Source: Bacillota bacterium
Lineage (GTDB): Bacteria; Bacillota; Clostridia; Oscillospirales; Feifaniaceae
DNA length: 34,806 nucleotides
Direction: 5' to 3'
NCBI GenBank assembly: GCA_030705925.1
Contig: JAUZPM010000021.1
Location: 1 to 34,806, forward strand
Shown here: piece by piece, positions 1-34,806 of the stretch
Layout: each line of letters begins with the position of its first letter
Numbering within the stretch: position 1 is the first letter of the stretch
Notes under the pieces: model-generated
The model's database searches: none
What the model saw: the letters and a program-made list of their open reading frames with translations, nothing else
What the model was told of the DNA's origin: nothing
Program-made: the position numbers and the translations under genes

Positions 1-2
1 CT

Positions 3-959
3 GGTCAAGTAGTAGGCAGAAACGGCATTTATGATCTGAATACCGGAACGCTGCTGCAAAAAGTAAATTTTACAAATTCAAAAGTAATCGAATTTGACAA
101 GGACGGCAATCTGTATTTTTCAAAGGATAACTCATTCATACAATATAAGCCTACCGGGATCAAAATTACTGTCTCGAAACCGTGCATGAAGGTCGGTGAG
201 AGCCAAGGGCTGACTGTAACTGCCACTTATTCAGACGGAACTGAAATCGATGTAACGGCAAGCAGTAAATTGACATCTTCGAATCAAAGCGTCGCGTCAG
301 TCGCCACCGGCGGAAAATTAAATGCCCTTTCGGGTGGCACTTCCGTGATTACTGCCTCGTTTGCTGACCTGACTGCCACATGCAATATCGACGTTGGGGC
401 CTATGTTAACCTAATCAGCGTTAGCGGATATGATATAGGCTTTTCGACAGACAAAACAGAATATAGTGTTGTTGTCCCCGATTCTACGACAGTGCCGCCG
501 AGCGTAACATATACCGCCGAGCAGGGCATGAATGTCAAAGTCACGCCGGCAAGCGCGGTTCCCGGAACAACCACCGTTACTGTCAGCGATTCTGAGGGGC
601 TGCGCACGAAAACATATCACATCAATTTCGTTTCCAAGTCTGATGATATTGCAGATAAAATGCCCTATCAAATCGTTGTAGACGGAGGCAAACCTGCCAA
701 CGGAACATATAATCTTAATATCAATATAAAGGACAATCCGAACTATTCCGGTCCAGCTTACGCAAAGTTCACCTTGATCGTTCAGAGATTCAACAAATAC
801 CTTGAGCTGGAGCAAGTGGATTGTTATAGTTCCAACCAGGTGAGTTATCCGTTAAGCGACGATGAATTAGTTGACATCATGGTTGTAGACTGCTTTCAAA
901 AACCAAATTATGTGTCTGTCCCACTGGCTTTGCCGATCACCTTCGGGCTTGAGCAATGA
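3..959 (+). CDS. Secreted Ig-like/cadherin-like repeat protein, 3' part only
   Basis: The frame is open from the window edge, so this is the C-terminal 318 residues of a longer protein; its start lies outside. The first ~55 residues look like a beta-propeller blade (FDKDGNLYFSKDN). Next comes a bacterial Ig-like (Big_2) domain, roughly residues 55-140, with the usual TVTATYSDGTEIDVT strand and the GTSVITASF ending. A cadherin-like beta-sandwich domain follows (about 140-215), with YSVVVPDSTTVPPSVTYTA and a KTYHINF end. The last ~100 residues are unassigned. No sorting signal or SLH domain is visible. Its stop overlaps the next reading frame's first ATG (956) by 4 bases, so the two genes are probably co-transcribed. 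A role in cell-surface architecture or adhesion is inferred from the domains only. Confidence 0.8.
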   Translation, partial: GQVVGRNGIYDLNTGTLLQKVNFTNSKVIEFDKDGNLYFSKDNSFIQYKPTGIKITVSKPCMKVGESQGLTVTATYSDGTEIDVTASSKLTSSNQSVASVATGGKLNALSGGTSVITASFADLTATCNIDVGAYVNLISVSGYDIGFSTDKTEYSVVVPDSTTVPPSVTYTAEQGMNVKVTPASAVPGTTTVTVSDSEGLRTKTYHINFVSKSDDIADKMPYQIVVDGGKPANGTYNLNINIKDNPNYSGPAYAKFTLIVQRFNKYLELEQVDCYSSNQVSYPLSDDELVDIMVVDCFQKPNYVSVPLALPITFGLEQ

Positions 960-973
960 AAGAAGTGTTTAAA

Positions 974-2563
974 ATGAAAAAATATATCGCTTATATTATC
1001 AGTCTTTTCATTATTATCAGTGCGATCCCTGTATCTGCGGCTTCCGCCTATTCTGTAGTTTTGGATAAAACGGTATATACACAGGGCGAATGTATCCATA
1101 TGACGGTCACGGCGCCGGATTCGTATTTTTACAGCATACTGATCGTAAGAAATGAAACCACCATGATGACCGAAGAAGTAAACAATCCTGATGGGGATAC
1201 GAAGGATCTCTATATGGTGATTCCGTTCGACTGGTCAGACGGAACCGATTATAAGGTGCGCGTTGGAAGCGGCACTAACTTTGCGACCGCTGATTTTACG
1301 GTCGACAGCACGAAAGATAATGCGCAGTATACGGTTTCACTTGATAAGACAAGCGTTAAAACTGGAGATACTTTTACTATGAGCGGCACAACTACTATGC
1401 AGAACGGACTGGTACAATACAATGTCTTTAAACAAGGCGAAACGGACCCAACTTTAACAGGAAAGACCTTTGTGGTAAATGGAAAATTCATTCAAATGTT
1501 TATATTGGGCGATGGATTGTCCGGAACCTATTTTATAAAGGTTGGCAAGAACAATAACTATTCAAATAATGTAAGTTTTACGGTCAGCGGCACTAGCGGC
1601 GGTGGTTCAGGCGGCGGCAGTTCGGGTGGAGGCAGCTCCGGCGGCGGCGGTTCTGGTGGTGGCGGTTCGGGCGGCGGTAGCTCCGGCGGTGGCGGCTCGG
1701 GCGGCGGCGGTTCGGGCGGCGGCGGTTCGGGCGGTGGCAGTTCAGGTGGTGGCAGTTCAGGCGGCGGCGGTTCCGGTGGCGGTGACATCAGTACAGGTGT
1801 CGGCGGCACAAAGCTGCCCCATCAATATGGCGATCCTGTATGCGGGAAAAAGATGACTTCTGTTCCGTGCTCTCCGAAAAGCGGTCAGAACCCAGACCTG
1901 CTCGTTGCCGGCATAATCAATGACGATGGCACGGTCAAATACCTTCCCAGCAGTAATTTCAAAGACGGAAACGTCAAGTGGAGCGGTGAAGTCGACGGCA
2001 ATGTAGCAGTGTTCTATAACGACACGAGTTTCACCGATACAACAGGCAAATGGTATGACGGCGCCGCAAAATACATGGCGGCGAGAGGCGTTGTAAACGG
2101 CGTTGGAGACAGTCAGTTCGCGCCGGAAAACAAAATCGACCGCGCGGACATCACACTGATGCTCGTAAGGGCTTTTGCGGGCGACAAAAAGGGCAGCGAT
2201 AATTTCAGCGACGTTGATGCGGGCGCCTATTATGCCAGCGCTGTTTCAACAGCGAAAGAGCTTGGCATAGCGACGGGTTCAGACGGACAATTCGACCCGG
2301 CCGCAGACGTTACACGTCAGGATATGTTCGTGCTTTTTGCGAGAACGCTCGATGCGTTCGGTCTGCTTGATAAAACAGCCGACACCTCGAAAGTAACATT
2401 CAGCGATATAGACGGCGCGGCGGATTACGCAAAACAGGATATACTGCTTTTGGCGGCAAACGGCTATATCAACGGCACTGACGGGACGATAAATCCAACC
2501 GGCACTGCAACAAGAGCCGAGACTGCTCAGATGCTTACAAACTTCTTTAAAAACAGTAAATAG
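974..2563 (+). CDS. S-layer-anchored surface protein with Gly-Ser linker and three SLH domains
   Basis: Residues 1-25 form a signal peptide (MKKYIAYIISLF, cleavage near VSAASA). Residues ~26-205 hold two similar beta-sandwich domains (YSVVLDKTVYTQGE and YTVSLDKTSVKTGD). Residues ~207-270 are almost pure Gly/Ser, in GGGGS and GGGSS units. After a ~90-residue segment, three SLH repeats (about 360-529) end the protein, with motifs such as KYMAARGVVNGVGD, FDPAADVTRQDMFVLFAR and TATRAETAQMLTNFF. SLH domains usually bind pyruvylated secondary wall polymers, so the N-terminal domains would be displayed at the cell surface on a flexible spacer. I prefer the ATG at 974, which gives a classic signal peptide after an AAGAAG-like site. 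The ATG at 956 overlaps the previous stop and is possible. A strong terminator follows. Confidence 0.88.
   Translation: MKKYIAYIISLFIIISAIPVSAASAYSVVLDKTVYTQGECIHMTVTAPDSYFYSILIVRNETTMMTEEVNNPDGDTKDLYMVIPFDWSDGTDYKVRVGSGTNFATADFTVDSTKDNAQYTVSLDKTSVKTGDTFTMSGTTTMQNGLVQYNVFKQGETDPTLTGKTFVVNGKFIQMFILGDGLSGTYFIKVGKNNNYSNNVSFTVSGTSGGGSGGGSSGGGSSGGGGSGGGGSGGGSSGGGGSGGGGSGGGGSGGGSSGGGSSGGGGSGGGDISTGVGGTKLPHQYGDPVCGKKMTSVPCSPKSGQNPDLLVAGIINDDGTVKYLPSSNFKDGNVKWSGEVDGNVAVFYNDTSFTDTTGKWYDGAAKYMAARGVVNGVGDSQFAPENKIDRADITLMLVRAFAGDKKGSDNFSDVDAGAYYASAVSTAKELGIATGSDGQFDPAADVTRQDMFVLFARTLDAFGLLDKTADTSKVTFSDIDGAADYAKQDILLLAANGYINGTDGTINPTGTATRAETAQMLTNFFKNSK
1595..1784 (+). repeat. Gly-Ser codon repeat (GGGGS/GGGSS units)
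   Basis: About 190 bp of in-frame GGC/GGT and TCG/TCC/TCA/AGC codons encode around 63 Gly and Ser residues in units of four or five. The third positions vary, so the protein pattern is more regular than the DNA. The tract joins the Ig-like domains to the SLH part of the surface protein. In-frame gain or loss of units would change the spacer length. Confidence 0.9.
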
Positions 2564-2567
2564 GTTT

Positions 2568-2598
2568 AAAGGTCAGAGTTTCGGCTCTGACCTTTTTT
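2568..2598 (+). terminator. Rho-independent terminator of the surface-protein operon
   Basis: The arms AAAGGTCAGAG and CTCTGACCTTT pair perfectly around a short loop and are followed by a T run. The hairpin begins 5 bases after the stop codon of the SLH protein. Confidence 0.9.
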
Positions 2599-2759
2599 AA
2601 TGTTTATAAAAGGTGATAAAACGGGACACATAATGTCATGATTGCCTGGTCAGCTTGTTTTTACTAAAAAACTTACAAAAACTGAAAAATTCCTTTTATT
2701 GCGGCAGACTGATGTATTATAATAAAAGACAGACTATTAAGACACAAGGGGCAGGGTGA

Positions 2760-3713
2760 ATGAAAAAACGTACAAGGCGGTCGGTGCGCACGAGGCGTAT
2801 AGGCTGTCTGCTTATCATAATATTGATACTTATATTTGCGGCATTAGGGATACATAAGGTCTGGGGCATGGCTGTTCAGACATTTAAGCAAGTTCCCGCC
2901 GAGGCTGAGCAGGCAAAGCCGAAAATCATAACGCTCGGCGATGAGATAAACAGCAAAAACGCCGTTCTGATAGATCTTCAAAACGGAACGCCCATCTGCG
3001 AAAAGGCGAGCGGCGACAGGGCTTATCCTGCGTCTCTCACAAAGATAATGACGACGATTCTGGCAATCGAAAAGACGCCAGACTTGCAAAAACAGATACT
3101 TGTTCCGGCGAATATATTTAAAGAAATAAACAGTAAAAACGCCTCTGTGGCGGGATTCTTGCCAGGCGAAAAGGTCAAGGCGATTGACCTTTTGTATGGA
3201 ACGATGCTGCCCTCCGGCGCCGACGCGGCGAAAAGCCTTGCGGTAAGCGTTGCCGGCTCAAGTGAGGCTTTTGTGGCGCTTATGAACCAAAAAGCGGCGG
3301 AGCTTGGGATGAAAAACACGCATTTCACAAATGAGATAGGGCTTCAAGACCCTGAGCATTACACCACAGCCGAGGATATGGCGATGCTTTTGAAGTATGC
3401 GCTAAAAAACGATACGTTCAGGAAAATATTCACCTCGACGAAATACTCGGCGTCGCCAACGAACAAGCATAAAGGCGGCGTCACCTTCTACAGTACGGTG
3501 TTCCACAGCATGAAAGACCCCGATTTCACCGGCGGCGCTATCATAGGCGGCAAAACCGGGTATACCGAGGCGGCGGGGCTTTGCCTTGCGAGCCTCGCCG
3601 AAAAGAACGGCCACGATTATATCCTCGTTACGGCAGGCGCGAACGGGAACCACGAGACCGAGCAGTTCGACTTTGACGACGCTTTTTACATATATAATAA
3701 ATACTTGCCATAA
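2760..3713 (+). CDS. D-alanyl-D-alanine carboxypeptidase, serine type (S11/DacA-like)
   Basis: 317 residues. A basic N-terminus is followed by a membrane segment (about 15-36), giving a signal anchor. The penicillin-binding triad is readable: SxxK as S92-L-T-K95 in YPASLTKIMTT, the second motif as S152-G-A154 in LPSGADAA, and KTG at 265-267 in GGKTGYTEAAG. The usual SxN Asn is Ala here. Family members trim the terminal D-Ala from peptidoglycan stem peptides outside the membrane. The protein stops soon after the catalytic domain and lacks the C-terminal beta domain and amphipathic anchor of PBP5, in line with N-terminal anchoring. The ATG is preceded by AAGGGGCAGGGTG. A TATAAT at 2718-2723 may belong to its promoter, but no good -35 was found. 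The next gene starts 24 bp downstream. Confidence 0.9.
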   Translation: MKKRTRRSVRTRRIGCLLIIILILIFAALGIHKVWGMAVQTFKQVPAEAEQAKPKIITLGDEINSKNAVLIDLQNGTPICEKASGDRAYPASLTKIMTTILAIEKTPDLQKQILVPANIFKEINSKNASVAGFLPGEKVKAIDLLYGTMLPSGADAAKSLAVSVAGSSEAFVALMNQKAAELGMKNTHFTNEIGLQDPEHYTTAEDMAMLLKYALKNDTFRKIFTSTKYSASPTNKHKGGVTFYSTVFHSMKDPDFTGGAIIGGKTGYTEAAGLCLASLAEKNGHDYILVTAGANGNHETEQFDFDDAFYIYNKYLP

Positions 3714-3737
3714 ATAATGACGGAATGAGGGGACGAC

Positions 3738-4391
3738 ATGCCGTTATGGTTCGTTCATCTGAGGGTCGCTGACGGACTCTTGGATCATATAAAAAATACT
3801 GACGCTGAAAGCTTTATTGTCGGGAACATTGCCCCCGATTGCGGCACCCCCTGCGGCGGCGGGCGGTATGAACCGCCGAAATACATAACGCACTGGCAAG
3901 AGCCGCAGACGAGGAAAAGCCGTATGGACGAATTTTTCACAAAATATCTCGCTGGAAATAATGTCTGCGCGGACACATCGTTTTATTTAGGGTATTATGT
4001 TCATCTTTACACCGATGAACTTTGGAAGGCGCTCGTCTATTATCCGGTCAGGGACAAAAATATAGATAGTTTTGGCAGCTTGCAGGAGCTAAACCAAAAA
4101 ATCAGGGAAGACTGGGTAGACACCGAATTTCTCCAGCTTAAAGACGACCCGAATTTAAGGGCATTTTCGATATTCAAAGGGATAACGTCATTTAAAAACC
4201 GCTTTTTCTCATATTACCCCGAAAACGCTTTTGAACGCAGAATTGAGGATATGAAGGCTTTTTACAGCCGCAAGAGAGAGCCCGTGGAGAGGGAACATCC
4301 ATATTTCGATAAAAATATGGCGGACGATTTTGTGAAGACCGCCGGGGAAAAGATAAAAAACGATCTGAAATCAAGGAAGATCATTTATTGA
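3738..4391 (+). CDS. Zinc-dependent phospholipase C family protein
   Basis: 217 residues starting MPLWFVHLRVADGLLDHI, with a strong GAGGGGACG ribosome site. The pattern fits the Zn-dependent phospholipase C/S1-P1-like fold (Zn_dep_PLPC): an N-terminal His (HLRVAD), then NIAPDCG, THWQ, and a metal-binding helix LGYYVHLYTDELW. No signal peptide is visible, so it is probably cytoplasmic. Such intracellular members are common in Firmicutes and their substrate is generally unknown; true phospholipase activity is not established. It follows the carboxypeptidase by 24 bp and could share its transcript. The downstream DUF3800 gene appears to have its own promoter overlapping this gene's end. Confidence 0.72.
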   Translation: MPLWFVHLRVADGLLDHIKNTDAESFIVGNIAPDCGTPCGGGRYEPPKYITHWQEPQTRKSRMDEFFTKYLAGNNVCADTSFYLGYYVHLYTDELWKALVYYPVRDKNIDSFGSLQELNQKIREDWVDTEFLQLKDDPNLRAFSIFKGITSFKNRFFSYYPENAFERRIEDMKAFYSRKREPVEREHPYFDKNMADDFVKTAGEKIKNDLKSRKIIY

Positions 4392-4394
4392 TAT

Positions 4395-4422
4395 TTGTTT
4401 ATTTTCGCCGCCGTGTTATAAT
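4395..4422 (+). promoter_or_regulatory. Sigma-A-type promoter for the DUF3800 gene
   Basis: TTGTTT (4395-4400), a 16-bp spacer and a perfect TATAAT (4417-4422). Transcription would begin near 4430, just ahead of the GGAGG at 4441. This rules against a start at 4388 for the next gene. Confidence 0.6.
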
Positions 4423-4453
4423 ATCGTATACACTGTTACCGGAGGATGGTTTA

Positions 4454-5137
4454 TTGTTTATATATATAGACGAATCGGGCAGTATGGCGTCCGAAATCAA
4501 CAATATAAATGAAAGATATTTCGTTATTTCCTTACTGCTTGTAAACGACCCCGAGACGCTGAGGAAGGTTTACATAAGGTATGTAAAAAAGAATATGTTC
4601 ACGCTGAAAAACACCGATCGGGAGAATAAGATGTTTTTGGGGGACAAGTTCCTTGAGCTCAAGGGTCATTCATTCACGCCAGAAATGAAGAAAGACTTTA
4701 TAGATTTCTTTTGCAGGAACGGGCATTTCAAGCTTTTTCCTATTATCATCGACGGCGCAAAGGTCGGGCATAACTTTTACAAAGACAAGGCAAGGGCTTT
4801 CAATTTCGCACTGTCGCAGGCGTTGGCGGCTCTGCATGACATGAAGGTGTTGACAGACAGGACGTGGTATCTCAATATCGACGAACGGAACGTGAAATCG
4901 GTTTTGAAGTATGAACTTGAAGAATTTCTGATGACAGGGCTTTCGACAAGCAGGGACATCGCTGACGACATCTCTGTCACATACTTCGATTCCAAAAACA
5001 ACAAGCTAATCCAGATAGCCGACGTGTTCTCAAACATATTTTACTCGAACATCATAACCGGCGGCCACTACAGCGAAGAGATCCGGCATATGCAGGCGGG
5101 CGGGTATATCGTCGGGTTTTTTCATCTGCCCCTTTGA
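4454..5137 (+). CDS. DUF3800 domain-containing protein
   Basis: The protein opens with the DUF3800 signature LFIYIDESGSM; a first conserved Asp in YIDESG and a later DVFSNIFYSN segment match the family. Function is unproven; family members are often found near mobile or RNA elements, and a nuclease-like fold has been suggested. The frame is open back to an ATG at 4388, but that start would lie on the promoter. The TTG at 4454 has a perfect GGAGG (4441-4445) 8 bases upstream and gives 227 residues beginning at the conserved motif, so it is chosen. The stop is followed after 3 bases by the first iron-type operator of the feo operon. Confidence 0.82.
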   Translation: MFIYIDESGSMASEINNINERYFVISLLLVNDPETLRKVYIRYVKKNMFTLKNTDRENKMFLGDKFLELKGHSFTPEMKKDFIDFFCRNGHFKLFPIIIDGAKVGHNFYKDKARAFNFALSQALAALHDMKVLTDRTWYLNIDERNVKSVLKYELEEFLMTGLSTSRDIADDISVTYFDSKNNKLIQIADVFSNIFYSNIITGGHYSEEIRHMQAGGYIVGFFHLPL

Positions 5138-5140
5138 AGA

Positions 5141-5158
5141 TGTTAGGCTAAACTAACA
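5141..5158. promoter_or_regulatory. Distal DtxR/IdeR-like operator upstream of feoAB
   Basis: A perfect inverted repeat TGTTAG-N6-CTAACA, containing the TTAG...CTAA core typical of DtxR-family metal-dependent repressors. An almost identical copy lies 166 bp downstream (5307-5324). Its position ahead of feoAB supports iron- or manganese-responsive control; the regulator itself is not in the window. Confidence 0.7.
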
Positions 5159-5226
5159 ATTTATGCGCTCGTTTAAGCAGATATTTTGATGGTTTCGTAG
5201 ATATTTAGAAATCTTCTTCAATTGAA

Positions 5227-5255
5227 TTGTTTTTTAGCTTTACGGGTATTATAAT
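5227..5255 (+). promoter_or_regulatory. Candidate feoAB promoter
   Basis: TTGTTT (5227-5232), 17-bp spacer, TATAAT (5250-5255). Predicted initiation near 5262 lies between the two dyad operators. A second TATAAT (5287-5292) lacks a good -35 but would put the proximal operator just after its start point. Confidence 0.5.
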
Positions 5256-5306
5256 ATATGTAGAAACAGAGAAATGTACGGAAACGTATAATTTTTTTGC
5301 AGAGAA

Positions 5307-5324
5307 TGTTAGACTTAACTAACA
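5307..5324. promoter_or_regulatory. Proximal DtxR/IdeR-like operator upstream of feoAB
   Basis: Second perfect TGTTAG-N6-CTAACA dyad, 50 bp before the feoA-like start. With the distal copy it could act by roadblock or looping repression when iron is plentiful. The half-sites are identical in both copies; only the central six bases differ. Confidence 0.75.
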
Positions 5325-5374
5325 AATATACTAAAATTGGATAATGAATCATTAGAAAAGCTTGGAGGAAGAGT

Positions 5375-5713
5375 ATGATGTCCTTAATATTCTGGAGGCC
5401 GCGAAATGCAGGCAGGAATATTCCGGAGAGTAAGACGCAAAACCAAAAAAGCAATTCGAAAGACGCAAAAATAAACATTTCACAGCTAAGCAACGGAGAG
5501 TCAGCGGAAGTGGTCGAGCTTTACCACAACAACAAGATAATAAGAAAGCTTGAGGCGATGGGCATAGTCCCCGGGGTGGTCATCACCAAAAAAAGTTCCA
5601 TCTTTGCAAAAGGCCCCGTTATCGTTGAAAAGGGTTCCGTGCAGTTTGCGGTCGGATATGACACGGCGCAGAAAATCATTGTGAGGCCCCTCGATTTGGG
5701 AGGCTATCAATGA
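5375..5713 (+). CDS. feoA: FeoA-domain protein with N-terminal extension
   Basis: 112 residues. Residues ~35-108 form the SH3-like FeoA domain: NISQLSNGESAEVVEL, then LEAMGIVPGVVITK and a beta-rich VQFAVGYDTAQKIIVRPL end. The first ~34 residues are a polar, Lys/Ser/Gln-rich extension not usual for FeoA, which is normally about 75 residues. FeoA is a small cytoplasmic partner of the FeoB ferrous iron transporter. The start has GGAGG (5364-5368) 6 bases upstream; the ATG at 5378 is an equally close alternative. The stop overlaps the feoB start as ATGA, so translation is probably coupled. Two iron-type operators precede the gene. Confidence 0.85.
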   Translation: MMSLIFWRPRNAGRNIPESKTQNQKSNSKDAKINISQLSNGESAEVVELYHNNKIIRKLEAMGIVPGVVITKKSSIFAKGPVIVEKGSVQFAVGYDTAQKIIVRPLDLGGYQ

Positions 5714-7422
5714 AGAAAATCGTTCTTATCGGAAACCCAAACGTCGGAAAGAGCCTGCTGTTTTCACGCATAACCCGGATAGGGATGCTTACCGCTAACT
5801 ATTCGGGAACAACGGTTGAGACAGAGTCGGGAAACTTTGATTATAACGAGAGAAAATATGAGATAATCGACGGGCCGGGGATATATTCGCTTGAGAACTT
5901 TTCAAAAACAGATCAGATCGCCCTCCAGCTTATCGACGAGGGAGATATAATAATAAATGTACTGGATTCGACGAATCTTGAGCGCAACTTAAGCCTCACG
6001 CTTCAGCTCATCAAAAAGCGCAAACCGATGATCGTTTGCCTCAACTTCTGGGAGGATACGATACATAAGGGCATCACGATAGACGCGGCAAAGCTTTCAA
6101 AGCTTCTTGACGTTCCGGTCGTCACCGTCAGCGCCCTGCGCAGTGAGGGCATATCCGAGCTTATCGCCGCAATAGAAAGGGCGAAAGTCAGCGGCGTCGA
6201 GGTTGAGCCGGACAAACTTTGGAATTATATCGGAGACATCGTTAGCTCGGTTCAGCAGCTTCATCACCGGCACCATACGCTGCTTGAACGCATAAGCGAT
6301 TTTACCCTGCATCCGGTCGGCGGCATAACGACCGCCGTCGTCATCCTGTTCACGACGCTTGTGATCGTGAGGTTCATGGGCGAAAGCATAATAAATTATC
6401 TGTTTGACCCGTTTTACACAAAAATATACGACCCCTTCATCCAGGGCATCGTCGGAAAGATACCATACGGCGTGATACGAGAGCTTCTTGTCGGCACGTC
6501 GGCAGACCCGCTTCAGTCCTTCGGGATACTTACAAGCGGCGTCTATATCGCTCTTGTGCAGGTTTTCCCTTATTTCTTTTCCTTCTATTTCATTTTCGGA
6601 TTTTTAGAGGATTTCGGATACCTTCCGCGCCTTGCCGTTGTGCTGGATCGGTTTTTCCACAAGCTCGGGCTGCACGGTTATTCCTCTATCCCAGTTATGC
6701 TGGGGCTTGGCTGTAAAGTGCCGGCATTCATGGCGACAAGGGGGCTTACCAACCGCCGTGAGAAGCTTCTCACCATAACGCTTATTTTTATGAGCGTGCC
6801 CTGCCTGTCGCAAAGCGCAATGATCGTTTCGCTTGGTATGCGCTATGGCGTTTTGACTGTCGCCGCTATCTACGGCATACTGATAGCCCTTGCGCTTTTG
6901 ATGAACTTTGCAATGAACAAGCTGTATAAAAAGGGCGACTCGCCGGAGTTTTTCACCGAGTTTCCCGCCGTGAGAATCCCGTCGGCTAGCCTGCTTGCAA
7001 AAAAGCTTTGGATCAGGATAGCGGAATATTTTAAAGAGGTCCTGCCGATGATCGCTATCGGCGTGCTTTTAATGAATATCCTGAATGCCATCCACGTCCT
7101 GAGCTTCCTTACCGATCTGATAAGGTATCCTGTACAAGTGCTGATGGGGCTTCCGCCTGAGATCGCGCCGGTCATGTTCATGAACTTTTTAAGGAAAGAC
7201 GCCTCGGTTGCGCTTCTTGTGCCGCTTAACCTTAACGCATATCAGTTCATCATCGCCTGCATATTCCTTGTGCTGTCAATGCCCTGCATCGCTTCGCTTT
7301 TCACGCTGATTCGTGAGCTTGGGGCAAAAACAGCCTTGAAAATAATGGGGCTGATATTTTCCGTCACCGTTGTGGTTTCGTCACTGCTGCATTTTGTATT
7401 TTCGGCGCTGAATCTGTCATGA
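5710..7422 (+). CDS. feoB: Ferrous iron transport protein B (FeoB)
   Basis: 570 residues. The N-terminal G domain shows G1 GNPNVGKS (8-15), the switch I Thr in SGTTVE (34-35), G3 DGPG (54-57) and a G5-like SALRSEG. The G4 motif reads N112-F-W-E115 followed by D116, so the usual Asp of NxxD is Glu. After ~190 residues a membrane region with about eight helices follows, including the conserved GCKVPAFMATRGL gate segment and YLPRLAVVLDRFFHKLGLHG. FeoB moves Fe2+ into the cell with GTPase-dependent gating. It is shorter than E. coli FeoB (773 residues), with a compact spacer and C-terminus, as in many clostridial versions. It is co-transcribed with the feoA-like gene. Confidence 0.93.
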   Translation: MKKIVLIGNPNVGKSLLFSRITRIGMLTANYSGTTVETESGNFDYNERKYEIIDGPGIYSLENFSKTDQIALQLIDEGDIIINVLDSTNLERNLSLTLQLIKKRKPMIVCLNFWEDTIHKGITIDAAKLSKLLDVPVVTVSALRSEGISELIAAIERAKVSGVEVEPDKLWNYIGDIVSSVQQLHHRHHTLLERISDFTLHPVGGITTAVVILFTTLVIVRFMGESIINYLFDPFYTKIYDPFIQGIVGKIPYGVIRELLVGTSADPLQSFGILTSGVYIALVQVFPYFFSFYFIFGFLEDFGYLPRLAVVLDRFFHKLGLHGYSSIPVMLGLGCKVPAFMATRGLTNRREKLLTITLIFMSVPCLSQSAMIVSLGMRYGVLTVAAIYGILIALALLMNFAMNKLYKKGDSPEFFTEFPAVRIPSASLLAKKLWIRIAEYFKEVLPMIAIGVLLMNILNAIHVLSFLTDLIRYPVQVLMGLPPEIAPVMFMNFLRKDASVALLVPLNLNAYQFIIACIFLVLSMPCIASLFTLIRELGAKTALKIMGLIFSVTVVVSSLLHFVFSALNLS

Positions 7423-7461
7423 TTTGAATAACGGGGAAGGCGGGCGAATAACATAATAGTA

Positions 7462-7555
7462 CAGCATCAACAGTAAGTCCTTAAACTGTGCCATGTTCGA
7501 GGTAAGTGCTATTTGATAGCATCACGTTAAGGCGATTGGTGCTGAAAAAATTTTT
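7462..7555 (+). ncRNA. Tandem structured RNA, copy A (unrecognised family)
   Basis: This is the first of two related ~70-nt elements in the feoB 3' intergenic region. P1 is an 8-bp outer stem (7462-7469 with 7537-7544, one G-U). P2 pairs CCTTAA (7479-7484) with TTAAGG (7527-7532). P3 pairs TGCC (7489-7492) with GGTA (7501-7504) around an 8-nt loop. P4 pairs GTG (7506-7508) with CAC (7523-7525), with an inner CTA/TAG. An A6T5 run follows P1, so a weak terminator is possible. A CATAAT at 7452-7457 sits at the same distance from the AACAGTAAGTCCT box as the TATAAT of copy B. I do not recognise it as a known riboswitch. Confidence 0.55.
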
Positions 7556-7564
7556 AAGCAGCTA

Positions 7565-7593
7565 TTGACTGTTAGTTTTGTCGGGTATATAAT
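7565..7593 (+). promoter_or_regulatory. Promoter of the second tandem RNA
   Basis: TTGACT (7565-7570), 17-bp spacer, TATAAT (7588-7593). Predicted initiation near 7600 is only a few bases before the conserved AACAGTAAGTCCT box. No ribosome site or coding frame follows before the terminator, so the product is probably a small RNA. Confidence 0.75.
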
Positions 7594-7599
7594 TTAGGT

Positions 7600-7716
7600 A
7601 AAGTTAACAGTAAGTCCTGAATACATGCCGTTTTCTAGGTAAGTGATATGTGTTGTCACCATGCTCAGGCAATTACTTGCTATTAAAGGCCATCCGCTTG
7701 GAAGGTCTTTTTTATT
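7600..7716 (+). ncRNA. Tandem structured RNA, copy B; probable ~115-nt small RNA
   Basis: This copy repeats AACAGTAAGTCCT (7606-7618), then P2 CCTGA/TCAGG (7616-7620 with 7665-7669), P3 TGCC/GGTA (7626-7629 with 7638-7641, again an 8-nt loop) and P4 GTGA/TCAC (7643-7646 with 7656-7659). Relative to copy A, P2 changes a T-A pair to G-C. This compensatory change supports selection on structure. The strings GGTAAGTG and AGGC are also shared. P1 here is weaker, about 6 bp with a 2-nt bulge. A strong promoter lies immediately upstream and a rho-independent terminator ends the unit. It could be a regulatory small RNA or a ligand-binding RNA. Confidence 0.6.
7685..7713 (+). terminator. Terminator of the tandem RNA unit
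   Basis: AAAGGCCATCC (7685-7695) pairs with GGAAGGTCTTT (7700-7710) with one mismatch and one G-U around a GCTT loop, followed by more T residues. It separates the RNA unit from the downstream UBA/two-component operon. Confidence 0.8.
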
Positions 7717-7771
7717 TTGCTTTTTACAGCGATAAAGGCATTGAAATGAAGATTATAATAATATACAATAA

Positions 7772-7811
7772 TTTTAATCTGATTTTAATCTTCTATAAAT
7801 AGCTGTTAAAG
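7772..7811 (+). promoter_or_regulatory. Array of four 11-bp-spaced direct repeats (OmpR/PhoB-type operator)
   Basis: TTTTAAT (7772), TTTTAAT (7783), TATAAAT (7794) and GTTAAAG (7805) begin exactly 11 bp apart. A TAGAAT at 7822-7827 can serve as -10, and no acceptable -35 sits 16-18 bp upstream of it, as in activator-dependent promoters. Direct repeats with 11-bp pitch are how PhoB/PhoP/OmpR-family regulators bind. The downstream operon encodes such a regulator, so autoregulation is likely. The same array precedes the paralogue at 13403. Confidence 0.7.
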
Positions 7812-7861
7812 CCTTTGCTGATAGAATAAGGGCATGAAAGAAAAACAAGGAGGAATTAGCA

Positions 7862-8398
7862 ATGGCAACATTAGAACAAGTTGAAAAACTTCGTGAAAAA
7901 GCAAACGTAACATATGATGAGGCGAAAGAGGCACTTGACTCAGCAAACGGCGATATGCTCGACGCACTCATATATCTTGAGAAGAAGGGCAAAGTAAGCG
8001 AGCCTGACGGCGGCGGATATTACAGCAGTGAACAGAAGGCGCCGATCATCGAGGTCAAAGCCAGTGGCGATGAAAAAGACTGCGGCGGCGAGAGCTTTGG
8101 CGATCTTATGGGGCGTTTTGGTCGCTTCTGCCTGAAGATACTGCACAAGGGCATGACAAATTCATTCGTTGTTACGAAAAACGGCGAGAGAAAAGCCTCG
8201 GTGCCGGTGATCGTTCCGGTGATAATGCTTCTGTTCATGTTCTGGCTCACTATTCCGCTTTTGATCGTGGGACTCTTCTTTGGTCTGCGCTATCGTTTCG
8301 TAGGACCTGACCTTGAAAAGGAGTCGGTCAACGGCGCAATGGACGCTGTGGCAAACACCGCAGACAAAATCAAAAAATCTATAACTGAAAATAAATAA
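7862..8398 (+). CDS. UBA-like/DUF4342 membrane protein, first gene of the two-component operon
   Basis: 178 residues. Residues 1-45 form a UBA/TS-N-like helical domain (EQVEKLREKANVTYDEAKEA and NGDMLDALIYLEKKGK), as in elongation factor Ts N-termini. After a variable linker, residues ~85-150 match DUF4342: NSFVVTKNGERKASVPV followed by one or two membrane segments (VIMLLFMFWLTIPLLIVGLFF). The C-terminal 30 residues are polar. The site AAGGAGGAATTAGC precedes the ATG. It lies 14 bp ahead of the response regulator gene and shares its upstream 11-bp array with the paralogue at 13403-13903. A role as accessory membrane component or output of the two-component system is inferred from context; the family has no established biochemical function. 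Confidence 0.8.
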   Translation: MATLEQVEKLREKANVTYDEAKEALDSANGDMLDALIYLEKKGKVSEPDGGGYYSSEQKAPIIEVKASGDEKDCGGESFGDLMGRFGRFCLKILHKGMTNSFVVTKNGERKASVPVIVPVIMLLFMFWLTIPLLIVGLFFGLRYRFVGPDLEKESVNGAMDAVANTADKIKKSITENK

Positions 8399-8412
8399 TA
8401 AACGGTGATATT

Positions 8413-9096
8413 ATGGGTGCGAAGATTCTTATAGTTGAAGACGAGGAAAAGCTTGCCCGCTTCGTTGAGATGGAGCTGTCTTACGAGGGGTACAGCGTTA
8501 CAAAAACGGCGGACGGCAGGGAAGGGCTGACGCTTGCGGAAAGCGGAGAGTTCGATCTTATTCTGCTTGACATCATGCTTCCGGGGCTTAACGGCATCGA
8601 GGTTTTGCGCAGGCTTCGCCGCAGCTCTAACGTTCCTGTTATTATGCTGACAGCCCGCGACTCCGTCATGGATAAGGTCGCCGGGCTTGACCACGGGGCG
8701 GACGACTATGTCACCAAGCCTTTCGCGATTGAAGAGCTGCTTGCAAGAATCCGCACCGCCCTCAGAAAAAAGACCGTCACGCAGGGGGAGAACATCCTCA
8801 CCGCGGGCGGCCTTGCGCTTGACGACGACCGCCGCACCGTTACGATGGACGGCAAAGAGGTCGACCTTACAAAGCGTGAATTTGACCTGTTGTATTACCT
8901 TCTTAAAAACAAGAACATTGTTGTCACACGCGAGGAACTGATGGATAACGTGTGGGGCTTTGACTTTGACGGTGAGACCAATGCCGTCGACGTGTACATA
9001 CGATTTCTTCGCTCGAAGATTGACGACACGTTCGGCTGCAAGCTGATAACCACCGTCCGCGGAGTGGGGTATGTGATTAAAGATGGCGGACAATAA
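8413..9096 (+). CDS. OmpR/PhoB-family response regulator
   Basis: 227 residues. The receiver domain has the acidic pair in ILIVEDEEKLARF, the phosphoacceptor D53 in LILLDIMLPG, the Thr of MLTARD and the Lys of DYVTKPF. The C-terminal half is a winged-helix DNA-binding domain (LTKREFDLLYYLL, NVWGFDFDGETNAVDVYIRFLRSKID, VRGVGYVI). It sits between the UBA/DUF4342 gene and the histidine kinase, whose start overlaps its end by 14 bases. Its likely targets are the 11-bp direct-repeat arrays at 7772 and 13310. The stimulus cannot be read from the sequence. Confidence 0.95.
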   Translation: MGAKILIVEDEEKLARFVEMELSYEGYSVTKTADGREGLTLAESGEFDLILLDIMLPGLNGIEVLRRLRRSSNVPVIMLTARDSVMDKVAGLDHGADDYVTKPFAIEELLARIRTALRKKTVTQGENILTAGGLALDDDRRTVTMDGKEVDLTKREFDLLYYLLKNKNIVVTREELMDNVWGFDFDGETNAVDVYIRFLRSKIDDTFGCKLITTVRGVGYVIKDGGQ

Positions 9097-10531
9097 GAAT
9101 GTCAAGGTGCGCTCTTCCATAGTATATAAGCTGAACACAAGGCTCTTTTTCCGCCTGTTCTCACTCTTTTTGACGATGGACTTAATCCTTTGTGCAGGCG
9201 GGTTTTTATCCTTCATGGTCTATTCCGAGCGGACTGTCAGCAGTACAGCCGAGGTCGTCAAAGGGTCGGGACTGCCGGACGTAAGTTCCACAGTCTGGTT
9301 TGAGACGACTGGGACAACAGTGTCCCAGCTTGCGGTTGCACATGACGGGTTAAAGATTCCAAAGCTGCTTCGCTGGGTATTCCCGAAAAACACCGCTGAA
9401 GGTGTGAGGGGATTTCAAGAAACACAGACAGGCAGGGGCTTTTTCAGAAACCTAAACTCGCTTCGATATAATGTCGATTTGAATTATTACAGCGTTCCGT
9501 ACCGGGTTTCGGTCGATCTCGGGCGGTTTGCAACGACGATAAAATACGTCCTGCTGATACTGCTCATTTGGCAGATACTGATGCTTTTCTCAAGCATTTT
9601 ATGGGGCGCCAAGATGCTGCGCTCGACACTGCGCCCCATCACACAACTGACCCATGCGGCGCAAAGCCTCAACACAGCAAACCGCAGCTATACCCCCGAA
9701 GAGATGCAAAAGCTTGCCGGCCGCCTCGACGGCATCGACGCCGAAAAGCTCGACACCCGCATACCGGTAGACGGCGTGCAGGAGGAGTTCCGTGGCCTTG
9801 CGATGGCGATAAATGGTATGTTGGACAGGATAAACGAGTCATACCGCGCTCAGGTTCGGTTCGTGTCCGATGCGTCGCATGAGCTGCGCACGCCTATTTC
9901 CGTGATTCAGGGGTATGCGAACCTGCTCGATCGCTGGGGCAAAAACGACGAAAAGGCGCTTCAAGAGTCGATAGACGCGATTAAGGATGAGTCGTCGAAT
10001 ATGAAAAACCTTGTCGAACAGCTGTTGTTCCTCGCCCGCGGTGATAACAACACAATGACGCTCAGTATCGTTCAAATAGACCTTGCCGCTCTTCTCACAG
10101 ATATCACCCGTGAAACGAAGATGATAGACGGCGGTCACGATTTTGACTGTAAGGTCAGCCCCGTTTCGGTCATGGCGGACGAGGGGCTTATCAAACAGGC
10201 GATGAGGATTTTGATCGACAACGCAATGAAATATACGCCGGCGAGCGGACACATCTCCGTCGCCGTCTCTGAAAAAGAGGGGCAGGCAGTGCTGTCCGTC
10301 ACCGACGACGGCATAGGCATTCCGCCCGACGCGGTGCCTCATATATTCGACAGGTTCTACCGTGCCGACGAGTCACGCGCCCGCGCCACAGGCGGCACAG
10401 GCCTTGGGCTTTCGATCGCCCAGTGGATTGCCGAGCGGCATGGCGGGCACATGGAGGTGCTCAGCCGAGAGGAGATCGGCACGAAGATAAGCATAGTTCT
10501 TCCCGCAACGCAGAAAAGTTTGGCGAAATAA
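9083..10531 (+). CDS. Membrane sensor histidine kinase
   Basis: 482 residues. Membrane segments at about 24-47 and 157-178 flank a ~110-residue extracytoplasmic sensor region with no recognised fold. A HAMP-like region (LRSTLRPITQLTHAAQSL onward) follows. The HisKA H-box is SDASHELRTPIS with phosphoacceptor His266. The ATPase domain shows the N-box LIDNAMKYTPASG, G1 DDGIGIPP, the F-box IFDRFYR and G2 GGTGLGLSIA. It should autophosphorylate and pass phosphate to the regulator encoded just upstream, whose reading frame it overlaps by 14 bases. Because of that overlap the start is coupled and lacks a strong separate ribosome site. A terminator follows 9 bases after the stop. Confidence 0.95.
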   Translation: MADNKNVKVRSSIVYKLNTRLFFRLFSLFLTMDLILCAGGFLSFMVYSERTVSSTAEVVKGSGLPDVSSTVWFETTGTTVSQLAVAHDGLKIPKLLRWVFPKNTAEGVRGFQETQTGRGFFRNLNSLRYNVDLNYYSVPYRVSVDLGRFATTIKYVLLILLIWQILMLFSSILWGAKMLRSTLRPITQLTHAAQSLNTANRSYTPEEMQKLAGRLDGIDAEKLDTRIPVDGVQEEFRGLAMAINGMLDRINESYRAQVRFVSDASHELRTPISVIQGYANLLDRWGKNDEKALQESIDAIKDESSNMKNLVEQLLFLARGDNNTMTLSIVQIDLAALLTDITRETKMIDGGHDFDCKVSPVSVMADEGLIKQAMRILIDNAMKYTPASGHISVAVSEKEGQAVLSVTDDGIGIPPDAVPHIFDRFYRADESRARATGGTGLGLSIAQWIAERHGGHMEVLSREEIGTKISIVLPATQKSLAK

Positions 10532-10540
10532 AAATAGTAT

Positions 10541-10572
10541 GGGGATGTCTCGCCGAAAGACATCCCCTTTTT
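10541..10572 (+). terminator. Terminator of the UBA/two-component operon
   Basis: GGGGATGTCT and AGACATCCCC form a perfect 10-bp stem with a 7-nt loop, followed by a T run. Confidence 0.95.
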
Positions 10573-10591
10573 GCAAAATTTTGAAATTTTG

Positions 10592-10619
10592 TTGAATTCT
10601 CAAAATAATAATATATAAT
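10592..10619 (+). promoter_or_regulatory. Promoter of the toxin-antitoxin-like pair
   Basis: TTGAAT (10592-10597), 16-bp spacer, TATAAT (10614-10619). The first gene of the pair starts 39 bp after the -10 box. Confidence 0.65.
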
Positions 10620-10657
10620 AATATTAGAAAATGAATTATATTAATGGAGGTGCGGCT

Positions 10658-10810
10658 ATGGAAAATAAAAGTTATAAACCGCTCGATATGAGTAAAGTTA
10701 ATAAGAAAAATTCTATAGTTGCATCGTCAAAAAAGGCACTTAGTGACGTTAAACCGCTTGATTTAAGCCATGATGTCCGCTTGGGTAAAAACAAAATAAT
10801 AGTAAAGTAA
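10658..10810 (+). CDS. 50-residue basic protein, possible antitoxin partner
   Basis: A short gene with a perfect GGAGG (10646-10650) 7 bases before the ATG. The product begins MENKSYKPLDMSKVNKK and ends LGKNKIIVK. It contains the motif KPLD-M/L-S twice, about 25 residues apart, and is rich in Lys and Ser, with no hydrophobic core or DNA-binding motif. It is probably disordered. It lies 22 bp ahead of a MazF/PemK-like gene under one promoter, the layout of a type II antitoxin. The family was not recognised; the antitoxin role is inferred from position and size only. The repeated motif could make two contacts with a toxin dimer. Confidence 0.65.
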   Translation: MENKSYKPLDMSKVNKKNSIVASSKKALSDVKPLDLSHDVRLGKNKIIVK

Positions 10811-10832
10811 CAGACAATCTGAGGGCATCAAG

Positions 10833-11231
10833 ATGTGTAAAACGGGAGACATTATCGTAGTAAACAATTTTAAACATAACGGAGTGGATCTGTCGAGACA
10901 TTCGTTTGTAGTTTTAAGTGATGTTTCTGAAAGTATTCAAGGGTTAGACTACGACATTGTCTGTAACGTTATGTCGTCTTTCAAAAATGAAGAGCAAAAG
11001 AGAAAAAAACTAAGTTATCCCGGCAATTTTCCTATTACATATAATCAAGAAGATATGACGGATGGCAATAGAAAATCGGGATTTATAAAAGCAGAACAGT
11101 TTTATTATTTTAATAAAGAAAAAACAGATTTTACGGTTATAGGCAGATTAACTGAGGAAACATTTGATTTGCTGATTAAGTTTATCGAAGAATTACAGAT
11201 CGACGTTGTCAATATAGTTGATAATTTATAA
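10833..11231 (+). CDS. PemK/MazF-like protein, possible toxin
   Basis: 132 residues. The opening GDIIVVNNFKHNGVDLSRHSFVVLSD resembles the first strands of PemK/MazF endoribonucleases (GDIV...RPVLVLS), with Arg-His-Ser at the place of the usual Arg-Pro. A later SGFIKAEQFYYF segment matches the third conserved strand, where toxins read D-x-x-x-S/T near the active site. MazF toxins cut mRNA at short motifs and are held inactive by a small partner. The 50-residue gene 22 bp upstream fits that partner. Base composition is more AT-rich than the flanking genes, consistent with acquisition. Activity is uncertain, since the canonical catalytic residues are not all obvious. A terminator follows. Confidence 0.65.
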   Translation: MCKTGDIIVVNNFKHNGVDLSRHSFVVLSDVSESIQGLDYDIVCNVMSSFKNEEQKRKKLSYPGNFPITYNQEDMTDGNRKSGFIKAEQFYYFNKEKTDFTVIGRLTEETFDLLIKFIEELQIDVVNIVDNL

Positions 11232-11235
11232 GTTA

Positions 11236-11270
11236 TCGGGGATGCCTCAGACTGAGACATCTCCGATTTT
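11236..11270 (+). terminator. Terminator of the toxin-antitoxin-like pair
   Basis: TCGGGGATGCCTCA pairs with TGAGACATCTCCGA (one mismatch, one G-U) around GAC, then a T run. It starts 4 bases after the stop. Confidence 0.9.
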
Positions 11271-11302
11271 TATTATCTGGCACCGTGCAGGTTTATGCTT
11301 CA

Positions 11303-12079
11303 TTATCCGATAGAATCGAGCCTTTTTAACAGCATACTGAATTTTTCAAGCTGGGCATCGTCAGCCTCAGCTTCTGAATTATAGAAAGTGACATTGCCCG
11401 AGCCTTCATTAAGTTGTCCGACTTTTTTTAAGGTACGTTTCAGATTTTTTGCGGTTCCGGTGTTCCCGTCGATTATCCCGACGCTGGACGGAAATATTTT
11501 TCGAAACATATCCTTAAAGTAGGAAAAATGGGTGCATCCTAAAACGACCGTTTCAAAGCTTTTCAAATCGAATTTTGAGAGCTGTTCTTTAAGATAGGGA
11601 AACACTGTTTCCTCGTTAAACTCAAGCCTCTCGGCAAATTCCACCAGTCCCGGAAGGGGCAACAGGTCGACGACATGGTCGCTGTCAAGTCTTGCAATAA
11701 GGTTTTTGAGCTTTTCCTCCTTCAGCGTCAAAGCTGTGGCAGTAACCAGCACCCGTTTATTTACGTCGCTGTTTTTCTCAATAGCCGGTTTTACAGCAGG
11801 CTCCATACCGATTATCGGGATGCTGTATTTTGCCCGTAAATCTTTTATCGCCACGCTTGTGGCGGTGTTGCAGGCAATGACTATCGCCTTGACTTCCTGC
11901 CTAGCGATAAACTCCACGGCGCTGAAAATATACTTTTTGACTTCATCCTTCGGCTTTGTGCCATACGGGACATTTAATGTATCGGCGTAATATATATAAT
12001 TTTCTTTTGGCAGTATTTTAAGTGTGTCATGCAATACTGTTATGCCGCCAATGCCAGAATCAAAAAAACCTATCCGCAT
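11303..12079 (-). CDS. murI: Glutamate racemase
   Basis: 258 residues starting MRIGFFDSGIGG. Both catalytic cysteines are present in their motifs: C70 in IACNTAT and C182 in VLGCTHF. The Asp-Ser pair at 7-8 and VPYGTK loop are also typical. The enzyme makes D-glutamate for peptidoglycan. The start chosen has GGAGA 6 bases upstream (complement of 12086-12090); an upstream in-frame ATG at 12097 overlaps that ribosome site and is rejected. Promoter TTGATT-N17-TATAAT lies at 12117-12145 on the same strand. No clear terminator was found between its stop and the convergent toxin-like gene except that gene's own hairpin. Confidence 0.95.
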   Translation of the reverse strand: MRIGFFDSGIGGITVLHDTLKILPKENYIYYADTLNVPYGTKPKDEVKKYIFSAVEFIARQEVKAIVIACNTATSVAIKDLRAKYSIPIIGMEPAVKPAIEKNSDVNKRVLVTATALTLKEEKLKNLIARLDSDHVVDLLPLPGLVEFAERLEFNEETVFPYLKEQLSKFDLKSFETVVLGCTHFSYFKDMFRKIFPSSVGIIDGNTGTAKNLKRTLKKVGQLNEGSGNVTFYNSEAEADDAQLEKFSMLLKRLDSIG

Positions 12080-12116
12080 TATATTTCTCCAAAACAAAAA
12101 TCTTTACAATTTAAAT

Positions 12117-12145
12117 ATTATATACCATGTTTTGCGGTAAATCAA
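12117..12145 (-). promoter_or_regulatory. murI promoter
   Basis: On the minus strand, TTGATT (12140-12145), a 17-bp spacer and a perfect TATAAT (12117-12122). Confidence 0.7.
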
Positions 12146-12161
12146 TTTTTGAAGCTAAATC

Positions 12162-12186
12162 AAAAGGACGCCTTATTTAGACGTCC
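12162..12186 (-). terminator. Terminator overlapping the stop codon of the GNAT gene
   Basis: On the minus strand GGACGTCT pairs with AGGCGTCC (one G-U) around a 5-nt loop and is followed by TTTT. The stop codon at 12177-12179 lies within the hairpin. Confidence 0.75.
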
Positions 12187-12686
12187 CCGCAAAGTTTATA
12201 CCTTATACCTGTTAACGGCTTTCCAAGGGTAAGCACCATCGTTGCACTATCGAAAGAAAATCCCTGCCGCTCGTAAAACCTTATCGCACGTGTGTTTTTC
12301 TCAAACACCCAGAGGGTTATATCGTTATAGTTCAATTCACGCAGTCTGCTTATCGCAAACTGCATGAGCCTTGTGCCAAAGCCTTTGTCCCAGTATTCGG
12401 AGAGAAGATACAAAGCGTCGATTTCACCTGTGCCGGGCTTTACATCTTTGTCACGAGACGTCCCTAAAATGAGAAATCCGGCAGGCTTGTCATCGATGTA
12501 AAGAACATAATATTCCTCCGGCTTTTCGGGCATATTTTTCTTAAAGACCGCCGCCCTGTTTTCGGGAGTGTATTCTTTAAGAACCTCATCGGGAACTATC
12601 CCTGTATAGGCGGCCTGCCATGCTTTTGCCTGAAGATAGCCGAGATCGCCCGCCATGCTTATATCTGCTTTTCTGATGTCTGACAT
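12177..12686 (-). CDS. GNAT-family N-acetyltransferase
   Basis: 169 residues. It has the GNAT layout: an N-terminal MSDIRKADISMAGDLGYLQAKAW helix region, a central PAGFLILGTSRD beta strand, the acetyl-CoA loop YWDKGFGTRLMQFAI, and NTRAIRFYERQGF near the C-terminus. The ATG is preceded by AAGGAGCC. The closest type is the single-domain acetyltransferase of unknown substrate, often RimI- or PaiA-like. It lies 36 bp from the flavodoxin-family gene upstream, so both may share a transcript. Its stop codon is embedded in a terminator hairpin. Confidence 0.9.
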   Translation of the reverse strand: MSDIRKADISMAGDLGYLQAKAWQAAYTGIVPDEVLKEYTPENRAAVFKKNMPEKPEEYYVLYIDDKPAGFLILGTSRDKDVKPGTGEIDALYLLSEYWDKGFGTRLMQFAISRLRELNYNDITLWVFEKNTRAIRFYERQGFSFDSATMVLTLGKPLTGIRYKLCGDV

Positions 12687-12722
12687 AATGGCTCCTTACT
12701 TGGTATTGTTCGGACAACCAGG

Positions 12723-13286
12723 TCACAGCTTATCAAACTCTGTTCCGATCTTTAAAGAAGTTGCAAGATAATCGTCATTGTTTATAAACCCGTCTTTGTC
12801 CATTAAACCGCTGAAGTCATATGAATTTACATATCTCAGCCCGATCGCGTGGAACAGCCTTTTATAGAACTCATTCAGCAGATCTGTCTCTTTTTTTGCG
12901 TCTTTTTGATTAAAAACGGTGAGCGTTATCACTTTTTTGCCTCTTATCAGCGCTTTGTTGTCCTCATGATAATAGAAAAACAGCCTGTCGATAAACGTCT
13001 TCATGAGGCCAGTAACGCTGCACCAGTAGAGCGGGGAGGCAAACAGCAGAAGATCGGCCTTTTCGATCTTCCGGCGGATCTTATCCATGTCGTCATGGAT
13101 AGGGCATACGTGATTTTTTCGGCAGTTGTAACATCCGGCGCAATTACCGATTTTCAATTCCCGAAGGTTGATGACTTCCTGAGTGCTGGCACTGTTTTCG
13201 GCGCCTTTCAGGATATGTTTTATAAGTCTGTCGGTATTTCCGTTAATTCGTAAACTGCCGTTAATAATAATTACACTTTCAGACAT
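12723..13286 (-). CDS. Flavodoxin-family NAD(P)H-dependent reductase with Cys cluster
   Basis: 187 residues beginning MSESVIIINGSLRINGNTD, the FMN-binding phosphate loop of the flavodoxin-like/NADPH-dependent FMN reductase fold. The CAGCYNCRKNHVCPIHDDM segment (residues ~50-70) carries four Cys, like the CxxC...C cluster of iron-sulfur flavoproteins. ASPLYWCSVTGLMKTFIDR is the usual second FMN contact. Likely a cytoplasmic electron carrier or reductase; its partner is unknown. The start has AAAGGT upstream; an ATG 33 bases earlier (13319) lies inside the operator array of the divergent UBA gene and is rejected. The two genes are divergent, so the regulator that binds the array at 13310-13349 could also affect this gene. 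Confidence 0.87.
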   Translation of the reverse strand: MSESVIIINGSLRINGNTDRLIKHILKGAENSASTQEVINLRELKIGNCAGCYNCRKNHVCPIHDDMDKIRRKIEKADLLLFASPLYWCSVTGLMKTFIDRLFFYYHEDNKALIRGKKVITLTVFNQKDAKKETDLLNEFYKRLFHAIGLRYVNSYDFSGLMDKDGFINNDDYLATSLKIGTEFDKL

Positions 13287-13309
13287 ATTTTTACCTTTAC
13301 ATAACGTTA

Positions 13310-13349
13310 ATTTAATCAAATTTTAATGTTTTATAAATAGCCGTTAAAG
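13310..13349 (+). promoter_or_regulatory. Second array of four 11-bp-spaced repeats
   Basis: ATTTAAT (13310), TTTTAAT (13321), TATAAAT (13332) and GTTAAAG (13343) repeat the order and pitch of the array at 7772. TAGAAT at 13360-13365 takes the same position relative to the last repeat (10 bp). The strings TATAAATAGC and GTTAAAG are identical in both loci. Confidence 0.7.
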
Positions 13350-13402
13350 TCTGTTTTGCTAGAATATAGTCACAGAAGAAAAATAATACGGAGGAGATAA
13401 AA

Positions 13403-13903
13403 ATGACTAATTTAGAACAGGCGGAAAAACTGCGTGAAAAGGTGAACGTGACCTATGATGAGGCTAAGGCGGCATTAGAGGCGACAGGCGGCGACCTTCT
13501 CGAGGCGCTGATCTATCTTGAGAGAAACGGAAAGGTTAGAAAACCGGTTGCCGTTGCAAAAACAGAGAACACGGGTTATTACAGCACTGCGGGCGGCGCA
13601 AACAGTGCAAACAGTGCAAACAGTGCAAACGGCGCAAGCGGCGCAAACAGTGCAAACGGAGCGAATAACTGTGGTCAGGCTTCCGGCACGACCTTCGCGG
13701 ATCTTGTTAAAAGCTTTGCATTTTACTGCAAAAAGATTATCAAGCTTTGTCTAAAAAGCAATTTCGTCGTCTTCAAGGGGGATAGAAAGAGAGCGGAGTT
13801 CCCGACCATCCTGCTGATACTGTTTTCAGTGTTCGCTTTCTGGATCACTATCCCGGTAATGCTTCTCGGCGTCCTCTGCGGGTTTTCCTATCGCTTTATA
13901 TGA
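13403..13903 (+). CDS. Second UBA-like/DUF4342 membrane protein
   Basis: 166 residues, a paralogue of 7862-8398. The UBA-like domain (EQAEKLREKVNVTYDEAKAALEATGGDLLEALIYLERNGKV) is close to the first copy. The linker has expanded into Ala-Asn-Ser/Gly repeats (about residues 65-86). The DUF4342 part (SNFVVFKGDRKRAEFP) and a membrane segment (TILLILFSVFAFWITIPVMLLGVL) follow, and the protein ends at YRFI, without the polar tail of the first copy. The ribosome site is GGAGGAGA. The upstream 11-bp array is shared with the first copy, so both are probably controlled by the nearby two-component system. No kinase or regulator gene accompanies it; the next gene is convergent and the two stops abut in TGATCA. 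Confidence 0.78.
   Translation: MTNLEQAEKLREKVNVTYDEAKAALEATGGDLLEALIYLERNGKVRKPVAVAKTENTGYYSTAGGANSANSANSANGASGANSANGANNCGQASGTTFADLVKSFAFYCKKIIKLCLKSNFVVFKGDRKRAEFPTILLILFSVFAFWITIPVMLLGVLCGFSYRFI
13595..13661 (+). repeat. 9-bp coding repeat (GCAAACAGT type)
   Basis: Seven to eight near-identical 9-bp units, GCA-AAC-AGT or GCA-AAC-GGC, encode Ala-Asn-Ser/Gly triplets in the linker of the second UBA/DUF4342 protein. Units are multiples of three, so slippage would alter linker length without a frameshift. Confidence 0.85.
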
Positions 13904-14515
13904 TCAGTTGTGCTGTTTCCTGACGAAATGAAAAGTGGAGAGTATCCCGATCGGAATGAAGTACAGGCACCAGAGCAAAAGGGCTATCCTTCCGATCCTG
14001 TCTCCGTTTTTCATATTCATGCTGAAAATATTCAGCATGGGGCTGAGAACGCAGGGGAAAACAAAAATGCCGTGTATCATGAGCAGTGCTTTGAGCCACT
14101 GGTCCGCGGCGCATTTGATATGCAGTGAAAAAGCGATCAGAAACGTTGAGACTGCCATCATCCCATACCCTAAAAGGTCAAGATTGAACATAGGGCTTCC
14201 AAGTGTCGTGTAAGACAAAAATTTTAGAATTTCAGGCGACGCGGTTCCATTTGCGACTGTCGTGAGCTGAATGAAATAGACAAGAGTTACAAAAACGCCG
14301 TAGATACATGAGAACGCGATGCCGCCGTATGCGAGCGCCTTGTTTTCAAAGCAAACCTCTGACGCGAAACTGCATACAAGCAGGATAAACCCCCACGAAA
14401 GCAGTATGCAGACAAAATATGATAAATTTTGGTCGCTTAGCAATATGCCAAGCGCAAACAGTGCGGTTGCGGCTGTTACCGCGGAGGATGATACTATGCC
14501 GGTCAATTTGTTCAT
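13904..14515 (-). CDS. Multi-pass membrane protein of unknown function
   Basis: 203 residues starting MNKLTGIVSSSAVTA with GGAGGCT 5 to 9 bases upstream; an ATG farther out (14578) overlaps the promoter and is rejected. About six hydrophobic helices are visible, for example ALFALGILLSD, YFVCILLSWGFILLVCSF, IYGVFVTLVYFI, LLGYGMMAVSTFLIAF, LMIHGIFVFPCVL and IALLLWCLYFIPIGIL. No family was recognised. Its stop directly abuts the convergent UBA gene's stop, leaving no room for a terminator. The promoter is TTGACA-N17-TATAAC. Confidence 0.75.
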   Translation of the reverse strand: MNKLTGIVSSSAVTAATALFALGILLSDQNLSYFVCILLSWGFILLVCSFASEVCFENKALAYGGIAFSCIYGVFVTLVYFIQLTTVANGTASPEILKFLSYTTLGSPMFNLDLLGYGMMAVSTFLIAFSLHIKCAADQWLKALLMIHGIFVFPCVLSPMLNIFSMNMKNGDRIGRIALLLWCLYFIPIGILSTFHFVRKQHN

Positions 14516-14549
14516 GTCGAGCCTCCAGGATGTATATATTTGGTAAATA

Positions 14550-14578
14550 GTTATAAAATAACCAAAACCAATTGTCAA
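14550..14578 (-). promoter_or_regulatory. Promoter of the membrane protein gene
   Basis: On the minus strand, a perfect TTGACA (14573-14578), 17-bp spacer and TATAAC (14550-14555). Initiation near 14543 leaves a ~28-nt leader. Confidence 0.75.
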
Positions 14579-14641
14579 AATTATAACATACGCCGCACAA
14601 ACAAGTAAATTCTTTCAGTTAAAAAGACTGAAAGTTCATAT

Positions 14642-14682
14642 AAAAAGAGGGAAACTTTTGCAGATATTCAACAAAGTTTCCC
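14642..14682 (-). terminator. Terminator of the acidic-protein gene
   Basis: On the minus strand GGGAAACTTT pairs perfectly with AAAGTTTCCC (14-nt loop) and is followed by TCTTTTTAT. It lies 22 bases after the stop of the 77-residue acidic protein. A separate 8-bp hairpin (14612-14634) without a T run lies between it and the next gene. Confidence 0.8.
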
Positions 14683-14704
14683 TTTAATGTTAATTTCAAG
14701 CATT

Positions 14705-14938
14705 TTACCGGTAATTATTTATGTCGTAATCATCGTTATATTTTTCGTCGTCAAAGTATTTGCTGAAGTCCTCACTGTCATCGTCAGTGTCTTTAAAATC
14801 CTCGAGATCGCCGACGTATTCCCCGTCCTGTTCATCCGCACGATCCGAAAGAATGCCTTCTGCAGTGTCGATTCCTAAGAGCTGTTCACTTAAATCAGTA
14901 ATGTCGTCGCCGGTTGGATCAAACATCTTTCTAATCAT
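14705..14938 (-). CDS. Small, very acidic hypothetical protein
   Basis: 77 residues starting MIRKMFDPTGDDITDLSEQ with an AGGAGC ribosome site. The C-terminal half is dominated by Asp and Glu with scattered Tyr (EDFKDTDDDSEDFSKYF, YNDDYDINNY). No known family, signal peptide or membrane segment was seen. It is probably disordered and could bind cations or a basic partner. It has its own terminator and no close co-directional neighbour. Confidence 0.65.
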   Translation of the reverse strand: MIRKMFDPTGDDITDLSEQLLGIDTAEGILSDRADEQDGEYVGDLEDFKDTDDDSEDFSKYFDDEKYNDDYDINNYR

Positions 14939-15344
14939 ACTTGCTCCTCTGATCGCGGCGGCTTTAAACCGCCGATGCCGCTTCTTTAGGCGAGCGGCGA
15001 ACCGAATAAACTAAAAGCAAGATGTTTCAAAAATCATTGTATTTATTTCGTGAGAAAATTATTCAGACAAGGGACTTACCTGTTCGAATAACTTTTTGCG
15101 CATACAGCTTAATGTCTACGGGGGTCATCATATCGTATTTTTTTTACATCGGAAAAGTATTCGTCGATAAGGCATCTTGGTATTTACACTTGTCATATTA
15201 AACTATTTCAAGTGCGAAATTTGTCGTAAACCGCCGTAAGGTTAAAATCTTCTGCTTTTTGAGAAAGTTATTCCACTAAAATATATTAAAAGTTTTTAAT
15301 AAAAAAAAGCGCCCAATGACGCTCTTTTTTAATTGTCGTTGTTC
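14939..15344. other. Gene-free stretch between two minus-strand genes
   Basis: About 400 bp with no supported gene. It contains a short GC-rich inverted repeat near 14955 (GGCGG...CCGCC) and AT-rich DNA. A 22-codon minus-strand frame near 15125 lacks a ribosome site. The downstream end holds an AAAAAAGCG...CGCTCTTTTTT hairpin. Confidence 0.6.
15302..15331. terminator. Bidirectional-type terminator after the 154-residue membrane protein gene
   Basis: AAAAAAAAGCG and CGCTCTTTTTT form a short stem with A and T runs on opposite sides, so it can act on either strand. Only the minus-strand gene at 15345-15809 reads into it. Confidence 0.55.
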
Positions 15345-15809
15345 TTACGAGAATATCCTGTTTATAAGCGGTATCATGAAATCCTTGAAGCTGATGGCGA
15401 ACGCGAGAAAAGTGAAAGCGAGGATTATTATCCCGTCTGTTTTGTCAGAACTCAGTTTTGAGATGCCGCCGACCAGGCAGAATAGCACTGCGAGCAGGTG
15501 AATGATGCCGGCAAGATACATATTTTTATGGATAAGCACGGGTATGCTTATGCCCGCCATGCGGATCGTCGTGTAAAGCGCAATTATTATAATAAAGAAC
15601 ATGAAAATGCATATTGCAAAATAGAAGATCGCATGTTCTTTGTCGCCTCTGTTATATTCGAAGTAGGCGTTTAGTGAGAAGAACAGCAGAAATAGTACTA
15701 TATCGAGTATCAGAAAGAGGTGGCTCAGAGTGAAAAACGAGATGATGGATGAAACGAATATCGCGGCGGCGATGACGATTTCGGCTATGGATATCTTTGA
15801 GACATTCAC
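15345..15809 (-). CDS. Small multi-pass membrane protein of unknown function
   Basis: 154 residues with about five hydrophobic helices: IVIAAAIFVSSIISFFTL, LFLILDIVLFLLFFSL, AIFYFAICIFMFFIIIIAL, MYLAGIIHLLAVLFCLVG and IIILAFTFLAFAI. A charged loop (YFEYNRGDKEHA) separates helices two and three. No family was recognised. The ribosome site AAGAGGTG lies about 10 bases before the ATG, slightly far. The gene is flanked by long intergenic regions and appears monocistronic. Confidence 0.7.
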   Translation of the reverse strand: MNVSKISIAEIVIAAAIFVSSIISFFTLSHLFLILDIVLFLLFFSLNAYFEYNRGDKEHAIFYFAICIFMFFIIIIALYTTIRMAGISIPVLIHKNMYLAGIIHLLAVLFCLVGGISKLSSDKTDGIIILAFTFLAFAISFKDFMIPLINRIFS

Positions 15810-16352
15810 GAAAAAGCACCTCTTTAATGAAAATACAGTGATTCACTTTCAGCTTACTATTTTAAATTAACTTTTCCGGGCGGCAACAGTGCGTTCGCTC
15901 CCTTTTGTATATGCATATGCGGGATGGGGGAGGCAGTTGTCACTGATATTGTTAATAAGCTTTTTTCTTCTTGCACTTTTGACATAATATGCTTTTTGCC
16001 ATTACACTCAAGCGTAAGTCAAGAAATTTTTGCCCGGAAAAATCCAGTATAAAATTTTAAGGATACAGCGAAGTATCCCCATTATTTTTATGATATATCC
16101 ATTCTATCCGCTTTTTTCCTGACGGTCAACAAAAAAACAAAATGAGTGTTAAAAATTTCCAATATCTAATAGAAACAGACAAAAACATGAGGATCTTACA
16201 GCGTAAGAGCTGGTTGCCGACCAGATTGGTGTCTTCAAATATGGTTTTGTGCAAAACACTTAAAATAGACATGTGGGCAAAGAACTTGCAAAACGGAATG
16301 TTGCGCCAAAGCTTGTCATATATTTTAATATCAATTTTTTGGGGGAAAATAT
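15810..16352. other. Gene-free stretch with one terminator-like hairpin
   Basis: About 540 bp. A hairpin GGATAC-N6-GTATCC lies at 16061-16078, with a modest T-rich stretch downstream. The last 200 bp contain scattered peptide-like strings in different frames (for example GKELAKRNVAPKLV, broken by stops), which might be a decayed gene, but no family is recognisable. No tRNA or riboswitch was identified. Confidence 0.5.
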
Positions 16353-16910
16353 ATGACATATAATAAAAGCACAAACAGGCTTATTCTGATATTCATAAGC
16401 GCATTTATCGTGCTCACGCTGCTGCTCAACGCGGCGGGCTATCTTTTCGATTTCAAATACATAAGCGTCGTCAAAGCCGTTGCCGAAGTGGACAAATACG
16501 AGGTTCGCTCGAGGCTTTTGATGGATGCGATGGACTATGTCGGCGTCTGCAAGCCTGAGGATGCCGCGACCGTCTGGGCGACCGGACTGATGCATAGAAG
16601 CGCTGCGATGCAGTATTCCGTGATGGCAAAAAAGCTTCGTGACGAATATGCAAAACAGCTTGAAAAAAACAATCCAAACTGGGTAACCGGCGTGTCCAGC
16701 CCGTGGGTGGACAGCTTTAAGATCGTCGACATCAAAAACGAAGGCGGCGATTACCTTATCCGGCTTTTGATCAGCACAAAAACATCGGCAGGAAGCGCCG
16801 GAGATTATAATGCAATGCTGACAGTATCGAAAGAAGGCGATTTCTGGCGTATAACACGCCTTGCGATGGACAAAGAGCTGTCTGTTTACACCGGTTTTGG
16901 CGAAGCATAA
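16353..16910 (+). CDS. Membrane-anchored hypothetical protein
   Basis: 185 residues. One N-terminal membrane segment (about 10-30, LILIFISAFIVLTLLLNAAGYLF) is followed by a ~150-residue extracytoplasmic region. The C-terminal half has alternating strands ending FWRITRLAMDKELSVYTGF, reminiscent of the NTF2-like/DUF4878 fold in which helices lead into a curved sheet; this assignment is tentative. GGGGGAAA precedes the ATG. It stands alone, 106 bp ahead of the small gene at 17017. Confidence 0.7.
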   Translation: MTYNKSTNRLILIFISAFIVLTLLLNAAGYLFDFKYISVVKAVAEVDKYEVRSRLLMDAMDYVGVCKPEDAATVWATGLMHRSAAMQYSVMAKKLRDEYAKQLEKNNPNWVTGVSSPWVDSFKIVDIKNEGGDYLIRLLISTKTSAGSAGDYNAMLTVSKEGDFWRITRLAMDKELSVYTGFGEA

Positions 16911-17016
16911 TGTAAAATTAAAATACTTTACAGTACATTGTTAATTTATTCATTTACTAATAAAATGCCTACGTTTTCAGATAATAAAAATAATTAATCA
17001 TAAAAGGAGAATCAAA

Positions 17017-17160
17017 GTGGGCGAAAGTAATAAGAAAAAATCAACAAAAAATCATAAAAAAGAAGACGGAACATTCCATTCTAAACACATCAATCACGAC
17101 CCCCAAGCTGAAAGCTCAAGGACAATGGTGACGAGTAAGGTCACCTCTGATGATAAATAA
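17017..17160 (+). CDS. 47-residue basic protein with GTG start
   Basis: A short gene with the ribosome site AAAGGAGA (17003-17010) 6 bases before a GTG. The product begins MGESNKKKSTKNHKKEDG and ends VTSKVTSDDK. It is Lys/Ser/His-rich and hydrophilic throughout, with no known family. Its TAA shares one base with the ATG of the HD-domain gene (TAATG), and that gene has no separate ribosome site. Its translation probably drives the HD gene by coupling. It may resemble the small basic stress or spore proteins of clostridia, but this is a guess. Confidence 0.6.
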   Translation: MGESNKKKSTKNHKKEDGTFHSKHINHDPQAESSRTMVTSKVTSDDK

Positions 17161-17759
17161 TGGACTTATTTCCACTGACGGAAAAGCATTTGTATGAAGA
17201 CGCAAACCCGTCGTTATTTTTTAAAAGCTTTGAAAATTTCACAGATTTTCCGTTTTCGATGCTGGAACGGCTTAAAGGAACCGAACAGTCACCGCTCCAT
17301 CACCCGGAGGGCAGCGTCTGGAATCATACCATGCTTGTCATCGACGAGGCGGCAAAAAGAAAAGACAAAAGCAGTGAAAGCAGGGTATTCATGTGGGCAG
17401 CGCTGCTTCACGATATTGGAAAGCCGGACACGACGAGGATACGTAACGGCAGATATACCGCATATGAGCATGAGGTCGTAGGCGCAAGGCTTGCGAGAGA
17501 GTTTCTGCGACAGTATTATAATAATGATGACGACTTTATAAATAAAGTCTGCGCTATTATCCGCTGGCATATGCAGCTATTATTTGTTGTAAAGGGACTG
17601 CCATTTGCAGATGTCCCGGAGATGAAAAGAGAAGTCAATGTAAACGACATTGCCCTGATGGGGCTTTGCGACCGCCTTGGCAGGCTCGATCCCGACGAAA
17701 AGAAGGAAGAGGCGAACATCAAACAGTTTTTAAACCTTTGTGAAGAGGCAAAAGTATAA
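17160..17759 (+). CDS. HD-domain phosphohydrolase
   Basis: 199 residues. The HD metal-binding residues appear as H56 in SVWNHTMLVIDEA, H84-D85 in ALLHDIGKPDTT, and a later His-containing IIRWHMQLLF plus Asp in LMGLCDRLGR. This arrangement is that of the HD domain in bacterial tRNA nucleotidyltransferases and related stand-alone proteins. These proteins hydrolyse phosphoester bonds of nucleotides or RNA ends. No nucleotidyltransferase domain is fused here, so the substrate is unknown. The start overlaps the upstream small gene by one base. A terminator follows. Confidence 0.88.
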   Translation: MDLFPLTEKHLYEDANPSLFFKSFENFTDFPFSMLERLKGTEQSPLHHPEGSVWNHTMLVIDEAAKRKDKSSESRVFMWAALLHDIGKPDTTRIRNGRYTAYEHEVVGARLAREFLRQYYNNDDDFINKVCAIIRWHMQLLFVVKGLPFADVPEMKREVNVNDIALMGLCDRLGRLDPDEKKEEANIKQFLNLCEEAKV

Positions 17760-17769
17760 AATCAGGCGT

Positions 17770-17812
17770 AAATCAGGAGAGCCGTTCGTAAGAGCGCCTT
17801 TCCTGATTTTTT
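17770..17812 (+). terminator. Terminator after the HD-domain gene
   Basis: AAATCAGGA (17770-17778) pairs with TCCTGATTT (17801-17809), with further pairing inside, and ends in a T run. Confidence 0.8.
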
Positions 17813-17833
17813 TATAAAAATAATTCAAAACAA

Positions 17834-17862
17834 TTCCAATTAATGGCATATTGTAATATAAT
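17834..17862 (+). promoter_or_regulatory. Promoter of the 162-residue protein gene
   Basis: TTCCAA (17834-17839), 17-bp spacer, TATAAT (17857-17862). Initiation near 17869 makes the ATG at 17869 unusable as a start codon with a leader. Confidence 0.55.
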
Positions 17863-17895
17863 TATTGCATGTCATTACTTAAAAGGGGTGATTTT

Positions 17896-18384
17896 ATGAA
17901 AGGCGCTATCCTTCAAAAGGGAGAGATATTTTACACCCGTCTGTCCAGAGTGTTTTCAGCAATCAATAATGCTCAGGAAAACTATAATTGGCTGATTTCT
18001 TATGCCGAATGTTATCCGGATTCTCTTGAAATGCAAAAACTTTTTGAAAATGCCTATTGCTGGATGAGCGGGGAAAGCTTGAGCAGCATGATTGAAAAAG
18101 AAGATTTTCAGTGGATCTGGGGTGCGTTGTCCGGATTTAAAAAAGATATTCCTCTAAGCGAAATACTGGATAACGACCTGCCCGATCCTGAATATGACGG
18201 GTATTGGGCAAATCCGGTTTCGACACAGCATCCGCTTGCAAGCATCGAAATCGTTCCGATGGACAGTAGCCTTGTAGTTGTTATAAGTGATAATGATAAG
18301 ATCATTGAAAATTTCAGAATGGCAATGCCGCTAAGCGAAGATCTGGAAACATATAATAACAGCCTTCCACGTAATAGAGAGTAA
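17896..18384 (+). CDS. Hypothetical cytoplasmic protein
   Basis: 162 residues, beginning MKGAILQKGEIFYTRLSRVF, with AGGGGTGAT ahead of the ATG. An in-frame ATG at 17869 coincides with the predicted transcription start and is rejected. Trp- and acid-rich segments such as NYNWLISYAEC, NAYCWMSGESLSSMIEKEDF and WIWGALSGFKKDI suggest a compact alpha/beta protein, and a strand-rich end VVVISDNDKIIENFRM follows. The layout is reminiscent of small DUF2691- or immunity-type proteins, but I cannot assign a family. It is monocistronic with its own promoter and terminator. Confidence 0.7.
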   Translation: MKGAILQKGEIFYTRLSRVFSAINNAQENYNWLISYAECYPDSLEMQKLFENAYCWMSGESLSSMIEKEDFQWIWGALSGFKKDIPLSEILDNDLPDPEYDGYWANPVSTQHPLASIEIVPMDSSLVVVISDNDKIIENFRMAMPLSEDLETYNNSLPRNRE

Positions 18385-18410
18385 AATCAGGCGATATGCC
18401 TGATTTTTTT
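18384..18410 (+). terminator. Terminator of the 162-residue protein gene
   Basis: AAATCAGGC pairs perfectly with GCCTGATTT around GATAT, then a T run; the first stem base is the last base of the stop codon. Confidence 0.92.
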
Positions 18411-18450
18411 GAATATATTTACAGGGGAGAATTATTTCCGGGGTGATAAT

Positions 18451-18780
18451 ATGCATAAAAGGGCGATATGTGGTATTTTAACAATGGCTGTCCTGTTGGG
18501 GCTGTCCGGATGCGTTAAAACCGAAAAGACGGATTCTTTGAAAAAAGACGATGCAAAGGGGCAGACTGTTGAGAAGATCACAAAGGGAACAGATGAGAAA
18601 AAAGAGTATCAACAGGAAGCAGACAGGCGAAATTTCCCCGAGAGAGGGGAAAACGACGAATACAAAGACAAGATATACTCGAGTGAAAAAGGCGAGGTCG
18701 GACAGTTTCCAGGGCACAGGGAACATGCGCAGGGAAATGTGAAAAAGGAGGAAGAGGCTTTGCCGGAGGGCGGCGGATGA
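18451..18780 (+). CDS. Small lipoprotein with long polar tail
   Basis: 109 residues. A signal sequence (MHKRAICGILTMAVLLGLSGC) ends in the lipobox LSGC, so Cys21 should be lipidated after cleavage. The rest is highly charged (Lys, Glu, Asp, Gln) and probably disordered, ending in PEGGG. GGGGTGAT precedes the chosen ATG; the frame is open a little farther upstream but without a ribosome site. No family was recognised. A terminator follows. Confidence 0.75.
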   Translation: MHKRAICGILTMAVLLGLSGCVKTEKTDSLKKDDAKGQTVEKITKGTDEKKEYQQEADRRNFPERGENDEYKDKIYSSEKGEVGQFPGHREHAQGNVKKEEEALPEGGG

Positions 18781-18795
18781 TTCTATTAATTAAAG

Positions 18796-18822
18796 AAACG
18801 GCGGTTATAGGCTGCCGTTTTT
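18796..18822 (+). terminator. Terminator of the lipoprotein gene
   Basis: AAACGGC and GCCGTTT pair around a short G-rich interior and are followed by T residues. Confidence 0.75.
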
Positions 18823-18895
18823 GTTATAAGCGCAAAGTGAGATATGATGGGGTCAAAAGAAATAACTATTCAATTTTTGTAGAATTAATCGCTTA

Positions 18896-18923
18896 TTGAC
18901 AATATTGAATATACAGATATACT
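18896..18923 (+). promoter_or_regulatory. Strong promoter of the 47-residue membrane peptide
   Basis: Consensus TTGACA (18896-18901), 16-bp spacer, TATACT (18918-18923). Initiation near 18930 leaves a leader of about 24 nt with a GGGGTGAT ribosome site. Confidence 0.8.
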
Positions 18924-18953
18924 ATTAATAAAGAAAGGTTTTGGGGTGATAAA

Positions 18954-19097
18954 ATGAAAAAAATTTACATATTCATTCTCAAGGTTTTGCTGATTTTCTC
19001 TGCTGCGGCCGGCATTGCGGCTGTGCTTTTATGGTTCGATCAAAACCCGGCACATTTTCACCTCTTTCATTGTGCAAGCAGGAAGTTTTTGAAATAA
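18954..19097 (+). CDS. 47-residue single-pass membrane peptide
   Basis: A short gene with a consensus promoter, a GGGGTGAT site and its own terminator. The product begins MKKIYIFILKVLLIFSAAAG, continues with a hydrophobic stretch to about residue 28 (IAAVLLWF) and ends in a short basic tail, HCASRKFLK, with three His and one Cys between residues 34 and 40. It is predicted to be a membrane peptide. The family is unknown. The complete transcription unit is good evidence that the gene is real. Confidence 0.68.
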   Translation: MKKIYIFILKVLLIFSAAAGIAAVLLWFDQNPAHFHLFHCASRKFLK

Positions 19098-19112
19098 ATC
19101 TGAATATATTAT

Positions 19113-19148
19113 AAACGGCGGTCAGATACGGTATCCGGCTGCCGTTTT
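19113..19148 (+). terminator. Terminator of the membrane peptide gene
   Basis: Outer stem AAACGGC/GCCGTTT and inner GATAC/GTATC, then TTTTG. The outer arms have the same sequence as the previous terminator (18796). Confidence 0.8.
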
Positions 19149-19210
19149 GTTATGCATGGGCAACCGCTTCGGAATAGGTAAATTCTCCTGCTTTTAGTGT
19201 TAACCACTTG

Positions 19211-19239
19211 TTGACAGCACTGAAACATGCTGGTATATT
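19211..19239 (+). promoter_or_regulatory. Promoter of the SHOCT-tailed protein pair
   Basis: Consensus TTGACA (19211-19216), 17-bp spacer, TATATT (19234-19239). Confidence 0.8.
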
Positions 19240-19276
19240 TATATCGTGAAGTTTTGTCGATTTTGGGGTGACGACC

Positions 19277-20125
19277 GTGAAAAAAGTATGCTCGGTTATT
19301 TTGGCTTCTTTTTTAATTATCCTTATGGCGGCGAGTGTTTCTGCGCAGGATAAAACGGTAGAAATACCTGAGCTTTATATGAGCATTCCTGTTCCAGACG
19401 ACTGGTATGTCTTCAAAAAAGGCTTTGATCTGAACGACCCGGCATACTCGGATTTGAAGGTGGACCCAGCCGAACTGAAGAAAAAAATGAAACAGGATTT
19501 TTATGCTGTCTGCCTTTCAAAAGACAAGAAGACAGAGCTTGATGTCAGCATGAAGAAGGATAAGCATTTTTCCACAGTTGAATTCTTGCTTGACCAGGAT
19601 GACTTTGTGAAGAGATTAAAAAAAGAAACCAAGAAAGCTGGGGGGCAGCTTCTCGACTATAATGAACATGTGTCGGGTGACATTACATACTCCGTAACAG
19701 ATATTACTCTTCCCGAGTCGGGAAAAACCACATTCGTAAGGCAGTATATGACTGGAATAAACGGACAAAAGATAACCTTCACTTTCCATAGTAATCCCGG
19801 TAATATGGAGAATGAGATGATAGCCCAGTGCGATGGCATCGTTGACAGTGTCAGCTTTTCAAAGGCGGAAATAAACGAATATAAAAAGCCGATTAACTAT
19901 ACCGAGCTGTTGACAGTAGTTATATGTACAGTTTTAGTCGAACTGATTATCAAATTTCTTAGAAAACACCGCGAGAAAAAAGAGGAAGCCCAAATCCGCC
20001 CCGTTGACACGAAGATGTGGGACAGCGGAATGAAAGACCTTGACGGACTGCTTGCCGAAGGGGTGATCACCCGTAAGGAATATCGCGAAAGAGTTGAAGA
20101 ATTAAGGGATAAAGTGCAGAAATGA
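19277..20125 (+). CDS. Secreted-domain membrane protein with SHOCT tail, first paralogue
   Basis: 282 residues from a GTG with GGGGTG 6 bases upstream; an in-frame GTG at 19268 is part of that ribosome site. A signal peptide (1-23, ending VSAQ) leads to a ~180-residue external domain starting KTVEIPELYMSIPVPDDWYVF and containing FVRQYMTGINGQKITFTFHS. A membrane helix (about 208-228, LLTVVICTVLVELIIKFL) follows, and a cytoplasmic tail ends in a SHOCT-like motif, LDGLLAEGVITRKEYRERVE. The external domain may be a PsbP/DUF1795-like fold, judged from its DDWY and RQYM strands; this is tentative. The next gene is a clear paralogue, 74 bp downstream with no terminator between, so both form one operon. 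Confidence 0.8.
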   Translation: MKKVCSVILASFLIILMAASVSAQDKTVEIPELYMSIPVPDDWYVFKKGFDLNDPAYSDLKVDPAELKKKMKQDFYAVCLSKDKKTELDVSMKKDKHFSTVEFLLDQDDFVKRLKKETKKAGGQLLDYNEHVSGDITYSVTDITLPESGKTTFVRQYMTGINGQKITFTFHSNPGNMENEMIAQCDGIVDSVSFSKAEINEYKKPINYTELLTVVICTVLVELIIKFLRKHREKKEEAQIRPVDTKMWDSGMKDLDGLLAEGVITRKEYRERVEELRDKVQK

Positions 20126-20199
20126 CTGCAAGGATTGGTTAAAGGGCGGGCAGCTTTGATTCGATAATAATAGCAGTTTTATTTTGGGAGGGGCTCAAT

Positions 20200-21111
20200 T
20201 TGAAAAAACTTCTTTCCGCGTTAATTGCCATTATATTGATCTTCAGCACTCTGTCATGCGTGTACGCTGAGGGCAAAACGGTCAGTCTGCATGAGCTTTA
20301 CATGAACGTAAGCGTTCCGGACGGGTGGAAGGCATTCACACGGGATTCCGCATTGAACGACCCGGATGCGGCGGCTTTATATAAAAGCGGTCAGTCTTTG
20401 AAGGACGACATGGTCAAAAACAAAATATATCTTATATGTCTGGATAATGACAGGCGCATTGAGCTTGATTTCACGATGCGTGAAAACAATACGGCGAACA
20501 GCACAAGAAAGCTTTTAAACAACCTTGAGGAAACGAAAAATAAATATCTGAACGCTTTGACGGGCGGCAGCACTTTGAGCGCAGCAGAACATTCAAATAA
20601 GCAGATGGATTACCTTGTTTTGGACTGCACGGTCAAAAACGGGGACGCGGCAGAGTATTTAAGGCAGTATATCACGATCGTGAATGGTCAGTATATAACC
20701 CTCTCTTTCCACAGCTATAAGGACAGTATCACCGATGAAATGAAAGCGGAGTTTGACGGTATTGTCGACAATATAAATTACACGCAGACGGTTTTTAAAA
20801 GCGCCTCGAAGCTGAAAAATACACTGACGGTGATAATCGCCGCCGTGCTTGTCGCAATCGTCGCTGTACGGTACCTTATGATGCGCAGAAAGAAGAGATA
20901 CGATACTGACAGCATTTTTCCTCAGCCTGACTTTAAGGCTTTTGAGGTGAAGGATGAAACTGAGCTGGACACCGGCGATCTGGGTGGGGAAAGCCAAAAG
21001 GCCGGGTTTGTGAAAAAGAAAAAGCAGCTGGACGAACTGCTTGAAAAGGGCATACTTTCTCCGGACGAGTACAGGTCGAGGCTTCAGGACCTGAAGGATA
21101 GGTTTGTGTAG
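20200..21111 (+). CDS. Secreted-domain membrane protein with SHOCT tail, second paralogue
   Basis: 303 residues from a TTG with GGGAGGGG 6 bases upstream. The order matches the upstream gene: signal peptide (1-24, ending CVYAE), external domain beginning KTVSLHELYMNVSVPDGW with the equivalent YLRQYITIVNGQYITLSFHS strand pair, a membrane helix (about 208-227, TVIIAAVLVAIVAVRYLMM), and a SHOCT tail, LDELLEKGILSPDEYRSRLQ. The cytoplasmic linker is longer than in the first copy. The pair arose by tandem duplication and has diverged strongly outside the motifs. SHOCT segments are short helical pairs that often mediate oligomerisation. Confidence 0.8.
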   Translation: MKKLLSALIAIILIFSTLSCVYAEGKTVSLHELYMNVSVPDGWKAFTRDSALNDPDAAALYKSGQSLKDDMVKNKIYLICLDNDRRIELDFTMRENNTANSTRKLLNNLEETKNKYLNALTGGSTLSAAEHSNKQMDYLVLDCTVKNGDAAEYLRQYITIVNGQYITLSFHSYKDSITDEMKAEFDGIVDNINYTQTVFKSASKLKNTLTVIIAAVLVAIVAVRYLMMRRKKRYDTDSIFPQPDFKAFEVKDETELDTGDLGGESQKAGFVKKKKQLDELLEKGILSPDEYRSRLQDLKDRFV

Positions 21112-21182
21112 CAGATAGAGGAAAGACTTCAAAGCTTGTAAGCGCAGACAAGAATCAATAAATTATTTAAAGGAGTTAGAAA

Positions 21183-21557
21183 ATGATAGATTTTCAGAAC
21201 TCGGCATTATTTAAACTTACAGTTGTCGACAATAAAACAGGGTCAGACTTATGCTCGCCGATACTGGTCGACGGAGAGAAGATAATTGCCTCGTTTAAGG
21301 CGATCCGTGATATGGTCATCTTCACTGACAAACGGATCATTTCTGTAAACGTACAGGGTTTGACTGGGACAAAAAAAGACTTCACTACCTTGCCGTACAG
21401 CAAGGTACAGGCATTTTCAGTGGAAACTGCCGGCACGTTCGACCTCGATTGCGAGCTTGACCTGTTTTTCACCGGACTTGGAAAGGTGAGGTTTGAATTC
21501 AAAGGCAGTTTCGATATCAAGACGCTGAGCAGGCTTATAGGCAGTTATGTGCTGTAA
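21183..21557 (+). CDS. Bacterial PH-domain protein (DUF1696/bPH type)
   Basis: 124 residues with AAAGGAG upstream. The sequence fits the bacterial pleckstrin-homology fold: KAIRDMVIFTDKRIISVNVQGLTGTKKDF, then LPYSKVQAFSVETAGTFDLDCELDLFF and a final helix IKTLSRLIGSYVL. Members of this group form ring-like oligomers in some bacteria; their role is unclear, perhaps in envelope stress. It follows the SHOCT pair by 71 bp and precedes a CPBP-family protease, so one transcript is possible. Confidence 0.85.
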   Translation: MIDFQNSALFKLTVVDNKTGSDLCSPILVDGEKIIASFKAIRDMVIFTDKRIISVNVQGLTGTKKDFTTLPYSKVQAFSVETAGTFDLDCELDLFFTGLGKVRFEFKGSFDIKTLSRLIGSYVL

Positions 21558-21604
21558 GTATGTTAAGTAAATAAGCTTTACATCATCATATGGAGTGACT
21601 TACA

Positions 21605-22342
21605 ATGCGCGAAAAAATAAAACCGATCTCTTTTATCAAATCTTTTTTAATTTTTGCCCTGTTTGGCGTGTGGTTCTATATCGTTATAAAACTGCTGGTG
21701 CCTTCGATAGCGGCTTCTACCGGGGCAACAGAGTACATAGTATGGATGTTCACAGGCTCGTTTGTGCTGTTTCTGCCGATGTTTGCTGTGACATGGTTCC
21801 TTCTTAAAAAAGAAGGCTGCAAGATGGATCTTCGCAGTATAACAGAGCGGTTGAATTTTAGGAAACTTACGAAAAAAGACATCCTGACGACGGTTGGCGG
21901 ATTTATGATTTCCATTATCCTGTGCGGCGTCATCATCATTATCATGATGCTTACTGACCGAGCGCTTACAGTTGATTCGCTTTACAGCATTTCGCCGATC
22001 GAGGTATCGCCCCTTAAGGAAAGCCAGTTGTGGTTTGCGCTGTTTCTGCCTGTCTTTTTCTTTTTCAATTATGTGGGCGAGGAGACACTCTGGCGCGGCT
22101 GTATCCTGCCAAGACAGCTTGCCGCAGGCTATGGCAGTTATGCGGTTATAATGAATGCCCTCTTTCATTGCACTTATCATTTTGTTTTCGGGTGGAAGCC
22201 GCTTGTCATGATGTTCCCGATGATGGTTTTGATGCCACATTTGGCGGCAAAGACGAAAAATACATGGACTTCTGTCATAATACATTTTCTGATCGGGGCG
22301 CCGTCACAGATAATGATAATACTTGGGATAATAAATCACTGA
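21605..22342 (+). CDS. CPBP-family intramembrane glutamic endopeptidase
   Basis: 245 residues with about seven hydrophobic helices. The catalytic signature appears as EETLWRG (near residue 159) within NYVGEETLWRGCILPRQ, followed by NALFHCTYHF and a later IIHFLIG helix. These match the EExxxR, FxxxH and HxxxB motifs of CAAX prenyl protease/bacteriocin-processing enzymes. In bacteria such proteases often give self-immunity or process membrane peptides; no bacteriocin gene is adjacent. The ribosome site is GGAGTGA. The GNAT gene starts 22 bp downstream. Confidence 0.9.
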   Translation: MREKIKPISFIKSFLIFALFGVWFYIVIKLLVPSIAASTGATEYIVWMFTGSFVLFLPMFAVTWFLLKKEGCKMDLRSITERLNFRKLTKKDILTTVGGFMISIILCGVIIIIMMLTDRALTVDSLYSISPIEVSPLKESQLWFALFLPVFFFFNYVGEETLWRGCILPRQLAAGYGSYAVIMNALFHCTYHFVFGWKPLVMMFPMMVLMPHLAAKTKNTWTSVIIHFLIGAPSQIMIILGIINH

Positions 22343-22364
22343 TAAATTAGAACGGAGTATTGAT

Positions 22365-22889
22365 ATGCAGAGACTTAGACCTTATAAAGACGCAGACGCG
22401 GAATATATAATAAAATGGATGGAAGATGAGTCTTCCTTTGTCAAATGGTGTGCCAACCATTTTCAGTATCCGCTAACTTTGGAAGAGCTGCATAATTACA
22501 AGGATTTTCACGATAAAGATGAAAAAAGCCTGCTGTTTACGGCAGTTGATGAAAACGGGGTGCCTATGGGACACATCCTGTTCGATAAAATTGATTACAG
22601 TGAGAACAGCGTGCATTTCGGGCATGTAATAGTTGACCCGAAGGTCAGGGGTAACGGCTTGGGCAAGGAGATGCTGAAGCTCGCATTACAGAATGCGTTT
22701 GATATCCTCGGATTTTCAAAGGCGACGCTGGCGGTCTTTGACAATAATGGCGCGGCGTTTAGCTGTTATAAAAAAATCGGGTTTAGAGAATATAAGTTTT
22801 TTAAAGAGGTCTTTCCTTTCCATGAGGAAAAATGGGGCTGTTATTATATGCAGATCATGCGGGGCGACTTTGACCCGGACAAATTTTGA
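22365..22889 (+). CDS. GNAT-family N-acetyltransferase
   Basis: 174 residues beginning MQRLRPYKDADAEYIIKWM, the start of many RimJ/RimL-like acetyltransferases. The acetyl-CoA loop is VRGNGLGKEMLKLAL, preceded by the beta strand FGHVIVDPK and followed by NNGAAFSCYKKIGF. The substrate is unknown. The end, HEEKWGCYYMQI, is typical of this subgroup. It sits in a likely operon between the CPBP protease and the SDR gene. Confidence 0.92.
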   Translation: MQRLRPYKDADAEYIIKWMEDESSFVKWCANHFQYPLTLEELHNYKDFHDKDEKSLLFTAVDENGVPMGHILFDKIDYSENSVHFGHVIVDPKVRGNGLGKEMLKLALQNAFDILGFSKATLAVFDNNGAAFSCYKKIGFREYKFFKEVFPFHEEKWGCYYMQIMRGDFDPDKF

Positions 22890-22936
22890 TGCTGTAGATA
22901 TGCTTGACAGTGTGATAATGACTGGAGGATATAAAA

Positions 22937-23752
22937 ATGAGAGTTGCTTTGATAACGGGCGCGTCATCCGGCATCGGATTTGAGACAGCGCTGAAATTAA
23001 AAGAAAATGGCTTCACCGTATACGGCGCCGCGCGCAGGACGGAGAAACTGCAGGCGCTTACTGAAAAAGGTATACAAACCCTGCCGCTCGACGTGACGGA
23101 CGAGGCTTCGATGGTTTCCTGCGTCGACACAATCCTGCAAAAAGAAGGCAGGATAGACGTGCTTGTCAACAACGCAGGATACGGTTCCTACGGCGCCATT
23201 GAGGACGTCCCGATGGAGGAGGCTCGCCGGCAGATAGACGTGAACCTGTTCGGGCTTGCCCGAATGACACAGCTTGTGCTGCCATCTATGCGGAAGAATA
23301 GGTTTGGAAAAATCGTCAACATCTCTTCAATGGCTGGAAAGGTTCACACGCCTTTCGGTGGATGGTATCACGCCGCCAAATTCGCCTTAGAGGGATTTTC
23401 CGACTGCCTGAGGATCGAGCTTGCCCCCTTTGGGATAGATGTGATAATCATAGAGCCGGGCGCAATCAAGACAGACTGGGGCATAATCGCAGCGGATAAC
23501 CTTAAAAAGGCCTCCGCAAACGGCGCTTATGCGGCAGCTGCTGACAGCTCCGCTGACGGGCTTAAGAAAATGTACATGGGAAACAGCATCACAAAGCCGG
23601 AAGTTATCGCCGCGACTATCGCAAAGGCGGTTACATCAGCAAGACCAAAGTCCCGCTATCTTTTAGGATATGGCGCGAAGATGTCGGTTTTTGCGAGGCG
23701 TGTGCTGAGCGACCGTATGTATGACAGGATGATAAAGAAAGTCATGGGGTAA
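22937..23752 (+). CDS. Short-chain dehydrogenase/reductase (classical SDR)
   Basis: 271 residues. The Rossmann loop TGASSGIG lies at 7-14, NNAGYG follows the fourth strand, and the active site shows NISSMAGK with Tyr144-x-x-x-Lys148 in YHAAKFALEGF. IEPGAIKTDWG is the usual segment after the active site. The coenzyme is likely NADP(H), given the AARRTEKL basic residues after the second strand. The substrate is unknown; the length and C-terminus resemble SDRs annotated as ketoacyl or retinol dehydrogenase-like. GGAGG precedes the ATG. It is last in the 21183-23752 gene run, ended by a strong terminator. Confidence 0.95.
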   Translation: MRVALITGASSGIGFETALKLKENGFTVYGAARRTEKLQALTEKGIQTLPLDVTDEASMVSCVDTILQKEGRIDVLVNNAGYGSYGAIEDVPMEEARRQIDVNLFGLARMTQLVLPSMRKNRFGKIVNISSMAGKVHTPFGGWYHAAKFALEGFSDCLRIELAPFGIDVIIIEPGAIKTDWGIIAADNLKKASANGAYAAAADSSADGLKKMYMGNSITKPEVIAATIAKAVTSARPKSRYLLGYGAKMSVFARRVLSDRMYDRMIKKVMG

Positions 23753-23757
23753 GAAAG

Positions 23758-23792
23758 ACAGGCGCTCGTAAACACAGAGCGCCTGTTTTTTA
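23758..23792 (+). terminator. Terminator after the SDR gene
   Basis: ACAGGCGCTC pairs perfectly with GAGCGCCTGT around a 9-nt loop, then a T run. Confidence 0.95.
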
Positions 23793-23828
23793 TAAACGAA
23801 AAGGGTGAGGCAATTTCGAAGGACTGTT

Positions 23829-24566
23829 TTAGCAGTGCGACGGGCAGCCGGGCCCATTGCCTTCGTTATAGGCTGTAAGCTCAGTAGTGTAGAACGGTGC
23901 GCCTTCCATGCCTACGCCTGACGGTGAGTCCGCGAGGAACTGATTGGCGTTTTCAATGACGCCTGAAATATAATCACAGGTCGCCCCATTTAATACGTTG
24001 AGGTTGGCGGCGAGAAGCTGTTCGTAAAGAGAAGCGTACTCTGCTTTATATGGGTTTGAAGCGGGAGCCGGAGGCGACGTTACGGTACGGTTAAAGACCA
24101 GATCTATATTCCCGGAATTTACGATGAAGCTTGTGCCCTGGCTGTCTATGCCGAGGGTTATCGAGCCTCCCGCCAATGTGAGCAGCGCGCCTGTGAGATC
24201 CATGTGGGTCTGATAATAACCGATAGTGTAGGTGCAGCCGGGACCCTGGCATACGCCAGTTTTCGGGGTTCCGCAGACGATGCCTTTGGGCATTGCGGTC
24301 GCTTCCGCGGAAAAGGTTAGAGGAATTTGAACGCAGATATGCTGACTTACTGAAAAAGTGCAGCTGTCCTGCAAGTATCCAAGGCATCCGCCGATGGCAG
24401 GACCGTTTACGCAGGAGGACGAAACTTCTCCGACAACCACATCCGGCGATATCGTTACATCTGCCTGTACGCAGACTGTTTCGTGCGCTGTCGCCGGACA
24501 CTGTACGGCGGAAAGCGCTGATATAGCTTGCTCAGCGTCCGTGACGCCTGAGCTTGGTATTGACAA
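23829..24566 (-). CDS. Cys-rich surface-type protein with GYW-KTH-like C-terminal domain
   Basis: 245 residues from a TTG (24566), 10 bases after AAGGG; an in-frame GTG at 24575 lies too close to that site. No signal peptide is present. Residues ~15-100 repeat almost exactly the core of the neighbouring 113-residue protein: HETVCVQADVTI, VVVGEVSSSCVNGP, DSCTFSVSQHICVQIPLTFSA and the ICG/VCG turns, with evenly spaced Cys. The C-terminal half begins CTYTIGYYQTHM and later has QLLAANLNVLNGA, a layout seen in a domain of secreted or spore-associated proteins (usually GYWKTHP). The lack of a signal peptide and the Cys pattern fit a spore-coat or exosporium protein made in the mother cell; this is an inference. 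Confidence 0.72.
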   Translation of the reverse strand: MSIPSSGVTDAEQAISALSAVQCPATAHETVCVQADVTISPDVVVGEVSSSCVNGPAIGGCLGYLQDSCTFSVSQHICVQIPLTFSAEATAMPKGIVCGTPKTGVCQGPGCTYTIGYYQTHMDLTGALLTLAGGSITLGIDSQGTSFIVNSGNIDLVFNRTVTSPPAPASNPYKAEYASLYEQLLAANLNVLNGATCDYISGVIENANQFLADSPSGVGMEGAPFYTTELTAYNEGNGPGCPSHC

Positions 24567-24602
24567 TAGGATCACACCCTTCTAAATGTCATTTCTAGTT
24601 TT

Positions 24603-24643
24603 AAAAAGCTCCATACACTGCTCCAAAAAGCAGTGTATGGAGC
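24603..24643 (-). terminator. 15-bp perfect hairpin after the short Cys-rich gene
   Basis: GCTCCATACACTGCT and AGCAGTGTATGGAGC pair perfectly around a 6-nt loop. On the minus strand a TTTTT run follows. The downstream Cys-rich gene starts only 37 bases later, with little room for a promoter, so partial read-through may set the ratio of the two products. Confidence 0.85.
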
Positions 24644-24679
24644 GTAAATCAAATAATTTCAGTTGCTGATATTCGTATA

Positions 24680-25021
24680 TTAGACCGGGCAGTTGCCGGT
24701 AGCAGGAACACCGCAAACAAGACCTTTGGGCGTTGCTGTTGCTGTAGCTGAGAATGTCAACGGAACCTGTACGCAGATCTGCTGGCTTACTGAGAATGTG
24801 CAGGAATCAACTAATTCGCCTGAGCATTGACCGATGATAGGCCCGTTTACGCAGGTCGATGAAACTTCGCCGACAACGACATTAGGAACTATCGTAACGT
24901 CTGCCTGTACGCATACTGTCTCATGGACTGTTGCCGGACATAATGCCGGGGTTGCCGCTGCAACTACCGCAGCAGCTGCTACAGCTTCTGTAGTATCTTT
25001 GCATCCGCATGGTTTTGCCAA
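24680..25021 (-). CDS. Short Cys-rich paralogue, probable spore-surface protein
   Basis: 113 residues from a TTG (25021), 8 bases after AAGGTG; the in-frame GTG at 25030 overlaps the ribosome site. The start reads MAKPCGCKDTTEAVAAAAVV. The remaining ~85 residues align nearly residue for residue with the first half of the downstream gene's product (VCVQADVTI, GEVSSTCVNGP, DSCTFSVSQQICVQVPLTFSA, VCG). At least nine Cys are present, with no signal peptide. This gene lacks the GYW-KTH-like domain. Both genes use TTG starts and nearly identical leaders. An assembly role in the spore coat or exosporium by disulfide cross-linking is plausible but unproven. Confidence 0.75.
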   Translation of the reverse strand: MAKPCGCKDTTEAVAAAAVVAAATPALCPATVHETVCVQADVTIVPNVVVGEVSSTCVNGPIIGQCSGELVDSCTFSVSQQICVQVPLTFSATATATPKGLVCGVPATGNCPV

Positions 25022-25492
25022 ATTAATCACACCTTTCTGTTTTCTACTTTATTATATTGAACACATTTTTGTTGTGTGACAAATTTGGACATCACTTACT
25101 GAGAAAAAATTGAAAAATCAGGACGCGGTTGATAATTTCCGCCTCTTTATCGACAATAAATTCTCTAAATAATAGGTTGTTATGGAAAATACTGAGATTA
25201 TGCCAAGATGTCCCTTTTCACAGCCAAACTATCCGCCGCTATGCACCTTGGCTTGCTGTATATCTTATGAGCAGACCGTTCCGTTTGTAACCGGGATAGC
25301 ATTTTAAATATAATCATCACCGCCGGCAAGCATCAGGGACACATACGCGGCATGAACGGCTCTCGAAATGAATAGAAAATAAATATACCCGCAGACGATA
25401 TTACTGAAAATGTGTCCGCGGGTTGGGATTTTGAATATATTATTAAGACAGGAATTATATTTTTATAATCCTTTTAAGAGGGAGGAGTAATT
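25022..25492. other. Intergenic region between divergent genes
   Basis: About 470 bp. An AT-rich segment near 25045-25075 carries a minus-strand TATAAT (25046-25055 region) for the Cys-rich pair. A 41-codon plus-strand frame (25182-25307) encodes a Cys/Pro-containing peptide but has no clear ribosome site. ACCCGC...GCGGGT (25388-25424) can form a 6-bp stem. A TATAAT at 25464-25469 may serve the 25493 gene, with a weak -35. Confidence 0.5.
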
Positions 25493-26248
25493 ATGGTTGC
25501 TGAAAAAAAAGAAACGGTTTTCACCCGGGTGATGTCTCATTCGTTCAAGGTCTGTGGAAGCAAAATTATGCTTTCGCTTATTCTCTTGTCATTTCTCTTT
25601 ACGCTCGTTACATACCTTATAGGCATTTTTGCGGACAATGTCCTTGCTTCGGAGACGTTTTTAAAAAACATGCTGAAATTTATATTTAATGCTTTGGAGT
25701 ACGTCGCTTCCTTTATAATCCCTGTTGCTGCAGCTATTGCGGCAGACCGGCTGGACGAAGGGGCGCAGATAGGATCTAGAGAGCTTTTACATAAGGTGTC
25801 TGAACGCTTTTGGCGGTCTGTCAAAAATTTATTGATGTTTTCATTATTTGTTCTTGCAACTGTCTTAGTGCCTATCATCCTGGGCGAATTGTTCCACGGA
25901 ATATTCGGAATGCTTATATTCTGGCTCGCGATATTGGTGATGTTTTTTGATTTATTCATCTTCATGTATTTTCCGGCAACTATCGCTCTTGACAATATTG
26001 AGCTGAGCCCCTTTTGGAAAAGCAGCATAGTTGTGCTTGATAACCCGGGAATTTCGCTTGCGTTTGCTGTTCTGCTTGGCGCCTTATCCAGCGTGGTTGC
26101 ACTTATTCCGCTTATACATTTTGGCATCGGCAGTTCAATAGTCAGCGATATAATTAAAAAATCGATCGGATTTATATATACTAGTTTCATTTCGACATTT
26201 TCAGTCTGCGTAACGACGCTTTTGTATAAACGGATAAAAAGCTATTAA
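25493..26248 (+). CDS. Multi-pass membrane protein of unknown function
   Basis: 251 residues with GGGAGGAG upstream. About six hydrophobic helices are visible: LSLILLSFLFTLVTYLIGIF, YVASFIIPVAAAIAA, LLMFSLFVLATVLVPIILG, MLIFWLAILVMFFDLFIFMYF, ISLAFAVLLGALSSVVALIPL and a C-terminal GFIYTSFISTFSVCVTTLLY. A central cytoplasmic loop (DRLDEGAQIGSRELLHKVSERFW) resembles the linker in glycerophosphodiester phosphodiesterase membrane domains and DUF975-like proteins. I cannot assign it more closely. A weak terminator overlaps the end and the next gene is convergent. Confidence 0.72.
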   Translation: MVAEKKETVFTRVMSHSFKVCGSKIMLSLILLSFLFTLVTYLIGIFADNVLASETFLKNMLKFIFNALEYVASFIIPVAAAIAADRLDEGAQIGSRELLHKVSERFWRSVKNLLMFSLFVLATVLVPIILGELFHGIFGMLIFWLAILVMFFDLFIFMYFPATIALDNIELSPFWKSSIVVLDNPGISLAFAVLLGALSSVVALIPLIHFGIGSSIVSDIIKKSIGFIYTSFISTFSVCVTTLLYKRIKSY

Positions 26249-26268
26249 AAAATAACCTGCTTTTTTGT
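26236..26268 (+). terminator. Weak terminator after the 251-residue membrane protein
   Basis: AAAAAGC (26236-26242) and GCTTTTT (26259-26265) pair with a 16-nt loop and are followed by T residues; the hairpin overlaps the stop codon. Confidence 0.4.
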
Positions 26269-26280
26269 TTATCGAAACTA

Positions 26281-26664
26281 TTAAGCATTAAACATCAAAA
26301 TGGCTCCGGCTATCATGATAGCCGCGCCTAGAATCCTTGTGATAATGGCTGCTTTCTTTATGCCCAGCATCGAGAAGGTTTCAGGCGTCGCAAACGGGAA
26401 GAGCAGGGCGGTAAGCCCCAGAAGAGAAAGCCCTCCCCAAACGTACATCAGGTTGGGCGTGGTAAAAGCGGTATACACTATAAGGCATATCGACGCGATG
26501 ACGCCGAGCCAGAAAAACGGTAAAGTGAAATCGACATATCTGTAGAATCGCTGCGCCTTCTTTACGCAGGTTTCGCAGCAGCAGGTGATGGGCTCATTCT
26601 TTTTGCCCGCTGTGGCGGTATGTGGTGTTTCAATTGATTTGCCGCAGTATAAACATTTTTCCAT
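26281..26664 (-). CDS. Zinc-ribbon membrane protein
   Basis: 127 residues. The N-terminus MEKCLYCGKSIETPHT and ITCCCETCVKKAQRF form a C-x2-C...C-C-C-x2-C pattern expected to bind zinc. Three or four membrane helices follow (LPFFWLGVIASICLIVYTAF, LMYVWGGLSLLGLTALLF, IITRILGAAIMIAGAILM). Such proteins with an N-terminal treble-clef-like ribbon and membrane tail occur in clostridia with unknown roles. The ribosome site is weak (AAGAG). It converges on the preceding gene. Confidence 0.75.
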   Translation of the reverse strand: MEKCLYCGKSIETPHTATAGKKNEPITCCCETCVKKAQRFYRYVDFTLPFFWLGVIASICLIVYTAFTTPNLMYVWGGLSLLGLTALLFPFATPETFSMLGIKKAAIITRILGAAIMIAGAILMFNA

Positions 26665-26829
26665 TTTTTTACTCTTTTCTCTTGAAAAATATATACAATT
26701 TTAGTATAATAGTTAAAAATATACAAAGCTGTTTAAGTTTTGCAAGTTCTATGATAGAATTCAATTATAAATAAATCAAGAGATAAAGTAAAATTCTTTG
26801 TAATTTAAAAATTCCAGTAAGGTTTTAGC

Positions 26830-27160
26830 GGTGACAGTGTTCACACGAAGTGGACAAGCTTCAAAGGTGAAATACGTTTTGAGGAGTTTCAGTCAGGAAA
26901 CCAGAGGATTGAAACGTATCATAATAGCAGTAAGTATGAATGGAAGCGGTGAATCCTTTAGAAAAGGGGTGAAACCAGAAAGTGGGGCTGAGCGCCCAGG
27001 CGATCCTCATTAAAAAGAAAGGAATTTAAAACGGGAACACGGGGCTTCCCACCCTAAACAGATATATAAATGATCGGAGTTGAATAACGGGTTTTCCCGA
27101 ATGCATCGTGAAAGATTACTGAAAATCCAGCCTTAAATCAGCGCAAGCTTTTTAAAAGCA
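26830..27160 (+). ncRNA. Candidate structured RNA upstream of the 509-residue membrane protein
   Basis: A gene-free stretch of ~520 bp contains a dense set of stems in one orientation. TGTTCAC pairs with GTGGACA (26838-26844 with 26850-26856). ATACGTTT pairs with AAACGTAT (26872-26879 with 26912-26919), enclosing GTTTC/GAAAC (26886-26890 with 26897-26901). CCTTT pairs with AAAGG (26955-26967), TGGGGC with GCGCCCA (26983-26998), GGGAA with TTCCC (27033-27050), and CGGG with CCCG (27088-27099). The strand is purine-rich and there is no supported coding frame. It may be a large leader RNA of the downstream gene or an independent RNA. No known family (T-box, cobalamin, lysine, M-box, tmRNA, RNase P) could be recognised. 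The strand and limits are estimates. Confidence 0.4.
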
Positions 27161-27192
27161 TAACACTTTTTCGTTATTTAAGGATGGTCGAT

Positions 27193-28719
27193 ATGAAACA
27201 ATTTAATATTAGAAAACGCCGGAGAATCAGTCCAGCTGTTATGGCGAATATTGGATTGCTCATCGCTTTTGCGGCTTGCTTTGCATTATCCATTTTCGAT
27301 TTTGTTAAAGGTATCACTGACGAGAATTTTTCAGATTCTCACCGGACTTTTTGGGAAAATTTCCTTTCGAATACCAGGTTTCTAAGCGAGTCATGGTTTT
27401 GGGGCCTTTTATTAAGCACCGTGACGGAGCTTTGTGAACTTGCGTTTTTCGGCGGCGTCATTGTGCTGTTGCTAGGGAAGATTATGACACTGATGCCGAA
27501 ATATTCAAAACTAAGGGGTATTTTGACAGTTTTCTTTATACTAACGCTGTTACTGCCCTCTGACGTATACGGCGCATGGTGGATAAGCGCCGCCGGGGGC
27601 AAAACTGATTTGCTGATGAAGCATGGAAGGGACGCGTGCCTTTTTATCCTTGCTATGCGCTACAGCGTCATACCCGTAGTTTTGATACACGTTCTCGGTA
27701 TGGTGAACAGAAAAGTAGACCGCTTTTTACCGCTCAAGGCCGCTTGCCTCTCGTTTATGACAGTGTTTGTTCTGCCGCTGCCCGATTTTCTTTCTATGTC
27801 TATACTGCTTAAGAACGACTTGACCAGCACCCTGTTCTGCTATATGAACGTACTGAATGTCTTTAACAAAGACGATATAAAAATGAATGTCGCACTGCTT
27901 CTTATGCGGCTTTTATTCATCGCTGTGATGTTTGTTCCGATAAGCCATATCCTCAAGGATCTGTTTATTACAGAGAAAACGATGATAGAGTTCGTTAGCA
28001 TAAGATCCAAAATGCTTGGAGGTCTCACAGCGTTTATTATACTTTCCGTCATATACTTTGTTCCCTATATTGTAAGCGGGCACCGCCTCTACCTAATTTA
28101 TAAACTGCCGGAATTTTTTAATATCCTGAAATGGCTGTTCGTTTCCGCCATTCCGGCAAGCGCCGCCGCCGCACTTGCAGTATTTCTGAGTAAATTTGCA
28201 CTGGGAAACGGTCTGTCACGGAAAATCGGGACTATTCTGCTCACGGCTGTCACCATTTTTGCCAGTCAGCATTACTTTTTCAGCGACTTTCTGCTCTCAA
28301 AAAACAACATCGGCACTGCGCTCGGTTCGGCTTCTTTTTCCGCACTTTCTGTCTGGACGGTCTATACTATCCGCCGCAGGTCGGGTTTCATCTCGAAAAG
28401 GAGGATGTGGCAGATCTGGCTTGGAGTGACGATGTTTATGACCGGCTGGACATACGGAAACACCATGCCTGCACTAATGTATTTCGGAACGTTTCCGGAG
28501 ATGCCGATGTACAAATTCCACATGATGGTCAATTCTGTGATTTTCCCGCAGATCAGTATAGGTTTGTACGGCTTTTTAGCCGCGGTGCCCGCCGTTGCCT
28601 TGTGCTATTCGGCTTTTGCTGTGATCAGCGATGCTGTCATGCCAATGGGGGACAGGGAAGTGTTGAAGATGATGAGGGAACTTGAAGAAACTGATTTTAC
28701 GAAAGTTTCGATGCTATAA
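27193..28719 (+). CDS. Large multi-pass membrane protein of unknown family
   Basis: 508 to 509 residues. The ATG at 27193 has AAGGA 8 bases upstream, whereas the ATG at 27184 lies directly on that site. A basic N-terminus (MKQFNIRKRRRISPAV) is followed by about 12 hydrophobic helices in two halves. The second half (from about residue 300) has a layout resembling a binding-protein-dependent permease of the CUT1 type, with long helices and a C-terminal FPQISIGLYGFLAAVPAVALCYSAF. However, no clear EAA loop is present and no ATPase or binding protein is adjacent, so a transport role is uncertain. The C-terminal tail is short and acidic. A long leader with candidate RNA structure precedes it. Confidence 0.72.
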   Translation: MKQFNIRKRRRISPAVMANIGLLIAFAACFALSIFDFVKGITDENFSDSHRTFWENFLSNTRFLSESWFWGLLLSTVTELCELAFFGGVIVLLLGKIMTLMPKYSKLRGILTVFFILTLLLPSDVYGAWWISAAGGKTDLLMKHGRDACLFILAMRYSVIPVVLIHVLGMVNRKVDRFLPLKAACLSFMTVFVLPLPDFLSMSILLKNDLTSTLFCYMNVLNVFNKDDIKMNVALLLMRLLFIAVMFVPISHILKDLFITEKTMIEFVSIRSKMLGGLTAFIILSVIYFVPYIVSGHRLYLIYKLPEFFNILKWLFVSAIPASAAAALAVFLSKFALGNGLSRKIGTILLTAVTIFASQHYFFSDFLLSKNNIGTALGSASFSALSVWTVYTIRRRSGFISKRRMWQIWLGVTMFMTGWTYGNTMPALMYFGTFPEMPMYKFHMMVNSVIFPQISIGLYGFLAAVPAVALCYSAFAVISDAVMPMGDREVLKMMRELEETDFTKVSML

Positions 28720-28748
28720 AAAGAATATTTTTTAGTTTCGGGTGTTAT

Positions 28749-28807
28749 ATGCTCTAAGTGACTTCTTAATCATGATTTTTCTCATGGTTAGTGAACACTT
28801 AGAGCAT
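28749..28807. terminator. Long two-part hairpin between the membrane protein and the recombinase remnant
   Basis: ATGCTCTAAGTG pairs perfectly with CACTTAGAGCAT (12 bp). Inside it TAATCATGA pairs with TCATGGTTA (9 bp, one G-U). A TTTT run follows the 3' arm, so it can terminate the upstream gene. It ends 9 bases before the AGGAGGG of the recombinase remnant and may be part of that element's leader. Confidence 0.75.
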
Positions 28808-28830
28808 TTTACACACAGGAGGGCGAGAAC

Positions 28831-29465
28831 ATGAGCAACGTAGAATCACTCCACTATACGAACGGCTATCCCGTGACGATGAGCTGCAAGGCGAAAGCAA
28901 CAGCATATCTCACCAGAAGCAAATGCTGGAGGACTACGCCCGGCGGAACGGCTTTCCGCGCCTGACCCATTTCACCGACGACGGCATAAGCGGCACCCGG
29001 TTCGACCGCCCTGGCTTTACTGCCATGATGGAGGAAGTTGAAGCAGGGCATGTAGAGGCTGTCATCGTAAAGGACATGAGCCGCTTGGGGCGTGATTATC
29101 TCAAAGTTGGCCAGATCATGGAGATTCTGCGGCAGAAAAACGTCCGGCTGATTGCCGTCAATGACGGCGTTGACAGTGCCCGAAACGATGACGATTTTAC
29201 CCCCTTCCGGAACATCATGAACGAGTTTTTCTTGCGCGATACCAGCCGTAAAATTAAATCCGTTTTCAAATCTAAGGGCATGACCGGCAAGCATCTGACC
29301 GGCACGGTTATTTACGGCTACCTGTGGGCCGATGCAGCGGGGACGCTTGATAAAAGTGTCCCCGTTGTTCCACAGTTAACACGCCTTTTATTTCCGGCTA
29401 GATGCACTGGCACTCTTACAACTAAAGAAAAATATCATATCAAATTAAATCCTTTTTGCGTTTAA
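28831..29465 (+). pseudogene. Truncated, frameshifted serine recombinase (Tn-type)
   Basis: The start is intact: AGGAGGG, then MSNVESLHYT. At 28857-28860 one base is missing (expected TAT-ACG-GAA-CGG, present TAT-ACG-AACGG). The rest continues in another frame: ERLSRDDELQGESNSISHQK, then FTDDGISGTRFDRPGF, VIVKDMSRLGRDYLKVGQ, VNDGVDSARNDDDFTPF and HLTGTVIYGYLW. This is the N-terminal resolvase domain of large serine recombinases of conjugative or mobilisable transposons; the catalytic Ser is the one in RLS. After GYLW (about 29330) similarity ends and unrelated sequence leads to a stop, so the zinc-ribbon and C-terminal DNA-binding parts are lost. The element can no longer excise by itself. 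Confidence 0.88.
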
Positions 29466-29551
29466 CATCGTTTATATATATGGAGATCGTTTCAACAATG
29501 AAAGGGGGAGGGACCAAATATCGTTGTTCTCTACACAAAGGAGTTAAATTT

Positions 29552-29689
29552 ATGCGCGAACGAAAATCATTGGCGGCAAAACTAGGTACATCTGAAGCGG
29601 GTTTGCACCTTGCCAGCCTTCCTGAAAAGGGTGATAATAAGTGTAATTGCCACAGGGGCAATCGGCAATCACGGGACAGAGCGGTATAA
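29552..29689 (+). CDS. 45-residue hypothetical peptide
   Basis: A short frame starting MRERKSLAAKLGTSEAGLHL with AAAGGAG about 9 bases upstream. A central CNCHRG motif with two Cys and a His is followed by a basic end (NRQSRDRAV). It lies between the recombinase remnant and the sigma-factor gene. The tail contains an ATTGCC...GGCAAT hairpin in the DNA. It might be a leader or secreted peptide linked to the downstream ABC transporter genes, or an accidental frame. There is no family match by eye. Confidence 0.4.
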   Translation: MRERKSLAAKLGTSEAGLHLASLPEKGDNKCNCHRGNRQSRDRAV

Positions 29690-29767
29690 TATAACCGATG
29701 TATCTGACATTTAACGCAACTACTTGCCGTGATGTTGTAAACTTATTCTGGAGAGGAGGCGGAAGCA

Positions 29768-30310
29768 ATCGAGGATCATGTATTAATACGCCGGATACTG
29801 AATGGCGATAAGATGGCTTTTGACATTCTGGTGCAAAAACACTACCAAAATATCTACAGCTATTGCGTCAGGCGAATCGGATACGATGCTGCCGCCGACC
29901 TGACACAGGAGGTTTTTCTTAAACTGGTCAAAACAATTTACGCCTATCGTTTTACTGGCAAGTTCACAAGTTTTCTTTTTACAATCGCGGTCAATACCTG
30001 CAATGATTATGCGAAAAAGCCGCATCGGTCCTGTGAGGATATCGATTGCTTGCAGGAATCTGACGGACATCCGGCACCATTGGAAAAGGTCTTGGATTCT
30101 GAGCAGGCAGAAATGATCCGGCACGAGCTTGACGCACTCTCCGACACTCAAAAAGACGCGATTATTCTTTATTATTATCACGGCCTAAAGGCAAAGGATA
30201 TCGCAAAAATTACGGGTGTCGGTGTGCCGACTGCAAAGTCACGTTTAAAGCAAGGTATGGACAAGCTAAAAAAATCCTTTCAGAAGGAGGATTACTTTGA
30301 AAAACAATGA
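29768..30310 (+). CDS. ECF-type sigma-70 factor, probable non-canonical start
   Basis: The sigma-2 region reads FDILVQKHYQNIYSYCVRRI and DLTQEVFLKLVKTIYAYR. Sigma-4 reads LDALSDTQKDAIILYYYHGL and AKDIAKITGVGVPTAKSRLKQGMDKL. The first canonical start is ATG 29813 (165 residues) but it has no good ribosome site and cuts the usual N-terminal helix. The frame is open upstream to 29741 and encodes IEDHVLIRRILNGDKMAFD, which matches ECF N-termini. A strong GGAGAGGAGG (29750-29759) points to an ATC at 29768, where an ATG would be expected, giving 180 residues. This is either a rare start or a start-codon mutation. The factor should direct RNA polymerase to its own operon of transporter genes. It overlaps the next gene by 14 bases. 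Confidence 0.85.
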   Translation: MEDHVLIRRILNGDKMAFDILVQKHYQNIYSYCVRRIGYDAAADLTQEVFLKLVKTIYAYRFTGKFTSFLFTIAVNTCNDYAKKPHRSCEDIDCLQESDGHPAPLEKVLDSEQAEMIRHELDALSDTQKDAIILYYYHGLKAKDIAKITGVGVPTAKSRLKQGMDKLKKSFQKEDYFEKQ

Positions 30311-31049
30311 CTATTTGAACAAAATACTGTCACAGTTTACGGTTTCCCCAGCGAGGGAGAGCGACATTTCACAAACGGTGCTGATGGGGCAAAATGAACT
30401 TTACAGACTGAGGCGCAGTAAGACGCCTCGTATGAGCTTGGTTTTAGAACAACTCAAATTCATTTCTCCGCTGCTTTGGGTCACACAGTTACTTACCATT
30501 CTCTTAATGGTGATACTGTCTGTGAATCTGATGAACCCATATTTAGAAGTACGGCAGATTTTATTTACCATAACGCCGCTGCTGGCTTTATTTGCCGCGC
30601 CGGAGCTTATTAAAAGCGTTATCTACGATATGTCTGAGCTTGAAAACGTTTGTAAGAACAGCGCGTCGAAGGTCTTATTGGCAAGGTTTATTGTGATAGG
30701 TTGTGCCAACCTTGTGGCAATTACTATTGTAACCGGCATCGTTTCAGCCCGATATGGTATGACATTTACGCAGGTCATCCTATACGGGTTGGTGCCGTTC
30801 AACATTGTTAACGGATTGAATCTGCTCGTTTTTGATCTTTTTAAGGTGCATTCTTCTTTCATCGCGATGGCCGTTTCCCTTTGTTCGGTCGTTATGATGA
30901 AGGTCATCACAGAACTGAGCTTCTTTGCCGCAATCGGCGAAATTGCATGGAGCATTTTATTTTTGAGTACGGCGCTGTGGCTGCTCGCGGAGCTTTGCCG
31001 ATTTATGCGTTCACAGACAGAGAGGGAGGAATACCTGCAATGGAATTAA
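30297..31049 (+). CDS. Membrane protein of the sigma/ABC operon
   Basis: 250 residues from a TTG with GAAGGAGG 6 bases upstream. A ~50-residue cytoplasmic start is followed by about six hydrophobic helices (LLWVTQLLTILLMVILSVNL, ILFTITPLLALFAAPEL, LLARFIVIGCANLVAITIVTGI, VILYGLVPFNIVNGLNLLVF, SSFIAMAVSLCSVVMMKVI and EIAWSILFLSTALWLLAEL). It is placed between the sigma factor and the ATPase and overlaps both (14 and 10 bases). This suggests either an anti-sigma/sensor role or an additional transporter subunit. No anti-sigma zinc motif (HxxxCxxC) is present. Confidence 0.72.
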   Translation: MKNNDYLNKILSQFTVSPARESDISQTVLMGQNELYRLRRSKTPRMSLVLEQLKFISPLLWVTQLLTILLMVILSVNLMNPYLEVRQILFTITPLLALFAAPELIKSVIYDMSELENVCKNSASKVLLARFIVIGCANLVAITIVTGIVSARYGMTFTQVILYGLVPFNIVNGLNLLVFDLFKVHSSFIAMAVSLCSVVMMKVITELSFFAAIGEIAWSILFLSTALWLLAELCRFMRSQTEREEYLQWN

Positions 31050-31906
31050 CTATTCAGTCACTTACGAAAAAATATGGGAGCAAGCTGGCTGTTGACCGTT
31101 TTTCTGCTACTTTTACCGAAGGCGTTTATGGCTTGCTTGGTGCCAACGGTTCGGGTAAAACGACGCTGATGCGGATGATGTGCGGCCTTCTGAGGCCAAC
31201 ATCGGGAGAGGTTTCGCTCGACGGTGTCAGCATCAAAGATTTGGGCGAAGGTTACCGGGAGCTGCTTGGCTATCTGCCACAGAATTTCGGGTATTATCCA
31301 GACTTCACCGCATGGGATTTTATGATGTATTTATCCTCATTGAAGGGCTTATCAAAATTGACCGCGAAAGAGCGATGCGGGGAGCTTCTTGAAAAGGTTG
31401 GACTGTACGATGTCCGAAAGAAGAAAATCAAGACCTATTCCGGAGGCATGCGCCAGCGGCTGGGTATTGCGCAATCTCTCATCAACGATCCGAAGATTTT
31501 GATTCTTGACGAACCCACTGCCGGACTTGATCCGAAAGAGCGCGCAAAGTTCCGTAACATCATAAGTGACCATTCTACAGGGAAAATTGTATTGCTGTCC
31601 ACTCATATTGTTTCAGATGTGGAGTATATTGCCGATGAAATCATGATTATGAAGCACGGGCAGCTTTCCCAGCAGGATCACGCAGACCATATCTGCGACA
31701 GCATCAGTCGGTTTGTATGGAACTGCGAAGTTTCATCTGATGAAGCGGAGAGCTACAGCGAACGGTTCGTAATCAGTAACTTAAAACATAACGGCGATAA
31801 AGTGGAGCTTCGCATTGTATCAGCAACGCAACCATGCGAAAATGCGGTAATTGTCTCGCCCAATCTGGAGGATCTATACCTTTATCATTTTAAAGAGGAA
31901 GCATAA
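31040..31906 (+). CDS. ABC transporter ATP-binding protein
   Basis: 288 residues from an ATG with GGGAGGA upstream. Walker A GANGSGKTT (34-42), Q-loop YLPQNFGYY, signature YSGGMRQR (near 134), Walker B ILILDEPTAGLDP (about 152-164) and the H-loop STHIVSD are all intact. The C-terminal ~70 residues after the nucleotide-binding domain are typical of ABC-2 exporters of the CcmA/drug-resistance type. It energises the two permeases downstream, whose genes overlap or follow closely (TAATG with the first). Likely cargo is a peptide, lipid or antibiotic. Confidence 0.95.
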   Translation: MELTIQSLTKKYGSKLAVDRFSATFTEGVYGLLGANGSGKTTLMRMMCGLLRPTSGEVSLDGVSIKDLGEGYRELLGYLPQNFGYYPDFTAWDFMMYLSSLKGLSKLTAKERCGELLEKVGLYDVRKKKIKTYSGGMRQRLGIAQSLINDPKILILDEPTAGLDPKERAKFRNIISDHSTGKIVLLSTHIVSDVEYIADEIMIMKHGQLSQQDHADHICDSISRFVWNCEVSSDEAESYSERFVISNLKHNGDKVELRIVSATQPCENAVIVSPNLEDLYLYHFKEEA

Positions 31907-33144
31907 TGAGGCGCATCATTTGGTTTGAACTAAAAAAGATGATATTGCGTCCGATATCTCTGGCAATCCTTATACTGACTCTTGCGATAAACTGCCTGTC
32001 CATCTTTACGGACAGAACCGGGGATTTTGTTTCGCACGATGAAATAATGGCACTGAGGGCAGAGCAGACGAAATATGCCGGCAAGATAGATCAGAACTGG
32101 ACGGATGAGATAGAGAAAAAAATCACTGCGATTACGGAGAACCCCAAAAATCTGATGTCCGAGGATGAAAAAGAAGCCGTCCGTAAGGAATATATGGAAC
32201 GCGGATATACGCGAGAATATGTGGACAGCCTGCCGAATTCGGCGTTTCTGAAACCAGAAATCAAAAGCGGCTTGCCCTATGTGGTACTGGAAGGCGCTGA
32301 ATACTCTTCCAGATTTTACAGCAATGTCAAAGCCCTATCCACATCGCTCGGTGAATATTACCGTGCAAAGTATCAGGGAGAAAAGGGTGAGGTCCTTGCG
32401 CAAAAAGCTGAAAATATGTATGGGTATCTTGCGGAGGACTATACTGCGTATTACGATTGTTGCCTGGGCTGGAGCAAGCTGATTGATATGCAGCGCATCT
32501 TGCCGCTTACAGTGGGACTGTTTTTGCTCATAGCACTGTCCTCTGTTTTTTCGGGGGAATACAATCAGAAAACCGACAGTCTGCTGTTGTCTGCAAAGTA
32601 TGGCAGAAGCAAACTGATCGGGGCTAAAATCGCAGCATCCTTTCTGCTGGCGGCGGGGGTATGGCTTTTAATACTGCTTATCAATCTCATTCTCGCAGGC
32701 AGTGTTTTCGGCTTGGAGGGAACGCAAACCTTTGTGCAGGACTGGCAGTACAATACTTGTCCCTTCCCCTATACGGAACTGTCCAATTATCTTGCCGTAT
32801 GCGGCATGAGCTTAACGGGCATAGTCATTTTCACGGCGGTGATTTTGTTCGTTTCCGCAAAGACAAGGAGGCCGTTTATTACGCTGCTCATTTGCGGCGT
32901 GGTCCTGCTGTCACCCGTTATCGGGAATATTTCTCAACTCGGTGCGTTTATGAGTGAAATACTCGCCTTTGCCCCTGCCAATACCCTAATCGCCGCCAAT
33001 CATTTTGCTTTTTTTAAGGCATATTACGTTTTCGGTCACGCAATTTTAATGCAGGCAACCGTGCCTGTAGTTGCCGTTGCGGTATCCGGGCTGTTGATAC
33101 CTTTCGCGTGCCGAGCATTTGAACGGCATCAGGTAGAGAATTAA
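31906..33144 (+). CDS. ABC-2-type permease, first of two paralogues
   Basis: 412 residues starting MRRIIWFELKKMILRP. Helix one (about 17-34) is followed by a ~165-residue extracytoplasmic domain, then five helices from about residue 200 (LTVGLFLLIALSSVFSG, ASFLLAAGVWLLILLINLIL, LTGIVIFTAVILFVSA, FITLLICGVVLLSPVIG and ATVPVVAVAVSGLLIPF). The KTDSLLLSAKYGRSKLIGAKI segment is the cytoplasmic coupling helix of ABC-2 exporters. It begins inside the ATPase stop (TAATG). The closely similar gene at 33157 probably supplies the other half of a heterodimeric channel. Confidence 0.9.
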   Translation: MRRIIWFELKKMILRPISLAILILTLAINCLSIFTDRTGDFVSHDEIMALRAEQTKYAGKIDQNWTDEIEKKITAITENPKNLMSEDEKEAVRKEYMERGYTREYVDSLPNSAFLKPEIKSGLPYVVLEGAEYSSRFYSNVKALSTSLGEYYRAKYQGEKGEVLAQKAENMYGYLAEDYTAYYDCCLGWSKLIDMQRILPLTVGLFLLIALSSVFSGEYNQKTDSLLLSAKYGRSKLIGAKIAASFLLAAGVWLLILLINLILAGSVFGLEGTQTFVQDWQYNTCPFPYTELSNYLAVCGMSLTGIVIFTAVILFVSAKTRRPFITLLICGVVLLSPVIGNISQLGAFMSEILAFAPANTLIAANHFAFFKAYYVFGHAILMQATVPVVAVAVSGLLIPFACRAFERHQVEN

Positions 33145-33156
33145 GGAGTGAATTAC

Positions 33157-34416
33157 TTGAAAGAAATTATAAGGTTTGAGCTACATAAAAGCATCCGTAA
33201 GCCGGTAGTGCTTATAGCATTTGCCGCCATCCTGCTTGTAGATATTCTCTCAATATTTTTGGGGACATTTTCTGGCGAGCCAACTTACGGCTTGCAATAT
33301 AACAGGGAAAAAGTAAAGCAGCTTCAGAAGGAGCAATCCGTGTTCGCCGGAGTCATCAATGATGCATGGATACAGCGTGTAAAAGATACGGAGAGCGCGA
33401 TACTGAGTAACCCTGCTAATCAGGTCAGCGCAGAGGAACGCGAGAAAATAACACAGGAGCTGCTTAACGAAGGACTGTCGGAAGATGCCATCAATTCTAC
33501 TGACAATGTCGCTCGCTTTGTGAAACAGGAAGTACTGTCGAGCCGCGAGTTTGACTGTCTGGAGGAGCCCTCAAGCGCGTCCGGTTTTTATCAAGATGCC
33601 GACACAACCGGCAAGCAGGTGGCTGAGAATTACCGTTCGGCCTACAGTGGCGAAAAGGGCGAGGCTCTGGCAGCTAAAGCGGAAGCAATGTACGGCTACC
33701 TGAGCAGCGGATATCAGGCGTATTTCGACTATGACTGGGGCTGGTCCAGACTCCAAGCCATGCAGACGGTGCTTCCATTTACCGTTGCGGTGTTCCTTCT
33801 TATCGTATTGACGCCCCTGTTTTCATCCGAATACGCAAAAAGGACCGATTCACTTTTGCTGTGCTCCAAGTATGGAAAGAATAAGCTGATCAAAGCAAAA
33901 ATAATGACGGGATTTATTATTGCAATATCCATCTGGCTGCTGATACAAGTTTTCAACGCCATACTGGTATTTTCACTGTTCGGAATTGAGGGGGCGACAG
34001 CTTTTGTGCAGAATTGGTCGGTCAATCCAAGCCCTTACGCCTTTACATGGCTTACAAGTTATCTATCGGTATCTGCAATGAGCTTTTTGGGTCTTCTGTT
34101 TTTAACCTCAGCGGTGCTATTCATCTCATCCCGATGCAAAAACGCTTTTGTATCGCTTATTGTAGGAGTAGTTATTATCTTATTACCTGCATTGCATCTT
34201 GATATTTTTTCCGGAGATGCCATCAGTAAAATTTTGATGTTCCATCCAGCAAAAGTGCTTATCGGCTCAGACCAGTTCAAAACCTTTGAGGCGTTTTATA
34301 TTTGTGGAAAAGTCGTTATGCTTTCGATTGCAGTTGCAGTTGTGACCGCTACGTTGTCTGTGTTCATGATATTCGGCACTTATTATAGCTTCAAACGACA
34401 TCAGGTGAAAAATTAA
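33157..34416 (+). CDS. ABC-2-type permease, second paralogue
   Basis: 419 residues from a TTG with AAGGAG 8 bases upstream; the in-frame GTG at 33148 abuts that site. The order of features is the same as in the first permease: MKEIIRFELHKSIRKPV, helix one, a ~175-residue extracytoplasmic domain, the coupling segment RTDSLLLCSKYGKNKLIKAKI, five helices and a C-terminal FKRHQVKN. The external domains share YRxxYxGEKGExLAxKAExMYGYL, so their fold is conserved. Large external domains of this kind occur in exporters that act on cell-wall or lipid-linked compounds. Confidence 0.9.
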   Translation: MKEIIRFELHKSIRKPVVLIAFAAILLVDILSIFLGTFSGEPTYGLQYNREKVKQLQKEQSVFAGVINDAWIQRVKDTESAILSNPANQVSAEEREKITQELLNEGLSEDAINSTDNVARFVKQEVLSSREFDCLEEPSSASGFYQDADTTGKQVAENYRSAYSGEKGEALAAKAEAMYGYLSSGYQAYFDYDWGWSRLQAMQTVLPFTVAVFLLIVLTPLFSSEYAKRTDSLLLCSKYGKNKLIKAKIMTGFIIAISIWLLIQVFNAILVFSLFGIEGATAFVQNWSVNPSPYAFTWLTSYLSVSAMSFLGLLFLTSAVLFISSRCKNAFVSLIVGVVIILLPALHLDIFSGDAISKILMFHPAKVLIGSDQFKTFEAFYICGKVVMLSIAVAVVTATLSVFMIFGTYYSFKRHQVKN

Positions 34417-34497
34417 GTGGAAACAGATTGATATTTGTGGAAATGAAAAGGAAGCCCATATTGCTTATTACTGATGGTTTTTTATGTGATGCTCGGT

Positions 34498-34806
34498 TTA
34501 TCTTGATAAAAATTTTTTACAAGTAACTAATACAGCGACGTCAGAGAAAATACCGCCATCATTTAATAATTTCAAAATATTGCAATTGTCCGATTTACAT
34601 AGTGCCAGTTTTGGAAAAAATAATCGGAGGCTTCTCGAAAGGGTGTATTGAAACCCTTGGTCACTGTGGAGCTGTAACTCTGCGGTGACCGATTCTTTTT
34701 CTTTGGCTACTTGGATTGTATTAAGCACAAGATTAATCGTTTGCTCCGTGCCTGTTTTGTGAGCGACGATGCTGTTATCGTAAAGATCACGAATTATGGA
34801 CAAATA
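34498..34806 (-). pseudogene. IS3-family transposase (orfB) fragment
   Basis: Minus-strand sequence running off the window edge. Readable rve integrase-core segments are MSIIRDLYDNSIVAHKTGT and ELQLHSDQGFQYT, which include the second catalytic Asp (HSDQG). After QYT the conserved continuation (normally Y-x-x-L-T-x-x-Y-G-I) and the catalytic Glu are replaced by unrelated residues, so the end is deleted or rearranged. The 5' part lies outside the window. Confidence 0.85.
34587..34607. repeat. Possible inverted-repeat end of the broken IS3 element
   Basis: TGTCCGATTTACATAGTGCC begins with TG, as IS3-family ends do, and lies just past the point where transposase similarity stops. The matching end would lie outside the window, so this is only a candidate. 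Confidence 0.25.

What the first reader, a model, noticed from the sequence alone, without database searches (positions are those of the whole stretch)
7462..7716. Tandem, possibly undescribed structured RNA downstream of feoB, second copy with its own promoter and terminator
Two ~70-nt elements 137 bp apart share AACAGTAAGTCCT, an 8-nt-loop TGCC/GGTA hairpin, GGTAAGTG and a closing AGGC. Both fold into the same outline, a closing stem with two internal hairpins, and one P2 pair changes T-A to G-C between copies. Copy B is framed by TTGACT-N17-TATAAT and an intrinsic terminator with no coding frame, so it looks like a true small RNA of about 115 nt. I do not recognise it as a listed riboswitch, but I cannot search Rfam.
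Basis: partly seen in the sequence, partly recalled or inferred. Interest (0 to 1): 0.85.

Follow-up and report, generated by a model that had tools for sequence, protein, structure and literature searches.

The report
RNA partner of DUF3800 nuclease-like protein
Two copies of a small folded RNA, not listed in Rfam, belong with a nearby gene for an RNase H2-like protein of unknown function (DUF3800); the same pair recurs in many bacteria and phages, so it is probably a mobile protein-RNA module, perhaps an RNA-restrained toxin or anti-phage system.

Summary
In detail: two 86-nt structured RNAs (A 7461-7546, B 7598-7683), B with its own promoter and terminator. The link to feoB is mostly coincidence: the partner is the DUF3800 gene at 4454-5137, and feoAB sits between them only in this genome. 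A sequence pattern found 29 more loci; in 19 the RNA lies beside a DUF3800 gene, and a protein-first search gave 13 of 13. 22 of 25 base pairs show changes on both sides and 95.7% of cells pair. No Rfam family matches at threshold; DUF3800-I (RF02969) aligns full-length to B but below cut-off (27.5 against 44.2 bits). Bridging sequences make this a sister class of DUF3800-I with a different 5' part and an outer helix. Divergent versions follow DUF3800 in Streptococcus satellite phages and Listeria phage PSA. The protein is predicted to have an RNase H2 fold with invariant acidic residues. Some genomes keep the RNA without the gene. Best guess: the RNA binds and restrains the protein, as in AbiF/RCd22 or type III antitoxins. 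The pairing is well supported; the mechanism is inferred. The 2017 paper describing DUF3800 motifs was not readable, so prior description is not excluded.

The parts
4454..5137 (+). DUF3800 gene (TTG start after GGAGG; 227 aa), the protein partner; predicted RNase H2-like fold
   Evidence: PF12686 E 2.8e-13; 36-54% identical to most DUF3800 proteins found beside the RNA, 26% to the most divergent; model pLDDT 91, RNase H2 Z 11.9
7461..7546 (+). RNA copy A: P1 7462-7470/7537-7545; CAGUAAGU 7471-7478; P2a 7479-7483/7528-7532; P2b 7487-7490/7523-7526; P3 7491-7492/7501-7502; P4 7506-7511/7517-7522. No own promoter seen
   Evidence: R1 85.9 bits (this copy is in the model); pairs counted; promoter scan
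7565..7593 (+). Promoter of copy B, TTGACT-N17-TATAAT
   Evidence: Same layout at near-constant distance in almost all single or second copies elsewhere
7598..7683 (+). RNA copy B: CAGUAAGU 7608-7615; P2a 7616-7620/7665-7669; P2b 7624-7627/7660-7663; P3 7628-7629/7638-7639; P4 7643-7648/7654-7659; P1 7600-7607/7673-7680 imperfect in this copy
   Evidence: R1 84.2 bits; RF02969 full-length below cut-off
7685..7716 (+). Intrinsic terminator of copy B
   Evidence: Fold; aligned to the terminator of the DUF3800-I model
5375..7422 (+). feoA and feoB lying between the gene and its RNA; in the other loci the gene and RNA are directly adjacent
   Evidence: Pfam; distances

Best explanation
A and B are copies of the RNA component of a two-part DUF3800 protein-RNA module. 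Shown by sequence: the RNA has a conserved structure, travels with one clade of DUF3800 proteins, is usually driven by its own strong promoter, and shares a core with Rfam DUF3800-I RNAs. Inferred: the invariant unpaired CAGUAAGU and UAA segments on the P1/P2/P3/P4 scaffold are bound by the DUF3800 protein, an RNase H2-like nuclease that would harm the cell, or an invading phage, if free. Copy B, made from its own promoter, and copy A, made with the upstream transcript, bind the protein and hold it inactive until RNA supply fails, as in type III toxin-antitoxin or AbiF/RCd22 systems. Pairing with DUF3800: about 0.95. RNA as inhibitor: about 0.5.
For: Adjacency in 19 of 29 pattern-found loci and in 13 of 13 protein-found loci of the clade; divergent RNA just after DUF3800 in phage records; correlated distances (Mantel r 0.72); DUF3800 with this RNA form a clade. 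RNase H2 fold, invariant acidic residues. Own promoter in almost all single or second copies. Close-clade gene never seen without the RNA, RNA seen without the gene; gene inactivated by internal deletion in L016 with both RNAs kept; decayed RNA or promoter in L031, L024, L015. Cargo position between portal and terminase genes or near integrase in phages. AbiF/RCd22: two-motif ~100-nt RNA with its own promoter neutralises a toxic phage protein (PMC12373285).
Against: No experiment on toxicity, binding or cleavage. The RNA usually lies downstream of the gene, unlike type III systems. Gene-less RNAs are few independent events, mostly one MAG clade. In the window feoAB separates gene and RNA. Conservation of unpaired nucleotides would equally suit an activating cofactor.
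Confidence: 0.5

Rival explanations
1. The RNA is a positive cofactor: it forms an active ribonucleoprotein with DUF3800, as a scaffold or guide, and the complex cleaves phage or host nucleic acid.
For: Obligate RNA next to every clade member; nuclease fold; a DUF3800 protein occurs with Cas12a2 systems (PMC10910872).
Against: No long variable unpaired stretch that could serve as a guide; RNA kept in genomes that lost the protein.
Confidence: 0.27
2. The RNA is a cis element or autoregulatory 3'-UTR processing site controlling DUF3800 mRNA, with copy B as a decoy for protein released from the mRNA.
For: Copy A sits just after the DUF3800 stop codon with no promoter of its own in most tandem loci.
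Against: Copy B and single copies have their own promoter and terminator; RNA lies upstream of the gene in L077; in the window A is 2.3 kb away after feoB.
Confidence: 0.1
3. Repeat-like element used in mobility: A and B are ends or recognition sites of a mobile unit and DUF3800 acts on DNA.
For: Different genomic positions in related MAGs; in L023 the gene is flanked by two copies; integrase chains among weaker fold matches.
Against: One locus per genome; RNA-level covariation with promoter and terminator; RNase H2 is the best fold match.
Confidence: 0.05
4. Iron-responsive small RNA or riboswitch of the feo operon.
For: Position after feoB here and, separately, feoB upstream in one gut Clostridia clade.
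Against: Most loci have no feo gene; B has its own terminator and downstream genes differ.
Confidence: 0.03

Closest known systems
DUF3800-I RNA (Rfam RF02969)
   Same: Same core (P2a, 2-3 nt bulge, P2b, P3, UAA linker, P4), terminator, and position beside a DUF3800 gene; one sequence (L095) is matched by both models.
   Different: Scores below the family cut-off; the 5' hairpin is absent, replaced by unpaired CAGUAAGU and an outer helix P1; often two copies; paired with a different DUF3800 clade.
AbiF / RCd22 (Clostridioides difficile prophage; abiF motif RF03085)
   Same: Phage-borne protein with adjacent ~100-nt RNA, SigA-type promoter and terminator, two RNA motifs (PMC12373285).
   Different: Unrelated protein (Abi_2) and RNA; RCd22 lies upstream of its gene; no Rfam match of our RNA to it. 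Function is shown there, only inferred here.
Type III toxin-antitoxin (ToxIN, CptIN, TenpIN)
   Same: Nuclease-fold protein plus repeated structured RNA, often in phage-defence contexts.
   Different: Those have short RNA repeats upstream of a ToxN-fold endoribonuclease; here one or two 86-nt units, usually downstream, with an RNase H2-like protein.

Membership tests
DUF3800-I RNA (RF02969) | Score at or above the curated cut-off (44.2 bits) | tested here: not met
   27.5 bits for B; no locus reaches it at the R1 element
DUF3800-I RNA (RF02969) | P2a-P2b-P3-UAA-P4 core followed by terminator | tested here: met
   Alignment; core pairs covary; bridge L095
DUF3800-I RNA (RF02969) | 5' hairpin before P2 | tested here: not met
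   Model positions 7-28 fall on the -10 box and P1/CAGUAAGU region and fit poorly
DUF3800-associated RNA (broad kind) | RNA adjacent to a DUF3800 gene | tested here: met
   in the window itself separated by feoAB
Type III toxin-antitoxin | RNA tandem repeats directly upstream of a ToxN-fold gene | tested here: not met
   Order and fold: RNase H2-like
Type III toxin-antitoxin | RNA neutralises a toxic protein by binding it | not testable with these tools
   Needs expression and binding assays
AbiF/RCd22 | abiF RNA motif (RF03085) and Abi_2 protein | tested here: not met
   No Rfam match; protein is PF12686
Riboswitch or leader of feo | Constant downstream gene class under cis control | tested here: not met
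   Terminator after B and varied downstream genes

The most novel reading that the evidence does not exclude
DUF3800 proteins and their adjacent structured RNAs, in bacteria, prophages and satellite phages, form a new class of RNA-inhibited toxin or anti-phage systems with an RNase H2-fold effector, unrelated to ToxN or AbiF.
Probability: 0.4. Interest if true: 0.82.

Novelty: new variant of a known kind. Interest (0 to 1): 0.6.

Why it matters
DUF3800-linked RNAs have, as far as I know, been catalogued as motifs without a known role. This gives a clear protein-RNA pairing, a comparative structure, and small versions of the module in known phages (Streptococcus satellite phages, Listeria phage PSA), so the function becomes directly testable. 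If the RNA restrains a nuclease, it is a further independent origin of RNA antitoxins.

Tried and rejected
Rfam at gathering threshold: no match. The own-genome DUF3800-I match on contig 66 is a ZTP riboswitch, and L009 looks like a PyrR leader: both chance; they also show that a score near 27 bits alone proves nothing. The L004 BLAST match from a relative is AT-rich chance (R1 10 bits). L010 in a viral contig is chance coding sequence. The first genome-contig scan with the window protein found nothing. Plasmids: no match for RNA or protein; phages: none for the RNA by blastn. PADLOC: no match for five DUF3800 proteins; NCBIfam: none for the window's DUF3800. No PDB relative by sequence. In the same order only the window's own genome has the RNA (1 of 394), so the module is rare and patchy. 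The founding paper (10.1093/nar/gkx699) is not held.

Full report
Observation. Two copies of a 69-nt element, 74% identical without gaps, lie 137 nt apart after feoB. Copy B has TTGACT-N17-TATAAT upstream and a hairpin plus T-run downstream; with its terminator it folds better than shuffled sequence (z -2.8). No Rfam family is matched at its curated score anywhere in the window. With relaxed settings the whole DUF3800-I model (RF02969, 1-115) aligns to 7588-7719, terminator included, at 27.5 bits against a cut-off of 44.2 (E 0.023). The window also encodes a DUF3800 protein (PF12686, E 2.8e-13), 2.3 kb upstream, with feoA and feoB between.

Relatives. A sequence pattern taken from the two copies matched 26 stretches in genome contigs and 4 in viral contigs, one of which (L010) is chance. 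That leaves 29 loci; L013 and L027 carry the same sequence. A covariance model (R1) finds 48 elements in 30 loci including the window (searched 32 sources, two of them DUF3800-I loci without a match). Many loci have the same tandem A+B layout, and each genome has one locus. In 394 genomes of the same order the RNA occurs only in the window's own. None of the loci reaches any Rfam threshold at this element.

Structure. On the model-fitted alignment A3, 95.7% of cells pair, 22 of 25 pairs have changes on both sides, and the covariation score is 0.645 against 0.207 in shuffles and at most 0.111 when partners are slid. The more diverse A5 gives 0.726. These alignments were fitted to the structure, which favours it, but RNAalifold on the plain MAFFT alignment A1 gave P2b, P3 and P4 on its own. 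Elements: outer P1, unpaired CAGUAAGU, P2a, P2b, P3 with an 8-nt loop, UAA linker, P4 with a UGUGU-like loop. Many unpaired core positions are invariant while most helix pairs vary. A and B lineages are old: A of the window is closer to A of L018 (72%) than to its own B (64%).

Partner gene. Pattern-first: 18 of 29 loci have a DUF3800 homologue beside the RNA on the same strand, 42-280 nt from the pattern match (Pfam checks), and a 19th (L036) has it just outside the fetched stretch. Protein-first: of 17 DUF3800 loci from viral contigs, all 13 of the close clade carry the RNA next to the gene; two of these contigs were already known and several are near-identical. For the four more distant ones a broader model (R2) finds a weaker RNA just downstream (E 3e-5 to 1.5e-4). 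In annotated records of Streptococcus satellite phages (Javan750, 276, 555, 304) and Listeria phage PSA the best R2 match is in every case about 40-90 nt after the DUF3800 stop (E 3e-5 to 0.019). Of the four folded alone, their minimum-energy folds show a similar outline, and Rfam has no convincing match there. The window's gene and its RNA B have largely the same nearest relatives, and protein and RNA similarities correlate over 19 loci (Mantel r 0.72, 0 of 9999 permutations), so the two were probably inherited together although feoAB separates them here.

Relation to DUF3800-I. True DUF3800-I RNAs in the same order (L007, L008) also lie directly beside DUF3800 genes. RF02969 weakly matches R1 elements in three genomes: the window's, G303 and G297. 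R1 and R2 place a core match exactly on the DUF3800-I RNA of L007, but weakly (8.7 and 12.9 bits). L095, next to a divergent DUF3800 gene, is matched by both RF02969 (34.1 bits) and R2 (E 3.6e-4). I conclude that the core is homologous but the class is separate: the 5' hairpin is replaced by CAGUAAGU and P1. The DUF3800 proteins with this RNA form a clade (support 0.95).

Promoters and loss. Single or second copies have TTGAC(A/T)-N17-TATAAT-like promoters at a nearly constant distance; for several AT-rich upstream regions the match is not better than shuffles, so the constancy across loci is the stronger argument. The RNA is found without the gene in 10 loci; in eight of those genomes no DUF3800 of this clade was found at all. 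L016 keeps both RNAs beside a DUF3800 gene with a large internal deletion. Among gene-less loci, L031 has broken pairs in P2a and P4 and has lost the -35, L024 has a broken P4 pair, and L015 looks like a fusion of A and B with P1 broken. These are few events, mostly in one MAG clade.

Protein. AlphaFold2 (pLDDT 91) with top structural matches to RNase H2/HIII (Z 9-12; Foldseek best E 2e-4). D6, E7, E68, D143 and D190 are invariant. DUF3800 was earlier described as an RNase H fold with a rearranged catalytic site and as associated with putative ncRNAs (PMC10910872).

Mechanism. I favour an RNA that binds and restrains a nuclease, by analogy with AbiF/RCd22 (PMC12373285) and type III systems: RNA always beside the gene in the close clade, gene dispensable where the RNA remains, strong promoter, conserved unpaired nucleotides, cargo position in phages. 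This step is inference, and an activating cofactor remains possible. A guide role is less likely because there is no long variable unpaired stretch.

Novelty. DUF3800-linked RNAs are a known kind; this class is not in Rfam 15 at threshold. The 2017 paper that described DUF3800 motifs was not readable, so this may match one of them.

Noticed in passing
window 5142-5157 and 5308-5323: Two copies of GTTAG-N6-CTAAC flank the region before feoA; none expected by chance in the window. Possibly operators of an iron-dependent repressor.
   Followed up: partly
L014, L020, L024, L025, L029, L033: A different feoB gene lies near the same RNA in one clade of gut Clostridia MAGs, so proximity to feoB arose at least twice.
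   Followed up: partly
L016:2600-2880: DUF3800 gene with a large internal deletion (start and end of the protein remain) beside intact RNA copies A and B.
   Followed up: yes
L015:7001-7086: Single RNA that looks like a fusion of an A-type 5' end and a B-type 3' end, with P1 broken.
   Followed up: no
L106, L107, L108, L109 (phage records): Divergent RNAs right after DUF3800 in Streptococcus satellite phages and Listeria phage PSA, unannotated and without a convincing Rfam match.
   Followed up: partly
window 7862-8398 and 13403-13903: Two paralogous proteins with near-identical N-termini and a weak DUF4342 match (first one).
   Followed up: no
window 5710-7422: This FeoB has no close homologue in seven other genomes of the family (best 31-42% over parts), which suggests feoAB was acquired from elsewhere.
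   Followed up: no
L003:87-166 (own genome, contig 66): A ZMP/ZTP riboswitch (63 bits), found because it weakly matched the DUF3800-I model.
   Followed up: yes
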